From Kineococcus rubinsiae (GTDB taxonomy: Bacteria > Actinomycetota > Actinomycetes > Actinomycetales > Kineococcaceae): a stretch of DNA of 64,000 nt. A model generated the notes under the pieces. That model ran no database searches, had not been told where the DNA came from, and saw only the letters and a program-made list of their open reading frames with translations. Shown here one piece after another: positions 1 through 64,000 of this stretch. Location: assembly GCF_011839805.1 (NCBI RefSeq), contig NZ_VWPY01000001.1, positions 186,001-250,000 on the forward strand, written 5' to 3'. A program made the translations under genes and the position numbers. Numbering within the stretch: position 1 is the first letter of the stretch; each line of letters starts with the position of its first letter.

Positions 1-140
1 GCGGTGCCGGGACGGGTCAGGAAGCTCACGGGCCCGACGGTGAGCGCCGAGCCCACGACGGCCGTGCGCGCGAGGAACCCGCGGCGGCCCGTGCGGGTGG
101 CGAGCAGACCGGCGAGGCGGTCGACCAGCGGTGTGCTCAC
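1..140 (-). CDS. Tat-signal protein, N-terminal fragment (possibly MauA-like)
   Basis: Only the first 46 codons lie in the window; the gene runs off the left edge. The GTG start (140-138) overlaps the TGA stop of the gene before it, a coupling repeated through this cluster. About residue 17 begins T-G-R-R-G-F-L-A-R followed by a hydrophobic stretch, a twin-arginine export signal, so a folded, probably cofactor-bearing protein should be exported. From memory, actinobacterial proteins with this leader ending in R-P-G-T-A continue into a Cys-rich domain related to the methylamine dehydrogenase light chain; the MauE-like gene upstream fits. The Tat signal is visible; the MauA-like identity is inference because the mature part is missing. 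Confidence 0.7.
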   Translation of the reverse strand, partial: MSTPLVDRLAGLLATRTGRRGFLARTAVVGSALTVGPVSFLTRPGT

Positions 141-604
141 GAGGCGTCTCCCGGGGTGAGGTCGAGCGTCGACAGGACGCCCGTCAGGCGGTTCACGAGC
201 TCCACGCGCCGGGCGTGGCTGCCGAGGACGACGTAGAGGCTGAAGGCCCGGCCGCCCTCGGTGAAGAACCACTGGCCGCCGGACTGGCCGGGGATGGTGC
301 GCTGCAGCCGGTTCGGCGAGAAGTCCGCCGCGACGGGGCGGGGGCGGCCGCGGTCGGAGAACAGCGCGGTGCCCACGGCGCCGGGGCCCTGCTCGAACAG
401 CGACACGAACAGGTCGGTGGCCGAGAGCAGCCCCGTCACGCCCCCGCCGAAGTCGCCGCGCACCACGGGCAGCGCGACCGTCGCGGCGTGCAGGACGGGG
501 TGGGTGCGCGAGTCGCCCTCCTCCCCCGCGGCCGCACGCCGCGAGATGCGGACCTCCCAGCCGGGCGGGGCGTCGAGCCCCATCCCGTGTGCGCTCAGCA
601 GCAC
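137..604 (-). CDS. Hypothetical protein of the Mau-like redox cluster
   Basis: 155 residues, not recognised. The GTG start is well supported by an AGGAGG ribosome binding site six bases upstream. The protein has no clear signal peptide or membrane segment; it is mixed alpha/beta in look, with a glycine-rich central part and a W-F-F-T-E-G-G segment near residue 115. Cys residues are absent, so it is not a thiol oxidoreductase. Its stop overlaps the start of the Tat-signal gene by four bases, so the two are probably translated together, and it may assist maturation or delivery of that exported protein. No function can be assigned from sequence. Confidence 0.75.
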   Translation of the reverse strand: MLLSAHGMGLDAPPGWEVRISRRAAAGEEGDSRTHPVLHAATVALPVVRGDFGGGVTGLLSATDLFVSLFEQGPGAVGTALFSDRGRPRPVAADFSPNRLQRTIPGQSGGQWFFTEGGRAFSLYVVLGSHARRVELVNRLTGVLSTLDLTPGDAS

Positions 605-674
605 GAGCAGCCTCCTGTCGTCGCGTCCCCGCCGGTCGGGGTCCCAGATCCGTCGTCCGTCGTGTCCCCGGTCC

Positions 675-1283
675 TCACGCGGGCACCCCCAGCACGAGCT
701 GCCCGGCGCACGCGAGCACCAGCAGGGCGGCGGTCGTGGCCGCCGCGGCCCGCCCGGCCGGGGCCAGGCGCTCCAGCCGCCGGTGCGCCGCCCCCAGGCG
801 CGCGACCGTGGTGACGGTGCGGGTGGCCAGCACGGGCGCGGCCCGCGCGAGGCCGAAGGCGAACCCGACGACGGCGCCGGGCACCGGACCGCCCGTCATC
901 AGCGCGAGCGCCAGCGCGGCGTACAGCAGCGGCGACGTGACGATCGTGACGACGCCGAGGCCCAGCTGGGCCCCGTAGCCGAGGCCGTAGACCCAGCCGC
1001 GGTAGCGGTGCAGCCAGTCCTCGTCGACCTGGCGGTGCCAGGTGGGCAGCGCGGGGAGGCGGCCGGTCTCGACGGCCACGGCCGCGGCGCAGAAGGCCGC
1101 GAGGAGGACGAGCGCGACGGCCGCGGGGACGGCGTGCTCGAGGGGCAGCAGCGCCCCGGCGAGCCCGAGGAGGGCGCCGAGCGCGGTGCCGGCGGCGGCC
1201 GAGCCGAGGAGGTGGAAGGCGACCGTCACGGGCCACCGGCTGGCGCGGCCCCGCTCACCGAGCGGGGTGATGCTCGAGAGCAT
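675..1283 (-). CDS. Polytopic membrane protein of the Mau-like redox cluster
   Basis: 202 residues with an ATG start. About four hydrophobic segments are visible: near residues 22-45, 50-70, 105-132 and 180-200. A cytosolic-type basic loop with H-R-Q-V-D-E-D-W lies between the second and third. I do not recognise a named family; it could be a quinone- or thiol-linked membrane partner of the MauE and thioredoxin-like proteins upstream, but it lacks a conserved Cys pair. Position between the thioredoxin-like gene and the Tat-signal gene, on the same strand and closely spaced, argues for one transcription unit. Function unknown. Confidence 0.75.
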   Translation of the reverse strand: MLSSITPLGERGRASRWPVTVAFHLLGSAAAGTALGALLGLAGALLPLEHAVPAAVALVLLAAFCAAAVAVETGRLPALPTWHRQVDEDWLHRYRGWVYGLGYGAQLGLGVVTIVTSPLLYAALALALMTGGPVPGAVVGFAFGLARAAPVLATRTVTTVARLGAAHRRLERLAPAGRAAAATTAALLVLACAGQLVLGVPA

Positions 1284-1292
1284 CGACTCGCC

Positions 1293-1373
1293 TCAAGGCG
1301 ACCACATCGCCCGCAGCGCGGCGACGACGGCGGTGGGCACGCCCGCGAGCAGCGCCCACGCCGCGAGGCTCAC
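1293..1373 (-). CDS. Possible 26-residue membrane microprotein
   Basis: A short open frame of 26 codons with a GTG start four bases after the stop of the thioredoxin-like gene and a TGA stop ten bases before the next gene. It encodes one hydrophobic helix rich in Ala, Leu and Val with a Trp at each end and a basic residue near the C-terminus. It fills the otherwise empty gap in a tightly packed operon, which is the main argument for it being real. No good ribosome binding site is visible, so translation would depend on coupling. It could equally be a chance frame in GC-rich spacer. Confidence 0.35.
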   Translation of the reverse strand: MSLAAWALLAGVPTAVVAALRAMWSP

Positions 1374-1377
1374 GCGC

Positions 1378-2244
1378 TCAGTCCCGGCCCGGCGCGCCCG
1401 CACCGGCGTGGCCGCCGGGCTGCGGGGAGCCGTCCCGGCGGTCGAGGTCGACGACCTCGTCGGCGGTCAGCAGCAGGCTCGGGTGGCCGGGGGCGATGCC
1501 GGCCGCCAGGAGCTCGCGGTCGGCGCGCGCCTCGCGGTGGGGTCCGTCGCCCGCGTCCCGGTCGTGGGAGTGGCCGCGGGAGTGGTCGTGGGGCGCGTGG
1601 CTGGTGCGGGCGAGGGCCAGGTCCCCGGCCGCCTCCCCCACGAGGCGCTGCACCTGGTCCCAGCCGGTGGCGCTGCCCTCGCCCGCGACGCGACCCGTCG
1701 CGGCGTCGACGAGGACGAAGTACGGCGAGCCCGGCACCTCGTAGGCCTCCCAGGTCGCGGTCGACATGACCACGAGCAGGTCGGACCCCGCGAGCTGCTG
1801 CACCGCGCTGGCGCTCTCCCGCTCGGGGCCCTGCGTCACGACGACGAGGCGGGTGGCCGGCGGCAGCTCCGGGGTGGACGCGGCGAAGCGCTCCCAGAAC
1901 CCGTGGCAGGTGAGGCAGCCGCTGGACAGGAACGCGACGAGGGTCGCGCCGCCGCCGGCGGTCACGCTGACCTGCACGGTGTCGCCCGAGGGCGTGGTGC
2001 CGACGACGTCCGGGGCGGCCGTGCCCGTCACGCCGGCCCCGCCGCCGGCCGCGGACAGCACCCCGCGGCCGACCTCGAACGGCAGGTCCACGGGCCCGCC
2101 GGCGCTGCCGGGCGTGGTGTCCTCGCGGCCCGCGCCCAGCTCGTGCAGCGCGCGCAGGATCTCGGCGTGGCTGCGCAGCAGCCCGGCGACGAGGACGCCC
2201 AGCAGCGCGACGGCCACGGTCAGGCCCACGACGAGCGCGGTCAC
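1378..2244 (-). CDS. Membrane-anchored thioredoxin-like (TlpA/MauD-type) protein with His-rich tail
   Basis: 288 residues. The GTG start overlaps the TGA stop of the MauE-like gene (GTGA), so I prefer it to longer in-frame starts. Residues 4-23 form one N-terminal membrane anchor. A thioredoxin-like domain follows, with the redox pair C110-L-T-C113 preceded by F-L-S-S-G, as in TlpA/MauD proteins that reduce or isomerise disulfides outside the cytoplasm. The last 75 residues are unlike the family: a charged tail with a dense His/Asp cluster around residues 217-237, a plausible metal-binding patch. With the MauE-like protein it probably carries electrons or thiols to the exported Tat protein encoded last in the cluster. 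Confidence 0.85.
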   Translation of the reverse strand: MTALVVGLTVAVALLGVLVAGLLRSHAEILRALHELGAGREDTTPGSAGGPVDLPFEVGRGVLSAAGGGAGVTGTAAPDVVGTTPSGDTVQVSVTAGGGATLVAFLSSGCLTCHGFWERFAASTPELPPATRLVVVTQGPERESASAVQQLAGSDLLVVMSTATWEAYEVPGSPYFVLVDAATGRVAGEGSATGWDQVQRLVGEAAGDLALARTSHAPHDHSRGHSHDRDAGDGPHREARADRELLAAGIAPGHPSLLLTADEVVDLDRRDGSPQPGGHAGAGAPGRD

Positions 2245-2771
2245 GCGGCCGCCCCCCGCAGGGCCACGAGCTCCGGCAGCCGGGTCATCAGCAGCAGCGC
2301 GAGCCACGCGACGAGGACGGCCGAGCCGGTGACCGCGAGCGCCACCGCCGGGCCGGCGTCGAGCAGGGCGGGGACGCCCGCGGGCCGCCCGAGCGCGACG
2401 AGGGTCGCGGCGGCCGCGGCGAGCACCGTCACGACGACGTGCGCGGGGGTCGGCGGGACGTCGGGGCCGGCGAAGCAGCCGCACGAGCTGAGCGGGCGGT
2501 CACGCACGAGCGCCAGCACCACGAAGGCGCTGAACCCCAGGTAGGCCAGCGCGGTCCCGGCGGCCGCGCCGGGCACCTGCGCGAGGGCGGCGACCGCGAG
2601 CACCACCTCGACCGCGCCGAGCGTCCGCACGAGCCAGGCCGCGGAGGGCAGGCCCTGCGTGCGCAGGGCCTGCCGGGTCCCGAGCGGCCGGCGCAGCTTG
2701 GCGGCCCCCGCCAGGAGCAGGAGCAGCGAACCCGCCAGGTAGGGCACCGCCGTGGTGTTCACGGTGAACAC
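2241..2771 (-). CDS. MauE/DoxX-family redox-associated membrane protein
   Basis: 176 residues, four predicted membrane segments (about 10-25, 50-90, 112-130, 140-165), the usual MauE/DoxX size. Between segments two and three stands S-S-C97-G-C99-F, the Cys-x-Cys motif typical of MauE-like proteins, which help form disulfides in exported methylamine dehydrogenase light chain or serve analogous roles. It is the first gene of a minus-strand cluster. The GTG start is taken at 2771; a second in-frame GTG lies three codons later. The start codon sits in a perfect 8-bp inverted repeat (2755-2771). No large dehydrogenase subunit is seen, so true methylamine oxidation is not shown. Confidence 0.85.
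   Translation of the reverse strand: MFTVNTTAVPYLAGSLLLLLAGAAKLRRPLGTRQALRTQGLPSAAWLVRTLGAVEVVLAVAALAQVPGAAAGTALAYLGFSAFVVLALVRDRPLSSCGCFAGPDVPPTPAHVVVTVLAAAAATLVALGRPAGVPALLDAGPAVALAVTGSAVLVAWLALLLMTRLPELVALRGAAA
2755..2771. repeat. Perfect inverted repeat GTGTTCAC-G-GTGAACAC at start of MauE-like gene
   Basis: Two 8-bp arms separated by one base, overlapping the first codons of the MauE-like gene. It resembles a small operator for a dimeric repressor, but it also encodes the first residues of the protein, so chance plus coding constraint cannot be excluded. Confidence 0.5.
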
Positions 2772-2795
2772 GTTGTGTGCCCGGACGCTCTCCGG

Positions 2796-3746
2796 TCAAG
2801 AGGTGGCGGGCGCGGCCCCCGTTCCCGTCCCCGTTGCTGTCCCCGTCCCCGTCGAGGCGGGCGCACCGCTGCGGCGGGCCGTCAGGAGCAGGTACTCCCA
2901 CTCCATCGCCCCGTCCGCACCGGTGCTGCGGGCCGCGAGGTCGTCCAGGGCCGCGTCCAGGGCCGCGACGCGCGCGGCGTCCCCCGCGACGGCCCGGTAG
3001 ACGCTGATCGTCGGGCCGTAGTGCGAGGCGAAGTACTCGCGGAACGCCCCCCGTGCCGCGAACCGGTCGACCCGCAGCGTGCGGCGCTCGGCCGTCAGGA
3101 CCTCCGCCCCGTCCCCGAGCAGCGCGCGCACGTGGGCCTCGTCGCCCCACAGCGGCGGCGGCTGCGCCCCGGCAGGGGGCGGGGGCGCGTACGGCTTCAT
3201 CGTCGCGAACAGCTGCCCGACGAAACCCGCGGGCGTCCAGCTGAGCAGGGCGAGGGTGCCGCCGGGCCGGCAGACGCGCAGGAGTTCCGCGGCGCTCGCC
3301 GCGTGGTGCGGGGCGAACATCACCCCGACGCAGGACATCACCGCGTCGAACTCCCCGTCGTCGAAGGGCAGGCCCTCCGCGTCCGCCTCGACCCACGTGA
3401 CGCCCACCCCGGCCTCGGCGGCCCGCCGGCGACCGTCGGCGAAGAGTTCCGGGGCGAGGTCGCAGGCGACGACGTCGGCCCCGGTCACCGCGGCCGGGAC
3501 CGCCGCGTTCCCGCTGCCGGCCGCCACGTCCAGGACCCGTTGCCCGGGGCCGGTTCCCGCCGCCGCCGCCAGCACCGGGCCCAGCTCCGAGATCACCTCG
3601 CGGGCCAGCGCGGGGTAGTCCCCCGAGGCCCACATCGCCCGGTGCTTCGCCTTCAGCGCGCGGTCGTCCGGTTGCGGCGCAACCCCTCCCGGTTCCGGGG
3701 GGCTCGTCGTCGTCGGTGTTCCGCTCGCGGTCGTCGTGCCCGTCAT
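2796..3746 (-). CDS. SAM-dependent class I methyltransferase
   Basis: 316 residues from an ATG at 3746. The Rossmann motif I V-L-D-V-A-A-G-S-G-N lies at residues 71-80, followed by the acidic residue of motif II and D-A-V-M-S-C-V-G-V-M-F, the layout of UbiE/COQ5-like methyltransferases acting on small molecules. The C-terminus ends in a low-complexity T-G-T-A-T-G run that looks like slippage-prone repeat DNA. It is divergent from the HxlR regulator at 3892, with 145 bases between, so the regulator may control it. Substrate not predictable. A role in ubiquinone or menaquinone synthesis is unlikely as no pathway genes adjoin. Confidence 0.85.
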   Translation of the reverse strand: MTGTTTASGTPTTTSPPEPGGVAPQPDDRALKAKHRAMWASGDYPALAREVISELGPVLAAAAGTGPGQRVLDVAAGSGNAAVPAAVTGADVVACDLAPELFADGRRRAAEAGVGVTWVEADAEGLPFDDGEFDAVMSCVGVMFAPHHAASAAELLRVCRPGGTLALLSWTPAGFVGQLFATMKPYAPPPPAGAQPPPLWGDEAHVRALLGDGAEVLTAERRTLRVDRFAARGAFREYFASHYGPTISVYRAVAGDAARVAALDAALDDLAARSTGADGAMEWEYLLLTARRSGAPASTGTGTATGTGTGAAPATS

Positions 3747-3891
3747 GGCGTCTCCCGGTGTGCGCGGTGGGGCGTCCTCGTCCCCGTCCCGTCGAGTGTG
3801 GGCGCGGGCGCCACGCCGCCCCCAGTGCACGATCTGTACCGGCCGTCCCCGGCCCTGGTCGCGGGGCGCCGCCCGGTCCTACCCTTCGCGC

Positions 3892-4584
3892 ATGGGTGCC
3901 TCGTACCACTCGTTCTGCCCCACCGCGAAGGCGATGGAACTCCTCGACGAGCGGTGGACGCTGCTCGTGGTCCGGGAACTCGTCGCCGGGACCGAGCACT
4001 TCAACGAGATGCGGCGCGCGCTGCCGCGGATGTCGCCGAGCCTGCTGTCCAAGCGGCTGCACCAGCTGAGCGTCGCGGGGATCTTGGAGCGCCGGACGGA
4101 GGGCGCGGAGGTCCGCTACGTGCTCACCGAGGCCGGCCGCGACCTGCGGCCCGTCGTCGTCGCGCTCACCGACTGGGGCACGCGCTGGATCGGGGAGCTC
4201 GGCGAGGTCGACCTCGACCCGAAGCTGCTGATGTGGGAGATGCACTACGGCGTGCGCCACGAGGAGCTCCCGCCCGGCCGGACCGTCCTGCAGTTCCGCT
4301 TCCCGGGGACCGCGGGCCGCGCGGGCACGTGGTGGTTCGTCGTCGAGGACGGCGAGACGGACGTCTGCGACACCGACCCCGGGTTCGAGCCGCTGCTGCG
4401 GATCGAGGCGGACCTGCGCACGCTCACCCGGGTGTGGCGCGGCGACGTCAGCTGGGACCGGGTGCTCAGCACGGGCGACCTGCGCGTCGCGGGCCCGGAG
4501 GAGTTCCGCCGGGTGCTGCCGCAGTGGTTCCGCCTCCCCCGCTGGGCGAGCGTCGAACGCGCCGCCACCCCCCTCCCGGTGTGA
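3892..4584 (+). CDS. HxlR/MarR-type winged-helix transcriptional regulator
   Basis: 230 residues; the ATG at 3892 begins M-G-A-S-Y-H-S-F-C-P, with the early Cys usual for HxlR proteins. Residues 1-105 form the HxlR winged helix: W-T-L-L-V-V-R-E-L, then F-N-E-M-R-R-A-L-P-R-M-S-P-S-L-L-S-K-R-L and the wing. The remaining 120 residues are a longer C-terminal domain of the alpha/beta type found in actinobacterial HxlR relatives and may bind a ligand. It probably binds DNA as a dimer and controls the divergent methyltransferase and itself. A 21-bp perfect inverted repeat follows the gene. Confidence 0.88.
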   Translation: MGASYHSFCPTAKAMELLDERWTLLVVRELVAGTEHFNEMRRALPRMSPSLLSKRLHQLSVAGILERRTEGAEVRYVLTEAGRDLRPVVVALTDWGTRWIGELGEVDLDPKLLMWEMHYGVRHEELPPGRTVLQFRFPGTAGRAGTWWFVVEDGETDVCDTDPGFEPLLRIEADLRTLTRVWRGDVSWDRVLSTGDLRVAGPEEFRRVLPQWFRLPRWASVERAATPLPV

Positions 4585-4590
4585 CCCCTC

Positions 4591-4633
4591 CCCGCCGTGA
4601 TCATGCAGGTACTACCTGCATGATCACGGCGGG
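4591..4633. terminator. 43-base perfect inverted repeat after the HxlR gene
   Basis: Two 21-base arms (4591-4611 and 4613-4633) pair without mismatch around one central base. It follows the HxlR stop by six bases, so a hairpin terminator is the simplest reading, though no T tract follows. It also lies just upstream of the EXLDI promoter (4647-4674), so it could insulate that promoter or bind a protein. It contains TGATCATGCA-type AT-richer sequence unusual for this genome. Confidence 0.75.
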
Positions 4634-4697
4634 ATCAAGACGCCTCTTGATGTACGTAGACGTATGCGTATACTCGTCTCATCGCTACGATGAGAGC
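4634..4697 (+). promoter_or_regulatory. Promoter and probable operator of the EXLDI-ABC operon
   Basis: A sigma-70-type promoter is readable: TTGATG (4647-4652), 16-base spacer, TATACT (4669-4674). Three regular elements overlay it. ATCAAGA-N4-TCTTGAT (4634-4651) covers the -35. Three tandem hexamers ending in CGTA (TACGTA, GACGTA, TGCGTA; 4653-4670) fill the spacer. TCTCATCG-N3-CGATGAGA (4677-4695) covers the expected transcription start and ends just before the GTG at 4698. AT content is higher than in the flanks. Repression by the first gene product is inferred. Confidence 0.7.
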
Positions 4698-5213
4698 GTG
4701 CCGAACAAGACGATCTACGTCTCCGACAGCGACCTCCCCGTGTTCCAGCGCGCGCAGGAACTCACGGGAGGGAACCTGTCGGGCGCCATCTCCAAGGCCG
4801 TCCACCGGCTCGTCGAGGTCGAGGAGGGCCGCGCCGAGGGGTACGAGGAGATCACCGTCCGCGTGGGTGCGGGCGCGAGGAAGCAGCGGTTCCAGGGCGT
4901 GCTGCTGATCGACTGGCACCGCGTCACCGGCGGCGACGAGGAGCACTACCGCGTCTACCGCACGCGCAGCGGCCGCTTCGCCGTGCACGTCGCGCGGCCG
5001 AAGGGGTTCGTGCACACCGCCGGCAAGGACGGCCGGCTCACGGGCTGGCGCAAGCACGTCAGCGCCGACCAGCAGTGGGGCGAGACCCCGGCCACCAACG
5101 TCCTCGCCGTCTTCGACGACCTCGAGGAGCTGCGGGCGGCCGTCCCGGCCGAACTCGCTGCGCTGGTGGACGTCCACGCCCGCGAACCCGAGGTCGAGGA
5201 CCTCGACATCTGA
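4698..5213 (+). CDS. EXLDI family protein (putative regulator of the adjacent ABC exporter)
   Basis: 171 residues from a GTG at 4698, ending exactly in E-D-L-D-I, the C-terminal E-x-L-D-I signature for which this actinobacterial family is named. The N-terminus P-N-K-T-I-Y-V-S-D-S-D-L-P-V-F-Q-R-A plus G-G-N-L-S-G-A-I-S-K-A looks like a ribbon-helix-helix DNA-binding fold: short beta strand then two helices. The central part is a beta-rich domain of unknown role. From memory the family is commonly encoded beside daunorubicin-resistance-type ABC genes, as here. I infer an autoregulating repressor of the operon. The function of the C-terminal tag is not established. Confidence 0.82.
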   Translation: MPNKTIYVSDSDLPVFQRAQELTGGNLSGAISKAVHRLVEVEEGRAEGYEEITVRVGAGARKQRFQGVLLIDWHRVTGGDEEHYRVYRTRSGRFAVHVARPKGFVHTAGKDGRLTGWRKHVSADQQWGETPATNVLAVFDDLEELRAAVPAELAALVDVHAREPEVEDLDI

Positions 5214-5262
5214 GGCTCCCGGCGCCGCCGGGAGTCCCCCGGCCCAGCCACGAGGAGCAGTC

Positions 5263-6036
5263 GTGCCCACCTCAGCGACCCCGGCGATCGAGATCGCCGG
5301 ACTCACCAAGCGCTACGGCGCCCGGACCGTGCTCGACGGCGTGGACCTCGCGGTGCCCGCCGGGACGGTCACCGCCCTGCTCGGCCCCAACGGGGCGGGC
5401 AAGACCACCGTCCTGTCGATCCTCGCGACGCTGCTGCCCGCCGACGGCGGCACCGCCCGCGTCCTCGGCCACGACGTCGCCCGCGCCCCGCAGGCCGTCC
5501 GCCGCCTCATCGGCGTCACGGGCCAGCTCTCCGCCGTCGACCCGCTGCTGACCGTCGCCGAGAACCTGCGCCTGGTGGCCGACCTGTTCCACCTGCCCCG
5601 CAGCGAGGGCCGCGCCCGCACCGCCGAGCTGCTCGAGCGCTTCGGCCTGGGCGACGCCGCCCGCACGCAGGGCCAGAGGCTCTCCGGCGGCACGCGCCGC
5701 AAGCTCGACCTGGCCATGACGCTCGTCCCCCGCCCCCAGGTCGTGTTCCTCGACGAGCCCACGACCGGCCTCGACCCTCGCGCGCGCCACGACCTCTGGG
5801 CGCAGGTGCGCGGCCTCGTCGCCGGCGGCACCAGCGTCCTGCTGACCACCCAGCACCTCGACGAGGCCGACCAGCTGGCCGACGCCGTCGCCGTCCTGCA
5901 CGGCGGGCGCCTCGTCGCCCACGACACCCCCGCCGGCCTCAAGGCCGCCCACGACGCCGGCTCCCTCGACGACGTGTTCCTCGCCCTCACCGCACCCGCC
6001 CAGGACCCGACCCAGAAGGAAGAGGTGGCCCGATGA
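5263..6036 (+). CDS. ABC exporter ATP-binding protein, DrrA family
   Basis: 257 residues; GTG at 5263 preceded by GAGGAG. Walker A G-P-N-G-A-G-K-T-T is at 41-49, the signature L-S-G-G-T-R-R-K near 140, Walker B V-F-L-D-E-P-T-T-G-L-D near 165, and a switch His follows in T-T-Q-H-L-D-E-A-D. The last part (S-L-D-D-V-F-L-A-L-T) is the DrrA-type C-terminal motif. It powers an exporter with the permease that follows; its stop overlaps that start (ATGA). Likely substrates are drugs or lipophilic metabolites, as for daunorubicin-type exporters, but none is shown. Second gene of the EXLDI operon. Confidence 0.93.
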   Translation: MPTSATPAIEIAGLTKRYGARTVLDGVDLAVPAGTVTALLGPNGAGKTTVLSILATLLPADGGTARVLGHDVARAPQAVRRLIGVTGQLSAVDPLLTVAENLRLVADLFHLPRSEGRARTAELLERFGLGDAARTQGQRLSGGTRRKLDLAMTLVPRPQVVFLDEPTTGLDPRARHDLWAQVRGLVAGGTSVLLTTQHLDEADQLADAVAVLHGGRLVAHDTPAGLKAAHDAGSLDDVFLALTAPAQDPTQKEEVAR

Positions 6037-6887
6037 GCACCGCCGCTCCCGCGCTCCACCCCGCCGCCCCGCACCGCGGAGCGCCGGCCGCCCTGCCCGG
6101 CGCGGTGCGCGACCTCGCCACGATGACGCGGCGCAGCCTGCTGCGGATGGTCCGCTACCCGTCGCTGACCGTCCTGATCGTGGTCACACCCGTCGTGCTG
6201 CTGCTGCTGTTCGTCTACGTCTTCGGCGGGGCGTTCGGCGCGGGCGTCGCCGCGGGCACCGCCCCCGGGGCCGCGGGGCGCGCCGCCTACCTGGACTACA
6301 TCACCCCCGCCGTCCTCGTGATGACGGCGGCGAGCGTCGCGCAGGCCACCGCGATCGGCGTGGCCATGGACATGACGGGCGGGATCGTCACCCGGCTGCG
6401 CACCACGCCCGTCGCGCCGGTGGCCGTGCTCGGCGGTTCCGTCGTCGGCGCGGTGCTGCAGACCCTCGTGGCCGCGGCGGCCGTGCTCGGCGTCGCCGTC
6501 CTCCTCGGGTTCCGGCCCGGCGCGGACGGGGGCGGCTGGCTGGGCCTCGCGGCCTTCTCCACGCTCTTCGCGGTCGTGCTGACCTGGCTGGCCGTGGCGA
6601 TGGGGGTGGCGGCCCGGTCGGTGGAGTCGGCGTCGAACACCCCGATGGTCCTGCTGCTGCTGCCGTTCCTGGGCAGCGGGTTCGTGCCCGTCGACACCAT
6701 GCCCACCGCGGTCCGCCTCTTCGCGGAGCACCAGCCGTTCACGCCGGTCATCGAGACCGTGCGCGGCCTGCTGGCGGGCACACCGCTCGACGCGGCGACG
6801 ACGTGGACGGCCGTGGGGTGGTGCGTGGCCCTGACCGTCCTCGGCTGGGCGTGGACGCGGCGCTCGTACCGCCGGCCCCGCCTGTGA
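6033..6887 (+). CDS. ABC-2 type exporter permease, DrrB family
   Basis: 284 residues with about six membrane segments. A cytosolic N-terminal region carries the coupling helix region M-T-R-R-S-L-L-R-M-V-R-Y-P, followed by the first membrane helix. The segment L-P-F-L-G-S-G-F-V-P-V-D-T-M-P and P-F-T-P-V-I-E-T-V-R are typical of DrrB/ABC-2 permeases. It overlaps the ATPase gene by four bases and forms with it a half-by-half exporter in the plasma membrane. A hairpin at 6906-6934 follows the gene. Confidence 0.92.
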   Translation: MSTAAPALHPAAPHRGAPAALPGAVRDLATMTRRSLLRMVRYPSLTVLIVVTPVVLLLLFVYVFGGAFGAGVAAGTAPGAAGRAAYLDYITPAVLVMTAASVAQATAIGVAMDMTGGIVTRLRTTPVAPVAVLGGSVVGAVLQTLVAAAAVLGVAVLLGFRPGADGGGWLGLAAFSTLFAVVLTWLAVAMGVAARSVESASNTPMVLLLLPFLGSGFVPVDTMPTAVRLFAEHQPFTPVIETVRGLLAGTPLDAATTWTAVGWCVALTVLGWAWTRRSYRRPRL

Positions 6888-6905
6888 GGAGCAGCGGCGA
6901 GCGGA

Positions 6906-6934
6906 CCGCCCCCGGACCTGCGTCCCGGGGGCGG
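6906..6934. terminator. Bidirectional hairpin between drrB-like gene and rlmB
   Basis: Arms CCGCCCCCGG (6906-6915) and CCGGGGGCGG (6925-6934) pair around a nine-base loop. It lies between two convergent genes and could end both transcripts. No T tract. Confidence 0.6.
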
Positions 6935-6941
6935 CTCCGCG

Positions 6942-7928
6942 TCAGCGGTGCCGGGCGACCTCGTACAGCGCGATCCCCGCGGCGACGCCCGCGTTCAGCG
7001 ACTCGAAGCGGCCCGCCATGGGGATGCTCACGACCTGGTCGCAGGTCTCGCGCACGAGGCGGGACAGGCCCGCGCCCTCGGCGCCGACCACGACGACGAT
7101 CGGGCCGTCCGCCAGCCGCAGGTCCGGCAGCTCGACGTCACCGCCCGCGTCGAGGCCCACGACGAACAGCCCGGCCTGCTGGTACTCCTGCAGGGCGCGC
7201 GTGAGGTTCGTGGCGCGAGCGACGGGGATGCGCGCGGCCGCCCCGGCCGACGTCTTCCACGCCGACGCGGTCATGCCCGCGGCGCGGCGCTCGGGCACGA
7301 CGACGCCGTGACCGCCGAAGGCCGCCACCGAGCGCACGACGGCGCCGAGGTTGCGGGGGTCGGTCACGCCGTCGAGCGCGACGAGCAGCGGCGGGTGGCC
7401 GGTCGCCGCGGCGCGGTCCAGCAGGTCCTCGGGGTGCAGGTAGTCGTACGGCGGCACGGTCGCCGCGACGCCCTGGTGCACCGCACCCTCGGTGAACCGG
7501 TCGAGGTCGGCGCGCGAGGCCTCCAGCAGCGGGATGCTGCGGTCGCCCGCGGCCTTGAGGATCTCCTTGACCCGGTCGTCGGACTCGATGCGGCTGGCCA
7601 CGTAGATGCCCGTGATGGGCAGGTCCGCGCGCAGCGCCTCGACGATCGAGTTCCGGCCGGCGATCCACTCGGTCTCGGCCTGCTTCTTGCCCCCCGCACG
7701 GCCGCGCGGCGTCCGGTTCGGGCCGCCGCCCGCCGGGGCGCGGTTGGACGTGGCCGCGCGGTGCGCGGCCTTCGCGGCCTGCTTGGCCGCGGGGTGGTAC
7801 GGCCGGTCGGTGGCCTTGGGCGTCGGCCCCTTGCCCTCGAGGGAGCGGCGGTTCTTGCCGCCGGTCCCGCCGGAGGGGCCCTTCTTGGAGCCCCGCACCG
7901 CGCCGCGACGCTGACTGTTTCCTGCCAC
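6942..7928 (-). CDS. rlmB: 23S rRNA (guanosine-2251-2'-O-)-methyltransferase RlmB (TrmH family)
   Basis: 328 residues. The GTG start overlaps the cysS stop (TAGTG), so the two are coupled. Residues 1-80 are a basic, low-complexity extension rich in Lys, Arg, Gly and Ala. The substrate-binding L30e-like domain starts at [12 protein letters not shown]. The SPOUT domain carries the three SAM-knot motifs: [28 protein letters not shown], and [16 protein letters not shown]. It 2'-O-methylates a G in the peptidyl transferase region of 23S rRNA. cysS followed by a TrmH-type enzyme is a standard actinobacterial pair. Confidence 0.93.
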
Positions 7929-9343
7929 TACTGCTCGCCCTCCAGCGACCACCGTGCACCGGTGGGCGTGTCCTCGATCACGATGCCCGCGTCCTTCAAG
8001 CTGTCGCGCACCGCGTCCGCGGTGGCGAAGTCCCGTGCGGCGCGGGCGGTCGCACGGTCCTCCAGACGGGCGCGCACGAGCACGTCGAGTGCCGCGCGCG
8101 CGTCGTCGGAGCCGCCGGCCGAGGCCCACGGCTCGCTGAACGGGTCCAGGCCCAGCACGCCCAGCCCGGCGCGCACCTGCCCGGCGGCCGCGGCCAGCGC
8201 CCCGGCGTCCGAGGCCGCGAGCGCCTGGTTGCCGGCGCGCGCCGCCTCGTGCAGCACGGCCAGCGCGGACGGCGTCGCCAGGTCGTCGTCCATGGCCGCC
8301 GCGAACTCCGGCGCCACGTCGACGACGGGGACGTCACTACCGAGGCGCTCCGCCGCCCGCCGCAGGAACCCCTCGAGCCGCGAGTAGGCGGCCTCGGCCT
8401 CCACCAGCGACGTCTCGGAGAACTCCAGGTGCGAGCGGTAGTGCCCCGCCACGAGGTAGTAGCGCAGGACGACCGCGCGGTGCTGCGTCAGCAGGTGCGG
8501 GATCCCCAGGACGTTGCCCAGCGACTTGCTCATCTTCTCGCCGGCCATCGTCACGAAGTGGTTGTGCATCCAGTAGCGCGCGAAGCCGTCGCCGGCCGCG
8601 CGCGACTGCGCCTGCTCGTTCTCGTGGTGCGGGAACCGCAGGTCCAGGCCGCCCCCGTGGATGTCGAACTCGGCCCCGAGGTAGCGCCCCGCCATCGCCG
8701 AGCACTCCAGGTGCCAGCCGGGACGGCCGCGACCCCAGGGCGTCGACCAGGACGCCGTGGCCGGCTCGCCCGGCTTCGCGCCCTTCCAGAGGGCGAAGTC
8801 GCGCGGGTCGCGCTTGCCGCGCGGGTCCGCGTCGGCCGCGGGCTCCATGTCGGCGAGGCGCTGGTGCGTCAGCTCGCCGTAGCCGGGCCAGGACCGCACG
8901 TCGAAGTACACGTCGCCCGAGGCGTCGGCGGCCGGGTAGGCGTGGCCCGCCTCGACGAGGCGCCCGATGAGCTCGACCATCTCCGGCACGTGCCCCGTGG
9001 CGCGCGGCTCGATCGTCGCCGGCAGCACCCCCAGCGCGTCGTAGGCCGCGGAGAACTCGCGCTCGTAGCGGTGCGCGAGCGCCCACCACTCGACGCCGGC
9101 GTCGGCCGCCTTGGCGAGGATCTTGTCGTCGATGTCGGTGACGTTGCGCACCGACGTGACCTCGTGGCCGCGCACGGTCAGCCAGCGCCGGAGCACGTCG
9201 AAGGCCACCTGCGACCGGACGTGGCCGAGGTGGGGGGACCCCTGGGGGGTCGCGCCGCAGACGTACATGCCGACGCGGCCCTCGACGAGGGGCACGAAGT
9301 CGCGCACGGCGCCGGAGGCGCTGTCGTACAGGCGCAGGCTCAC
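7928..9343 (-). CDS. cysS: Cysteinyl-tRNA synthetase
   Basis: 471 residues, the normal length. It has C29 and the H-L-G-H nucleotide motif at 38-41, the zinc site residues in G-W-H-L-E-C-S-A-M and F-P-H-H-E-N-E, and the K-M-S-K-S loop ([10 protein letters not shown]). It charges tRNA-Cys with cysteine. The related mycothiol ligase MshC must be separated: that enzyme is about 410 residues and lacks the C-terminal anticodon-binding helices, which are present here from about residue 330. First gene of a cysS-rlmB pair; the neighbour at 9419 is divergent, with 75 bases between. Confidence 0.95.
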
Positions 9344-9418
9344 GGGCTCCAGGTTACCGGCGGATCAGGGCCGCGCCGTGCGCCCGCGGGCGGGCGCCCG
9401 GGCTACTAGGGTCCCGGC

Positions 9419-10513
9419 ATGGCCTGGACCGTTCCTGGAGTGATCTCGCGCAGCAAGGGCGCGCCCGTCGAGACCGTGGACATCGTGGTCCCCGAACCCC
9501 TTGCGGGGGAGGTCGTCGTGGACGTCGCGGCGTGCGGCGTCTGCCACACCGACCTGCACTACCGCGAGGGCGGGATCAACGACGAGTACCCGTTCCTGCT
9601 CGGCCACGAGGCCGCCGGGACCGTCGCCGCGACCGGCGAGGGCGTCACGAACGTCGCGGTCGGCGACACCGTCGTCCTGAACTGGCGCGCCGTGTGCGGG
9701 CAGTGCCGGGCCTGCAAGCGCGGGCGCCCGCAGTACTGCTTCGACACGCACAACGCGTCCCAGCCCATGACGCTGACCGACGGCACGCCGCTGTCGGCGG
9801 CCCTGGGCATCGGCGCCTTCACCCCCAAGACCCTCGTCGCGGCCGGGCAGGCCACCAAGGTCGACGCCGGCATCGACCCCGCCGTCGCGGGCCTGCTGGG
9901 CTGCGGCGTCATGGCGGGCATCGGTGCGGCCGTGAACACCGCCCCCGTGCAGCGCGGCGACACCGTCGCCGTCATCGGCTGCGGCGGCGTGGGCTGCGCG
10001 GCCGTCGCCGGCGCCGTCCTCGCCGGGGCGCGGCGGGTCATCGCGATCGACCTCGACGACCGCAAGCTCGCGTGGGCGAGGCAGCTGGGCGCCACCCACA
10101 CCGTGAACTCCCGGGGCCTGGACGAGGCGGGGGTCGTCTCCGCCGTGCAGGACCTCACCGACTCCTTCGGCGCGGACGTCGTCATCGACGCGGTCGGGCG
10201 TCCCGAGACCTGGCGGCAGGCGTTCTACGCCCGCGACCTCGCGGGCACCGTCGTCCTGGTCGGCGTCCCCACGCCCGAGATGCAGCTGGAGGTGCCCCTG
10301 CTGGACGTCTTCGGCCGCGGCGGCGCCCTGAAGTCCTCCTGGTACGGCGACTGCCTGCCCGAGCGCGACTTCCCGCAGCTGCTGGAGCTGCACGCCGACG
10401 GGCGGCTCCCGCTGGACGCGTTCGTGTCCGAGCGGATCGGCCTGGGCGACGTCGAGGAGGCGTTCGCGACCATGAAGGCCGGCACCGTGCTGCGCAGCGT
10501 GGTGATCCTGTGA
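9419..10513 (+). CDS. S-(hydroxymethyl)mycothiol dehydrogenase (formaldehyde detoxification)
   Basis: 364 residues, zinc-dependent medium-chain alcohol dehydrogenase. Catalytic zinc ligands C39 (A-C-G-V-C-H) and H63-E64 are present, and four structural-zinc Cys at 93, 96, 99 and 107. The NAD fold has G-C-G-G-V-G near 188. The N-terminus ([13 protein letters not shown]) and overall pattern match the mycothiol-dependent formaldehyde dehydrogenase (MscR/AdhE2 type), which oxidises the formaldehyde-mycothiol adduct. It is coupled by GTGA overlap to a metallo-hydrolase, a pair seen often in mycothiol makers. mshA and mshD in this window fit this assignment. Confidence 0.88.
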
Positions 10514-11151
10514 GCGCCCGCGTCGAGCACCTCGTCACCTCCGGCACGTTCAGCCTCGACGGGCAGACCTTCGACGTCGACAACAACGTCTGGATCGTCG
10601 GCGACGACCGCGAGTGCGTCGTCCTGGACGCCCCGCACGACGTCGACGCCATCGCGGCCGCGGTCGGCGACCGCACGCTGCTGGCCGTCGTCGCCACCCA
10701 CGCCCACGACGACCACGTCCGGCAGGCCCCCGCCCTGGCGCAGCGGCTCTCGGCGCCCGGGCACCCCGTGCCGGTGCTGCTGCACCCCGCCGACCGCGAG
10801 GTCTGGGAGCTCACCAACCCGGGCGTCGCGACGAGCGACCTGCACCACGGCGAGGTCGTGACGGTGGCCGGCACCGAGCTGCACGTCCTGCACACCCCGG
10901 GCCACACCCCCGGGTCGGTCTGCCTGTACGCGCCGACGCTCGCCACCGTGTTCACGGGCGACACCCTGTTCGCGGGCGGGCCGGGCGCGACGGGCCGCTC
11001 CTACTCCGACTTCGGCACGATCGTCGCCTCGATCCGCGACGTCCTCCTGGAGCTGCCCGCGGAGACGCGCGTGCTCACCGGCCACGGCGGCGACACCACG
11101 ATCGGCGACGAGGCCCCCCACCTGCAGGAGTGGATCGACCGCGGTCACTGA
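10510..11151 (+). CDS. MBL-fold metallo-hydrolase, probable mycothiol thioester hydrolase partner
   Basis: 213 residues; GTG at 10510 overlaps the previous stop. The zinc motif H64-A-H66-D-D68-H69 is followed by the further ligands in [16 protein letters not shown] and T-G-H-G-G-D-T-T-I. This is the glyoxalase II-like MBL family. Because it is coupled to the mycothiol formaldehyde dehydrogenase, it probably hydrolyses the S-formylmycothiol product to formate and mycothiol, or a similar thioester. That role is inference from context. Cytosolic; no signal peptide. Confidence 0.87.
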
Positions 11152-11287
11152 GCGGGGCCGCTGAGGGCGGTCGCCGAACGGGGCCGCCGAACCGGCCGCC
11201 GGACGCGGCGACGGGACCGGCCACGCCCGGCCCAGGGCGGGGGCCGAAGGGCCCTCGGCGCCCGCCGGGGACTGGCAGCATCGCCGC

Positions 11288-12484
11288 GTGAGCGACCCCG
11301 CCGGCCCCCCTCCCGCTGCTCCCCCGCCCGTCCCGGCCCGCCGGGCGACCCCGCACCGCCGCTCGCCCGGCCCCGTCGAGCGCGGGGTGACCGACGCCGC
11401 GCGCTGGACGCTGCGCCTGCTCGTCCTCGGTGTCGGGTTCTCCGGGCTGCTCTGGCTGCTGGGCCAGGGCTGGTCGCTGCTGCTGCCGCTGCTGCTCGCG
11501 GTCCTGCTCAGCGCGGTGCTCTGGCCCCTCACCCAGGTGCTGCGCGCCGTGCTCCCCCGCTCGCTCGCCGCCCTCGTCACCCTGCTGCTGCTCGTCGTGG
11601 CGGTCCTCGGCGTCTTCGCCGCGCTCGTGCCGAACGTGGCCGGGCAGGCGCAGGACATCAGCGACTCGGCCACCGCGGGCCTGGCCGAGGTGCAGGACTA
11701 CGTGACCGGCCCGCCGCTGAACCTCGGCGAGACCCAGATCGACGTCGTCGTCGCCCAGGTCACCACGGAGCTGCAGGCCAACGCGCAGGGCATCGCCGGC
11801 GGCATCGTCAGCGGGGTCGGCAGCGTGGGCTCGGGCGTGGTCACGGCCCTGCTCGTGCTCGTCCTGACCTACTTCTGCCTCGCCGACGGCGACCGCCTGC
11901 TGCCGTGGTCGCGGCGGTGGCTGGACGAGCGCTCCCACCGCCACCTCAGCGAGCTGGGCACGCGCACGTGGGCGGTGCTGCGCGGCTACATCCTGTCCCA
12001 GGCCGCCGTCGCGCTCGTCGACGCGCTGTTCATCGGCATCGGCCTGCGCATCGTCGGCGTCCCGCTCGCGCTGCCGCTGGCCGTGGTCGTGTTCTTCGCC
12101 GCGTTCATCCCCATCGTGGGCGCCGTGGCCAGCGGCGCGCTCGCCGTGCTGGTGGCCCTCGTCGCGCTGGGCTGGGTGCAGGCGCTGATCGTCCTGGGCA
12201 TCGTGCTGCTGGTGCAGCAGCTGGAGGGCAACGTGCTGCAGCCGCTGCTGGTCGGCCGGTCGCTGGCCCTGCACCCGGCCGTGGTCATCGGCTCCGTCAC
12301 GGTCGGCGGGACGCTGTTCGGCATCACGGGTGCGTTCCTCGCGGTGCCGTTCACGGCCATCGTGACGGTGGTCCTGCGCTACGTGCGCAGCGAGCTGGTG
12401 CCCGGGGCCGCGGAGGACCCGCCGGTCGAGGAGCGCCCGGGCGGCCGTCGCCGCCGCGTGCCCGCACCGCCCACCACGCCGTGA
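11288..12484 (+). CDS. AI-2E family (UPF0118/PerM-like) membrane transporter
   Basis: 398 residues with a proline-rich N-terminus (residues 1-30), then about eight membrane segments arranged as in the AI-2E/PerM family. A pair of helices occurs at residues 45-75 and 90-115, then a long soluble loop with amphipathic helices at 120-170, then the remaining helices with the conserved F-I-P-I-V-G and Q-Q-L-E-G-N-V-L-Q-P segments. Family members export small molecules or ions; substrates are mostly unknown. A GTG start is used. It is convergent with ispF across 32 bases. Confidence 0.9.
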   Translation: MSDPAGPPPAAPPPVPARRATPHRRSPGPVERGVTDAARWTLRLLVLGVGFSGLLWLLGQGWSLLLPLLLAVLLSAVLWPLTQVLRAVLPRSLAALVTLLLLVVAVLGVFAALVPNVAGQAQDISDSATAGLAEVQDYVTGPPLNLGETQIDVVVAQVTTELQANAQGIAGGIVSGVGSVGSGVVTALLVLVLTYFCLADGDRLLPWSRRWLDERSHRHLSELGTRTWAVLRGYILSQAAVALVDALFIGIGLRIVGVPLALPLAVVVFFAAFIPIVGAVASGALAVLVALVALGWVQALIVLGIVLLVQQLEGNVLQPLLVGRSLALHPAVVIGSVTVGGTLFGITGAFLAVPFTAIVTVVLRYVRSELVPGAAEDPPVEERPGGRRRRVPAPPTTP

Positions 12485-12516
12485 CCGCGCAGGCAGCACC
12501 CGCACGCTGACGGAGG

Positions 12517-13002
12517 TCAGGCGTCGGCGACGACCAGCGCGGTTGCGATGGCGAGCAGGCCCTCGCCGTGGCCCGGGAAGCCCAGGCCGTCGGTGGTCGC
12601 GCCCGCGACGCCGACCGGGGCCCCGCACGCGGCGCTGAGGGCCGCCTCGGCCTCGGCGCGGCGCGGGCCGATCTTCGGGCGGTTCCCGACGACCTGCACG
12701 GAGACGTTGCCGATCGTGAAGCCGGCCTCGCGCACCAGGCGCGCGGCCTCGGCGAGCAGGACGACGCCCGGCGCCCCGGCGTGCTCGGGTCGCGAGGTCC
12801 CGAAGTGCCGGCCGAGGTCGCCCATCCCGGCCGCCGCGAACAGCGCGTTGGCGCAGGCGTGCGCGGCCACGTCGCCGTCGGAGTGCCCGGCGAGCCCCGC
12901 GGGCTCGTCCGGCCACAGCAGGCCCGCGACCCAGCACTCGCGGCCGGCCTCGAAGGCGTGGACGTCGACGCCGGTGCCGACGCGGGGCAGGACGGGGCTC
13001 AC
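12517..13002 (-). CDS. ispF: 2-C-methyl-D-erythritol 2,4-cyclodiphosphate synthase
   Basis: 161 residues, typical length. It opens with V-G-T-G-V-D13-V-H15-A-F, the metal ligands, followed by [14 protein letters not shown] and near the end [13 protein letters not shown]. It converts CDP-methylerythritol phosphate to the cyclic diphosphate in the MEP isoprenoid pathway. The GTG start overlaps the ispD stop by four bases. The order carD-ispD-ispF is the classic actinobacterial arrangement. Confidence 0.96.
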
Positions 13003-13691
13003 CTGGGCTCCTCGGGGGTGGCGGTCTCCTCGCGCAGCAGGGCTTCCGCCAGGACGAGGTCCAGCGGACGGGTCACCTTGAACGCCCGCTCGGCGCCCGG
13101 CACGGTGCGCACCGGGTGACCGAGCGCCTCGAGCATGCCGGCGTCGTCGGTGGCGGGGGCGGCGCCGCGGGCGGCCTCGTGGGCGCGCACGAGCGGGCCG
13201 GGCGCGAAGCCCTGGGGCGTCTGGACGGCGACCAGCGCGCTGCGGTCGACCGTCTCGAGCACCAGGTCACCGCGCACGCGCTTGACGGTGTCGGTGACGG
13301 GCAGCGCGGGGACGACCGCGACAGCGCCGGCGCGCACGGCCGCGACCACGGCGACGAACACCTCGGGCGGGGTGAGGCAGCGGGCCGCGTCGTGCACGAG
13401 CACCACGTCGACGTCCTCGTCCACGGCAAGCAGGCCGAGGCGCACGGAGTCCTGCCGCTCCGCGCCCCCGGGCACCACACGGAGGTCGGGCAGCTGCAGG
13501 GGGGTGAGGAGCTCGGTCACCTCGTCGACGGCACCGTCGGGGGCGACCACGACGACGACGTCCACCACGCCCGACAGCGCGGCGCGGCGGACGGCGTGGA
13601 CGAGGAGGGGCTCACCGGCGAGCTCGACCAGGGCCTTGGGCCGACCGGCGCCGAGCCGGTCGCCCCGGCCGGCGGCCGGGACGACGAGCAC
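12999..13691 (-). CDS. ispD: 2-C-methyl-D-erythritol 4-phosphate cytidylyltransferase
   Basis: 230 residues. The nucleotide-binding loop [11 protein letters not shown] near the N-terminus, [10 protein letters not shown] in the middle, and P-V-T-D-T-V-K-R are IspD features. It transfers CMP to methylerythritol phosphate in the MEP pathway. The start is a GTG five bases after the carD stop; no in-frame ATG is nearer. It overlaps ispF downstream. The C-terminus, with [10 protein letters not shown], is intact. Confidence 0.95.
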
Positions 13692-13696
13692 GGACT

Positions 13697-14179
13697 TCAG
13701 GAGGCGAGGACCTCGTCGAGCAGGGACTCGGCCTTGTCCTCGTTGGTGTTCTCGGCGAGCGCGAGCTCGGAGACGAGGATCTGCCGGGCCTTCGCGAGCA
13801 TCCGCTTCTCGCCGGCGGACAACCCGCGGTCCTGGTCACGGCGCCACAGGTCGCGGACGACCTCGGCCACCTTGATGACGTCGCCCGAGGCGAGCTTCTC
13901 CAGGTTGGCCTTGTAGCGGCGCGACCAGTTGGTCGGCTCCTCCGCGTAGGCCGTGCGCAGGACCGAGAACACCCGGTCCAGGCCTTCGCGGCCCACGACG
14001 TCGCGAACGCCGACGAGGTCGACGTTCTCCGCGGGCACTTCGATGGTGAGATCGCCCTGGGCGACCTTGAGGACCAGGTAGAGCTTCTCTTCGCCCTTGA
14101 TGGTCCGGGTCTTGATCTCCTCGATCAGTGCCGCCCCGTGGTGGGGGTAGACGACCGTTTCGCCGACCGTGAAAGCCAT
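13697..14179 (-). CDS. carD: CarD-family RNA polymerase-binding transcription factor
   Basis: 160 residues, close to mycobacterial CarD (162). The N-terminal RNA polymerase-interacting domain begins [16 protein letters not shown]. The C-terminal DNA-binding helical part has N-W-S-R-R-Y-K-A-N and R-D-L-W-R-R-D-Q, including the Trp that wedges the upstream edge of the promoter bubble. CarD stabilises open complexes, notably at rRNA promoters. The ATG is preceded by AAAGGGG at a suitable distance. First gene of carD-ispD-ispF and divergent from lpqE. Confidence 0.96.
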
Positions 14180-14506
14180 AGAGAGTGACCCCTTTCAGTA
14201 GCTCGACTTTACCACGGTCCAGGGGGCGCCGACAGAGTCCGGCGGTGCGTTTGCGCAGGTCAGAGGCTCGACGCTGCACATTCTGCCCTTGACACAACGC
14301 GATCTCCGTGCTGCGGGGGCCCGCCGCGACCCCGTCCGGGAGGCCCGTCCCCACCCCCTCCCGGGGTGCGGCGCAGGGTGATCCGCCCGCCGCGGCAAGC
14401 GCTCGCCGCAGGTCCGGGGACGCCGCGGCCGGCGGTTCGCGGCGGGCCCGCGCGGGCGCGGCGCACCGTCGCGGGCGGAACCAGGGCCTCCCGCTACCCT
14501 GGACGG
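14180..14506. other. Divergent control region between carD and lpqE (327 bases)
   Basis: No gene is visible. A TTGACA hexamer on the plus strand (14289-14294) is a possible -35 towards lpqE, but I see no convincing -10 at the right spacing. The carD ribosome binding site lies at the left end. The part from 14310 on is extremely GC-rich without clear repeats. Confidence 0.6.
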
Positions 14507-15154
14507 GTGAAGCTCCGCCTGCGCCCCGCCGCCGCCGTCGCGATCTCCGTCGTCAGCCTGTCGGGCCTGACGGGCTGCGCGGTGTTCTCCCCGCCGACCG
14601 TGCTGAGGGTCTACAACCCGAGCGACGGGCTCAGCGCCACCGTCGGCGACGTGGGGGTCCGCAACGCGCTGATCGTCTCCCCCGCGGAGGGCGAGCCGGG
14701 CGTCGTCTCCGCCGTCCTGGTCAACAGCGGCACGGAGACCGCGCAGGTCACGGTCGCCGTCGACACGGGCTCCTCCCCGACGACCGCGGACTTCACCGTG
14801 CTGCCCGGGACGTCCTTCACGATCGGCAGCGGCAGCGGCGCGGCGAACCTGACGGGCGGCGACGTCGAGTCCGACACCACGGGCTGGCTGCAGGTCCCCG
14901 AGGTCACCGAGGTGCCCGGCGCCCTCGTGCCGATGACCTTCTCGGCCGGTGGCGCGGAGGCCTCGGTCGACGCGCCCATCGTCCGGCCCTGCTTCGCCTA
15001 CGAGAACCTCGTGCCGACCCCCGCCGCCACGCCCTCGGCGGGCGAATCCGCGAGCCCGTCCGCGGCGAGCACCCCCAGCCCCTCGATCAACTGCCAGCCC
15101 GAGGTCGGCGAGGACGAGGTCAACGGCGAGACCGGCGACGACAACGCGGCCTGA
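14507..15154 (+). CDS. lpqE: LpqE-like lipoprotein
   Basis: 215 residues. The GTG start gives a short basic N-terminus, a hydrophobic stretch and a lipobox L-T-G-C about residue 22, so the protein is lipid-anchored outside the membrane. The mature part is beta-rich, with N-A-L-I-V-S-P-A-E-G and V-N-S-G-T-E-T-A repeats resembling mycobacterial LpqE, and a Ser/Pro-rich tail. lpqE divergent from carD is also the order in Mycobacterium, which supports the name. A role as an extracytoplasmic metal (copper) chaperone-like protein has been suggested for relatives; nothing here proves it. Tandem repeats run through its stop codon. Confidence 0.8.
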   Translation: MKLRLRPAAAVAISVVSLSGLTGCAVFSPPTVLRVYNPSDGLSATVGDVGVRNALIVSPAEGEPGVVSAVLVNSGTETAQVTVAVDTGSSPTTADFTVLPGTSFTIGSGSGAANLTGGDVESDTTGWLQVPEVTEVPGALVPMTFSAGGAEASVDAPIVRPCFAYENLVPTPAATPSAGESASPSAASTPSPSINCQPEVGEDEVNGETGDDNAA

Positions 15155-15211
15155 GCACGCGGCCTGAGCACGCGGCCCGAGCAGGCGCGGACGCGCAGGC
15201 GCGGACGCGCA
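15145..15211. repeat. Two tandem repeat blocks spanning the lpqE stop codon
   Basis: Three 13-bp copies of CGCGGCCTGAGCA start at 15145, 15158 and 15171 (third copy has one change). They are followed directly by two exact 14-bp copies of GGCGCGGACGCGCA at 15184 and 15198. The first 13-mer carries the lpqE TGA stop. They look like replication-slippage duplications. Confidence 0.85.
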
Positions 15212-15244
15212 GGAGGGCGGGACCGGTGACGGTCCCGCCCTCCT
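15211..15244. terminator. Hairpin terminator between lpqE and regX3
   Basis: Arms of 14 bases (15211-15224 and 15231-15244) pair perfectly around GGTGAC. The convergent position lets it serve both genes. No T tract, as usual in this genome. Confidence 0.8.
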
Positions 15245-15254
15245 CCGCGTCCGG

Positions 15255-15935
15255 TCAGCCCTCGAACTTGTACCCGAGCCCGCGGACCGTCACGAGGTAG
15301 CGCGGGTTCGACGGGTCCGGCTCGATCTTCGCGCGCAGCCGCTTGACGTGGACGTCGAGCGTCTTGGTGTCCCCGACGTAGTCGGAGCCCCACACGCGGT
15401 CGATGAGCTGGACGCGCGTGAGCACGCGGCCGGCGTTGCGCAGCAGCAGCTCCAGCAGCTCGAACTCCTTCAGCGGCAGCGGGACGCCCTCGCCGTGGAC
15501 GGTGACGACGTGGCGGTCGACGTCCATGCGCACCGGACCCGCCTCGACCGTCGTCAGGACGAGGTCCTCGGGCTCCGCCCCGCGGCGCAGCACAGCGCGC
15601 ACGCGCGCCAGCAGCTCGCGCGAGGAGTACGGCTTGGTCACGTAGTCGTCGGCGCCGATCTCCAGGCCCACGACCTTGTCGATCTCCGAGTCCTTCGCCG
15701 TCAGCATGATCACGGGGACGGACGAGCGGGTGCGCAGCTGCCGGCAGACCTCGGTGCCCGGCAGGCCGGGCAGCATGAGGTCGAGCAGGACCAGGTCGGC
15801 GCCGGAGCGGTCGAACTCCTCCAGGGCCTCGGGCCCGGTCTCGCTGACCGCCACGTCGTAGCCCTCCCGCCGCAGCAGGTAGGACAGCGGGTCGGAGAAG
15901 GACTCCTCGTCCTCCACCACCAGGATGCGCGTCAC
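15255..15935 (-). CDS. regX3: Response regulator RegX3 (phosphate two-component system)
   Basis: 226 residues. The receiver domain has the acidic pair E8-D9, phosphoacceptor D52 in L-L-D-L-M-L-P-G, T in L-T-A-K-D, and K in V-T-K-P. An OmpR-type winged helix follows, with K-E-F-E-L-L-E-L-L and K-T-L-D-V-H-V-K-R-L-R-A-K-I-E. The GTG start overlaps the senX3 stop (GTGA). RegX3, phosphorylated by SenX3 under phosphate limitation, activates phosphate uptake genes by binding GTTCACC-type repeats; such repeats stand before phoU and pstS here. Confidence 0.93.
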   Translation of the reverse strand: MTRILVVEDEESFSDPLSYLLRREGYDVAVSETGPEALEEFDRSGADLVLLDLMLPGLPGTEVCRQLRTRSSVPVIMLTAKDSEIDKVVGLEIGADDYVTKPYSSRELLARVRAVLRRGAEPEDLVLTTVEAGPVRMDVDRHVVTVHGEGVPLPLKEFELLELLLRNAGRVLTRVQLIDRVWGSDYVGDTKTLDVHVKRLRAKIEPDPSNPRYLVTVRGLGYKFEG

Positions 15936-17233
15936 GGTCGGGCCTCCGTCGGGATGTCGTCGTGCGTGGTGTGGGGGGTGCCCGCGGCGTCGCCGGCGGG
16001 ACGGGTCGCGCCGCGGGGGGCGCGGCGCAGGTTCGCGGGGGTGGACCGGGGCGGCGCCGCGGGGACGGCGGGCGCCGGTCCCTCGACCGTGCCGGTCGCG
16101 TCGGGCAGGCGGAGGGTGAAGGTGGAGCCCTCCCCCTCGACGCTCCAGACCCGGACGTCGCCGCCGTGGTTGCCGGCGACGTGCTTGACGATCGACAGGC
16201 CCAGGCCCGTGCCGCCGGTGATGCGCGAGCGCGCGGCGTCGACCCGGTAGAAGCGCTCGAAGATGCGCTCGACGTCGGCCGGGCTGATGCCCACGCCCCG
16301 GTCGCACACCGCGACGTCCACCGCGCGCGAGCCGCCGTCGGCGTCGGCGGTGCGCCGCACCTCCACCACGACGCGGCTGCCCTCGGGGGAGTAGGCGAGC
16401 GCGTTGTGCACGAGGTTGCGCACGGCCGTGACGAGCAGCTCGCGGTCGCCCACGACCTGCGCGCCGCGCGGGCCGGCGACCACGACCTCGGAGCCCCGCT
16501 CGTGCGCCACGCTGCCGGTGCGGTCGATGGCCTCGGCGATGAGCGCGTCGACCTCGAGCAGCGCCGGCTCGACCACGCCCTCCGCGGCCTGCAGGCGGGA
16601 CAGGTCGATGATCTCCTGCACGAGCTGGGTCAGCCGGCGCGCCTCCCGGTGCATGCGCTGGGTGAAGCGCCGCACGGCCACCGGGTCGTCGGCGGCGTCC
16701 TCGACGGCCTCGGCGAGCAGCGACAGCGCGCCGACGGGCGTCTTGAGCTCATGGCTGACGTTGGCGACGAAGTCGCGGCGGACGGCCTCGATGCGGCGCG
16801 CCTCGGTGCGGTCCTCGAGCAGCAGCAGCACGTGGTGGGCCCCCAGCGGGGACACCCGCGCCAGGACGACCGTCCGCGGCCGGCCGAGCCCCGCCTCGAG
16901 CTCCTCCTCCGCCTCGCGGACCACCCCGTCGCGCCGGCAGGTGCGCACCATCTCGCGCAGGCTCGCGTGCCCGAGCTCGCGGCCGCTGACGACGCCGGTG
17001 GCGTAGGCCGCGGCGCTGGCCTTGACGACCGCGTCGGTCGCGTCGAGCACGACGGCGGAGGAGCGCAGCGCCAGGAGCACGTCGCTGACGCCCGCGGGCA
17101 GCCCGGCGGCGTCGGTGGCGGGCGGCAGCGGGGGCTTCTGCAGCCGCTCGGAGATCCGGAAGGCCAGCACACCGCCGCCGCCGACGGCGACGCCGACGGC
17201 CGCGGCCACGGCCGTCGTCAGGTCAGCGAGCAC
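15932..17233 (-). CDS. senX3: Sensor histidine kinase SenX3
   Basis: 433 residues. One N-terminal membrane segment (about 8-26), a PAS-like domain (about 50-140), the HisKA helix with phospho-acceptor H161 in N-V-S-H-E-L-K-T-P, and the ATPase boxes N (L-V-H-N-A-L-A-Y-S-P), G1 (D-R-G-V-G-I) and G2 (G-T-G-L-G-L-S-I-V-K). The last 45 residues are a Pro/Ala-rich tail. Gene order gpm1, senX3, regX3 is conserved in actinobacteria. It is divergent from phoU; PhoU proteins normally restrain this kinase when phosphate is plentiful. Confidence 0.93.
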   Translation of the reverse strand: MLADLTTAVAAAVGVAVGGGGVLAFRISERLQKPPLPPATDAAGLPAGVSDVLLALRSSAVVLDATDAVVKASAAAYATGVVSGRELGHASLREMVRTCRRDGVVREAEEELEAGLGRPRTVVLARVSPLGAHHVLLLLEDRTEARRIEAVRRDFVANVSHELKTPVGALSLLAEAVEDAADDPVAVRRFTQRMHREARRLTQLVQEIIDLSRLQAAEGVVEPALLEVDALIAEAIDRTGSVAHERGSEVVVAGPRGAQVVGDRELLVTAVRNLVHNALAYSPEGSRVVVEVRRTADADGGSRAVDVAVCDRGVGISPADVERIFERFYRVDAARSRITGGTGLGLSIVKHVAGNHGGDVRVWSVEGEGSTFTLRLPDATGTVEGPAPAVPAAPPRSTPANLRRAPRGATRPAGDAAGTPHTTHDDIPTEARP

Positions 17234-17304
17234 GGGACCAGCGTACGGTCGGAGCCGGGGCGGACCGCCGCAGCAGCAGTTCCCCGCCCACCGCTGCGCA
17301 GATG

Positions 17305-17337
17305 TTCACCTGCGGGGCGGAACCCGTTCACCGGCGG
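17305..17337 (+). promoter_or_regulatory. PHO box-like repeats upstream of phoU
   Basis: GTTCACCTGCG (17305-17315) and GTTCACCGGCG (17327-17337) are separated by exactly one 11-base unit, giving the helical phasing of actinobacterial PHO boxes; the middle unit is degenerate. It lies 75 bases before the phoU start in the divergent senX3-phoU spacer, so it may serve either promoter. Confidence 0.7.
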
Positions 17338-17411
17338 CTGCGAGCGTTGCGGCCACACCGGGTGCGCCGGCCGACCGGACGGCGGCACCCCGCAGAACCT
17401 GGAGGTGGCAC

Positions 17412-18089
17412 GTGCGGAACGTCTTCCACGACGAGCTCAGCGGGCTCGTGGACACGCTCGTCGAGATGACCCACCTCGCGGAGTCCGCCATGACGCGGGC
17501 CACGACCGCGCTGCTGGACGGCGACCGCGAGCTCGCCGAGACGGTGATCGCGGGCGACGAGCGCATCGACTCCCTGGAGCGCGACCTCGAGGAGCGCTCC
17601 CTGCAGCTGCTCGCGCGCCAGGCGCCCGTCGCGACCGACCTGCGGGTCGTCGTCACCGCGCTGCGGATGAGCTCCAGCCTCGAGCGGATGGGCGACCTCG
17701 CCCGCCACGTCGCCAAGCTCGTGCGGCTGCGCCACCCCGACACCGTCGTGCCGGTGGAGCTGCGCTCGACCTTCCTGCAGATGGGCCAGGTCGCCGAGCG
17801 CATCGTCGCCAAGGCCGGCAACGTCATCGCCCACCGCGACGTGGCGCTGGCCGCCGAGATCGAGGTCGACGACGACGAGATGGACCGCCTGCACCGCGAC
17901 GTCTTCGAGCACCTGCTCTCGCGCGAGTGGGAGCACACGACGGAGGTCGCGGTCGACCTCACGCTGTGCAGCCGCTACTACGAGCGCTTCGCCGACCACG
18001 CCGTCTCGGTGGCCAAGTCCGTCGTCTTCCTCGTCACCGGCAGCCACGCCGAGGTCGAGAGCAGCGACGGCCTGCCGCTGGTCGGCTGA
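17412..18089 (+). CDS. phoU: PhoU phosphate signalling protein
   Basis: 225 residues, two tandem three-helix PhoU repeats. The metal-binding E/D-x-x-x-D motifs appear as S-L-E-R-M-G-D-L-A-R-H in the first half and Y-Y-E-R-F-A-D-H-A in the second. The start is GTG with a GGAGG-type site upstream. It links phosphate transport to SenX3-RegX3 and is divergent from that pair, under a PHO box-like repeat. A hairpin at 18117-18154 ends the transcript. Confidence 0.94.
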   Translation: MRNVFHDELSGLVDTLVEMTHLAESAMTRATTALLDGDRELAETVIAGDERIDSLERDLEERSLQLLARQAPVATDLRVVVTALRMSSSLERMGDLARHVAKLVRLRHPDTVVPVELRSTFLQMGQVAERIVAKAGNVIAHRDVALAAEIEVDDDEMDRLHRDVFEHLLSREWEHTTEVAVDLTLCSRYYERFADHAVSVAKSVVFLVTGSHAEVESSDGLPLVG

Positions 18090-18116
18090 GCCTCCGGGAC
18101 CCCCGCGCGGGTGCGC

Positions 18117-18154
18117 CGGACGCCCCCGTCCCCGGCCGGGGGCAGGGGCGTCCG
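18117..18154 (+). terminator. Hairpin terminator of phoU
   Basis: CGGACGCCCC (18117-18126) pairs with GGGGCGTCCG (18145-18154); the loop itself contains a CCCCGGCCGGGG fold. It lies between phoU and the lipoprotein gene. Confidence 0.65.
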
Positions 18155-18175
18155 CTCAGGTGTAGCGTCCGCTGG

Positions 18176-18895
18176 GTGGCACGGCGCGAGGGTCCCCGCT
18201 GCGGTCCCGCGGGCCGGCCGGTGCTCCTGACCTGCGCCGTCGCCACCGCGGTGGCGCTGCTGGCGGGGTGCTCGGCCGACGAGCCGGACGCGCCGCCCGC
18301 CACCACGACGACCGTTCCGCCCTCGACCGCCGTCGCCTCGACGCCGGTCACGGCGAGCCCGACGACGAGCGTCCCGGCCTTCGACTGCGCCGCCGTGGAC
18401 ACCGCGCAGCAGGAGCTCGACCGGGCCTACGCCGACGAGCTCGACCGCCTCGACGTGCACCGGGGCGACCCGCGCGCCCAGTCGGTCTACGCCCTGGTGA
18501 CGACCACCCAGGGGCCGGCGTACTACTCCGCGGTGCTGACCGCCGCCCCGGCGGAGTCCCGCGAGGACGCGCAGCTGGTCCTCGACTACTACGAGCGGCT
18601 GTCCGCGCAGGTGGGCGACCTCGACGTCGACAGCGGCACCGAGGAGGCGCTGGGCGACGCCATGGACCGCCTCGACGACGCGACCGTCGCGCTGGACCCC
18701 TCCCCCGCGGGCGGCACCGAGGTGGTCGCGGCCCAGGAGCGCCTGCAGGCCGGGGTGGAGCGCTCGTGCTCCGGCCCGGGCGCCTCGTCGTCACCCGCGA
18801 CCAGCAGCCCGGTCCCGTCAGGCAGCTCGGACCCCTCGGCCGGCCCCGTCCCGTCGGACGGCCCGACGGCGACGACCTCCACCGCCACGAGCTGA
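18176..18895 (+). CDS. Putative lipoprotein of unknown function
   Basis: 239 residues from a GTG, with a basic N-terminus, a hydrophobic run and lipobox L-L-A-G-C about residue 32. A Thr/Pro/Ala-rich linker follows, then a helical domain of about 130 residues with two Cys (one near its start, one near its end: C-A-A-V and R-S-C-S-G) that could form a disulfide, and a Ser/Pro tail. No family recognised. It stands between phoU and gpmA and is separated from phoU by a hairpin, so it may have its own promoter in the short gap. Exported and lipid-anchored is as far as the sequence allows. Confidence 0.75.
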   Translation: MARREGPRCGPAGRPVLLTCAVATAVALLAGCSADEPDAPPATTTTVPPSTAVASTPVTASPTTSVPAFDCAAVDTAQQELDRAYADELDRLDVHRGDPRAQSVYALVTTTQGPAYYSAVLTAAPAESREDAQLVLDYYERLSAQVGDLDVDSGTEEALGDAMDRLDDATVALDPSPAGGTEVVAAQERLQAGVERSCSGPGASSSPATSSPVPSGSSDPSAGPVPSDGPTATTSTATS

Positions 18896-18902
18896 CGACG
18901 CC

Positions 18903-18930
18903 GGGGCGCCGCCCCGCGGGACGGCGCCCC
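18903..18930. terminator. Hairpin between lipoprotein gene and gpmA
   Basis: GGGGCGCCG (18903-18911) and CGGCGCCCC (18922-18930) pair around ten bases, in the convergent gap. Confidence 0.6.
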
Positions 18931-18950
18931 ATGCTCACCTGCTCGACGAC

Positions 18951-18993
18951 TCCGGCGGGTCAGCGACCTCGACCCTCCGGCGGGTCAACGACC
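18951..18993. repeat. 18-bp direct repeat spanning the gpmA stop
   Basis: TCCGGCGGGTCAGCGACC (18951-18968) recurs at 18976-18993 with one change. The second copy includes the gpmA stop codon on the minus strand. It resembles the duplications at the lpqE end. Confidence 0.75.
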
Positions 18994-19737
18994 CTGGTTG
19001 GCCACGGCCTGCACCGCGGCGGCCGCGGCGTCGGCGTCGAGGTACTCCCCGCCCGGCGTGACCGGCTTCAGGTCGGCGTCGAGGCGGTAGACCAGCGGGA
19101 TGCCGGTGGGGATGTTCAGGCCCGCGATGTCGGCGTCGGAGATGCCGTCGAGGTGCTTGACCAGGGCGCGCAGCGAGTTCCCGTGCGCGGCGAGCAGGAC
19201 GACCTTGCCGGCCTGCAGGTCGGGGACGACCGCGGACTCCCAGTACGGCAGCATCCGGTTCACGACGTCGGCCAAGCACTCGGTGCGCGGGGCGTCGGCG
19301 CCGAGGTCGGCGTAGCGCGGGTCGGCGTCCTGGGAGAACTCCGAGCCGAGCTCGATCTCCGGCGGCGGGGTGTCGTAGGAGCGGCGCCAGAGCATGAACT
19401 GCTCCTCGCCGAACTCCGCGAGCGTCTGCTTCTTGTCCTTGCCCTGCAGCGCACCGTAGTGGCGCTCGTTCAGGCGCCAGGAGCGCCGCACGTCGATCCA
19501 GTGCCGGTCGGCCGCGTCGAGCGCGAGGTGCGCGGTGGTGATCGCGCGGCGCAGCAGCGACGTGTGCACGACGTCGGGCAGGACCCCGGCCTCGGCCAGC
19601 AGCGTGCCGCCGCGCGCGGCCTCCGCGCGGCCCTTCTCCGACAGCGGCACGTCGACCCAGCCGGTGAACAGGTTCAGGGCGTTCCACTCGCTCTCGCCGT
19701 GGCGCAGGAGGACGAGGGTGTGCGCGGACTCGGTCAT
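18985..19737 (-). CDS. gpmA: 2,3-bisphosphoglycerate-dependent phosphoglycerate mutase
   Basis: 250 residues. L-L-R12-H13-G-E-S carries the catalytic His; the partner His lies in [21 protein letters not shown] is typical of dPGM. It interconverts 3- and 2-phosphoglycerate in glycolysis. The ATG at 19737 follows the mshA stop by ten bases, so mshA-gpmA is probably one transcript. Gene order mshA, gpm1, senX3-regX3 recurs in mycobacteria. Confidence 0.95.
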
Positions 19738-19747
19738 GGGCGGAACC

Positions 19748-21061
19748 CTAGGCCATGCCCGCGGCGCTGCTCCCGGCTCCCTCACCGCCCGCGGCGCTCG
19801 CCGAGAACCGCTGCTCGCGCGCCCCCTCGTACACCTGCAGGGTCGCCTCGGCGGTCGCGTCCCAGCCGAAGCGGGTGGCCCGCCGGCGGGCCGCCTCCCC
19901 CAGCCGGTGGCGTCGCGCGGGGTCGTCCAGCAGCTCCCGCAGCACCTGCGCCCAGCGCCGCGGGTCGTGCCCGTCGACCAGGACGCCGGTCTCGCCGTCG
20001 GCCACGGCGGTGCGCAATCCGCCCACCGCGGCAGCCACCACGGGGGTGCCGCAGGCCTGCGCCTCCAGCGCCACGAGGCCGAAGGACTCGTTGTGGCTCG
20101 GGACCGCGACGAGGTCGGCCGCGCGGTAGTGCTCGGCGAGCTCCGGGCGGTCGACGGGCGGGCGGATCGTCACGACGTGCTCCAGCCCCAGCTCGCGCAC
20201 CAGGTCGGCGAGCGCGTGCGGGTGCTGGGTCCCGGACCCGCTCGGCCCGCCCAGGACGACCACGCGCAGCCGCCCGCGCCGGGCCGGGTCGGCCCGCAGC
20301 AGCTCCGCCGCCGCGCGGACCAGCAGGTCCGGGGCCTTCAGCGGCTGGATGCGGCCCACGAACAGGAGCAGCTCGACGTCCCGGCCGAACCCGAGCCGCT
20401 CGCGCGCGGCCGCGCGGGCGCCGGGGCCCGGCGCGGAGAACGTCGCCAGGTCGACGCCCGGGGCCACGACGGCGACCTTGGCCGGGTCGGCCCCGTAGAG
20501 GTCGAGCAGCTCCTGGCGCTCCTCGCCCGTGTTGGCCACCAGCCGGTCCGCGGCCGCGACCACCTGCTCCTCGCCGATCACGCGCCCCGAGGGCTCCGGG
20601 TCGTCGCCGTCGGCGAGGTGCGCGTTCTTGACCTTGGCCATCGTGTGCATGGAGTGCACGAGCGGGACGTCCCAGCGGTCGGCGACGAGCCAGCCCACCT
20701 GCCCGGACAGCCAGTAGTGGGAGTGCACGACGTCGTAGTGGCGCTCGTCGTGGCGCGCGCCGGTGCGCAGGACGCCCGCCGTGAACGCGCAGAGCTGACC
20801 CGCGAGGTCCTCCTTGCCGAGGCCCTCGTAGGGGCCGGCGGAGACGTGGCGGACCCGCACGCCCGGGGCGGCCTCGACGACCTCGGGCTGGTCGGAGGCG
20901 GTGCGGCGGGTGAAGACCTCGACCTCGACGCCGCGGCGCGCGAGCTGCTCGGCGAGCTGGACGACGTAGACGTTCATGCCGCCCGCGTCGCCCGTGCCCG
21001 GCTGCGCGAGGGGGGACGTGTGCACGGACAGCAGCGCCACGCGGTGCAGGCCCACGCGCAC
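19748..21061 (-). CDS. mshA: D-inositol-3-phosphate N-acetylglucosaminyltransferase MshA (mycothiol biosynthesis)
   Basis: 437 residues, GT-B glycosyltransferase family 4. The N-terminal motif [17 protein letters not shown] is diagnostic for MshA, followed by [12 protein letters not shown]. The C-terminal domain has [11 protein letters not shown] and the [10 protein letters not shown] nucleotide-sugar site. It joins GlcNAc from UDP-GlcNAc to inositol-3-phosphate, the first step of mycothiol synthesis. mshD is 14 kb away in the same window. Confidence 0.95.
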
Positions 21062-21132
21062 CCCTCCTCCGCACTCGGCGCCCCGGGAGCCGGGGCGGTC
21101 CTGGTGGGCGCGGCTGCCGCTACCGTCGGCCC

Positions 21133-22047
21133 GTGTCCCGGCCCAGCGGCGACCGCACCGGCCGGTCTCCCGCCGAGCAGTCTGCCTCCTCCCCCCGGGC
21201 CCGCGCCCTGGCGGGGTCGGGCGCGGGGCACCGCCCGCGCGCGGGCTCGCCCGTCGGCTCGGTCACCCGCGGCACGACCGGGCCGGACCGGCTGCGCCGG
21301 GTGGAGCGCTGGCTGGCGCAGACGCAGGCGCCCCGGCTGCGCTCGGCGGCCGACCCGCTCGTCGTCGACCTGGGCTACGGCGCGCGGCCCGTCACCGTCA
21401 CCGACCTGCAGCGCTGGCTGCGCGGGGTGCGCCCCGACGTCCGCCTGGTCGGGCTGGAGATCCACCCGGAGCGCGTGGAGGCGGCCCGCCGCGCGCTGGC
21501 CGGCGTCCCCGGCGCCCCCGAGTTCGCCCTCGGCGGGTTCGAGCTGGCGGTGCCCGGCGGCGGCGACCCGGTGATCGTGCGGGCCTTCAACGTCCTGCGC
21601 CAGTACGACGAGTCGCAGGTCGCGGCCAGCTGGGACCTGCTGCGCTCGCGGCTCGCGCCGGGCGGGCTGCTCGTGGACGGCACCTGCGACGAGCTGGGCC
21701 GGCGCTCGACGTGGATCGCCGTGGAGGCCGAGCGCGGGCCCGTGTCCCTGACGGTGTCGGTGCGCCTGGGCGGGCTGGGCACGCCGTCGGACGTCGCCGA
21801 GCGCCTGCCGAAGGCGCTCATCCACCGCAACGTGCCGGGCGAGGGGGTGCACGACTTCCTGCGCGCCGCCGACGCGGCGTGGGCGCGCCACGCGCCGCTG
21901 CAGACCTTCGGCGCGCGGCAGCGGTGGATCGCCACCTGCCGCGACCTCGCGGGCGCGTGGCCCCTGCTGGACTCGCCCTCGCGGTGGCGCCTCGGCGAGG
22001 TCACCCTGGCGTGGTCCGCCGTGGCGCCCCGTCCCGGTCGGGCATGA
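21133..22047 (+). CDS. Class I SAM-dependent methyltransferase-like protein
   Basis: 304 residues from a GTG, divergent from mshA. After a basic, disordered N-terminus of about 50 residues, the Rossmann motif reads [10 protein letters not shown], with an acidic residue in L-E-I-H-P-E-R-V. The segment [12 protein letters not shown] occupies the motif IV position. Proteins of this type lie beside mshA in other actinobacteria, but substrate and function are unknown. The motif G-Y-G rather than G-x-G-x-G means SAM binding should be tested rather than assumed. Confidence 0.8.
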
Positions 22048-22130
22048 TCGGGGCGTCCCCCGGGTGCGGCCGCAGCGCGGCCGGCACCGCACCGGCGCGG
22101 GCCGGGAGGAGCGATCAACCAGGAGGCGAC

Positions 22131-23180
22131 GTGGCCGGTCAGACCCCAGCCGGGAACCCCCGTCCCACCATCCGCGACATCGCCCGCGTGGCCGGCGTCT
22201 CGAAGGCCTCGGTGTCCTACGCCCTCAACGACCAGCCCGGGGTCTCCCCCGGCACCCGCGACCGCATCCTGGCCGCGGCCGAGCAGCTGGGCTGGCGGCC
22301 GAGCGCCGCGGCCCGCTCCCTGTCCAACGCCCGGGCGGGCGCCGTGGGGCTCGCGATCGCGCGCGACGTCCGGCTCCTCGGCGAAGAGCCCTACTACATG
22401 CGGCTCATCGCCGGGATGGAGAGCGTCCTCGCGGCGCAGGGCGTCTCGCTGCTGCTGACGGTCGTCCCGGACGTGGGCGCGGCCGTGGAGGTCATGCGCG
22501 GCTGGTGGGCCGAGCGCCGCGTCGACGGCGTCGTCCTGACCGACCTGCGGGTCGACGACCCGCGCCTGGACCTCGTCGCGGACCTCGGCATCCCCTGCAC
22601 CTTCGGCGGGGGCCCGCCGGACCCCCGCGGGTACGCGCCCGCCGCAGGCGGCCGCGACCCCGAGCGCGGGCCGCTCACCGAGGTCGTCGAGCACCTGCTG
22701 GCGCAGGGCCACCGCCGCCTCGCCCGGGTCGGGGGCCCCGCGCACTTCCAGCACACGCGCCGCCGCAACGCCGCCTGGCGCGAGGTCACGCGCGAGGCGC
22801 TGGGCCGCGCGCAGCCGGTCCTGTCCGCGGACTACTCCGGCCGCGAGGGGCTCGCCGCGACCCGGCGGCTGCTCGCGCGGGCCGAACCCCCGACGGCGCT
22901 CGTGTTCGACAACGACGTCATGGCCGCCACGGTGGTCGCCGAGCGGCGCGCGCTGGGCGTGCGGATCCCCGAGGACCTCGCGGTCGTGGCGGGTGAGGAC
23001 TCGATCCTCTGCCGCCTCGCCGACCCCGCCGTCAGCGCCCTGCGCCGCGACGTCACCGCGGCGGGGGTGGCGAGCGCGGTCGTGCTGCTCGACGTCCTGG
23101 CCGGCCGCGAGCCCGCGCCCCAGGCGGCGCCCGGCTACGAGTTCATCGCGCGGGCGAGCTCCACCGCCGCCCGCCGCTGA
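22131..23180 (+). CDS. LacI-family transcriptional regulator of the sugar operon
   Basis: 349 residues. The GTG at 22131 has AGGAGG at 22121-22126. The LacI helix-turn-helix is T-I-R-D-I-A-R-V-A-G-V-S-K-A-S-V-S-Y-A-L-N at about 14-35, then the hinge P-S-A-A-A-R-S-L, then a periplasmic-binding-like effector domain ending I-P-E-D-L-A-V-V-A-G-E-D. It precedes a sugar ABC transporter and glycosidase and is probably their repressor; the palindrome at 23253-23272, 80-100 bases before the binding-protein gene, is the likely operator. The effector should be a mono- or disaccharide. Confidence 0.92.
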   Translation: MAGQTPAGNPRPTIRDIARVAGVSKASVSYALNDQPGVSPGTRDRILAAAEQLGWRPSAAARSLSNARAGAVGLAIARDVRLLGEEPYYMRLIAGMESVLAAQGVSLLLTVVPDVGAAVEVMRGWWAERRVDGVVLTDLRVDDPRLDLVADLGIPCTFGGGPPDPRGYAPAAGGRDPERGPLTEVVEHLLAQGHRRLARVGGPAHFQHTRRRNAAWREVTREALGRAQPVLSADYSGREGLAATRRLLARAEPPTALVFDNDVMAATVVAERRALGVRIPEDLAVVAGEDSILCRLADPAVSALRRDVTAAGVASAVVLLDVLAGREPAPQAAPGYEFIARASSTAARR

Positions 23181-23252
23181 TCCGCGGCACCCACCCCCAC
23201 CGCGGCGACCCCGGCGCGCGCGCCCGGACCGCGACCGGAACGTCACCTCCCG

Positions 23253-23272
23253 CCGGTTGACTTGAACCGGTT
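23253..23272. promoter_or_regulatory. Probable LacI-type operator before the sugar ABC operon
   Basis: CCGGTT (23253-23258), six bases, then the palindrome AACCGGTT (23265-23272), with wider TTGAACCGGTTAAG symmetry. The central CG flanked by inverted arms is typical of LacI-family operators. It is the only such element between the regulator and the binding-protein gene. Confidence 0.65.
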
Positions 23273-23349
23273 AAGCCGCCACCGTGGGTCCCCGCGGGGT
23301 TCGACGGACCCGGACCCGCGGAAACCCCCCGTCGCCAAGGGAGACGACC

Positions 23350-24675
23350 GTGCGCCGACGCACCTTCAGCACCGCCCTGATCGCCACCGCAGCAGTCGGC
23401 AGCGTTCCGCTGGCCTCCTGCTCCTCCGACGACTCGGGGTCTGGCGACGGCGCCAAGACCCTGAAGTACTGGGCGAGCAACCAGGGCACCAGCCTGGACA
23501 ACGACAAGGAGATCCTGACCCCGGAGCTCGCGAAGTTCGAGCAGCAGACCGGGATCAAGGTCGAGCTCGAGGTCATCCCGTGGGACAGCCTGCTCCAGCG
23601 CATCCTGCAGGCCACGACCTCCGGCGACGCCCCCGACGTCCTCAACATCGGCAACACCTGGTCGGCGTCGCTGCAGGCCACGGGCGCCTTCCTGCCCTTC
23701 GAGGCCGACCAGTACACGGCGGTCGGCGGCAAGGACAAGTTCCTCGAGACCAGCCTCGGGTCGACCGGCGCCGAGGGGCAGCCGCCGACGTCGGTGCCGC
23801 TGTACGGCCTGGCCTACGGGCTGTTCTACTCCAAGAAGATGTTCGCCGACGCGGGCATCACGACGCCCCCGGCGACGTGGGCCGACCTGGTCACCGACGC
23901 CAAGCAGCTCACCGACGCCGCCGCGGACCGCTGGGGCATGACGGTCGCCGGCGCCAGCTACACCGAGAACGCGCACTTCGCCTTCATGTTCGGCAAGCAG
24001 AACGGCGCCGAGTTCTTCGACGACGCCGGCAAGCCGACCTTCACCGACTCGGGCAACGTCAAGGGCCTGCAGCAGTACCTCGGCCTGATGTCGACCGACA
24101 AGGTCGTCAGCCCGTCAGCGGCGGAGCACCCCACCACCAACGACATGATCGCCGACTTCACGGGCGGCAAGGCGGCCATGTTCATGGGCCAGAACAACTC
24201 CGAGGCCACCATCCTCAGCAACGGCATGACGGCCGCCGACTACGGCGTGGCGCCCATCCCGATCCTGGACCCGCTGCCCTCCGGCGGCCAGCGCGTCAAC
24301 AGCCACGTGGCGGGCATCAACATGAGCGTCTTCGCCGACTCCGACAACGTCGACGGGGCCCTGCAGTTCGTGAAGTTCATGACGAGCCCCGAGGAGCAGG
24401 TGATCCTCAACCAGAAGTTCGGGTCGCTGCCCGTGGTCGCCGAGGCCTCCAGCGACGCGGCCTTCCAGACCGAGAACCTCAAGATCTTCAACTCGGTCCT
24501 CTCCGAGACCGCCGCGCCCCTGCCGATGATCCCGAACGAGAGCCAGTTCGAGACCACCGTGGGGCAGGCCATGCAGGACCTCTTCGGCCGCATCGCCACG
24601 GGCACCACCCCCGGCGACTCCGACGTCGAGGCCGCGCTCGAGGGCGCGCAGCAGAAGATGGCCGGCGGGGCCTGA
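23350..24675 (+). CDS. Sugar ABC transporter substrate-binding lipoprotein
   Basis: 441 residues from a GTG. The basic start R-R-R-T-F-S is followed by a hydrophobic stretch and lipobox L-A-S-C about residue 22; the protein is anchored to the outer face of the membrane. The mature part is a family 1 extracellular solute-binding protein (MalE-like): L-K-Y-W-A-S-N-Q near the start, the linker L-Y-G-L-A-Y-G-L-F-Y-S-K-K-M-F and the G-K-A-A-M-F-M-G motif. It captures an oligosaccharide for the two permeases downstream. No ATPase is encoded here; a shared MsiK-like ATPase elsewhere is expected. Confidence 0.93.
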   Translation: MRRRTFSTALIATAAVGSVPLASCSSDDSGSGDGAKTLKYWASNQGTSLDNDKEILTPELAKFEQQTGIKVELEVIPWDSLLQRILQATTSGDAPDVLNIGNTWSASLQATGAFLPFEADQYTAVGGKDKFLETSLGSTGAEGQPPTSVPLYGLAYGLFYSKKMFADAGITTPPATWADLVTDAKQLTDAAADRWGMTVAGASYTENAHFAFMFGKQNGAEFFDDAGKPTFTDSGNVKGLQQYLGLMSTDKVVSPSAAEHPTTNDMIADFTGGKAAMFMGQNNSEATILSNGMTAADYGVAPIPILDPLPSGGQRVNSHVAGINMSVFADSDNVDGALQFVKFMTSPEEQVILNQKFGSLPVVAEASSDAAFQTENLKIFNSVLSETAAPLPMIPNESQFETTVGQAMQDLFGRIATGTTPGDSDVEAALEGAQQKMAGGA

Positions 24676-24680
24676 GCCCG

Positions 24681-25652
24681 ATGGCCACCTCGACGTCCCC
24701 GCGGACGGGCCGGGCGCAGACGCCCCGGCCCGCCCGGCGTGCGCCGCGCAGCCACCTGGCCCCGGGGTGGCTGCCCTACGTCCTGCTCGCCCCGGCGCTG
24801 CTGTTCGAGCTGCTCGTGCACATCATCCCGATGGTCACCGGCATCTTCATCAGCACGCTGGAGCTCACCCAGTTCTACGTGCGCCGCTGGCTCGACGCGC
24901 CCAGCGCGGGCGTCGGCAACTTCAAGATCGCCCTCGACTTCGACGGGGCGATCGGGGCGTCGCTGCTGCGGTCCTTCGGGATCACCTTCGCCTTCACGAT
25001 CTGCACCCTGGCGCTGTCGTGGGCGCTGGGCATGTTCGCCGCGGTGCTGCTGCAGCGGCCGTTCCGCGGCCGCAACGTGCTCCGCACGCTGTTCCTCGTG
25101 CCCTACGCCCTGCCCGTCTACGCCGGCGTGATCGTCTGGAAGTTCATGCTCGGCCGCGACAACGGCATGGTCAACGCCCTGCTGAGCGGGCTGGGGATCA
25201 CCGACGGCAGCACCTTCTGGCTCCTGGGGAACAACGCCTTCGTCTCCACGGTCGTCGTGGCCGTCTGGCGGCTGTGGCCGTTCGCCTTCCTCACCCTGAT
25301 GGCCGGCCTGCAGTCGGTGCCGGGTGAGGTCTACGAGGCTGCCGCGGTGGACGGCGCCGGGATGTGGCAGCAGTTCCGCAGCTTCACGCTGCCGATGCTG
25401 CGGCCCGTCAACCAGGTGCTCCTGCTGGTGCTCTTCCTGTGGAGCTTCAACGACTTCAACGTGCCGTACATCCTCTTCGGGCAGTCCGTGCCCGCCTCGG
25501 CCGACCTGATCTCCATCCACGTCTACCAGGCCTCGTTCATCACCTGGAACTTCGGCGTGGGGTCGGCCATGTCCGTCCTGCTGCTGCTGGTCCTGCTCGT
25601 GATCACGGCCGTCTACCTGCCCCTGAGCAGCCGGAGGATGCGCGATGCGTGA
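24681..25652 (+). CDS. Sugar ABC transporter permease, MalF/UgpA type
   Basis: 323 residues, six membrane helices after a basic N-terminus of about 30 residues. The EAA loop that contacts the ATPase reads E-A-A-A-V-D-G-A-G-M-W-Q-Q-F. The ATG starts four bases after the stop of the binding protein gene. With the following MalG-type permease it forms the translocation channel. Confidence 0.93.
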   Translation: MATSTSPRTGRAQTPRPARRAPRSHLAPGWLPYVLLAPALLFELLVHIIPMVTGIFISTLELTQFYVRRWLDAPSAGVGNFKIALDFDGAIGASLLRSFGITFAFTICTLALSWALGMFAAVLLQRPFRGRNVLRTLFLVPYALPVYAGVIVWKFMLGRDNGMVNALLSGLGITDGSTFWLLGNNAFVSTVVVAVWRLWPFAFLTLMAGLQSVPGEVYEAAAVDGAGMWQQFRSFTLPMLRPVNQVLLLVLFLWSFNDFNVPYILFGQSVPASADLISIHVYQASFITWNFGVGSAMSVLLLLVLLVITAVYLPLSSRRMRDA

Positions 25653-26484
25653 GCCCGTCTCGTTCCGCGTCCTGCGCGTCGTGGGACTCACCCTGCTGAC
25701 GCTGTTCGTGCTGGGGCCGATCTACGTCATGGTCTCCAGCTCCCTGAAGCCGCTGGGCGACGTCCAGGGCAAGTTCACCTGGATCCCCTCGACGATCACG
25801 TTCGACCCGTTCATCGACATCTGGTCGACCGTGCCGCTGGCCCGCTACTTCGGCAACAGCCTCGTGATCTCGCTGCTGGCCACGGTGTGCTCGGTCGTGC
25901 TGGCCATCTCCGCGGCCTACGCGATCAGCCGGTACCGCTTCCACGGCCGCAGCGCCTTCCGGATCACCGTGCTGTCGACGCAGATGTTCCCCGGCATCCT
26001 CTTCCTGCTCCCGCTGTACCTGATCTTCGTCAACATCGGGCAGCTCACGGGCTTCGCGCTGCAGGGCAGCCGGCTGGCGCTGGTCATCACCTACCTGACG
26101 TTCTCGCTGCCCTTCGCCATCTGGATGCTCGTCGGGTACTTCGACTCGATCCCCCGCGAGCTCGACGAGGCGGCGCACGTCGACGGGGCCGGCCCCATCG
26201 GCGCCCTCGTCCGCGTCGTCCTGCCCAGCGCGGCCCCCGGCATTGCGGCCGTCGCGATCTACTCGTTCATGACGGCCTGGGGCGAGACCCTCTTCGCCTC
26301 GGTCATGACCAACCAGGACTCCCGCACCCTGGCCATCGGCCTGCGGGAGTACTCCACCCAGACGAACGTGTACTGGAACGAGGTGATGGCCGCCTCGCTC
26401 GTGGTCAGCGTCCCCGTCGTCGTCGGGTTCCTCCTCCTGCAGCGCTACCTCGTCCAGGGCCTGACGGCCGGCGCCGTCAAGTAG
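25645..26484 (+). CDS. Sugar ABC transporter permease, MalG/UgpE type
   Basis: 279 residues, six membrane helices. The EAA loop is E-A-A-H-V-D-G-A-G-P-I-G-A-L, and S-S-L-K-P in the first loop is typical of MalG. It overlaps the MalF-type gene by eight bases. Partner of the other permease in importing an oligosaccharide. The glycosidase gene follows within 60 bases. Confidence 0.93.
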   Translation: MREPVSFRVLRVVGLTLLTLFVLGPIYVMVSSSLKPLGDVQGKFTWIPSTITFDPFIDIWSTVPLARYFGNSLVISLLATVCSVVLAISAAYAISRYRFHGRSAFRITVLSTQMFPGILFLLPLYLIFVNIGQLTGFALQGSRLALVITYLTFSLPFAIWMLVGYFDSIPRELDEAAHVDGAGPIGALVRVVLPSAAPGIAAVAIYSFMTAWGETLFASVMTNQDSRTLAIGLREYSTQTNVYWNEVMAASLVVSVPVVVGFLLLQRYLVQGLTAGAVK

Positions 26485-26543
26485 CCCCGACGCACGAGCA
26501 GCCCCCTCCCCGCCCCAGCTCCTCCGCACCCCCGGGAGACCCC

Positions 26544-28481
26544 GTGCAGCGCCCGCACTCCGTCCTGTCCGTCGACGGCCGCCCCGTCACCTGGCTCGGC
26601 GCCAACTTCTGGTCCCGCTCCGGCGGGCCGCGGATGTGGGTCCGCTACGACCCCGCCGTGGTGCGGGAGGAGCTGCGGACGCTGCACGAGCACGGGCTGC
26701 GCGAGACCCGCTCGTTCCTGTACTGGCCGGACTTCATGCCGACGCCCGACGCCGTCGACGAGGAGCTCGTCGGGCACCTGCTCGACTTCCTCGACGCTCA
26801 CGTCGAGACGGGCATGCGGACGATCCCCACGTTCCTCGTCGGGCACATGTCCGGGGAGAACTGGGACCCGGTCTGGCGCGAGGGCCGCGACCTCTACTCC
26901 GACGTGTGGATGGTGTCGCGGCAGGCGTGGTTCACCACCGAGATCACCCGCCGCACGCACCACCACGCGGCCGTCACGGGCTGGCTGATCAGCAACGAGA
27001 TGCCCATCTACGGCCGCCGCCACGACGAGCCCGCCGCCCCGCAGCAGGAGGTCTCGGCCTGGGCGCAGCTGCTCGTCTCCGCCGTCCGCGCGGGCGGGGG
27101 CACCCAGCCCGTCTCGATCGGCGACGGCGCGTGGGGGCTGGAGGTCACGGGCGAGGACAACGGGTTCTCGGTGCGCGAGCTCGGCCGGCTGACCGACTTC
27201 ACCGGGCCGCACGTGTACAAGATGGAGAGCGACCCGGTGCGCCAGCACCTCAACGCGGCCTTCGTGTGCGAGCTGGCGGCGGTGACCGGCCGGCCGGTGG
27301 TGCTGGAGGAGTTCGGCCTCACCGACGAGTTCGCCTCGGCGGCGAGCCAGGCGCACTACTACCGCCAGACCCTGCACACCAGCCTGCTCGCGGGCGCCAC
27401 CGGCTGGCTGGCCTGGAACAACACCGACTACGACGCGCTGGCCGCCCAGCCGCCGTACTCCCACCACCCGTTCGAGATGCACTTCGGCATCACCGACGCC
27501 CAGGGCACGCCCAAGCCGGCCCTGCTGGAGCTGCGGGCGTTCGCCGAGGTCCTCGCCGACGTCGACCTGGCCCGGACCCGCCGCGTCGACACCGACGCCG
27601 CGCTCGTCGTCACGTCCTTCCTCGAGCGGCACTACCCGTTCACGCGCCCCGTCGACTCCCAGCAGGCCTTCCGCGCGCTGCGCCAGGCCTACGTCGCGGC
27701 CCGCGAGGCCGACCTGCCGCTGGCCTTCGCGCGCGAGGCCGACGGGTTCGGCGACGACGCGCTGCTGTACCTGGTGCCGTCGGTGCGCCAGCTGCTGGCC
27801 ACCACGTGGGCGGACCTCGAGCGCCGCGCCGAGGCGGGTGCCACGGTGTACGCGTCGATCGCCTCGGGCGAGGAGCCCGTCCAGCGCGGCTCGTGGGCCC
27901 CGCACGTCGGGCGGCTGTTCGGCGTCGAGCACCAGCTCGTCTACGGCCTCGTCGAGCCCGTCGTCGAGGACGTCGTGGAGATCACCGTCGTGCGCGACTT
28001 CGGCACCCTGCGCGCCGGCGAGGTCCTGCACGCGCGGGCCGGCGGCAACGAGCACGCCCGCAGCTTCCTGCCCGTGGTGCCCGCGGGGGCCGAGGTCGTC
28101 GCGCAGGACGCGGCCGGGCGCCCCGTGCTGCTCGAGCGCACCGTGGGTGCCGGGCGGATGGTGCTCGGCACCTACCCGCTGGAGGGCATGGCCGGCCACC
28201 TGGCCCGGGTGAACCCCGAGCCGACGTGGCGCCTGTACGACGCGCTGGCGACCGTCGCCGGGGTCCGCCGGGCGGTGCGGGTCGACGACCCGCTCGTGCT
28301 CTGCGACGTCCTGGAGCGCGAGGACGGCACGCGCTTCGCGTGGTTCGTCAGCCAGCACCCCGGCGAGGTCACGGTCGACGTGCGCGCCGAGGGACCGCTG
28401 CTCGACCGCGCGAGCGGGGCCGACCTCGCCGGGAAGGTGCGGCTGCCGCCGTTCGGCGTCGTCGTGACCCGACTGGGCTGA
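26544..28481 (+). CDS. Glycoside hydrolase, GH5-like (beta-mannanase/glucanase type)
   Basis: 645 residues, no signal peptide, so cytosolic. A (beta/alpha)8 clan A barrel fills residues 1-340: W-L-G-A-N-F-W at 17-23, the acid/base pair N151-E152 in I-S-N-E-M-P-I-Y-G, and nucleophile candidate E255 or E256 in V-V-L-E-E-F-G. The C-terminal 300 residues resemble the accessory beta-galactosidase-trimerisation-like and beta-sandwich parts of large GH enzymes. It probably cleaves the sugar imported by the upstream ABC transporter. Exact specificity unknown; a beta-mannoside or beta-glucoside is favoured by clan A chemistry. The GTG is chosen for the upstream GGGAG. Confidence 0.82.
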   Translation: MQRPHSVLSVDGRPVTWLGANFWSRSGGPRMWVRYDPAVVREELRTLHEHGLRETRSFLYWPDFMPTPDAVDEELVGHLLDFLDAHVETGMRTIPTFLVGHMSGENWDPVWREGRDLYSDVWMVSRQAWFTTEITRRTHHHAAVTGWLISNEMPIYGRRHDEPAAPQQEVSAWAQLLVSAVRAGGGTQPVSIGDGAWGLEVTGEDNGFSVRELGRLTDFTGPHVYKMESDPVRQHLNAAFVCELAAVTGRPVVLEEFGLTDEFASAASQAHYYRQTLHTSLLAGATGWLAWNNTDYDALAAQPPYSHHPFEMHFGITDAQGTPKPALLELRAFAEVLADVDLARTRRVDTDAALVVTSFLERHYPFTRPVDSQQAFRALRQAYVAAREADLPLAFAREADGFGDDALLYLVPSVRQLLATTWADLERRAEAGATVYASIASGEEPVQRGSWAPHVGRLFGVEHQLVYGLVEPVVEDVVEITVVRDFGTLRAGEVLHARAGGNEHARSFLPVVPAGAEVVAQDAAGRPVLLERTVGAGRMVLGTYPLEGMAGHLARVNPEPTWRLYDALATVAGVRRAVRVDDPLVLCDVLEREDGTRFAWFVSQHPGEVTVDVRAEGPLLDRASGADLAGKVRLPPFGVVVTRLG

Positions 28482-28508
28482 CCGGTTCGGGGGTGAGCAG
28501 GCGCGCCC

Positions 28509-28934
28509 TTACGCCTCCAGCAGCAGGGTCGTCGGGCCGTCGTTGACGAGCTCGACGGCCATGTCCGCGCCGAAGCGGCCCGTCACGACGGCCAGCCCGC
28601 GGGCGCGCAGCGCGTCCCGGACGGCGTCGACGAGGGGCTCGGCCACCGGTCCCGGGGCGGCGGCGTTCCACGTCGGGCGCCGGCCCTTGCGGGTGTCGCC
28701 GTAGAGCGTGAACTGGCTGACCAGCAGCACCCCCGCGCCCGCGTCGGTCACCGACCGCTCACCGCGCAGGATCCGCAGGTCGGCGACCTTGCGGGCGATC
28801 AGCTCGACCTGCGCGGGCCCGTCGTCGTGCGTGACGCCCAGCAGGACCAGCAGGCCCGGGCCGTCGAGCTCCGCAACGAGCTCGTCCCCGATCCGGACGG
28901 CGGCCCGGCTCACCCTCTGCACCACGGCTCTCAC
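28509..28934 (-). CDS. dtd: D-aminoacyl-tRNA deacylase
   Basis: 141 residues, typical length. It begins [13 protein letters not shown] and carries the two DTD motifs: S-Q-F-T-L-Y-G with catalytic Thr region, and N-D-G-P-T-T near the end, the Gly-Pro cross-subunit motif. It hydrolyses D-amino acids (and Gly mischarged on tRNA-Ala) from tRNA. Convergent with the glycosidase gene. Start GTG. Confidence 0.95.
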
Positions 28935-29050
28935 GCCCCGAGCCTGGCACAGGGCCGACCGGGGGCCGGAGGGCGTCGGATGCGGTGGACGTCCGGTGAC
29001 GGCGGGCCGGACGGCGGGTGACGGGCCGGCGGCCGACCTACGATCGGGAC

Positions 29051-29431
29051 GTGGACCTCCCCGTCGTCATCCCGCTCACCCTGCTCGCCCTCGGGGTCAG
29101 CGCCCTGGGGACCCTGGTGCGGCCGCGGCTGGACGCGGTGGTGGTGACGGTGCTGCTCGCGGCCGTCTGGGCCCGCGTGAACTCCCCCGTCGAGGGCGCG
29201 ATCCTGCACACCTTCTCCGCCGACCGGGGCTTCACGGTCGCCGACCTCGTGTCGGTCGCGGGCCTCGCGGTCGCGGGGCTGGGCCTGCTGCGGCTGCTGC
29301 TGCGCTGGGGGCGGGCGTCAGCCGGCCCGGACCATCACGGACAGGGCCCGCGCGAGCAGGGCCGCCACGAGCAGGGCCGGCCGGTCGTCCGCGCCGCGGA
29401 GCCGCCCGTCCGGCCTCACCAGGGGCCGTAG
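29051..29431 (+). CDS. Small membrane protein of unknown function
   Basis: 126 residues from a GTG. Two membrane segments are clear (about 4-40, broken by a basic R-P-R-L-D turn, and 62-88). The tail from residue 92 is hydrophilic and rich in His, Gln, Gly and Arg, with repeated E-Q-G-R-H-E-Q-G-R. Codon third positions are almost all G or C through the membrane part, as in real genes here. Its last 16 bases overlap the end of the DUF2516 gene on the other strand. Not recognised. Confidence 0.7.
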
Positions 29432-29760
29432 GGGCCCTGGTGGCGCTCGTCGCGGCGGGGGCCGCCGCGGCCCTTGAACTGGCGCACGGCGGGACGCACG
29501 TCGGCCAGGTACACGCCGGCCGCGACGACGCCGATGATCGACAGGAAGTTCGGCACGCCGCCGCCCACGAAGACGAAGCAGAGCGCCGTGGCCACCGCGA
29601 CGATCGCCACCCAGAACGTCTTGGTGCGCTTGCCGGCCGCCACGTAGGCGTCGGGCTTGTGCCGCACCGCGTCCACGAGGGCGAAGAGGGTCACGGCGAA
29701 GGCCCCCATGGACAGGACCAGCAGGACACCGCTCTGCACACCACCGATGAGGGACGTCAC
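29416..29760 (-). CDS. DUF2516 family membrane protein
   Basis: 114 residues, three membrane segments (about 8-30, 45-66 and 68-86), with A-D-V-R-P-A-V-R after the last, then a Gly/Arg/Pro-rich cytosolic tail. The pattern F-A-L-V-D-A-V-R-H-K-P-D-A-Y-V-A-A-G-K is typical of DUF2516, a conserved actinobacterial family without known function. The 3' end overlaps the convergent gene by 16 bases. Its upstream neighbour on the same strand is the RsiG-like gene. Confidence 0.85.
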   Translation of the reverse strand: MTSLIGGVQSGVLLVLSMGAFAVTLFALVDAVRHKPDAYVAAGKRTKTFWVAIVAVATALCFVFVGGGVPNFLSIIGVVAAGVYLADVRPAVRQFKGRGGPRRDERHQGPYGPW

Positions 29761-29845
29761 GGAGTGATCCTACGAGCGAGCCGTCCGCCGCGTTCCCGCC
29801 GCGCGGGCGCGTCCCCCGGGCGCACGCACCCGGACGGGGACACGC

Positions 29846-30427
29846 TCAGCGCTGCGAGGCGCGCAGGACCTCGTCGACGTCGACGACGCCCTCGCGGTAG
29901 CGGCGGCTGATCTCGTCGGTGCAGGCGTCCATGACGACCTGCACGCGGTGGCGGTCGGTGGAGAGCTCCTGCTCCAGCTCCACCAGCCGGTCGCGGGCCG
30001 CGGCGAGCTGGGCGTCGTCCATGCCGGCGACGTCGGACATCCGCGGGTCGGACACGGCCGCCTCGGCGCGGCGGCGGTGCTCGCCCACCCGGCTCGGCTC
30101 CACGGCGGTGTAGCGGCCGGAGCCGTGGTCGCTGCGGCGGGGGTCGGCCAGGATGTCGGTCAGCGAGGCGACGAGCTCGGCGTCCGTGCGGGCCGCGGGC
30201 ACGTCGACCGCGCCGTCGGCGCCGGCGCGGCGCTGGGTCTCGGCGCCGAGCAGGTCCATGCGGCCCTGCACGAGGCGGCGCGCGTAGGAGAGGTCGGCCT
30301 CCTCCTGCTCGGCGACGTTGCGGCGCTCGCGCAGGTCCTCCAGCGACACCTCGGTCAGGCCGTCGAGGAACTCCGGGGCCAGCACGTGGTCGAGCGCCCG
30401 GCGCCCGCCCTCCTGGTAACCGCTCAC
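29846..30427 (-). CDS. rsiG: RsiG-like c-di-GMP-binding anti-sigma factor
   Basis: 193 residues. The GTG at 30427 is chosen because GGAGG lies about ten bases upstream; a longer frame to 30520 exists. RsiG of Streptomyces binds c-di-GMP through two copies of E-x3-S-x2-R-x3-Q-x3-D on an antiparallel helical pair. Both copies are exact here: E43-S47-R50-Q54-D58 and E152-S156-R159-Q163-D167. The stretch before the first copy (L-A-P-E-F-L-D-G-L) also resembles RsiG. In Streptomyces, RsiG loaded with c-di-GMP sequesters the FliA-class sigma WhiG. I infer the same switch here, perhaps acting on a motility sigma; no sigma gene is in the window. Confidence 0.85.
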   Translation of the reverse strand: MSGYQEGGRRALDHVLAPEFLDGLTEVSLEDLRERRNVAEQEEADLSYARRLVQGRMDLLGAETQRRAGADGAVDVPAARTDAELVASLTDILADPRRSDHGSGRYTAVEPSRVGEHRRRAEAAVSDPRMSDVAGMDDAQLAAARDRLVELEQELSTDRHRVQVVMDACTDEISRRYREGVVDVDEVLRASQR

Positions 30428-30567
30428 GATCCCCGCCTCCAGCCGTCCTCGTGCGGCGCCGGCCTCATCGCTGAGCGCGAGGAGGCGCTGACGCTGCGTC
30501 CACCGCCGAGTATGGCGCACGCGGGCGGCCGGCGAGCGGTTCCCGCGCCCCGCGGGGCGTCAGGGCC

Positions 30568-31704
30568 TCACGGGGCGACGACGACCTCCTGCGCGGCGGC
30601 GATGCGGCGCTGGGCCACGGGCCCCGGCTGGTGGGCCTCGGCGACGCCCGCGGACCCCGCCAGCACGACGAGCGGGGCGTCGACGGGCAGCGACCGCTTG
30701 ACCAGCGCCAGCGCCACCGGGCCGAGCTCGTGGTGGCGGGCCGCGGTCGTCACGGACCCGATCCGCTTGTCGTCCAGCACGACGTCGTCGCCGTGCGCGG
30801 GCAGGTCGTGCCCGGAGCCGTCGAGGTGCAGGACGACCAGGCGCCGCGGCGGCCGGCCCAGGTTGTGCACCTTGGCCACCGTCTCCTGACCGCGGTAGCA
30901 GCCCTTGTGCAGGTGCACGGCCGTGCGCAGCCAGTCCACCTCATGGGGGATGGAGCGCTGGTCGGTCTCGAAGCCGAGCCGGGGCCGCCAGGCCTCGACG
31001 CGCAGCGCCTCGCTCGCCCAGGTGCCGGCGAGGCGGCGCCCGGCGACGCGCTCCGCGAGCTCCGCGCGCGGCACGAGGACCTCGCGCCAGGCCCGGCCGG
31101 TGCCGGGGTGCTCCAGGGTCGAGACGGCGGAGTAGCCCGCGGTGTCCGCGCTGCCGCCCTCGGCCAGCGGCACCGCGCCCGGCCACGGGTCGACCCAGAC
31201 GGGCCCGCCCGCGGCCGTCGTGTCGCGGCTGGGCTCGCCGAGCACGGCCCACTCGGCGGTGACGTCGGCGACCTCGACGCGCAGCATGAAGCGCATGCGC
31301 TCGAGGAAGGCGACGAGACCGGCCTGCACCCCGGGCTCGACGGTGATCCAGGTGGCCTCGCCGTCGTCGACGAGGTGCAGGTCGTGCTCGATGCGGCCCT
31401 GCGGGCTGAGGACCAGCGTCTCGGTGGCGCGGCCGGGCGCGAGGCCCGTGAGCAGCTGCGACGTGATGCTGTTCAGCCAGCTCAGGCGGTCGGGGCCGCT
31501 GACGCGGACGACCCCGCGGTGGGAGAGGTCGGCCACGGCCGTGCCCGCGACGAGCGCGCGCTGCTCCCCCACCGGGTCGCCGTAGTGCCAGGCCACCCCG
31601 GAGTCGCGGCCGTCGGCCGCGACCGCCCCGGGCGCGGACAGCAGCGGCGAGGCGGGCGTGGCGGGCCCGCCCGGGCCGGTGGTGGACTCGACGGTGGTGC
31701 TCAC
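30568..31704 (-). CDS. ygfZ: YgfZ/GcvT-like folate-binding protein (Fe-S cluster repair)
   Basis: 378 residues. The family signature K267-G-C269-Y-R-G-Q-E274 is intact, including the Cys needed for function in E. coli YgfZ. The fold is that of the glycine cleavage T-protein: L-S-W-L-N-S-I-T-S-Q near residue 75 and R-P-R-L-G-F-E-T-D-Q-R-S-I-P-H-E before the signature. It uses tetrahydrofolate to help synthesise or repair iron-sulfur clusters. The GTG overlaps the stop of the Fur-family gene; the fur-ygfZ pair links it to metal or redox control. Confidence 0.92.
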   Translation of the reverse strand: MSTTVESTTGPGGPATPASPLLSAPGAVAADGRDSGVAWHYGDPVGEQRALVAGTAVADLSHRGVVRVSGPDRLSWLNSITSQLLTGLAPGRATETLVLSPQGRIEHDLHLVDDGEATWITVEPGVQAGLVAFLERMRFMLRVEVADVTAEWAVLGEPSRDTTAAGGPVWVDPWPGAVPLAEGGSADTAGYSAVSTLEHPGTGRAWREVLVPRAELAERVAGRRLAGTWASEALRVEAWRPRLGFETDQRSIPHEVDWLRTAVHLHKGCYRGQETVAKVHNLGRPPRRLVVLHLDGSGHDLPAHGDDVVLDDKRIGSVTTAARHHELGPVALALVKRSLPVDAPLVVLAGSAGVAEAHQPGPVAQRRIAAAQEVVVAP

Positions 31705-32180
31705 GACGCCTCCGGGTGCTGGTGGGTGGCCGCGGGGCGGCCGGTGGGGCGGGTGCGGCAGTCCGCGCAGCGCCCGCGCAGGGCGAGGTGGCGGGTGTCC
31801 AGGGCGAAGCCGCCCACCGCGAGGACGTCCGCGGCGAAGCCCGCCGCGAGCTCCGCGGGGACCTCGTCGACGCGCCCGCACCCCTCGCACAGCAGGTGCA
31901 GGTGGTCGGCGTGCTCGACGGCGTGGAAGGACGGCGAGGGCCGGTCGAGCCGGGTGCTCGCGACGAGCCCGAGCTCCTCGAGCAGCGACAGCGCCCGGTA
32001 GACGGTGGACGGGTTGACCACGGCCCCGCCTGACTCGGCGCCGTCGTCGGCCGCGAGGTGCGCGGCCACCTCCTCCGCCGTGGCGTGCCCGAGACCGCGG
32101 ACCGCGTCCAGCACCCGCTCGCGCTGCGGCGTCAGCCGCAGTCCGCGGGCGTGCAGCACGCTGCCCAGGTCGTCGCTCAC
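31701..32180 (-). CDS. Fur-family metalloregulator
   Basis: 159 residues. The N-terminal winged helix has L-T-P-Q-R-E-R-V-L-D and N-P-S-T-V-Y-R-A-L-S-L-L-E. The dimerisation domain has the sensing-site His cluster (F-H-A-V-E-H-A-D-H-L-H) and two Cys pairs, C98-x2-C101 and C138-x2-C141, which hold the structural zinc. Which metal it senses (iron, zinc or peroxide via iron) cannot be read. First gene of a pair with ygfZ. The tail is His/Pro-rich. Confidence 0.92.
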   Translation of the reverse strand: MSDDLGSVLHARGLRLTPQRERVLDAVRGLGHATAEEVAAHLAADDGAESGGAVVNPSTVYRALSLLEELGLVASTRLDRPSPSFHAVEHADHLHLLCEGCGRVDEVPAELAAGFAADVLAVGGFALDTRHLALRGRCADCRTRPTGRPAATHQHPEAS

Positions 32181-32234
32181 CCGCCGAGCCTACGTCCGGC
32201 CCCGGCGCCCGACCGCCTCAGGGACGGGAGCGGC

Positions 32235-32768
32235 TCAGGAGACGCGCTTGAGCCGCGCGGAGGCGTAGCTGCGCATCGGGACCCCGTCGGCCGCGACGTC
32301 GAGGGCCCACAGCAGGTCGCCCTCGACGAGGCCGTACATCCGCTGCGCGGCCGTGTACTCGTGGGCGGTGGTCGTGCGGGCCACCACGTCGGTGGACAGC
32401 TCGATGCGGGGGCCGGTGACGGTGCCGACGAGGACCTCGACGACGCCCGTGGGGTGCGCGAGCAGCACCTCGAGGTCGACGGGGACGGGCTGGCCGGGCG
32501 CCGCGACGGCGTTCACCGGCTGCGGGCGCCAGTAGCCGCTCTCGACGTCGAGGGGCGTGGTCGTCTGCCCCGACTCGTCGAGGGCCCAGCTGGTGGAGGT
32601 GTAGCTGAGGAAGTCGCGGCCGTCGTGCGTGAACTCGACGACCTGCCCGAACCGGGTGTCCTCACCGCGGGCGGGGTGGCCGAGCACGCCCGCGCCCTCC
32701 CAGCGGCCGAGGAGCCAGGCCAGCGGGACGAGCGCGAGGGGGGTGTCGGAGCTGAGGGGGACGGGCAC
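32235..32768 (-). CDS. Nitrobindin-like FABP-family protein (heme His replaced)
   Basis: 177 residues, a 10-stranded beta-barrel family (THAP4/nitrobindin, DUF1794). The signature L-L-G-R-W-E-G-A-G is at 19-27, and the barrel closes with Y-A-S-A-R-L-K-R. In heme-binding nitrobindins the last strand carries the axial His in a P-H-L-S-A-type motif; here that position is Tyr168 (S-Y-A-S-A). It therefore belongs to the group without the heme His and may not bind or isomerise peroxynitrite. The GTG start is three bases after the stop of the small membrane gene. Confidence 0.85.
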   Translation of the reverse strand: MPVPLSSDTPLALVPLAWLLGRWEGAGVLGHPARGEDTRFGQVVEFTHDGRDFLSYTSTSWALDESGQTTTPLDVESGYWRPQPVNAVAAPGQPVPVDLEVLLAHPTGVVEVLVGTVTGPRIELSTDVVARTTTAHEYTAAQRMYGLVEGDLLWALDVAADGVPMRSYASARLKRVS

Positions 32769-32771
32769 GGG

Positions 32772-32879
32772 TCAGCGCTGTCCCTTGTAGAGGCGGTACA
32801 CCACGAAGCCCGCGAACCACATGATGATGATCGAGACGACGATCAGCAGGACGAGGAAGAAGACTTCGATGGCGTGCAC
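32772..32879 (-). CDS. 35-residue single-span membrane protein
   Basis: A complete short frame: GTG start, 35 codons, TGA. It codes for a hydrophobic helix of about 22 residues ([17 protein letters not shown]) followed by [10 protein letters not shown], a positive-inside anchor. The composition, with many Ile, Phe, Tyr and Trp codons, is not what random GC-rich DNA gives. It ends three bases before the nitrobindin-like gene, so the two are probably coupled. No name; short bitopic protein of the plasma membrane. Confidence 0.7.
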
Positions 32880-32980
32880 GGGGTCAGCCTACCGACCCGC
32901 GCGGGCCGCGCCCCCGCACGTGTCCGGGCTCACGCCCCACTCGCGAGGGCCGCGCGGAGCGCCCCGGCCGGCCCGGTGCT

Positions 32981-33760
32981 TCAGCCGAGCAGCAACCGGC
33001 CGACGACGTACGCGCCGGCCCCGGACATCGCGACCGGGCCCGCGGCCACGGCGAGCGCCGCCGAGAGCCCGTGCACGCTGGGCAGCCGCTCGGAGTGGGC
33101 GCGCCAGGCCGCGCTGAGCAGCCCCGCGCCGACGCCCGCGACGACCCCGGCGACGGTCCACCGCACGTCGGAGACGGGCATCCCGTCGCTCAGCAGGACC
33201 ACGACGGCGCTCGCGACCCAGCCCGTGGCCGCCCCGGCGAGCAGGCTCAGCGGCCCGGCCACGCGCAGCGGCCAGCCCGCGGCGCAGACGGCGCCGGTCG
33301 CCGCCACGGCCGCGAGCACCACGGCCGCGAAGGCCGGCCCCCCGACGGTGCGGGGCACCGCCACCCAGGCCGCGGCCAGCACGACGACGGCCTGGCCCGT
33401 CACGGCACCGGTCACCGACTCCACGAGGCGGGGCCGGCCGTCGCGGCGCAGGAACTGGTGGGCGAAGGCCACGAGCAGCGCGAGCGCGGCCGCGGAGGGC
33501 AGCACGGCCAGCGGGTCGTCGCCCCCGGCCGTGGTGACGACGACCGTGACCGCGGCGGCCGCGGCGGCGAGGGCGACGACGGAGGCCGTCCCGCGCGGGG
33601 AGGGCAGGCTCAGCAGGGGCGACCAGCCCACCGCCACGAGCAGGCCCACGAGGACCACGGCGACCGTGAGGAGTCCCAGCGGCGCGAAGGCCGCCACGGC
33701 CACCAGGGCCGCGAGGGCGGCCGAGACCGAGGCCGTCGCGGAGGTGCTCACGCCGCGCAT
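32981..33760 (-). CDS. Polytopic membrane protein of unknown function
   Basis: 259 residues, almost entirely hydrophobic, about eight membrane helices rich in Ala and Val. ATG at 33760 or GTG at 33751 are both possible starts. No conserved transport or catalytic motif is visible; one basic loop ([11 protein letters not shown]) sits in the middle. It is divergent from glnR across 177 bases. Similar anonymous membrane proteins lie beside glnR-mshD in other actinobacteria, which suggests a conserved neighbourhood but no role. Confidence 0.75.
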
Positions 33761-33937
33761 CCTCCCAGAGGTGGCGACCGGCGGGCTCCGGGCCGCCGCG
33801 GGGCGGCCCCCGCGGGTCGGGACCCGGCGCGCGGGACGGGCCCGCGACGACCACGGCGCCCCGCCACCCGGTTATCCTTCGAGCCTCGTGGGCCGCCGTG
33901 GCGGCCCGCCCGGGCGATGAGGAGGGCAGGACAGCGG

Positions 33938-34771
33938 GTGGCCCAGATCCTCGTGCTCACGAACGCGCTGACCCCGTCGACGGAGGTCCTGCCCGCCCTC
34001 GGGCTGCTGCCGCACACCGTCCGGGTCCTCCCGGCGGAGGCCTCGGTGCTCGTGGACGAGCCGACGTCCGACGCCGTCCTCGTCGACGGCCGCCGCGAGC
34101 TCGCGGCCGCCCGCTCGCTGTGCCGGCTGCTGCGCACGACCGGCCTCTCGCAGCCCCTGCTGCTCGTCCTCACCGAGGGCGGCATGGCCGCGGTCGCGGC
34201 CGACTGGGGCGCCGACGACATCCTCCTGGACACGTGCGGCCCCGCCGAGCTGGACGCCCGCCTGCGCCTGGCCGCGGGCCGCCTGCGCCGCTCGGCCGAC
34301 GAGGCCGAGGGCGCCCAGCCCAGCGAGATCCGCGCGGGGGACGTCGTCATCGACGAGTCCGCCTACTCCGCGCGCGTGCGCGGCCGGCAGCTGGACCTCA
34401 CGTACAAGGAGTTCGAGCTCCTCAAGCACCTGGCGCAGCACCCGGGCCGCGTGTTCACCCGCGCCCAGCTGCTGCAGGAGGTCTGGGGCTACGACTACTT
34501 CGGCGGCACCCGCACGGTCGACGTCCACGTGCGGCGGCTGCGCGCGAAGCTCGGGGTCGAGCACGAGCACGCCATCGGCACCGTCCGCAACGTCGGCTAC
34601 CGCTTCGTGGCGAACGGCCGCGACGCCGACGACGACGAGGACCTGGCCGAGCTGCCCGCCGGCGCCGCACCGGCCGCCGAGACGCCGCCGGACCTCCCCG
34701 CCCCCGCGAGCCCGGCCCGGCGCACCGACCTGCCGCCCGCGCTGCGCCCCGGCGTGCGGCCGTCCCGGTGA
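33938..34771 (+). CDS. glnR: GlnR-like orphan response regulator (nitrogen control)
   Basis: 277 residues from a GTG with GGAGGG upstream. The receiver domain begins I-L-V-L-T-N-A-L, so the acidic pair needed for phosphorylation is missing, while an Asp is kept at position 50 (V-L-V-D-G-R). That is how actinobacterial GlnR proteins look. The OmpR-type winged helix has [12 protein letters not shown] and [16 protein letters not shown] 50-residue Pro/Ala/Asp tail follows. GlnR controls nitrogen assimilation genes. glnR-mshD is a conserved pair. Confidence 0.9.
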
Positions 34772-35799
34772 CCGACCCCGTGACGGACCCGGCGACCGAC
34801 CCCGTGACGGACCCGGCGACCGACCCCGTGATGGACCCGGCGACCGACCCGTCCGCGGGTCGCACCCTCGCGGTGGCGGCCGGGGTCCTGCCCGCCCCGC
34901 TGCGCGAGGCCGTCGAGGCGCTGGCCGCCGAGGCCTCGCGGGTCGACGGCGCCGCGGCGCTCAGCGAGGACGCGCTGCTGCGGCTGCGCACCACGTCGCT
35001 GACCAGCCACCTCCTGGTGCGCGACGGCGACGAGCTCGCCGGGTACGCGCAGCTCGCGCCCACCGAGGCCGACGCGCCCGCGGCCGGTGAGCTGCTGGTC
35101 CACCCCGCGCACCGCCGCCGCGGCGCCGGGCGCCTGCTGCTGGACCGGGTCGTGGACGTCGCGGGCCCCGCCGGCGCGCTGCTCTGGTCGCACGGCGACA
35201 CCCCGGGCGCCGCGGCGCTCGCCGCCGCCGGCGGCTGGGAGCGCGTGCGCGAGCTGTGGCGCATGGAGCGGCCGCTGGCCGGGATCGAGGGCCTCGAGGT
35301 CCCGGCGCTGCCCGCGGGGGTGCGCGTGCGCCCCTTCGTCCCCGGCGCCGACGACGAGGCCTGGGTGGCGCTGAACGCCGCGGCCTTCGCCACGCACGCC
35401 GAGCAGGGCCGCTGGGGCGTCGCCGACCTGCGGCTGCGCCAGCGCGAGCCGTGGTTCGACCCCGAGGTCCTGCTGCTGGCGGAGGACACGAGCGGCCCGG
35501 AGCCCCGGCTCGTCGGGTCCTGCTGGATGAAGGTCGCCCCGGCCGTCCCGGGCGGGGAACCCGTCGGTGAGCTCTACGTCCTCGGCATCTCCCCCGCCGC
35601 CGCGGGCCGCGGCCTGGGCCGCGCCCTGCTGGTCCGGGGGCTGCAGGCCCTGCTGCCCCGCGGCGCGGCCACGCCGGCGGGCACGATGCCCGTCGAGCTG
35701 TACGTGGACGCCGACAACGAGCCCGCGACCCGGCTGTACGCGCGGCTCGGCTTCGAGCGCGTCGCGGTGGACGTGCAGTACCGCTCCCCGCACGCCTGA
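34768..35799 (+). CDS. mshD: Mycothiol synthase MshD
   Basis: 343 residues, two GNAT acetyltransferase domains. The N-terminal one has [14 protein letters not shown]; the C-terminal one has [19 protein letters not shown], the acetyl-CoA binding motif. It acetylates Cys-GlcN-inositol, the last step of mycothiol synthesis. The GTG at 34768 overlaps the glnR stop. The first 25 residues are seven T-D-P-V/T-D-P-A-type tetrapeptides from a 24-bp tandem repeat; several in-frame GTG codons in it make the exact start uncertain. Confidence 0.92.
34771..34842 (+). repeat. Three tandem 24-bp repeats at the mshD start
   Basis: Units at 34771, 34795 and 34819; the third differs by one base (ACG to ATG). 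Each encodes T-D-P-V-T-D-P-A and carries an in-frame GTG, so copy number changes the length of the N-terminus without breaking the frame. Confidence 0.9.
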
Positions 35800-35941
35800 G
35801 CGGCGCCACACCACGCCCGCCCGCGCGGGCCCACCCGCGGGCGGTGGCACCCGCCGTCCACCGGGCGTGCACTCCCCCGTCGCCCGCCGCTGTCCGTCCG
35901 GCCACGCGCGGAGGCCCGGCGGCGGGGGTCCCGGTGGCAGG

Positions 35942-38128
35942 ATGACGACCATGACCGCCACCACGCGGGCCGGCTCGTCCGTGCCCCTCCCGGCCGTCGC
36001 CCGCGACGCCGACGTGCCGGGCGAGCTGCCCGCCGACCGCTTCGCCGACCGCGAGGTCTCCTGGCTGGCCTTCAACGACCGGGTGCTGCAGCTCGCGGAG
36101 GACCCGAGCTCGCACCTGCTGGAGCGCGCCCGGTTCCTGTCGATCTTCGCGAACAACCTCGACGAGTTCTTCATGGTCCGCGTCGCGGGGCTCAAGCGCC
36201 GCATCGCCACGGGCCTGGCCGTCACGGCCGCGAGCGGCCTCGAGCCGCGCCAGGTGCTGGAGACCATCAGCCAGCGCGCCCACGAGCTGGCCGAGCGGCA
36301 CGCGCAGACGTTCGTCGACCACGTGCGGCCGGCGCTGGCCGAGGCCGGCATCACGATCGTGCGCTGGGACGAGCTCGGCACCAACGAGCAGGTCCGCCTG
36401 CACGGGTTCTTCCGCGACATGGTGTTCCCGGTCCTCACGCCGCTGGCCGTGGACCCGGCGCACCCGTTCCCCTACATCTCCGGGCTGTCCCTGAACCTGG
36501 CCGTGGTCGTGCGCAACCCGACCACGGACAAGGAGCACTTCGCCCGCGTCAAGGTGCCGCCGCTGCTGCCGCGCTTCGTCGCGGTCTCCGAGCAGGACGC
36601 CGAGGAGGGCACGGACGCCTCGGCGCGCTTCGTCCCGCTCGAGGACGTCATCGCGGTGCACCTGGACCAGCTGTTCCCGGGCATGGAGGTGGTGCAGCAC
36701 CACACCTTCCGCGTCACCCGCAACGAGGACCTCGAGGTCGAGGAGGACGACGCCGAGAACCTCCTGCAGGCCCTGGAGAAGGAGCTGCTGCGCCGCCGCT
36801 TCGGCCCCCCCGTGCGCCTGGAGGTCGCCTCCGACATCGACCCCGCGGTCCGCGAGCTGCTGGTGCGCGAGCTCGGCGTCACCGAGACCGAGGTGTACGA
36901 GCTCCCCGAGCCGCTGGACCTGCGCGGCCTCGCGGACATCGCCGACCTGGACCGCCCGGAGCTGAAGTACCCGAAGTTCGTGGCCCGCACCCACCGCGAC
37001 CTCACCGACGGCGCGGAGACCGCGAAGCCGAGCGACGTCTTCGCCGCCATCCGGGCCCGCGACGTGCTGCTGCACCACCCCTACGACTCGTTCTCCACGA
37101 GCGTGCAGGCGTTCCTCGAGCAGGCGGCCGCGGACCCGAAGGTCCTCGCCATCAAGCAGACGCTGTACCGCACCTCGGGCAACTCCCCCATCGTCGACGC
37201 CCTGGTCGACGCCTCCGAGGCCGGCAAGCAGGTCCTGGCGCTGGTCGAGATCAAGGCGCGCTTCGACGAGCAGGCCAACATCTCCTGGGCCCGCAAGCTG
37301 GAGCAGGCCGGCGTGCACGTCGTCTACGGCCTCGTCGGGCTGAAGACCCACGCCAAGCTGAGCCTCGTCGTGCGCCAGGAGGGCAGCGGCCTGCGCCGCT
37401 ACAGCCACGTCGGCACGGGCAACTACAACCCCAAGACCGCGCGCGTCTACGAGGACCTGGGGCTGCTGACCGACGACGTCCAGGTGGGCGAGGACCTGAC
37501 GCGGCTGTTCAACCAGCTCTCCGGCTACGCGCCCAAGACGGCGTTCAAGCGGCTGCTCGTCGCGCCGCGCTCGCTGCGCACCGGGCTCGTGGACCGCATC
37601 GACCGGGAGATCGAGAACCACCGGCTGGGGCAGCCCGCCGGGGTGAAGATCAAGGTCAACTCCATCGTCGACGAGGCCGTGATCGACGCCCTCTACCGCG
37701 CGTCCCAGGCCGGCGTGGACGTCGACGTCAGCGTCCGCGGCATCTGCGCGCTGCGCCCCGGCATCGAGGGCTTGTCCGAGCGGATCCGGGTGCGCAGCGT
37801 CCTGGGCCGCTTCCTGGAGCACAGCCGGGTGTTCTGGTTCGCCAACGGCGGGGACCCGATCGCCATGATCGGCAGCGCGGACATGATGCACCGCAACCTG
37901 GACCGCCGCGTCGAGTCCGTCGTGCGCCTGGGCGACCCGCGCCACGTCCGGGAGATCTCGGCCCTGCTGGACCTGTGCATGAGCGACGAGACCAGCTCCT
38001 GGCACCTCGGCCCCGACGGCGCGTGGACCCGCCACCACCTCGACGCCGACGGGAACCCGCTGCAGGACATGCAGGAGCACATCATCGCCACCCGGCCCGG
38101 CCGGCGCCCGACCGCCCGCCGGCGGTGA
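35942..38128 (+). CDS. ppk: Polyphosphate kinase (PPK1)
   Basis: 728 residues, normal for PPK1. The N-terminal domain begins [13 protein letters not shown]; then [10 protein letters not shown], and the head domain with [10 protein letters not shown]. The two phospholipase D-like halves hold the autophosphorylated His in [11 protein letters not shown] and the second in the last third. It makes polyphosphate from ATP reversibly. Overlap with mutT1 (GTGA) marks an operon. Two ATGs (35942, 35951) are possible. Polyphosphate is made when the Pst system supplies phosphate; ppk next to pst is therefore logical. Confidence 0.95.
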
Positions 38129-39165
38129 GCGCCGCGGTCGGCGACCCGCAGGTGGTGACCGCCGCCGCGTCCGCGCAGGACGCGGCGGCCGCGTGGACCA
38201 CCGTCGCCGCCGCACCCGCGGACGTGGAGGCGGCGGGCTGCCTCGTGCTGCGCACGCGCACCGGCGCCGACGGCACGGGCCACCGCGAGGTCCTGCTGGT
38301 GCACCGGGCGGCCACGCCGCTGCGGGGCGCCGACTGGTCCTGGCCCAAGGGCAAGCTCGAGCCCGGGGAACCGCACGCGGTCGCGGCCGTGCGGGAGGTC
38401 GAGGAGGAGACGGGCGTCCGCGTCGGGCTCTCGCTGCCGCTCGCGGAGCACCGCTACGACCTGCCCGACGGCCGCTCCAAGCGCGTGCGCTACTGGTTCG
38501 CCACGCCCCTGCCGGGCGAGCAGGCGTGGACGGCGTCGCCCGAGGAGGTCGACGAGGTCGCCTGGTGCAGACCGGAGCAGGCTCGCGAGCGCCTGACGTT
38601 CGCGGCGGACGCGACGCTGCTGGACGTCCTGGCGGGCCACCTCGAGGCCGGCCTGGACCCCGCGCAGACCTGGCCGCTCGTGCTGCTGCGCCACGCGCGC
38701 GCCGTGCCGCGCGCCGCGTGGGACGGCGAGGAGGCCGAGCGGCCCCTGCTGGACACGGGCCACCTGCAGTCCCGCGCGCTGGCCCCCCTGCTCGGGTGCT
38801 GGGAGCTGCGCCGGGCCGTGACGTCGCCCTGGGCGCGCTGCGTGCAGACCGTGCTGCCGGCCGCCGACGCGCACGGCTGGGCCGTGGAGGAGGACGACGC
38901 ACTGTCGGAGGCGGGCAGCGCCGCCGACCCCGGCGCGGCGCTCGACGTCCTGACCGGGCTGCTGGCCGAGGGGGGCGGGAGCGTCGTGTGCTCGCACGGC
39001 CCGGTCCTGCCCGGCCTGCTGGCCGAGGTCGCGCGCCGGGCGGACGTCCCGGCCGTGGCGGACCTGCTGGGGCCGAAGCTCGGCAAGGCCGAGCTGCTCG
39101 TCGCCCACGTCGCCGGGCGGGGTTCGACGGCGCGCGTGGTCGCTGGCGAGCGCCACCGCGTCTGA
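38125..39165 (+). CDS. mutT1: MutT1-type Nudix hydrolase fused to a histidine phosphatase domain
   Basis: 346 residues. Residues 30-165 are a Nudix domain with the box G-x5-E-x7-R-E-V-E-E-E-T-G near 80-102. Residues 185-340 are a histidine phosphatase domain with L-L-R-H-A-R and a second His in V-C-S-H-G-P. This two-domain form is actinobacterial MutT1, which hydrolyses 8-oxo-dGTP and diadenosine polyphosphates. The ppk-mutT1 order is the same in mycobacteria. The GTG overlaps the ppk stop. Confidence 0.9.
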
Positions 39166-39276
39166 CCACCCGACCTCACGCTCCGTCACGCGCGGGCAGC
39201 ACCGCGTCGGGGCGTTGACCCGTTCACCTGGCGGTCGACGTGCGTCCGCCGTCCGGCGCCGCGACGTCCCTTCCCG

Positions 39277-39331
39277 GTTCACCCTGCGTTAACCGTCACC
39301 GGACAACCGCTTCACCTGGCTTCCTTACCTT
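39277..39331 (+). promoter_or_regulatory. PHO box array upstream of pstS
   Basis: A series of 11-base units: GTTCACCCTGC (39277), GTTAACCGTCA (39288), a degenerate unit (39299), CTTCACCTGGC (39310) and TTCCTTACCTT (39321). GTTCACC/GTTAACC direct repeats with 11-bp period are the actinobacterial PHO box read by PhoP or RegX3. A further GTTGACC-C-GTTCACC lies at 39214-39228. About 80 bases separate the array from the pstS start. Confidence 0.85.
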
Positions 39332-39409
39332 TCGATCGTCCGGGGCGCACGCCCCGGCTGTGCCCGCGCCGGTCGAGGTGGCGGGAGACGATCCTCGAGA
39401 GGGACCGAC

Positions 39410-40522
39410 GTGACGTTCTGGAAGACCTCCCGCCTGCTGACCATCGCCGCCGTGGGAGCCCTGGCCCTGACCGGCTGCGGGTCCGACGACAACACCAGCA
39501 CCGCCGCCCCGGGTGGCGCCGCCGCCTCCTCCTCCACCGCCGCCGCGGACTGCGGCACCGGCACCCTGAACGGCGAGGGCTCGAGCGCCCAGAAGAACGC
39601 CATGGACCAGGTCAGCCAGACCGGCTACCTGGCGCAGTGCCCCGACGCGACCATCAACTACAACGCGACGGGCTCGGGTGCGGGTCGCAAGCAGTTCACC
39701 GGCGGGCAGGTCGACTGGGCCGGCTCCGACTCGGCGCTGAAGCCCGAGGAGGCCACCGCGGCCGCCACGCGCTGCATGGGCAACCCGGCCTGGAACCTCC
39801 CCATGGTCGCCGGCCCCATCGCGATCGCCTACAAGCTCGACGGCGTCACCGACCTCACCCTGAACGCCGAGGTCGCCGCCAAGATCTTCCAGGGCCAGAT
39901 CACCACCTGGAACGACCCGGCGATCGCCGCGCTCAACTCCGGCGTGACCCTGCCGGCCACCCCGATCAGCGTCTTCTTCCGCACGGGCACCTCGGGCACG
40001 ACCGAGAACTTCACCAAGTACCTGCACGCGACCGCCCCCGACGCGTGGACCGCGGACGGCAGCGGCGACTGGGCCGGCAAGGGCGAGGGCCGCGAGGGCT
40101 CCGCGGGCGTGGCGCAGGCCGTGGCCGGCGCCAGCGGCGGCATCACCTACGTGGAGTGGTCCTTCGCGCAGGACAACAAGCTCAACGTCGCCAAGGTCGA
40201 CAACGGCGCGGGCGCCGTCGAGCTGACCGGTGAGTCGGCCGGCAAGACCATCGCCACCGCCACGCAGGTCGGCACCGGCAACGACCTGGCGCTGAAGATC
40301 GACTACACCACCAAGGAGGCCGGGGCCTACCCGATCGTCCTGGTCACGTACGAGATCGTCTGCTCGAAGGGCCTGGACGCGGACAAGACCAAGCTGCTGA
40401 AGTCCTTCCTCACCTACTTCTCCGACCCGGCCACCCAGACGGGTCTGCAGGACATCGGCTACGCGCCGCTGCCCGCCGAGGTCTCCACGAAGGTGAAGAC
40501 GGCCATCGCGGCCATCAGCTGA
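39410..40522 (+). CDS. pstS: Phosphate ABC transporter substrate-binding lipoprotein PstS
   Basis: 370 residues. Signal sequence with lipobox L-T-G-C about residue 22, then a Ser/Ala/Thr linker. The phosphate-binding residues appear in G-E-G-S-S-A-Q-K-N-A and Y-N-A-T-G-S-G-A-G-R-K-Q-F, with D-W-A-G-S-D-S further on, and R-T-G-T-S-G-T-T-E-N-F. It binds phosphate outside and passes it to PstCA. Start GTG. Preceded by a PHO box array and followed by a strong hairpin before pstC. Confidence 0.95.
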   Translation: MTFWKTSRLLTIAAVGALALTGCGSDDNTSTAAPGGAAASSSTAAADCGTGTLNGEGSSAQKNAMDQVSQTGYLAQCPDATINYNATGSGAGRKQFTGGQVDWAGSDSALKPEEATAAATRCMGNPAWNLPMVAGPIAIAYKLDGVTDLTLNAEVAAKIFQGQITTWNDPAIAALNSGVTLPATPISVFFRTGTSGTTENFTKYLHATAPDAWTADGSGDWAGKGEGREGSAGVAQAVAGASGGITYVEWSFAQDNKLNVAKVDNGAGAVELTGESAGKTIATATQVGTGNDLALKIDYTTKEAGAYPIVLVTYEIVCSKGLDADKTKLLKSFLTYFSDPATQTGLQDIGYAPLPAEVSTKVKTAIAAIS

Positions 40523-40531
40523 GAACCCCCC

Positions 40532-40567
40532 GGGTGCGGGACGCCTCCCCGGAGGCGTCCCGCACCC
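40532..40567 (+). terminator. Strong hairpin between pstS and pstC
   Basis: Two 17-base arms (40532-40548, 40551-40567) pair perfectly. It lies ten bases after pstS inside the pst operon. It could partly end transcription so that pstS mRNA exceeds pstCAB, or protect the pstS 3' end. No T tract. Confidence 0.75.
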
Positions 40568-40605
40568 ACCCTCAGGTCCCCCCCTCCCTGACCAGCAGGA
40601 GCACG

Positions 40606-41592
40606 ATGTCCTCGATCACCGGTCGCTCGACCGTCGACCAGGTCCCCGGCCCGACCGGTGACGTGCCCCGCGGTCGCCGTCGCCTCGGCGACACCCTCTT
40701 CGGCGGCGCCGCGAACCTCTCCGGCGTCGTCGTCATCGCGATCGTCGCCCTGACGGGCGTCTTCCTGGCCACGCGGGCCGTCCCGTCGCTGCTCGACGAC
40801 AAGGTCAACTTCCTGACCTCCACCGAGTGGGTGCCGGAACCCGGGAACCTGCGCTTCGGCATCCTGCAGATCCTGTGGACCACGGTGTCCATCTCCGTGA
40901 TGGCCATGATCATCGCGGTGCCCCTGGGCGTCCTGAACGCCCTCTTCCTCACGCAGTACGCCCCGCGCTGGCTCGCCCGCCCCGCGGCGAGCGTGATCGA
41001 CCTGCTGGCCGCGATCCCCTCGATCGTCTACGGCCTGTGGGGCATCCAGGTCTTCGCGCCGCACCTGACGGGTCTGCAGAAGGCCGTCAACGACGGTCTC
41101 GGCTGGTTCCCGCTCTTCGAGGGGCCCATCAGCGCGGGCACCATCTTCATCGCGGGCATCGTCCTGGCGATCATGGTGCTGCCGATCATCACGGCGCTGT
41201 CGCGCGAGGTCTTCGCGCAGACGCCCGCCGCGAACAAGGAGGGCGCGCTCGCGCTGGGCGCCACCAAGTGGGAGATGATCCGCACCGCGGTCCTGCCCTT
41301 CGGCCGCGCCGGCGTCGTGTCCGCCTCGATGCTCGGCCTCGGCCGTGCGCTCGGCGAGACCATCGCCATCACGATCATCGTCTCGAGCGTGGCCCCCGGG
41401 ACGGACTTCTTCGCCTCGTGGCTGCAGGGCGGGGAGACCTTCGCGTCGAAGATCGCCAACAACGCCGCGGAGTTCAACGACCCGTCCTCGACCGGCGCCT
41501 ACATCGCCGCCGGCCTGGTGCTCTTCGTCCTGACCTTCGTGGTCAACGCCATCGCCCGCGTCATCGTCAACCGCAGGAAGGCCTTCGCGTGA
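40606..41592 (+). CDS. pstC: Phosphate ABC transporter permease PstC
   Basis: 328 residues, six membrane helices after an N-terminal cytosolic stretch. The EAA loop reads E-G-A-L-A-L-G-A-T-K-W-E-M-I, and A-A-I-P-S-I-V-Y-G-L-W-G is the PstC motif before it. ATG at 40606 with CAGGAG upstream. It pairs with PstA in the membrane. Overlaps pstA by four bases. Confidence 0.95.
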   Translation: MSSITGRSTVDQVPGPTGDVPRGRRRLGDTLFGGAANLSGVVVIAIVALTGVFLATRAVPSLLDDKVNFLTSTEWVPEPGNLRFGILQILWTTVSISVMAMIIAVPLGVLNALFLTQYAPRWLARPAASVIDLLAAIPSIVYGLWGIQVFAPHLTGLQKAVNDGLGWFPLFEGPISAGTIFIAGIVLAIMVLPIITALSREVFAQTPAANKEGALALGATKWEMIRTAVLPFGRAGVVSASMLGLGRALGETIAITIIVSSVAPGTDFFASWLQGGETFASKIANNAAEFNDPSSTGAYIAAGLVLFVLTFVVNAIARVIVNRRKAFA

Positions 41593-42509
41593 GCGCCCTC
41601 GACACCGGGCACCAGACCGGGCCGCTGCAGCGGGCGAGCTCGCTCGCCCCCTCCCAGGGCCTGGCCGGACGTGCCGCGCGCAACACCGTCGCCACGGTCG
41701 TCGTGGTCCTCGCCTTCGTGATCGCGGTCATCCCGCTGGTCTGGATCATCCTCACGGTGCTCCAGAAGGGCGCCGCGCTGCTGCCCGACGCGAGCTGGTG
41801 GCTGAACTCCCAGCGGGGCATCACCCCGCGCATCGCCGGCGGCGGGGCCTACCACGCGATCATCGGCACGATCCTGCAGGCGCTCGCGACAGCCGTCATC
41901 GCCGTCCCGATCGGCATCTTCGCCGCCATCCTGCTGGTGGAGTACTCGGCCGGCCGGCTCGCCCGCGTCGTCAGCTTCACCGTCGACATCCTCTCGGGAC
42001 TGCCCTCGATCGTCGCGGCGCTGTTCATCTACGCCTTCTGGATCACCACGCTGGGCTTCTCCCGCTCCGGGTTCGCGGTGTCCCTGGCGCTGGTGCTGCT
42101 GATGATCCCGGTCGTGGTGCGCTCCACCGAGGAGATGCTGAAGCTCGTCCCGAACGAGCTGCGCGAGGCCTCCTTCGCCCTCGGCGTGCCGAAGTGGAAG
42201 ACCATCGTGCGCATCGTCCTGCCGACGGCCTTCTCGGGCATCGTCACGGGCGTCCTGCTCGGCCTGGCCCGCATCATGGGCGAGACGGCTCCCCTGCTGA
42301 TCCTCGTCGGGTACTCGCAGTCCATCAACACGAACCTCTTCAGCGGCAACATGGCCGCTCTGCCGCTCATGATCAACAACGACCGGCAGCAGGCCCTCGA
42401 GCCCGCGGTCGAACGGGTCTGGGCGGCCGCTCTCACACTGGTGCTGCTCGTGCTGGTGCTCAACATCGCGGGACGCCTCATCGCCCGCTTCAGCTCGGTC
42501 AAGAAGTAG
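41589..42509 (+). CDS. pstA: Phosphate ABC transporter permease PstA
   Basis: 306 residues, six membrane helices. The EAA loop is E-A-S-F-A-L-G-V-P-K-W-K-T-I, and L-S-G-L-P-S-I-V-A-A-L-F is typical. The GTG overlaps the pstC stop. Together with PstC it forms the phosphate channel. Confidence 0.95.
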   Translation: MSALDTGHQTGPLQRASSLAPSQGLAGRAARNTVATVVVVLAFVIAVIPLVWIILTVLQKGAALLPDASWWLNSQRGITPRIAGGGAYHAIIGTILQALATAVIAVPIGIFAAILLVEYSAGRLARVVSFTVDILSGLPSIVAALFIYAFWITTLGFSRSGFAVSLALVLLMIPVVVRSTEEMLKLVPNELREASFALGVPKWKTIVRIVLPTAFSGIVTGVLLGLARIMGETAPLLILVGYSQSINTNLFSGNMAALPLMINNDRQQALEPAVERVWAAALTLVLLVLVLNIAGRLIARFSSVKK

Positions 42510-42521
42510 GGAGCGACAACC

Positions 42522-43298
42522 GTGGCCAAGCGCATCGACGTCAAGGACCTCAACGTCTACTACGGGAACTTCAAGGCGGTCGAGGACGTCTCGATGACCG
42601 TCGAGCCCCGTTCCGTCACGGCCTTCATCGGGCCGTCCGGCTGCGGGAAGTCGACCTTCCTGCGGACCCTCAACCGCATGCACGAGGTCATCCCCGGCGG
42701 CCGCGTCGAGGGCAGCGTGATGCTCGACGAGGAGGACCTCTACTCCGCCAAGGTCGACCCGGTCAGCGTGCGCCGCACGGTGGGCATGGTCTTCCAGCGG
42801 CCCAACCCGTTCCCGACGATGTCGATCTTCGACAACGTCGCCGCGGGCCTGCGGCTGAACGGCGTCAAGAACCGCAAGGTCGTCACCGAGACGGTCGAGA
42901 AGTCGCTGCGCGGGGCGAACCTCTGGAACGAGGTCAAGGACCGCCTCGACAAGCCCGGCGCCGGCCTCTCGGGCGGTCAGCAGCAGCGGCTGTGCATCGC
43001 CCGCGCCATCGCGGTGCAGCCCGAGGTGATGCTGATGGACGAGCCGTGCTCGGCGCTGGACCCGATCTCGACGCTCGCGATCGAGGACCTCATCGTGTCG
43101 CTGAAGGACGAGTTCACCATCGTCATCGTCACGCACAACATGCAGCAGGCGGCCCGCGTCAGCGACCGGACGGCCTTCTTCAACCTCGCGGCGACCGGCA
43201 AGCCGGGCCGCCTGATCGAGATCGACGACACCGCGACGATCTTCTCCAACCCGGTGCAGAAGGCGACCGAGGACTACATCTCCGGTCGCTTCGGCTGA
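42522..43298 (+). CDS. pstB: Phosphate ABC transporter ATP-binding protein PstB
   Basis: 258 residues. Walker [11 protein letters not shown]-loop F-Q-R-P-N-P-F-P, signature L-S-G-G-Q-Q-Q-R-L, Walker [13 protein letters not shown], and H in V-T-H-N-M-Q-Q-A, all as in PstB. It powers PstCA. Last gene of pstSCAB; a 36-base palindrome ends it. Confidence 0.96.
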
Positions 43299-43313
43299 GC
43301 CGGCGACCGCCGC

Positions 43314-43349
43314 CCGTCCGGGCGGGTGCCGCGGCACCCGCCCGGACGG
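43314..43349. terminator. 36-base perfect palindrome between pstB and pit
   Basis: Arms 43314-43331 and 43332-43349 are exact complements without a spacer. It follows pstB by 15 bases and precedes the convergent end of pit, so it can terminate both. Confidence 0.8.
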
Positions 43350-43379
43350 AGGGCCTCCCGGGTGGCCCGGGGACGTCCG

Positions 43380-44372
43380 TCACAGGACGAAGCTGATCAC
43401 CAGGTAGGCCAGCGAGGCGAACAGCGCCGCCGCCGGCAGGGTGAGGACCCAGGCCACGACCATCGAGCGGGCGACGCCCCAGCGCACGGCGGAGAGCCGC
43501 TTGGTCGCCCCGACACCCATGATCGCGGAGCTGATCGTGTGGGTCGTGGAGATGGGGGCCTGGAAGCCGATGGCCGCCACGTACAGGACGGCCGCGGAGA
43601 CCGACTCCGCCGCGAAGCCGCGGGCCGGGTCGAGGTGGATGATCCGGCGGCCCAGGGTGCGCATGATGCGCCAGCCGCCCGAGTAGGTGCCCAGGCTGAT
43701 GGCCAGCGCCGAGGACACCTTGACCCACCACGGGATGTCGGTGCCGGCGTGGAAGCCGCCCGCGACGAGCGCGAGCACGATGACGCCCATGGTCTTCTGC
43801 GCGTCCTGCAGGCCGTGCCCGAGGGCCATGGCGGCGGCCGAGACGGTCTGCGCGAGGCGGAAGCGACGGTGCGCCGGGCCGGGCGCGGCCCGGCGGCAGG
43901 CCCAGAGGATGCCGACCATGGCCAGGTAGGCGAGCACGAAGCCGGCCAGCGGCGACAGCACCATCGGCACGACGACCTTGTCGAGGACGACGGCCCAGTG
44001 CACCGTGGTGCTGGCTGCGATGCCCGCGCCGGCCAGCGCGCCGATGAGCGCGTGCGAGCTGGACGAGGGCAGCCCCAGGCGCCACGTGACGAGGTTCCAG
44101 GCGATGGCGCCGAAGAGCGCGGACAGCACGACGGCCATGCCGTCGATGCCCGTGCCGACGCTGACGATGCCGCTGCCGATGGTCTGCGCGACGCCGACGC
44201 CGAGGAACGCGCCGATGAGGTTGAAGACGGCAGCCATGGCCAGCGCGACGCGCGGGGTCAGCGCGCGGGTCGAGACCGACGTCGCGATGGCGTTCGCGGC
44301 GTCGTGGAAGCCGTTGGTGAAGTCGAAGCCGAGGGCCACGACGATGACGAGGAGGACGAGGGCGAGCTCCAC
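43380..44372 (-). CDS. pit: Low-affinity inorganic phosphate transporter, Pit family
   Basis: 330 residues, about ten membrane helices. The two inverted Pit repeats carry the signature G-F-D-F-T-N-G-F-H-D-A-A-N-A-I-A near the start and G-A-T-K-R in the second half; H-G-L-Q-D-A-Q-K-T-M-G is also typical. It imports metal-phosphate by proton symport. It stands four bases after the DUF47 gene, an established pair, and faces the high-affinity pstSCAB operon. Confidence 0.94.
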   Translation of the reverse strand: MELALVLLVIVVALGFDFTNGFHDAANAIATSVSTRALTPRVALAMAAVFNLIGAFLGVGVAQTIGSGIVSVGTGIDGMAVVLSALFGAIAWNLVTWRLGLPSSSSHALIGALAGAGIAASTTVHWAVVLDKVVVPMVLSPLAGFVLAYLAMVGILWACRRAAPGPAHRRFRLAQTVSAAAMALGHGLQDAQKTMGVIVLALVAGGFHAGTDIPWWVKVSSALAISLGTYSGGWRIMRTLGRRIIHLDPARGFAAESVSAAVLYVAAIGFQAPISTTHTISSAIMGVGATKRLSAVRWGVARSMVVAWVLTLPAAALFASLAYLVISFVL

Positions 44373-44376
44373 CGGC

Positions 44377-44997
44377 TCAGGACTCCTTGACCGCGATCGT
44401 CTCCACCGTGTGCGCGACGTGCTCGAAGGCGTCCGCCGCCTCCTCCAGCGTCTCGATGATCTCCTTGTGCTTCATGATCTCGATGGCGTCGTAGCCGCCG
44501 TCGAACAGCTTCACCAGCAGCCGCCGGTGGACCTGGTCCGCCTGGTTCTCCAGCCGGTTGATCTCGACCCAGTAGTCGGCGAGGTCGGACAGCGAGCGCA
44601 GCCGCGGCATCGCCTCGGCCGTCAGCTCCGCCTGGCGCGCCAGGACCTGCACGAGCTCGGCCACGGCCTCGGGCAGCGTGCCGACGCGGTACAGGACCAT
44701 CAGGTCGACCGCGGCCTGCATGAGGTCCAGGCAGTCGTCGAGGCGGGAGGCGAGCTGGTAGATGTCCTCCCGGTCGAACGGGGTGACGAAGGAGGAGTTC
44801 AGCCGCCGCATGACGGCGTGGGCGGACTCGTCCCCCGCGTGCTCGATCTCCTCCATCCGCAGCGCGAGCTGCTCGCGGCGGGTCTGGTCGCTGCCGAGCA
44901 CCTCGGCGAGGACGGTGGTCGCCTCGACCAGGATCCGGCCGGTGGCGGCGAACAGCTCGTAGAACGAGTTGTCCTGGGGGGTCAGACGCAAGCGCAC
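44377..44997 (-). CDS. DUF47 PhoU-like accessory protein of Pit
   Basis: 206 residues, all helical, PhoU-like. The metal motifs are seen as E-I-E-H-A-G-D-E-S and R-L-D-D-C-L-D in the first half, and A-A-D-A-F-E-H-V-A at the end. DUF47 proteins bind and regulate Pit transporters. First gene of DUF47-pit, gap four bases. GTG start. Confidence 0.92.
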   Translation of the reverse strand: MRLRLTPQDNSFYELFAATGRILVEATTVLAEVLGSDQTRREQLALRMEEIEHAGDESAHAVMRRLNSSFVTPFDREDIYQLASRLDDCLDLMQAAVDLMVLYRVGTLPEAVAELVQVLARQAELTAEAMPRLRSLSDLADYWVEINRLENQADQVHRRLLVKLFDGGYDAIEIMKHKEIIETLEEAADAFEHVAHTVETIAVKES

Positions 44998-45104
44998 TCG
45001 AGGCTCCGGGGACGGTCGGCTCGTCGGGCACGGAGGACACCGGCCCGACCGGCGATGCTAGGGGCTCCCGGGGCCCACCTGCCCCCCCGCGTCCCGCCGA
45101 GGGG

Positions 45105-45314
45105 TCAGCGACCGCCCTCGTCGACGCCCAGGACGCGGTCCAGCTCACCCTCGGGCAGTGGCCCCTCACTCTCCGAGGCGGCCACGACCACCTCGGCGTA
45201 CAGCTCGATCTCCTCGGCGAGGGCGTCGTCCGCCAGGGCCGCGGGCACGGGGGCCACGGGGCCGGGCTGGGGGTCGCGCTCGTCGACGGTCTCGGGGTCG
45301 AGGGCGTGCGTCAT
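45105..45314 (-). CDS. Small acidic protein of unknown function
   Basis: 69 residues from an ATG at 45314. No signal peptide or membrane segment. Acidic helical core with A-D-D-A-L-A-E-E-I-E-L-Y-A-E-V-V and a C-terminal G-E-L-D-R-V-L-G-V. It resembles small conserved actinobacterial proteins of about this length without known role. The spacing to its neighbours (107 bases before DUF47 and 62 after the metallophosphoesterase) is compatible with a separate short gene. Confidence 0.65.
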   Translation of the reverse strand: MTHALDPETVDERDPQPGPVAPVPAALADDALAEEIELYAEVVVAASESEGPLPEGELDRVLGVDEGGR

Positions 45315-45376
45315 GGTGCGTCCACGGTACGCCCGCGGGCCCCGCCGCCTCAGGCGGTCCGCCGGACTCGTCGTGC

Positions 45377-47158
45377 TCAGGGGGCGGCCGGTGGCCGCGC
45401 GGGTGAGGTGGCGGGTGAGGGGGCGGGTGACGACGGCGCGGGCGACGTCCCGCCGGCGGAGCCGCTCGCCGACGGCGAGGCCGTGGGCGGCACCACCAGC
45501 GCCGGCTGCTCGTCGCCGGTGAGGACCGTGCGCTCCAGGCTGACCGAGGCGAGCCCGAGCCCGCCGACCGTGACCTCGTCGTAGGCCACGAGGCGCCCCG
45601 CGTCGGCGCCCGTGGTCCCGAAGTACAGCAGCGTCGCCTGCAGCGGGACGGGCTTGCCGTCGGCGAGGCGGTTGAGGCCCGCGGACGTCACGCCCGCACC
45701 GCCCGTGCTCCCCTCGACCATCGTCCGGGTGCCGGAGGCGTCGAGGGTGACGCTGCGCTTGTGCAGGTGCCCCGCGAGCACGAGCGGGACGCGGCCGCGC
45801 AGCGGCGCCAGCCCGGACGGGTCGTGCACGAGCGCGACGTCGACCGGGTCGTCGGGGTGCGCGGCGTCCCAGTCCTCCACGGCCTCGGCCAGGCGCCGGT
45901 TGGACTGCTCCTGCACGCGCTCGGCGCTGCCGGTGGCCTGGCTGCCCTCGCCGTCGGGCGTGAACACCGGGTCGCCGGTGCCCGCGAACCGCAGGCCGGC
46001 GACCTCGGCGGTCTGGCCGCCGTCCAGCACGGTGGCGCCCTCGGCCGCGACGGCGGCCTGCGTCTGGGAGGAGTCGTGGTTGCCGCGCACGAAGACGTAG
46101 GGCACCCCGAGGCCGGGGATGCGGCCCAGGTAGGACGACTCCGCGGCGGAGCCCCACGTCGTGATGTCGCCGGTGTCGACGACGGCCTGCACCCCGAACT
46201 GGCCGACCAGGGACTTCGCGAGGTCGAAGCCGAGGGGGTTCAGGTGCAGGTCGGAGATGTGCAGGACCGTGGTGACGTCCTCCCCCAGCCCCGTCCCGGC
46301 CCCCGCCTGCGCGTCCCCGAGCACGGGCAGGTTGGCCGAGACCGCGTACAGCGTGCTGACGCTGGTGACGAGGTCGGACAGCCCGCTGCGGTAGCTCTCG
46401 AGGCGCTCCACGGCGCTGCGGGCGCTGGAGACGACGTAGGGCGCGCGCGAGAGCAGGCCCGTGAACCGCGGCTGGGACAGCGCCGCCGGGTCGAAGGTCG
46501 CGGCCGTCGCCCCGCCCGTGCCGAGGACGACGACGAGGCAGGTCGCGAGGGTCTGCAGCGCGCGCCGCCGCGCCCGGTAGACGACCACCCCGGCGAGCAG
46601 GGCGCCGGCGAGACCGCTGCCCGCGCTGTAGGCGACGGCGCGCAGCGTCGCGGCGCGGATGGTGTCGGTGACCGTGAGCTCCAGCGCGAGCAGCTGCTGC
46701 GGCGAGCGCACGAGGCGGGTGGCGGCGTCGAGGTCGACGGAGGTGATGTTGGCCGTGACGAGGACGGGCGCCGCGTGGGTGTCGAAGGAGACCTCGCCGA
46801 CGGGCGGGAGGTCGACCTGCACCCCGGGCTGCAGGCTGGGGTGGACCCGGACCTCGGTCTGCAGGGGCCCGACGTAGGTGGTCGTCCCCGGCGCGAGCGT
46901 GAAGCCGATGCCGGCCCCCGCGGTCGTCACGAGCAGGACGCCGACCCACGGCAGCACCGCGCGGGCGACCCGGAGCCCGAGCTGGGGCCCGCGCCGGTGC
47001 CCGACGCCGTCGGCCAGCGCGCGGCCGCGGTCGCCGACGGCCGTCGGCGACCACCAGCGCGCGGGCCGGGGCACCCGCGCGGAGCGCGCCGGGCGGCCGG
47101 GCGGCGTGGCCGGGGGCGGCGACGGGGGCGGCGGGGCCGGTGGCGGTGAGGAGGACAT
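45377..47158 (-). CDS. Membrane-bound metallophosphoesterase
   Basis: 593 residues. A Pro-rich N-terminus (1-45), one or two membrane segments about 70-92 and 185-205 and another near 220, with an extracytoplasmic beta domain between. The calcineurin-like domain (about 315-560) has all metal motifs: H-I-S-D-L-H, T-G-D-I, G-N-H-D and A-G-H-L-H. The topology places the catalytic domain on one side with the last hydrophobic segments before it. C-terminus is Ser/Pro-rich. Substrate not known; nucleotides or phospholipids are possible. ATG at 47158. Confidence 0.87.
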   Translation of the reverse strand: MSSSPPPAPPPPSPPPATPPGRPARSARVPRPARWWSPTAVGDRGRALADGVGHRRGPQLGLRVARAVLPWVGVLLVTTAGAGIGFTLAPGTTTYVGPLQTEVRVHPSLQPGVQVDLPPVGEVSFDTHAAPVLVTANITSVDLDAATRLVRSPQQLLALELTVTDTIRAATLRAVAYSAGSGLAGALLAGVVVYRARRRALQTLATCLVVVLGTGGATAATFDPAALSQPRFTGLLSRAPYVVSSARSAVERLESYRSGLSDLVTSVSTLYAVSANLPVLGDAQAGAGTGLGEDVTTVLHISDLHLNPLGFDLAKSLVGQFGVQAVVDTGDITTWGSAAESSYLGRIPGLGVPYVFVRGNHDSSQTQAAVAAEGATVLDGGQTAEVAGLRFAGTGDPVFTPDGEGSQATGSAERVQEQSNRRLAEAVEDWDAAHPDDPVDVALVHDPSGLAPLRGRVPLVLAGHLHKRSVTLDASGTRTMVEGSTGGAGVTSAGLNRLADGKPVPLQATLLYFGTTGADAGRLVAYDEVTVGGLGLASVSLERTVLTGDEQPALVVPPTASPSASGSAGGTSPAPSSPAPSPATSPARPPAAP

Positions 47159-47219
47159 CCGGCCTCCATCCTCCCCCATGGGCGCGGAGGGCGGGCGGTC
47201 CCGGCGGGGCGCGGTGGAC

Positions 47220-47272
47220 GGCCCGGACGCAGGGGGTGGCCCGGACGCGGGGGTGGAACGGACGCGGGGGGT
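47220..47272. repeat. Three imperfect ~18-bp G-rich repeats before the SDR gene
   Basis: Units at 47220, 47238 and 47255 follow the pattern GG(CC/AA)CGGACGC(A/G)GGGGT. The last is followed by GTGGG; a 17-base match to it (CGGACGCGGGGGGTGGG) recurs at 50009-50025 before the cysteine desulfhydrase-like gene. Several runs of five or six G on the plus strand. Confidence 0.7.
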
Positions 47273-47302
47273 GGGCGGCGCCGGACGGGGTAGGAGGCCC
47301 GC

Positions 47303-48151
47303 ATGACCTCGACCTCCCCCGGAACCGTCCCCCGCGACCTGCGCAGCGCCGAGCCCTCCGGTCCTCCCGGGCCGGCCGTCGTGACCGGCTCGGAGTCGGG
47401 CATCGGCCGCGCGGTGGCCGTCGAGCTGGCCCGCCGCGGCCACGACGTGGGCGTCACCTGGTTCCAGTCCGAGGCGGAGGGCGAGGCGACGGCTGCGGAG
47501 GTGCGCGGGCTGGGCCGGCGCGCGGAGGTCCGGCACCTGGACCTGCGCGAGCCGGTCGCGGCCGGCGAGGTCGTGGCCGGGCTGGCCGAGGCCCTCGGCG
47601 GGGTGGAGGTCCTCGTCAACGTGGCGGGCACGGGGACGTCGACGCTGCTGCTGGACACGAGCTACGAGCACTGGCGCGAGGTCCTGGCCACCGACCTCGA
47701 CGGCGCCTTCTGCTGCCTGCAGCAGGCCGGGCGCGCGATGGTCGCCGCCGGCCGCGGCGGGCGCATCGTCAACATCACGAGCGTGCACGAGCACCAGCCG
47801 CGCGTGGGCGCGGGCGCCTACTGCGCGGCCAAGGGCGGGCTGGGGATGCTGACCCGGACCGCCGCGATCGAGCTCGCCGAGCACGGCATCACCGTCAACG
47901 CGGTCGCCCCGGGCGAGATCTCGACGCCCATGACGGGGCAGACCGACGTCGACCCGCACACCGAGAGCCGGCCGGGGGTGCCGCTGCGGCGCCCCGGGGA
48001 CGCGCGCGAGATCGCCGCGGTCGTCGGCTTCCTCTGCTCGCCCGAGGCCTCCTACGTGACGGGCCAGTCGTGGGCGGTGGACGGCGGGATGCTGCAGATG
48101 GGCCCGATGGCGGGCTCGCACCTCACCTCCGACGACTGGCGTCGCCCGTGA
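47303..48151 (+). CDS. Short-chain dehydrogenase/reductase
   Basis: 282 residues. After about 25 flexible residues, the cofactor loop [14 protein letters not shown] (NAAG position), catalytic S in N-I-T-S-V-H, and Y-C-A-A-K. AGGAGG upstream of the ATG. The C-terminus V-D-G-G-M-L-Q is a normal classical SDR end. It is a NAD(P)-dependent oxidoreductase for a sugar, alcohol or ketone; the relatives with T-G-S-E-S-G-I-G are often annotated as sugar dehydrogenases. No operon partner. Confidence 0.9.
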
Positions 48152-48190
48152 GGTCGCGCCCCGGGGGCCGCACCCGCCGGCGCCCGCTAG

Positions 48191-48207
48191 TCTTGACCTG
48201 TTCAAGA
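48191..48207 (+). promoter_or_regulatory. Inverted repeat in the catalase promoter
   Basis: TCTTGA (48191-48196) and TCAAGA (48202-48207) around five bases. TAGTCT (48188-48193) could be a -10, in which case the repeat overlaps the transcription start, as expected for a repressor site. It lies 57 bases before the GTG. Confidence 0.5.
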
Positions 48208-48263
48208 TCCACTGCTCGACCGGTGGGGCCCCGGCCCCGCCGCAGCCGACGAGAGGACGTGCC

Positions 48264-49919
48264 GTGACCGACGTCGCCAGCCAGAGCTCCACCCCCTCCG
48301 ACGACCGCCCCGTCCTGACCACGCGCCAGGGCCACCCGGTCTACGACAACCAGAACCAGCGCACCGTCGGGGCCCGCGGTCCCGCGACGCTGGAGAACTA
48401 CCAGTTCCTCGAGAAGATCAGCCACTTCGACCGCGAGCGGATCCCCGAGCGGGTCGTGCACGCGCGCGGCGCCACCGCGTTCGGCTACTTCGAGGCGTAC
48501 GGCAACTTCGGCGACGAGCCGATCGCGAGCAAGACCCGCGCCAAGCTGTTCCAGGAGGAGGGCAAGCGCACCGACCTGGCCATCCGCTTCTCCACCGTCG
48601 CCGGCGGCCGCGACTCCGCCGAGACGCTGCGCGACCCGCGCGGCTTCGCGGTCAAGCTGTACACCGAGGACGGCAACTGGGACCTCGTCGGCAACAACCT
48701 GGGCGTCTTCTTCATCCGCGACGCGATCAAGTTCCCGGACTTCATCCACTCCCAGAAGCCGGACCCGGTCTCCTTCGACCGCCAGGTCCCCAACCGCGTG
48801 TTCGACTTCGCGAGCCAGACGCCCGAGTCGCTGCACATGTTCACCCTCGTGTTCAGCCCGCGCGGGATCCCCGCGAGCTACCGCACCCAGCAGGGCTTCG
48901 GCGTGAACACCTACCGGTGGGTCAACGCCGAGGGCGACACGCTGCTGGTCAAGTACCACTGGCACCCGAAGCAGGGCGTGAAGAGCTGGACGGCGGCCGA
49001 CGCCGCGGCCGTGCAGGCGCAGGACCTCGGCCCGCACACGCGCGACCTGTACGACGCCATCGACGCGGGCGAGTTCCCCGAGTGGGAGCTGCTCGTCCAG
49101 ACGATGAGCGACGAGGACCACCCCGAGCTCGACTTCGACCCGCTGGACGACACCAAGGTGTGGCCCGAGAACCTGTTCCCGCTCACGCCGATCGGGAGGA
49201 TGGTCCTCAACCGCAAGCCGGTGGACTTCTTCACCGAGAGCGAGCAGATCGCCTTCGGCACCGGTGTGCTGGTGGACGGCCTGGACTTCTCCGACGACAA
49301 GATGCTCGTCGGCCGGACGTTCTCCTACTCCGACACCCAGCGCTACCGCGTCGGCCCGAACTACCTGCAGCTGCCCGTGAACCGGCCGAAGACCCCGGTG
49401 GCGACCAACCAGCGCGACGGGCAGATGGCCTACCAGCAGGACGGCCGGGGCGAGAACCCGACGGTGAACTACGAGCCGTCCATCATCGGCGGCCTGCGCG
49501 AGGGCACCTACCCCTCCCACGACGAGCAGGGCCCGGTCATCTCCGGCCGCGTCACCCGCAAGCGGATCCCGGTCACCAACGACTACCAGCAGGCCGGTGA
49601 GCGCTTCCAGCTGTCCGAGGACTGGGAGAAGGACGAGCTCGTCGCGAACTTCGTCGACGCGCTGTCGCAGTGCATCCGCCCCATCCAGGAGCGCATGGTC
49701 TGGCACATGTTCATGGCCGACGACGAGTACGGCCGCCGCGTCGGCGAGGGCCTCGGCATCACCGCCGACGACGTCCGCCACCTGGAGCCCCTGCAGACGC
49801 AGACGCTGACCGAGGAGGAGCTCACCCGCGCCGCTAACCTCGGCAAGAACGGCCCCCGCGACGTGACGGGCCTCGTCATGACGCACGCCGTGCCGAACGA
49901 GCGCGACGCCCGGGTCTGA
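48264..49919 (+). CDS. katA: Monofunctional heme catalase
   Basis: 551 residues, small-subunit type. Catalytic H66 in [11 protein letters not shown] and Asn in [10 protein letters not shown]; the heme-ligand Tyr in F-S-Y-S-D-T-Q-R-Y. It turns hydrogen peroxide into water and oxygen in the cytosol. GTG start with GAGAGG upstream. An inverted repeat before it may bind a peroxide-responsive or Fur-type regulator; a large hairpin follows it. Confidence 0.95.
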
Positions 49920-49936
49920 GGCAGCACCCCCGGCCA

Positions 49937-49974
49937 CGACAGGCGCCGGTCCCCGCGGGGGCCGGCGCCTGTCG
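49937..49974 (+). terminator. Hairpin terminator of the catalase gene
   Basis: 13-base arms (49937-49949, 49962-49974) pair perfectly, and the 12-base loop can itself form CCCC/GGGG pairs. Confidence 0.8.
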
Positions 49975-50020
49975 CCGTCCCGGCTACGGTGGGTGTCCAG
50001 GCAGGGTCCGGACGCGGGGG

Positions 50021-51112
50021 GTGGGTGTGCAGGAGTCGGTCACCGACCGCGCCTGGGTGCACCGCGCGGTCCGGGTCGTCGAGGCGGACGGCAACCGCAG
50101 CGCCGACACCCACCTGCGGGTCTTCCCGCTGCCGGCCGCGTGGGGCGTCGACCTGTACCTCAAGGACGAGTCGACCCACCCGACCGGCTCGCTGAAGCAC
50201 CGCCTCGCGCGCTCGCTGTTCCTCTTCGGCCTGGCCAACGGCGACATCCGCCCGGGCACCCGCCTCGTCGAGGCCTCCAGCGGGTCCACCGCCGTCTCCG
50301 AGGCCTACTTCGCCCGGCTCGTCGGCCTGGAGTTCACGGCCGTCGTGCCCGCGACCACGGCCACCGCCAAGCTCGACCTCATCCGCCGCCACGGCGGCCA
50401 CCTGCACCTCGTCGACGACCCCGGCGAGGTCTACGCCGCCGCGGAGCGCCTGGGCGCGCAGCCGGGCTGGCACTACTTCGACCAGTTCTCGACGGCCTCG
50501 ACGGTCACGGACTGGCGGGGCAACAACAACATCGCCTGCTCGATCTTCGAGCAGATGGCGCTGGAACCCCACCCCGAGCCGACGTGGATCGTGGTCGGCG
50601 CCGGGACGGGCGGCACGAGCGCGACGATCGGCCGCTACTGCCGCTACCAGCGCCACGCCACGCTGCTCGCGGTCGCGGACCCGGAGGGTTCGGCCTTCTC
50701 CGAGGGCTGGCGCACGGGCTCGCGCACCGTGACGGCGCGCGGCTCCCGGATCGAGGGCATCGGCCGCCCCCGGGTGGAGCCGTCGTTCGTGCCGTCGGTC
50801 ATCGACGAGATGGTGCAGGTCCCCGACGAGGAGTCGGTCGCGGCGATGCGGATGCTGCTGGAGGTCCTCGGGGTCCGCGCGGGCGCGTCGACGGGGACGA
50901 ACCTGGTCGCCGCCCTGCAGCTCGTGGACCGCATGCGCCGGGCGGGGCAGCGCGGAAGCGTCGTCACGCTCATCTGCGACGACGGCGACCGCTACCTCGA
51001 CACCTACTACGACGACGCGTGGGTCGCGGGCCGCGGGATGGACCTGGCCGCGGCCCGCACCCGGCTCACGCCGCTGTTCGGCGACCCGCCGCTGGGCCCG
51101 CCGGCCCGCTGA
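50021..51112 (+). CDS. PLP-dependent Cds1-like L-cysteine desulfhydrase
   Basis: 363 residues, fold type II PLP enzyme of the cysteine synthase superfamily. K59 in [12 protein letters not shown] is the Schiff-base lysine; S-S-G-S-T is the substrate loop and V-G-A-G-T-G-G-T the phosphate loop. The length and the S-L-K-H-R motif fit the actinobacterial Cds1 group, which degrades L-cysteine to pyruvate, sulfide and ammonia, rather than CysK or CysM. GTG at 50021 or 50027 could both start it. Alone, after the catalase terminator. Confidence 0.85.
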
Positions 51113-51152
51113 ACCGGCCGGCGCTGCGGCCCGCGGCTCGGAGCTCCAGCAG

Positions 51153-52202
51153 TCAGAACTCCAGCAGCACCTTGCTCGACGCCGTGGCGTCCAGCGCCAG
51201 CTCGAACGCCGCCAGGGTGTCGTCCACGCCGAGGACGTGGGTGACGACCGCGTCGGCCTGCAGGCTGCCGTCCGCGAGCGCCGCGAGCACGTCGTCCAGC
51301 TCGTCGGTGAACCGGAAACTGCCCCGCAGGTCCAGCTCGCGGGTGATGGCCAGCGAGATCAGCGCGGGCTGCTCCCCCGAGGGCAGGAGCCCGACCATGA
51401 CGACCGTGCCGCCGCGCGCGGCCCCGCGGACGGCCGAGGCGAGCCCGCGCGGGGAGCCGGAGGACTCGAACACGACGTCCGCGGCGACGGCCGCCACGGC
51501 GTCGGCGTCCGCGGCCGCGACGGTGTCCGTCGCGCCGAGCTCGCGGGCCACGGTCAGGGGGTGCTCGTGCACGTCGGTGACGACGATCTCCGCGGCACCC
51601 GCGCGCCGCAGGACCGCGACGACGAGCAGGCCGATGGGGCCGCAGCCGATCACGAGGACCTTCTTGCCGGCGACGTCCCCGGCCCGGCGCACGGCGTGCC
51701 AGGCCACGGCGGCGGGTTCGGCCACGGCGGCCGTGCGCAGCGACAGGCCTCCGGGCAGCGGGCGCAGCATCCCCGCGCGCAGCACGGCGTGGCGGGCGAA
51801 GGCGCCCTCGGTGTGCGGGGACCGGGCCGCGCTGCCCAGGTAGGTCCCGGCCGGGGAGAGGTTCGGACGCCCGGGCGGGAACGCGGCGGCGGCGTCCGTG
51901 GTCCCGGCGGGGTGCACCGCGACCTCCGTCCCGGCGGGCGGCCCGGAACCGTCCGCGGCGGCGGTCACGACCGTGCCGACGACCTCGTGGCCGAGCACCA
52001 TGGGCGCGCGCAGCACGGACTCCCCCGCGGCCCCGTGGGTCCAGTAGTGCAGGTCGGAGCCGCAGATCCCCCCGTAGGCGATGCGCACGACCGCCTCGTC
52101 GGGGGCGGGTGCGGGCACGGGGCGCTGCTCGACGCGCAGGTCGCGCACGCCGTGCACGACGACCGCGACGTCCTGCGCGGGAACGGGTTCGGGTGTGGTC
52201 AC
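51153..52202 (-). CDS. idnD: L-idonate 5-dehydrogenase-like alcohol dehydrogenase
   Basis: 349 residues, medium-chain dehydrogenase. Catalytic zinc ligands C47 (G-G-I-C-G-S-D-L-H-Y), H72-E73 and E162 are present; the NAD fold has G-C-G-P-I-G. L-D-L-R-G-S-F-R-F-T and A-P-M-V-L-G-H-E-V match L-idonate dehydrogenases. The four-Cys structural zinc lobe is missing: the corresponding segment (about 98-130) is Ala/Pro/Gly-rich without Cys. It follows idnO by eleven bases with AGGAG before its GTG. The pair would convert idonate to 5-ketogluconate and gluconate. Confidence 0.83.
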   Translation of the reverse strand: MTTPEPVPAQDVAVVVHGVRDLRVEQRPVPAPAPDEAVVRIAYGGICGSDLHYWTHGAAGESVLRAPMVLGHEVVGTVVTAAADGSGPPAGTEVAVHPAGTTDAAAAFPPGRPNLSPAGTYLGSAARSPHTEGAFARHAVLRAGMLRPLPGGLSLRTAAVAEPAAVAWHAVRRAGDVAGKKVLVIGCGPIGLLVVAVLRRAGAAEIVVTDVHEHPLTVARELGATDTVAAADADAVAAVAADVVFESSGSPRGLASAVRGAARGGTVVMVGLLPSGEQPALISLAITRELDLRGSFRFTDELDDVLAALADGSLQADAVVTHVLGVDDTLAAFELALDATASSKVLLEF

Positions 52203-52213
52203 GGGATCTCCTG

Positions 52214-52996
52214 TCAGAGGACGGCGAGCATGCCGCCGTCGACGTGCAGCACCTGGCCGTTGACGAAGTCGGAAGCGGGCGAGGAGAGGAAGACGAGCGC
52301 GCCGACGAGTTCGTCGACGGTGCCCCAGCGCCCCGCGGGCGTGCGGGAGCGCACCCAGGCGCTGAACTGCTCGTCGGCCACCAGGGCCGCGGTCAGCTCG
52401 GTCTCGAAGTAGCCGGGCCCCAGGCCGTTGACCTGGATGCCCGCGGGGGCGAGGTCGGCGCACATGCCCTTGGTGAGCATCTTCAGGCCGCCCTTGGTCG
52501 CGGAGTACGGCGCGATGCCGGGCCGGGCGACCTCGCTCTGCACCGACAGGACGTTGACGATCTTCCCGCGCCCGCGCGGCACCATCCGGCGGCCCACCTC
52601 GCGCGCCACGTAGAACGCGCTCGTGAGGTTGGTGTCGAGGATGCGCCGCCAGTCCTCGTCGGAGAACTCGGTGAAGGGGGCGCGCTGCTGCATGCCGGTG
52701 TTGTTGACGAGGACGTCCAGGGGGCCGACCTCGTCCTCGATGCGGGCCACGCCCGCGGCCACGGCCGCGGAGTCGGTGACGTCGAAGACGCCCGCGACGG
52801 CTCGGCCCCCGGTCTGCTCGGCGAGCTCCTCGCACGTGGCCTGCACGGCCGCGTCGGTGCGCCCGTTGACCACGACGGTGCAGCCCGCCTCGAGCAGTCC
52901 CCGCGCGAGCGCCCGCCCGATCCCCCGGCTGGACCCGGTGACCAGGGCGGTGCGGCCGCTGATGTCGAAGAGCTGGTGCGTCACGCGGGCCATCAT
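52214..52996 (-). CDS. idnO: Gluconate 5-dehydrogenase-like SDR
   Basis: 260 residues, classical SDR. T-G-S-S-R-G-I-G at 20-27, N-N-T-G, S-V-Q-S as catalytic Ser region, Y-S-A-T-K, and C-terminal V-D-G-G-M. The substrate region R-A-P-F-T-E-F-S-D-E-D-W is as in gluconate 5-dehydrogenases. It reduces 5-ketogluconate to gluconate or the reverse. Two ATGs at the start. First gene of idnO-idnD. No gluconate kinase or transporter is nearby. Confidence 0.85.
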   Translation of the reverse strand: MMARVTHQLFDISGRTALVTGSSRGIGRALARGLLEAGCTVVVNGRTDAAVQATCEELAEQTGGRAVAGVFDVTDSAAVAAGVARIEDEVGPLDVLVNNTGMQQRAPFTEFSDEDWRRILDTNLTSAFYVAREVGRRMVPRGRGKIVNVLSVQSEVARPGIAPYSATKGGLKMLTKGMCADLAPAGIQVNGLGPGYFETELTAALVADEQFSAWVRSRTPAGRWGTVDELVGALVFLSSPASDFVNGQVLHVDGGMLAVL

Positions 52997-53042
52997 GGCC
53001 CGGCGCGCCCGCGCCGTCGCCCGGCGGCCCTAGCCTGCGGGG

Positions 53043-54449
53043 GTGACCAGCCCGCCCCTCACGCACGACGTCGTCGCCGCCGCCACCCGCTGGGCCGACT
53101 CCTGGATCGCCGTGCGCGCAGCGGCGCAACGGGTCCCGGGCGTCCAGATCGCCGTGCGCCTGGCCGGCGACCTCGTCCTGTCCAGCGCCCACGGCGTCGC
53201 GGACGCCTCGACCGCGGAACCCCTCACGCCGCAGCACGTGTTCCGGGTGGCGTCGCACTCCAAGACCTTCACGGCGACCGCGGTGCTGCTGCTCGCGGAG
53301 CAGGGCCGCCTGCGCCTGGACGACCCCGTCGCCCGGCACGTGCCGTGGGTCGGTGAGGCCGACGACGAGCTGGGGCGCTCGACGCTGCGCGAGCTGCTCG
53401 CCCACGCCGCGGGCGTCACGCGCGACGGCCTCGACGGCGACTTCTGGACCCTGGACGGGGAGTTCCTCGACACCGCGGGGCTGCGGGCCGCGGCGACCGC
53501 CGGAGGTTCGCTGCTGCCCCGCTCGTCGCGGTTCAAGTACTCCAACATCGGCTACTCGCTGCTGGGCGCGGTGGTCGAGGCCGTGACGGGGACGTCCTAC
53601 GCCGAGCACGTCACGCAGGCGCTGCTGCGGCCGCTGGAGCTGACGCGCACGACCCCGGAGCTCGACCCGCGCTCCCCGCACCCCGCGGCGGTCGGCCACA
53701 CGTCGTTCCTGACGTCGAGCCGGCGGCGGCCGCTGCCGGACGCGGACACGCACGCCATGGCCGCGGCGACGGGGTTCTGCAGCACGGCGGAGGACCTCAC
53801 GGCGTGGTTCTCCGCGCACTCGCCCGCGTCGCCGGACCGGCTCCTGGACGAGCACTCGCTGCGCCTGGCGCAGCACCCCGGGTGGGTCGTGGAGGGGAGC
53901 GACCGCCACTACGGCCTCGGCTTCGTCGTGCAGCGCGTCGGGACGCGGACGCTCGTGGGTCACTCGGGCGGTTTCCCCGGCCACATCACCCAGAGCCTGC
54001 TCGACCCGGCCGCCCGCTTCGCCGTCAGCGTCCTCACCAACTGCGTCGACGGTCCCGCGAGCGAGCTGGCGCTCGGCGTCGTGAAGGTCGTCGACCTGTT
54101 CGCCGAGACCTGGCGGGAGGAGACTCCGACGGTCGACCTCGACGCGTTCTGCGGGCGCTGGGCCTCCGTGTGGGGGCTGCTCGACGTCGTGCGCTGCGGG
54201 ACGGCGCTGCTCGCGCTGGACCCCGGGCGCGAGGACCCGACGGTCGGCGTCACGCGCCTGGAGGTGCTCGACGAGCGGCGGCTGCGGGTCACCGACGACA
54301 GCGGGTTCGGCGACCACGGCTCCACGTGGACCCTGGACCGCGACGACGACGGCACCCCGACGCTGCGCGCGCACAGCGGGAGCCGGCTGCGCCCCCTCGC
54401 GCGGTACCTGGCCGCCACGGACGAGCCGGCCGCACCCGGGCGGGGCTGA
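53043..54449 (+). CDS. Serine hydrolase, class C beta-lactamase/DD-peptidase family
   Basis: 468 residues, no signal peptide, so cytosolic unlike true beta-lactamases. S71-H-S-K74 is the nucleophile motif, Y-S-N the second (Y-S-N-I-G-Y), and H-S-G in V-G-H-S-G-G-F-P-G the third. A C-terminal beta domain of about 110 residues follows, as in family members related to peptidases and esterases. The role could be a D-amino peptidase or esterase; no antibiotic activity is implied. GTG start; divergent from idnO with 46 bases. Confidence 0.88.
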   Translation: MTSPPLTHDVVAAATRWADSWIAVRAAAQRVPGVQIAVRLAGDLVLSSAHGVADASTAEPLTPQHVFRVASHSKTFTATAVLLLAEQGRLRLDDPVARHVPWVGEADDELGRSTLRELLAHAAGVTRDGLDGDFWTLDGEFLDTAGLRAAATAGGSLLPRSSRFKYSNIGYSLLGAVVEAVTGTSYAEHVTQALLRPLELTRTTPELDPRSPHPAAVGHTSFLTSSRRRPLPDADTHAMAAATGFCSTAEDLTAWFSAHSPASPDRLLDEHSLRLAQHPGWVVEGSDRHYGLGFVVQRVGTRTLVGHSGGFPGHITQSLLDPAARFAVSVLTNCVDGPASELALGVVKVVDLFAETWREETPTVDLDAFCGRWASVWGLLDVVRCGTALLALDPGREDPTVGVTRLEVLDERRLRVTDDSGFGDHGSTWTLDRDDDGTPTLRAHSGSRLRPLARYLAATDEPAAPGRG

Positions 54450-54462
54450 GCCCGGACGCGAC

Positions 54463-54497
54463 GACGCCGGCGCCCCCGCGGGGTGCGCCGGCGTCGG
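54463..54497. terminator. Hairpin between the serine hydrolase and osmC genes
   Basis: 12-base arms (54463-54474, 54486-54497) around an 11-base loop, in the convergent gap. Confidence 0.75.
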
Positions 54498-54504
54498 GGA
54501 CGGC

Positions 54505-54942
54505 TCAGTCGAGCGAAGCGTCCAGCGTGATCTCGACGCCCGTGAGCGCCTTGGAGACGGGGCACGTCTCCTTGGCCGCCTGGGCGGCCTTCGCGAAGCC
54601 GTCGGCGTCGAGGCCGCTGACCTCGCCGCGGACGGTGAGCTTGATGCCGGTGAGGCGGAAGCCACCGGCGGAGTCCGGCCCGAGCGAGACGTCGGCCGTC
54701 ACCTCGAGGCTGTCGGGGGTGCCGCCGGCCTCACCGATGAGGGCGGACAGCTGCATGGCGAAGCAGGAGGAGTGGGCGGCCGCGATGAGCTCCTCGGGGC
54801 TCGTGGTGCCCCCGGCGTCGTCGGCGGCGCGCTTCGGGAAGGAGACGTCGTAGGTCCCCACCTTGGAGCTGGACAGCTCGACCTGGCCGGAGCCGGCCTC
54901 GAGCGTGCCGTTCCAGGCGGTGCGTGCGGTGCGGGTAGGCAT
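54505..54942 (-). CDS. osmC: OsmC-family organic hydroperoxide reductase
   Basis: 145 residues. The peroxidatic C60 in A-H-S-S-C-F-A-M and resolving C127 in K-E-T-C-P-V-S are the OsmC pair; G-T-T-S-P-E-E-L-I precedes the first. It reduces organic hydroperoxides using a thiol partner. ATG at 54942 is preferred over an upstream start because relatives start at the same point. Catalase is 5 kb away. Separated from the helicase gene by a hairpin. Confidence 0.92.
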   Translation of the reverse strand: MPTRTARTAWNGTLEAGSGQVELSSSKVGTYDVSFPKRAADDAGGTTSPEELIAAAHSSCFAMQLSALIGEAGGTPDSLEVTADVSLGPDSAGGFRLTGIKLTVRGEVSGLDADGFAKAAQAAKETCPVSKALTGVEITLDASLD

Positions 54943-55017
54943 GGCGTGATCCTCCCCCGCCCGGCGCGGTCCCGCCAACGCGCCCGCCCCGGATGGCGGA
55001 ACGCCCGGACGCACGAC

Positions 55018-55049
55018 GGGCCCGGCTCCTCCGAGGAGGAACCGGGCCC
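55018..55049 (-). terminator. Hairpin terminator of the DEAD-box helicase gene
   Basis: 15-base arms (55018-55032, 55035-55049) pair with one mismatch around GA, 18 bases after the helicase stop and upstream of osmC. Confidence 0.75.
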
Positions 55050-55066
55050 TTCGTGTGAGTCAGGCG

Positions 55067-56734
55067 TCAGTCGCGGGGAGCGGAGCTCTCCGGACGCGGG
55101 GCGCGGGGGGCGCCGCCCTCGCGGGGCGCACCACCCTCGCGACGCGGGCCGCCGCGGAAGCCACCGCTGCGGGGACCGCGCGGGCCACGACCGTCACGGG
55201 GGCCACGGCCCTCGCGACGCTCGGTGGTGCGGCGCGGCTTGATGACGACCGGCTCGCCGGACTCGGCGACCGCACGCACGATCTCGTCCCCGGCGGAGAC
55301 GGTCTCGGTCGTGGCGGTGACGCCGGCGTCGCGGTGCAGCCAGCCGTAGCGGCGGACCTGGTCCGGCAGGGCGATCGCGAGGACCGTGCCCTTGTTGCCC
55401 GCGCGGGCGGTGCGCCCGGAGCGGTGCAGGTAGTCCTTGTGGTCGTTCGGCGGGTCGACGTGGACGACCAGGTCGACGTCGTCGACGTGGATGCCGCGGG
55501 CGGCGACGTCGGTGGCGACGAGCACCCGGGTCTCCCCGGCGGAGAACGCGTCGATCGCCTTGGAGCGCTGCGACTGGCGCAGGTCACCGTGGATGGCCTC
55601 GGCGGGCGCACCGGCCTCGCGCAGCTGGTCGGCCAGGCGCTGGGCGCCGAGCTTGGTGCGCACGAAGAAGATGCTGCGGGCCGGGCGCTTCGAGATCTCC
55701 GTCAGCACCGCGAGCTTGTCGTGCGGGCGCAGGGAGAACACGCGGTGCTCCATGTTGAGCTCGGCGGTCTTGTCCTCGGGCACGGCGTGGAACGCCGGGT
55801 CGGTGAGGAAGTCGCGGACCAGCGCCTCGACACCGCGGTCGAGCGTCGCGGAGAAGAACATGCGCTGGCCACCGGCGCGGGTGCCCTCGAGGATGCCGCG
55901 CACGTGCGGCAGGAACCCGAGGTCGGCCATGTGGTCGGCCTCGTCGAGGACGGTCACGCGGACCTCCTCGAGCGAGACGGCCTGGCGCTCGATGAGGTCC
56001 ACGAGGCGGCCGGGGGTCGCGATGAGGACGTCGATGCCGCGCTGCAGCGCCGCGATCTGGCGGCCGTACGGGACACCGCCGACGACGACGGCGAGGCGCA
56101 GGTTGACGGCGTCGCCCAGGGGGCGCAGCGCGTCGGCGACCTGCATGGCGAGCTCGCGCGTCGGGACGACGACGAGGCCGCGGGGGGCGCCGGTGATCCG
56201 GGCGTCGCCGGCCGCCGCGAGGCTGGCCAGCATCGGCAGGCCGAAGCCCAGCGTCTTGCCGGAGCCGGTGCGGGCGCGGCCGAGGATGTCGCGCCCGGCG
56301 ATGCCGTCGGGCAGCACGCGCGACTGGATCGCGAAGGGCGCGGTCATCCCGCGGCGCTCGAGCGCGGAGACGATCTCGGCCGGCAGGCCCAGGTCGGCGA
56401 ACGTGGACTCGGCGACCTCGATCTGCTCGGCGGCCACGAGGGCCTGCTCGATCGGCGAGGGCGCGAAGCTGCGGGCCGGGCGGGGGGCGCCGGTGTTGGT
56501 CTTGCGGCCGCGGTAGCCACCGCTCGAGGAGCCGTAGCTGCTGGAGCCGGAGGAGGAGCCGTAGCCACCGGAGCGGGAGGAGCTGGAGCCGCCGTCGCGG
56601 TAGCCGCCGGAGCGGGGGCCGCTGGAGCGGTAGGACGAGTCTCCGCGGTCCTCGGACCGGTAGGAGCGGGACGAGCTGTAGTCACCGTCGGAGGACGGCC
56701 GGGTGGAACGGGTGGAACGGTCGTACTGGGGCAT
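55067..56734 (-). CDS. DEAD-box ATP-dependent RNA helicase
   Basis: 555 residues. The core (about 110-470) has F-x-x-L-G-L, A-R-T-G-S-G-K-T at 154-161, P-T-R-E-L-A, D-E-A-D, S-A-T and H-R-S-G-R-T-A-R. Flanking it are an N-terminal tail (1-90) rich in Ser, Gly, Tyr and Arg with Y-G-S-S-S-G-type repeats, and a C-terminal R-G-G/R-x-G-G-rich tail. It unwinds RNA, with a probable role in ribosome or mRNA maintenance in the cold. The ATG at 56734 is preferred; 56767 is possible. A 5' leader of about 150 bases is likely. Confidence 0.92.
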   Translation of the reverse strand: MPQYDRSTRSTRPSSDGDYSSSRSYRSEDRGDSSYRSSGPRSGGYRDGGSSSSRSGGYGSSSGSSSYGSSSGGYRGRKTNTGAPRPARSFAPSPIEQALVAAEQIEVAESTFADLGLPAEIVSALERRGMTAPFAIQSRVLPDGIAGRDILGRARTGSGKTLGFGLPMLASLAAAGDARITGAPRGLVVVPTRELAMQVADALRPLGDAVNLRLAVVVGGVPYGRQIAALQRGIDVLIATPGRLVDLIERQAVSLEEVRVTVLDEADHMADLGFLPHVRGILEGTRAGGQRMFFSATLDRGVEALVRDFLTDPAFHAVPEDKTAELNMEHRVFSLRPHDKLAVLTEISKRPARSIFFVRTKLGAQRLADQLREAGAPAEAIHGDLRQSQRSKAIDAFSAGETRVLVATDVAARGIHVDDVDLVVHVDPPNDHKDYLHRSGRTARAGNKGTVLAIALPDQVRRYGWLHRDAGVTATTETVSAGDEIVRAVAESGEPVVIKPRRTTERREGRGPRDGRGPRGPRSGGFRGGPRREGGAPREGGAPRAPRPESSAPRD

Positions 56735-56951
56735 GTGCAATGACTCCACAGGGGTCAGCGGCCGCACAGCGGTCGGCCCCCGGCCGTGGGCGCGTCAACA
56801 GATACGCGCGGAAGTCGAGGGAAGAGACTCAAGCGACCTCGCGGGCGACTCGCCCGCTGAGATGACGGCATCGACACCGTCGTTGACCAGACTAACAGCG
56901 ATCGCCGGCGGATCCTTCCCCCGGCGAACGGTCTCCCGCCCGCGCGGCGCC
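56735..56951 (-). promoter_or_regulatory. Probable promoter and leader of the helicase gene
   Basis: On the minus strand TAGTCT (56894-56889) could be a -10, giving a leader near 150 bases, typical of cold-shock helicases that control their own translation. No clear -35 and no T-rich terminator for pta were found. The rest holds no gene. Confidence 0.35.
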
Positions 56952-59054
56952 TCAGCCGCGCGAGGCCTGGATGGCCGTGAGGGCGATCGTGTAGACGATG
57001 TCGTCGACCAGGGCCCCGCGCGAGAGGTCGTTCACGGGCTTGGCCAGACCCTGCAGCATCGGGCCGATGCTGACGACACCTGCGTTGCGCTGCACCGCTT
57101 TGTAGGTCGTGTTGCCCGTGTTCAGGTCGGGGAACACGAACACCGTGGCGCGCCCCGCGACGGGTGAGCCGGGGGCCTTGCTCGCGGCCACCGAGGCGAC
57201 CGCGGCGGCGTCGTACTGCAGCGGCCCGTCGATGACGAGGTCCGGTTCGCGCAACCGGGCGATGCGCGTCGCCTCGGCCACCTTGTCCACGGAGGAACCG
57301 GAACCCGAGGAGCCGGTGGAGAAGCTGATCATCGCCACGCGGGGTTCGATGCCGAACGCGCGCGCCGAGGCCGCGCTCTGCAGCGCGATGTCGGCGAGCT
57401 CCTCCGCGTCGGGGTCGGGGTTCACGGCGCAGTCGCCGTAGATGACGACGTCGTCGGGCAGGCACATGAAGAACACCGAGGACACGAGCCGGGCCCCGGG
57501 TTTGGTCCGGACCACCTGCAGCGCAGGGCGGACGGTGGCCGCGGTGGTGTGCACGGCACCCGCGACGAGGCCGTCCACGTCGCCCGCCTGCAGCATCGTC
57601 GTGCCGAGCAGGATGGGGTCGGCGAGGGAGTCGCGGGCGACGTCCGGGCGCAGGCCCTTGTGCTTGCGGGCCTCGACGAGGACGTCGACGTAGCGCTCGA
57701 CGAGGTCGGCCGGGTCGAGCACCTCGACGCCCGGCGGCAGCGTGAGCCCGAGCCCCGCGGCGACGGAGGCCACCTCGGCGGGCGGGGCGAGCAGGACGGG
57801 GCGCGCGATGCCGCGCTGCGCGCAGATCGCCGCGGCCTGCAGCGTCCGCGGCTCGGCCCCCTCGGGCAGGACGATCCGCTGCACGCGCTCCTGCGCGAGC
57901 GTCGTCAGGCGGCGGCGGAACGCGGCGGGCGACAGGCGCGGCGTGTGCGAGGGCGTGGGCAGCCGGGCGAGCCACCCCGGGTCGAGGGCGTCGGCGACGG
58001 TGGTGGACACCGCGAGCGCCCGCTCGGCGTCGTCGGCGGGCACCTCGGGGTCGAGCGCGCCGACGGCGGTGGCCGTGGCGTAGGTGCTGCGGCGCGAGAG
58101 CAGGATCGGCAGGCCCGTGGCGGCGGCCGCCTGGGTCAGCTCGGCCACCCGCGGGTCCATCGCGACCCCGGCCGTGAGCAGCAGGCCCGCGAGGCGCGTG
58201 CCGGCCAGCGCGGCGAGGCAGGTCGACAGGACGACGTCGTGGCGGTCGCCCGGCACGAGGATGAGCCGGCCCTCGCGCAGCAGCGGCAGCATCCCCGGCA
58301 CGGCCTGCGCGGCGACGACGACCTCCTTGATGCGGCGCTGCTGGTCGCCGTGGGTGAGGACCTCGACGTCGAGCTCGCGCACCAGGTCGCGCACGCGCGC
58401 CCACGTGAGGTCGGCGCGGAACGGCACGGCGCCGACCAGCGCGATGCCCCGCAGGTCCAGCGCCCCGCGCAGCGCCGCCATCCGGCTCGTCGCCGTCTCC
58501 GGGTCCGGCGCGACGGGCCAGCGGTTGACGAGGGCGCCGACGACGCGCACCGCCTCACCCGTGCGGTAGGTGCCCGCCGTGACGGCCATGTCCTCCGCGA
58601 TCCGTTCCACCGCAGCGTCGTCGGCCTCCGCGCCGGCGGAGCCGACGAGCAGCACGTCGGCGTCCAGCGCGGTGGCCAGCGCCTGGTTCACGCGCCCGGA
58701 GTAGACCTGCTCGGCGGAGGGCACGAGGCCCTCGACGACGACGACGTCGTGGGAGGCGAGGACGTCCTCGGCCGCCGCGACGACCTCCTCCATGAGGTCG
58801 TCGAGGTCGCCGCGGCTGAGGCGCTCGACGACGTGGGCGGCCGTGATGGGCTCGGTGGGGCGCAGCCCCGTCGTCAGCCGGACCAGCGCGGCCGAGCGGT
58901 CGGGGTCCTCGTCGCCGGGGCGCGTGGGCTGCGCGAGCGGCTTGTGGAAGCCGACGGCGACGCCCCGGGCGTCCAGGGCGCGCACCAGCCCGAGGCACGC
59001 GGAGGTCAGGCCGGCGCCGTGGCCGGTCGGGACGACGAGCAGGGTGCGGGCCAT
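56952..59054 (-). CDS. pta: Phosphate acetyltransferase
   Basis: 700 residues, the long Pta form. The N-terminal P-loop-like BioD-type domain (1-220) begins V-V-P-T-G-H-G-A-G-L-T, the DRTGG middle domain follows, and the PTA_PTB catalytic domain fills the last 320 residues (R-I-V-L-P-E-G-A-E-P, T-G-S-S-G-S-G, P-D-L-N-T-G-N). It interconverts acetyl-CoA and acetyl phosphate. Downstream of ackA with 51 bases between, so one operon for acetate formation or use. Confidence 0.94.
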   Translation of the reverse strand: MARTLLVVPTGHGAGLTSACLGLVRALDARGVAVGFHKPLAQPTRPGDEDPDRSAALVRLTTGLRPTEPITAAHVVERLSRGDLDDLMEEVVAAAEDVLASHDVVVVEGLVPSAEQVYSGRVNQALATALDADVLLVGSAGAEADDAAVERIAEDMAVTAGTYRTGEAVRVVGALVNRWPVAPDPETATSRMAALRGALDLRGIALVGAVPFRADLTWARVRDLVRELDVEVLTHGDQQRRIKEVVVAAQAVPGMLPLLREGRLILVPGDRHDVVLSTCLAALAGTRLAGLLLTAGVAMDPRVAELTQAAAATGLPILLSRRSTYATATAVGALDPEVPADDAERALAVSTTVADALDPGWLARLPTPSHTPRLSPAAFRRRLTTLAQERVQRIVLPEGAEPRTLQAAAICAQRGIARPVLLAPPAEVASVAAGLGLTLPPGVEVLDPADLVERYVDVLVEARKHKGLRPDVARDSLADPILLGTTMLQAGDVDGLVAGAVHTTAATVRPALQVVRTKPGARLVSSVFFMCLPDDVVIYGDCAVNPDPDAEELADIALQSAASARAFGIEPRVAMISFSTGSSGSGSSVDKVAEATRIARLREPDLVIDGPLQYDAAAVASVAASKAPGSPVAGRATVFVFPDLNTGNTTYKAVQRNAGVVSIGPMLQGLAKPVNDLSRGALVDDIVYTIALTAIQASRG

Positions 59055-59105
59055 GGCGCGGGGGGCCTCCGGTCGGGACGGGTGGGGCGGCGGGGCGTGC
59101 TGTGG

Positions 59106-60326
59106 TCAGGCGTCGACGAGCTCGACGGTGTCGCGGGCGATGAGGAGCTCCTCGTCGGTGGGCACGACCATCGCGAGCGGCCCGTCGCCCGCGACGGTGA
59201 TCCGGCCCGCGGGGTCGCTGCCGCGGCCGTGCGCGGCGTTGGCCGCCGGGTCCTCGTGCAGGCCGAGGTGCGCCAGGCGGGCGAGCAGCTGGGCGCGCAC
59301 GCCCACGGCGTTCTCACCGACCCCGCCGGTCAGGACGAGGGCGTCGAGGCCGCCGAGCGCGACGGTCAGCCCGGCGACGTGCTTGGCGGCGCGGTAGGTG
59401 AAGACCTCCAGGGCCAGCGCGGCGCCCGCGTGCCCGTCCGCGGCGGCGGACGTCAGCGCGCGCACGTCGTTGCTGAGCCCGGACAGGGCGAGCAGGCCGC
59501 TGTCGGAGTTCAGCTGCCGCACGAGCTCGTGGACGTCCTCCCCGGTGCGCGAGGACACGAGGTCCAGCACGGCCGGGTCGACGTCGCCGGAGCGCGTGCC
59601 CATGACGAGCCCCTCCAGCGGGGTCAGGCCCATGGTCGTGTCGACCGAGCGGCCGCCGAGGACGGCGGTCGCGCTGCAGCCGTTGCCCAGGTGGGCGACG
59701 ACGAGGCGCAGCGTCCCCGGGTCGCGGCCCGTCGGCGCGAGCAGCTCGGCGGCGCGGCCGCTGACGAAGCGGTGGCTCGTGCCGTGCATGCCGTAGCGGC
59801 GGACCGCGAACTCCTCGTACCAGCGGGTGGGCACGGCGTAGCGGTAGGCGCGTTCGGGCATCGTCTGGTGGAAGGCCGTGTCGAACACCGCGACGTGCGT
59901 CAGGTCGGGCAGCACCGCGCGCGCCGCCTCGATGCCGGCCGCGTTGGCGCGGTTGTGCAGCGGGGCGAGGGCCGCGAGGTCGACCACGTCGGCGAGGACC
60001 CGGTCGTCGACGCGCACGGACGCGGGGAAGCGGGACCCGCCCTGCACGACGCGGTGCCCGACCCCGAGCAGCGGCGGGAGGTCCTCGGCGAGGACGTCGC
60101 CCAGCAGCTGCTCGAGGGCCTCGCGGTGGGTGCCGGCCCCCAGCGGGGTGTCGCGCGTGCCGCTCGCGGTCGTCAGGTGCGCGACGGCCTCGTCGCTGCC
60201 GAGCCGCTCCCCGAGGCAGGACAGGGTCCGCTGCCCGGTCGCCGGGTCCACGACGGCGAGCTTCACCGAGGAGCTCCCGCAGTTGACGACCAGCACGCTG
60301 CCCGTCCGTCCGTCCTCGTCCGCCAC
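59106..60326 (-). CDS. ackA: Acetate kinase
   Basis: 406 residues. It begins V-L-V-V-N-C-G-S-S-S-V-K, with later V-F-D-T-A-F-H-Q-T-M-P, H-G-T-S-H-R-F-V, and A-H-L-G-N-G-C-S in the ASKHA fold. It turns acetyl phosphate and ADP into acetate and ATP. GTG start. Gene order ackA then pta, as in enterobacteria. Confidence 0.96.
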   Translation of the reverse strand: MADEDGRTGSVLVVNCGSSSVKLAVVDPATGQRTLSCLGERLGSDEAVAHLTTASGTRDTPLGAGTHREALEQLLGDVLAEDLPPLLGVGHRVVQGGSRFPASVRVDDRVLADVVDLAALAPLHNRANAAGIEAARAVLPDLTHVAVFDTAFHQTMPERAYRYAVPTRWYEEFAVRRYGMHGTSHRFVSGRAAELLAPTGRDPGTLRLVVAHLGNGCSATAVLGGRSVDTTMGLTPLEGLVMGTRSGDVDPAVLDLVSSRTGEDVHELVRQLNSDSGLLALSGLSNDVRALTSAAADGHAGAALALEVFTYRAAKHVAGLTVALGGLDALVLTGGVGENAVGVRAQLLARLAHLGLHEDPAANAAHGRGSDPAGRITVAGDGPLAMVVPTDEELLIARDTVELVDA

Positions 60327-60498
60327 CAGCGCTCACGCCCCGTCCGCGTCCCGGGCGACCCATCGCCGTCCCGCGCCGAGCCTTCCACGCCGCGCGGTGG
60401 GCGCACCCGGCGGCGTGCTGCAGGTCTCGCGGCCCGCTCGCCGGGCCGTCGTGCCGGACTCGCCCCGGCGCTCGCGCGCCGCCCCCTAGGGTGGCGGC

Positions 60499-62382
60499 GT
60501 GGAGGTCGCCCTCGGCCTGGTGGCCCTGACCGTCGCCGTGTGCGTCATCGCCGCGGCGTGCGACCGCTTCGGCTGGCCCACGCCGCTGGTGCTCGTCACG
60601 GCCGGCGCCGTGGTGTCGTTCCTGCCGCTGGTGCCCGCCGTCGAGCTCGAGCCCGAGCTCGTCCTCAACGGCCTGCTGCCGCCGCTGCTGTACGCGACGA
60701 CCGCGCGCACGTCGCTGTTCGACTTCCGGCGCAACAAGCTCGCCACCGTCCTCATGTCGGTGGTCCTCGTGGTGTTCACGACCCTCGCGGTCGGCTGGAC
60801 GGCGTCGCTGCTGCTGCCGGGGGTCGCGCTCGCGGCCTGCATGGCGCTGGGCGCCGTCGTCGCACCGCCCGACGCGGTCGCGGCCGCCGCGCTCGGCCGC
60901 CGCCTCGGGCTGCCCCGGCGGGTCGCGACCTTGCTGGAGGAGGAGAGCCTCGTCAACGACGCGACCGCGCTGATCACCCTCAGCGTGGCCGTCGCGGCCC
61001 TGACGTCGACGCCCTCGCCCCTGGCCATCGGCGGGGAGTTCGTGCTGGCCGTGGTCGGCGCGGTCCTCGTGGGCGCGGTCGTCTCGGTCGTCCTCATCGC
61101 CGTGCGCAAGCACATCCGCAACCCCGTGCTGGACACCGTCCTGTCCTTCGTCGCGCCCTACCTCGCGTTCGTCCCGGCCGAGGCCGTGCACGTGTCCGGG
61201 GTCCTCGCCGTCGTCGTCACGGGCCTGGCCATGGCGCACTACTCCCCCGCCGTGCAGACCGCGGCGTCCCGCCTGGCCGAGGCCACGAACTGGCGGACCA
61301 TCGCATTCCTGCTCGAGAACGCCGTGTTCCTGCTCATCGGGCTGCAGCTGCCGCGCCTGGTCGCCGACGCGGCCGACAGCGACCTGAGCGGGTTCCGCAT
61401 CGTGGCGGTCTGCGCGGCGGTGCTGGCCGCGACGATCGCGAGCCGCTTCCTCTTCGTCGGGGGCGTGGCGGGTGTGCTGCGGGTGCTGCCGCTGCGCTCG
61501 GGCCGGCACCTGGCCTGGCCCCCGGGCGTCGTCGTCCTGGTCTCGTGGGCGGGGATGCGCGGGGTCGTGACCCTGGCCGCCGCGCAGCTGCTGCCGGAGG
61601 ACGTGCCGCAGCGCCCCGTGCTGCTGCTCGCGGCCTTCGCCGTCGTGGTCGGCACCCTGCTGGTGCAGGGCTCGACGCTGCCGTGGGTCGTGCGGCGCGT
61701 GGGCATGCCCGCCCCCGACCCCGCCGAGGACGCGCTGCAGGCCGCCGCCCTGGGCGACGCCGCCTCCGCCGCGGGGCTGCGCCGCCTCGCCGAGGTGGTG
61801 GACGGCGACGAGCCCGAGCACACGGTCAAGATGCTGAAGGCCCGCTCGGTCAGCCGCTCGCACGCCGGGTGGGAGCGCCTGGGGCGCCCGCTGAGCGACC
61901 GCATGACGCCGTCCGCGCGCTACTCCGACCTGCGGCTGCAGATGCTCGCCGCCGAGCGCGACGTCGTCGTGCGCGCCCGCGACACGGGCACGGCCGAGCC
62001 CGAGGTCCTGCAGTCGGCCATGACGGCCATCGACTTCGAGGAGGCGCTGCTCGACCGCGTCGAGGAGCTCGACGCCCTCGAGGAGGACCGCGGGCTGGCG
62101 CCGCGCACGTCCGGCGAGGCTGCGTGCGCGCACCTGCGCACCGCCCCCGCGGCGGCCGCCCCGGGCGGCCCGGTGCCGGACTCGTGCCCCGACTGCGTCC
62201 GCGAGGGCAGCGAGTGGGTGCACCTGCGCACCTGCCTGGCCTGCGGCTACACGGCCTGCTGCGACTCCTCGCCGCTGCGCCACTCCCGCCGGCACCACGC
62301 GCAGACCGCGCACCCCGTCATCGTCAGCGCCGAGCCGGGCGAGGCCTGGCGCTGGTGCTGGGTGGACGAGATGCTCGGCTGA
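60499..62382 (+). CDS. CPA1-type Na+/H+ antiporter with C-terminal UBP zinc finger
   Basis: 627 residues. Residues 1-410 form about 12 membrane helices with the ion-site P-P-D-A in V-V-A-P-P-D-A-V and the E-E-S-L-V-N-D-A motif, diagnostic of NhaP/CPA1. A cytosolic helical region follows, then a ZnF-UBP domain (about 543-625) with Cys at 543, 563, 566, 579, 582 and a His cluster R-H-S-R-R-H-H-A-Q-T-A-H-P. It exchanges sodium or potassium for protons. In eukaryotes the UBP finger binds ubiquitin tails; its bacterial role is unknown. GTG start. Confidence 0.9.
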   Translation: MEVALGLVALTVAVCVIAAACDRFGWPTPLVLVTAGAVVSFLPLVPAVELEPELVLNGLLPPLLYATTARTSLFDFRRNKLATVLMSVVLVVFTTLAVGWTASLLLPGVALAACMALGAVVAPPDAVAAAALGRRLGLPRRVATLLEEESLVNDATALITLSVAVAALTSTPSPLAIGGEFVLAVVGAVLVGAVVSVVLIAVRKHIRNPVLDTVLSFVAPYLAFVPAEAVHVSGVLAVVVTGLAMAHYSPAVQTAASRLAEATNWRTIAFLLENAVFLLIGLQLPRLVADAADSDLSGFRIVAVCAAVLAATIASRFLFVGGVAGVLRVLPLRSGRHLAWPPGVVVLVSWAGMRGVVTLAAAQLLPEDVPQRPVLLLAAFAVVVGTLLVQGSTLPWVVRRVGMPAPDPAEDALQAAALGDAASAAGLRRLAEVVDGDEPEHTVKMLKARSVSRSHAGWERLGRPLSDRMTPSARYSDLRLQMLAAERDVVVRARDTGTAEPEVLQSAMTAIDFEEALLDRVEELDALEEDRGLAPRTSGEAACAHLRTAPAAAAPGGPVPDSCPDCVREGSEWVHLRTCLACGYTACCDSSPLRHSRRHHAQTAHPVIVSAEPGEAWRWCWVDEMLG

Positions 62383-62410
62383 CGCAGCCCACCTCAGTCC
62401 GGCCCACCCC

Positions 62411-63079
62411 TCAGAGCGGGGCGGGCCAGTCCTCGTGGGCGAAGGCGGTGTCCCAGAACATCAGCTCGTAGCGCGTCGCGGTCGCGAAGGCCGTGTGCAT
62501 GGCGTCGACCGGCCCGCCGGCCTCCGCGGCCGCGTCGACCAGGTCGCGCGCCGCCGCGGCCGAGGCGTGGAAGGCCTCGTCGTCGTAGGCCGCGACCCAC
62601 CGCGCGAACGGGTGCTCAGGTCCCACGGCGGCCGCGGAGCGCGCGAGGCGGCGGGCGACGTCGGCGTAGACCCAGAAGCAGGGCAGGACGGCCGCGGCGC
62701 CCACGGCGTAGGGGGCCGTGGCCGCGGTCGCGACGAGGTAGGACGTGTAGCCCAGCGTCGTCGGCGAGGGGCCCGCCGGGCCCGTGGCCGCGGGCAGCGC
62801 GCCCGAGCCGAGGAGGTCGGCGTGCAGCGACGTCTCGACGAGGCCGGCCCCGTGCGCCGAGCGCGACCAGAACCCGGCGCTCGCGGCGTCGGGGGCGCGG
62901 GCGGCCAGCAGGGACAGCGCCCGCGCGTAGCCGGCCAGGTAGAGGACGTCCTGCTCCAGGTAGTGCCGGAACGTCGCGGGCGCCAGCGTCCCGTCCCCCA
63001 GCTGCGTGACGAAGGGCGAGGCGTCGACGGCGGCGCGCAGGTCCGCCGTGCGCGCCCACGCGTCCGCCGTGAACGTCAC
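62411..63079 (-). CDS. tenA: TenA-family thiaminase II / aminopyrimidine aminohydrolase
   Basis: 222 residues, all helical. Nucleophile C134 in V-L-P-C-F-W-V-Y-A-D and the acidic Y-E-L-M-F-W-D near 205 are the TenA-C features; L-E-Q-D-V-L-Y-L at 41-48 is conserved. It salvages pyrimidine from degraded thiamin. The GTG overlaps the thiD stop (GTGA), completing thiE-thiD-tenA. Confidence 0.92.
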   Translation of the reverse strand: MTFTADAWARTADLRAAVDASPFVTQLGDGTLAPATFRHYLEQDVLYLAGYARALSLLAARAPDAASAGFWSRSAHGAGLVETSLHADLLGSGALPAATGPAGPSPTTLGYTSYLVATAATAPYAVGAAAVLPCFWVYADVARRLARSAAAVGPEHPFARWVAAYDDEAFHASAAAARDLVDAAAEAGGPVDAMHTAFATATRYELMFWDTAFAHEDWPAPL

Positions 63080-63912
63080 TGCGCACCCCGGCTCAGGCCG
63101 GAGTGGTCCAGCGGCCCGCTGCCGTGGCCGACGCCGAGGCCGATCCCGCCGGTCAGGGCGGTCTGCAGGTAGTCCCGCGCCGCGTCCACGACGCCGGTCA
63201 GGTCGGCGCCGGGGTCGTGGGCGAGCAGGGCGGCCATCGCCGAGGAGAGCGTGCAGCCCGTGCCGTGGGTGGCGGTCGTGGCGACGCGGGGGCGGGTCAC
63301 CAGGTGCGTCCCCCCCGCCCGGGCGAGGACGTCGACGCTGTCGTCGCCGTCGAGGTGGCCCCCCTTGAGCAGGACGGTGGTCCCGCTGCGGCGCAGCAGC
63401 TCCTCGGCCTGGGCGACGCACTCGTCGGGGCCGCGGGCGGCCTCCACCCCCAGCAGGACGGCCGCCTCCGGCACGTTCGGGGTGACGACGTCGGCCAGGG
63501 GCAGCAGCTCCTCGCGCAGCACCGCGACGGCGTCGGCGTCCAGCAGCCGGTCGCCGCTGGTGGCGACCATGACGGGGTCCAGGACCACGGGCCCGACGTC
63601 GCGCGCGCGCAGGACCTCGGCCACCGCGCGGGCGGTGGCGGCCCCCGCGAGCATCCCGATCTTCGTGGCGTGCACCGTGACGTCGTCGAGCAGCACGTCG
63701 AGCTGCTGCCGGACGAACCCCGGGTCGACGACGACGACCCCGGCCACCCCGCGGGTGCTCTGCGCGGTCAGCGCTGTCAGCACGGCCGTGCCGTAGGCGC
63801 CCAGCGCGGCGAAGGTCTTGAGGTCGGCCTGGACGCCGGCGCCGCCGCTGGGGTCGGACCCGGCGATGCTCAGAGCGACCCGCGCGGGGATGCCCCTCCC
63901 TCGGTCGCTCAC
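63076..63912 (-). CDS. thiD: Hydroxymethylpyrimidine/phosphomethylpyrimidine kinase
   Basis: 278 residues. G-S-D-P-S-G-G-A-G-V-Q-A-D-L-K-T-F near the start, D-P-V-M-V-A-T-S-G in the middle and T-H-G-T-G-C-T-L-S-S with the anion-hole Gly-Cys near the end, as in ThiD. It phosphorylates HMP and HMP-P for thiamin synthesis. The GTG at 63912 is chosen because it overlaps the thiE stop; an ATG-like start seven codons earlier is possible. Confidence 0.94.
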   Translation of the reverse strand: MSDRGRGIPARVALSIAGSDPSGGAGVQADLKTFAALGAYGTAVLTALTAQSTRGVAGVVVVDPGFVRQQLDVLLDDVTVHATKIGMLAGAATARAVAEVLRARDVGPVVLDPVMVATSGDRLLDADAVAVLREELLPLADVVTPNVPEAAVLLGVEAARGPDECVAQAEELLRRSGTTVLLKGGHLDGDDSVDVLARAGGTHLVTRPRVATTATHGTGCTLSSAMAALLAHDPGADLTGVVDAARDYLQTALTGGIGLGVGHGSGPLDHSGLSRGAQ

Positions 63913-64000
63913 GCGGCCGGTGCCCCGGCCCACGTCCGCACGAGCGCGCGGGCCGCGGCCTCCGGGTCCTCGGCGGCGCAGATCTCCGACACGACGCAGA
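63909..64000 (-). CDS. thiE: Thiamine-phosphate synthase, C-terminal fragment
   Basis: Only the last 30 codons are in the window; the gene continues beyond the right edge. The end reads V-V-S-E-I-C-A-A-E-D-P-E-A-A-A-R-A-L, matching the ThiE C-terminal V-S-x-I-x-x-A-x-D-P-x-x-A-A motif. The TGA overlaps the thiD GTG. With thiD and tenA it forms a thiamin operon; a TPP riboswitch would lie outside. Confidence 0.75.
   Translation of the reverse strand, partial: CVVSEICAAEDPEAAARALVRTWAGAPAA

Follow-up and report, generated by a model that had tools for sequence, protein, structure and literature searches.

RsiG is known as a protein that restrains the sigma factor WhiG via c-di-GMP, and residues K57, G61 and R62 of WhiG were reported as the c-di-GMP contacts in the S. 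venezuelae complex (PMC8325347). RsiG outside Streptomyces has already been published, as 135 homologues (PMC8325347); the main text of that report, whose homologue list sits in the supplement, contains no occurrence of "Kineococcus". Among the literature titles and abstract openings listed for queries that never paired the two words, none reported RsiG in Kineococcus. A Streptomyces phosphodiesterase was also reported to displace RsiG through binding of WhiG (PMC13232838). WhiI of Streptomyces, a NarL/FixJ-type regulator, was described as activated by WhiG from a single WhiG promoter and as being without the pocket lysine and one of two adjacent aspartates (PMC4125116); according to a 2013 review, simple motile actinobacteria that possess WhiG do not have WhiI (PMC4255298). 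The genome paper of Kineococcus radiotolerans reported no FlgM homologue and left the regulation of FliA unexplained (PMC2587704).

The locus described here lies in a window of 64,000 nucleotides, the whole stretch of DNA that was analysed, corresponding to C1:186001-250000 of a 4.88 Mb genome (G000). C-numbers denote contigs, G-numbers genomes and L-numbers individual loci or sites. The gene, its motifs and its neighbours are as follows.

29846..30427, minus strand: rsiG, twin-motif anti-sigma factor of 193 aa with a GTG start at 30427 (PF22802, 6pfj, AF2)
30254..30301, minus strand: c-di-GMP motif 1, residues 43-58 (EADLSYARRLVQGRMD), exact motif within AF2 helix 29-67
29927..29974, minus strand: c-di-GMP motif 2, residues 152-167 (EQELSTDRHRVQVVMD), exact motif within AF2 helix 138-178
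29416..29760, minus strand: DUF2516 gene, a neighbour given as context with no function claimed (PF10724, 101 bits)
30568..31704, minus strand: YgfZ/CAF17-like gene, a neighbour given as context from gene order (TIGR03317, 99 bits on the longer open reading frame to 31890; start set by the gene caller)

The preliminary description had called this gene an RsiG homologue with two complete c-di-GMP motifs standing beside DUF2516, and each of these points held. The protein matched the Pfam model PF22802 'RsiG' in two stretches, scoring 85 bits where the cut-off is 27, and its best sequence match in the PDB was S. venezuelae RsiG (6pfj, E 3.7e-23, residues 19-188); these matches lie far above chance level. 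The motif E-x3-S-x2-R-x3-Q-x3-D was exact in both copies, so that the two occurrences of E-x3-S-x2-R-x3-[Q/H]-x3-D that mark a twin-motif RsiG are present in this genome. In an alignment of 30 RsiGs, E43, S47, R50 and D58 of motif 1 and R159 of motif 2 were invariant, and E152, S156 and Q163 were conserved in at least 90% of the sequences. An alternative, longer in-frame open reading frame begins at 30520; conservation among close relatives set in at about the 30427 start.

An AF2 prediction with the 30 aligned RsiGs as input gave two long helices (29-67 and 138-178) bearing the motifs, with a mean pLDDT of 75. When this model was searched with Foldseek, the sole matches at E<=0.001 were four S. 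venezuelae RsiG chains (6pfv/6pfj), with TM scores of 0.70-0.73 by target length and 0.58-0.60 by query length and an rmsd of about 5 A. The predicted fold is thus that of an antiparallel coiled coil carrying the motifs. Family, PDB sequence match and predicted fold concur that 29846-30427 on the minus strand encodes RsiG. A profile search of the whole genome revealed no second RsiG.

The protein shared 94% identity with its counterpart in Kineococcus siccus and 68% with the one in K. xinjiangensis, values by which the organism is probably a Kineococcus, and DUF2516 adjoins RsiG in both. Genes for YgfZ, DUF2516 and Dtd recur around RsiG in several relatives, a gene order that favors vertical descent; the position of DUF2516, as part of this conserved order, carries little functional information. 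Elsewhere in the genome, 37-46% G+C stretches on contigs C10, C11, C12, C19, C20, C21 and C115 stand out from an otherwise G+C-rich sequence and are probably contamination; C110 resembles them, as judged by matched letters only. The genome also carries 61 GGDEF matches in 4.9 Mb, which fits the excess reported by a 2023 study in which zoospore formers had the most GGDEF domains (PMC10746217); neither RsiG nor WhiG occurs in the main text of that study (PMC10746217).

The preliminary description had also noted that the window held no sigma gene, and had looked to the rest of the genome for a partner of the FliA/WhiG class. Indeed, none of the ten FliA/WhiG-family matches found by profile search of the genome fell inside the window, and two of the ten were strong sigmas, on contigs C93 and C69. 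The C93 sigma passed the WhiG equivalog model NF004935 (437.7 bits, cut-off 343); its gene is preceded by a XerC-type recombinase gene (TIGR02224, 303.7 bits, under the cut-off of 335). The C69 sigma stayed under the cut-off of NF004935 (135.3 bits) and of TIGR02479 (180.7 bits, cut-off 189.6), and adjoins flagellin and genes reading as flgN and flgK. In the alignment to 6pfj, K, G and R of the C93 sigma fell exactly on positions 57, 61 and 62, and the C69 sigma had none of these residues, with G, N and E in their place. By sequence, then, the C93 sigma is a WhiG orthologue with a complete predicted set of c-di-GMP contacts. Since the triad is present on the C93 sigma and absent from the C69 sigma, RsiG should gate WhiG rather than the flagellar sigma directly.

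The contact residues were then compared in 131 of 148 listed sigmas from the order, the other 17 being 12 WhiG-class sigmas from two genera and 5 of the FliA class. The lysine was kept in 44 of the 70 WhiG-class sequences (43 KGR and 1 KAR; one of the 70 was truncated), and K or R of the triad occurred in 0 of the 61 FliA-class sigmas. The two classes stood apart on a midpoint-rooted tree, with supports of 0.76 and 1.0. RsiG exceeded its cut-off in 45 of the 297 genomes of the order: 44 of the 82 that carry a WhiG-class sigma, a single one (G129) of the 8 that have FliA but no WhiG, and 0 of the 207 that have neither. Nearly all K-keeping WhiGs (42 of 44) came from genomes with RsiG above the cut-off, as did 1 of the 25 that had lost the lysine (G088, with a match without motif). 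The K-keepers, together with the truncated sequence, formed one clade (support 0.515), and the correspondence between K and RsiG is therefore close to a single event, so that p-values calculated for it are not to be read literally. Two genomes, G092 and G040, kept the triad with no RsiG detected, which counts against strict pairing.

Several RsiG-like proteins departed from the twin-motif form. In genus g24, the RsiGs read (L296 of G129 and L298 of G043) were without either motif, and the three WhiGs read keep K-x3-G-R, which likewise counts against a strict rule; the motif-less protein is possibly a c-di-GMP-independent anti-sigma factor. Twelve weak RsiG matches in families f9 and f10 (L279-L290) lay in motif-less open reading frames, several with WWRRL-type helices, and the WhiG lysine was lost in all 10 that were examined among the 12 genomes concerned. 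Genome G001 has three RsiG-like genes (labels L292, L293, L294 and L295), of which the twin-motif copy (C1:418869-419321 of that genome) borders what by eye reads as a cluster of flagellar genes, with fliA some 8 kb away; RsiG may have been recruited to flagella there.

Candidate promoters were sought in the same genome. The textbook flagellar consensus had no exact match; with up to two mismatches it gave 59 matches against 27 in the control, and both one-mismatch matches lay on the low-G+C contigs C20 and C115 (37-38% G+C around), so this consensus was discarded. A sigma-28-type pattern, TCAA-N15/16-GCCGATNA, was derived by eye from the near matches and was found 11 times in the genome against 0 for the reversed control. 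Because the pattern was derived from this genome, its proper test is in relatives. In 11 relatives it matched 102 times against 4 for the reversed pattern, and these matches yielded 83 distinct sites after 17 were left out and 2 identical copies merged. The sites examined were 2 of 6 for G064, 2 of 10 for G092, 3 of 4 for G032 and 3 of 7 for G014, so that per-genome target counts are lower bounds.

By the gene caller, 75 of the 83 sites were intergenic, and 68 were both intergenic and followed by a start codon within 250 bp, as compared with 4.5%, 3.1% and 5.0% of random positions. At these 68 sites, predicted -35 and -10 boxes at fixed spacing thus stand 5' of genes, as in WhiG/FliA-type promoters. 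The spacer sequences varied and both boxes were constant. At 25 of the 68 (for example L329, L332 and L361) the box ended 7-9 bp before the start codon, a distance as expected of leaderless messages and pointing to such messages for PggH, EAL and 80-aa protein genes.

A looser form of the pattern matched 282 of 297 genomes, many of them without a FliA/WhiG-type sigma, and is thus not specific; raw genome-wide counts were rejected as evidence for this reason. Among 30 single control sites in other genomes, two had a start called in the following 250 bp, and both genomes (G004 and G023) carry RsiG and WhiG. The control set included two more WhiG genomes, G040 and G016, and neither showed such a start; nor did any of the 26 sites from genomes that have no WhiG-class sigma, where the gene caller is weaker. 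That caller had G+C-rich relatives as its training set and performs poorly on controls of low G+C: it placed 14 of the 30 between genes, and open frames of at least 120 codons cover 29 of the 30.

The 11 sites of this genome include one in the 214-bp gap between pilC and a type IV pilin gene, 85 bp 5' of the latter, three 5' of GGDEF genes and two 5' of chemoreceptor genes. One further site (L385) precedes a marginal signal-peptidase match, one (L080) lies within a gene, and two (L084 and L086) are not followed by a start codon in the next 250 bp. Across the family, a 192-aa LuxR-type regulator gene followed sites in at least 10 of 12 genomes, and a homologue of PggH, reported as a pGpG-specific phosphodiesterase (PMC10294637), in at least 7 of 12 (E 8e-124 to PDB 7d62 for the one tested); no exact site was seen 5' of pggH in G000. 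EAL-type genes (EAL, 91 bits for one tested), a PilT-type ATPase gene (TIGR01420, 480.9 bits for one tested) and a gene for an 80-aa 'BRCT-like' protein, whose only match was a DEDDh exonuclease model below cut-off, each followed sites in at least 4 family genomes. A pilin gene followed the site in G000 and G148. Other genes after sites were those for a PilM-like protein, CheB, chemoreceptors, GGDEF proteins and flagellin, with PilM and flagellin named by eye. In a second family, a GGDEF-EAL gene also followed such a site.

The LuxR-type regulator comprises GerE and receiver domains. Its receiver pocket, positioned by eye, keeps the phosphorylation-site aspartate, but AD stands where the acidic pair would be and T (S in G023) replaces the lysine; the lysine and one acidic residue are therefore lost, as in WhiI. 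DUF3000 adjoined the gene in 11 of 11 loci, an exonuclease gene came next in 10 of these 11, once with another gene in between, and hemE was seen in 4. The order exonuclease-regulator-DUF3000-hemE appears to agree with that of the Streptomyces whiI locus. A 60%-identical counterpart in the second family (G023) also adjoined DUF3000 and an exonuclease gene and carried the promoter motif. The pocket losses, the sigma-28-type promoter motif and the locus likeness suggest that the regulator is probably WhiI or close kin, although the 2013 review counts against this (PMC4255298). Its membership in a motility island was rejected, since the gene lies between the exonuclease gene and DUF3000/hemE, 35-45 kb from fliA in G078, G106 and G120. 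This position and the WhiI-type pocket make reading of these promoters by WhiG more likely.

We consider it probable that RsiG, armed by c-di-GMP, sequesters the C93 WhiG, and that release of WhiG turns on WhiI-like, pilus, chemoreceptor, GGDEF/EAL and PggH genes while FliA escapes. At high c-di-GMP, the coiled coil of RsiG would hold a c-di-GMP dimer with one motif per helix, and WhiG would be bound with its K57, G61 and R62 completing the c-di-GMP site. A drop in c-di-GMP would free WhiG to transcribe from sigma-28-type promoters (TCAAS-N14/15-GCCGATSA), with the WhiI-like regulator, the type IV pilus, chemoreceptors, GGDEF and EAL proteins and the PggH homologue as its output. Release could reinforce itself because the EAL enzymes would remove c-di-GMP, and PggH its product pGpG; the GGDEF targets could act oppositely, as a brake. 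The outcome would be a sessile-to-motile or cell-to-zoospore switch, and the flagellar FliA, having no contact residues, would escape the RsiG gate. The first half of this mechanism, in which c-di-GMP arms RsiG against WhiG, is borrowed from Streptomyces on grounds of homology; the targets and the feedback we infer.

The preliminary description had suggested c-di-GMP-gated control of a FliA/WhiG-class sigma, perhaps for motility. The first part was supported by the WhiG partner with its predicted contacts. Motility control in its simplest form, through the C69 sigma with G, N and E, was not supported. The predicted outputs, which the switch most likely controls in this Kineococcus-like soil bacterium, are type IV pili and chemotaxis together with a WhiI-like regulator and the turnover of c-di-GMP. 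Flagella may nonetheless be affected, given that this promoter motif also occurs at flagellin in two relatives (G032 and G078).

That flagellin finding, together with close variants (CCTCAGG...CCGATG) upstream of flagellin and flgN in G000, also suits a different assignment, in which WhiG is still bound and gated by RsiG, yet FliA does most of the reading at the pilus, chemotaxis and c-di-GMP promoters, leaving WhiG a narrower set such as the WhiI-like gene. Both sigmas may share a promoter class, and an attempt to separate FliA-type from WhiG-type promoters by sequence failed because sure flagellar sites were few and the boxes overlap. However, the most widespread target resembles WhiI, which WhiG activates in Streptomyces, and in Rubrobacter, genes for type IV pili and for DGC/PDE enzymes were reported to have predicted WhiG promoters (PMC8325347); we therefore consider predominant reading by FliA unlikely. 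Direct gating of the flagellar FliA by RsiG would suit the absence of a FlgM homologue from K. radiotolerans, where FliA regulation was left open (PMC2587704), and the second twin-motif RsiG of G001 near fliA. Against it stand the absence of K or R of the triad from every FliA-class sigma examined and the single RsiG among the eight FliA-only genomes (G129, an assembly of about 580 contigs), a protein without motifs. Direct action on FliA was dropped because the triad residues are absent from the C69 and FliA-class sigmas, and such gating seems highly improbable.

There is scarcely any chance, in our judgment, that the sites are chance matches or some other conserved intergenic element, with no real regulon behind them. 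The pattern was derived by eye from one genome, and once loosened it turns up commonly where these sigmas are absent; on the other side, 68 of the 83 sites in relatives precede genes against 3-5% of random positions, the boxes are constant while the spacers vary, and in 25 of the 68 a start codon comes 7-9 bp after the box. The single-site controls argue in the same direction, the 2 of 30 with a start being in RsiG and WhiG genomes and 0 of 26 in genomes without a WhiG-class sigma, where gene calling was weaker. Gating of WhiG by RsiG, with WhiG reading these promoters, is thus the preferred explanation.

A wider proposal is offered tentatively, as somewhat more apt to fail than to hold in full: the RsiG-WhiG-WhiI core that serves sporulation in Streptomyces would, in the family of Kineococcus and in one or more further families of the order, gate a motile (zoospore-like) programme by c-di-GMP and drive pili, chemoreceptors and a partly leaderless c-di-GMP-removal route (EAL and pGpG hydrolase), forming a self-reinforcing commitment switch beside a sister flagellar sigma-28 without the c-di-GMP site. 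These results bear on sigma-28 gene control in motile actinobacteria that have no FlgM, and the promoters and residues named here make the c-di-GMP link testable.

What is new here is the extended predicted regulon for RsiG-WhiG; the kind of protein itself is known. The locus resembles Streptomyces in its twin-motif RsiG, the same predicted fold, the K57, G61 and R62 of WhiG and the WhiI-like target. Streptomyces is non-motile and its switch serves sporulation (PMC8325347), whereas in this genome WhiG has a distinct flagellar sigma beside it, and pili, chemotaxis and c-di-GMP turnover are among the predicted targets. Unicellular Rubrobacter radiotolerans, with its (RsiG)2-(c-di-GMP)2-WhiG complex (7lq4), is comparable in that WhiG-type promoters were reported there for type IV pilus genes and for DGC/PDE genes (PMC8325347). 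The RsiG of Rubrobacter, which carries a single motif, acts as a homodimer, whereas RsiG here has two motifs on one chain, and the set predicted here is extended by chemoreceptors, a WhiI-like regulator and a homologue of the pGpG hydrolase. The zoospores of Actinoplanes missouriensis offer a further likeness, with WhiG-like sigmas reported to control flagella and type IV pili in the motile stage (PMC8325347); there WhiG is present and RsiG was reported absent (PMC8325347), whereas here both are present.
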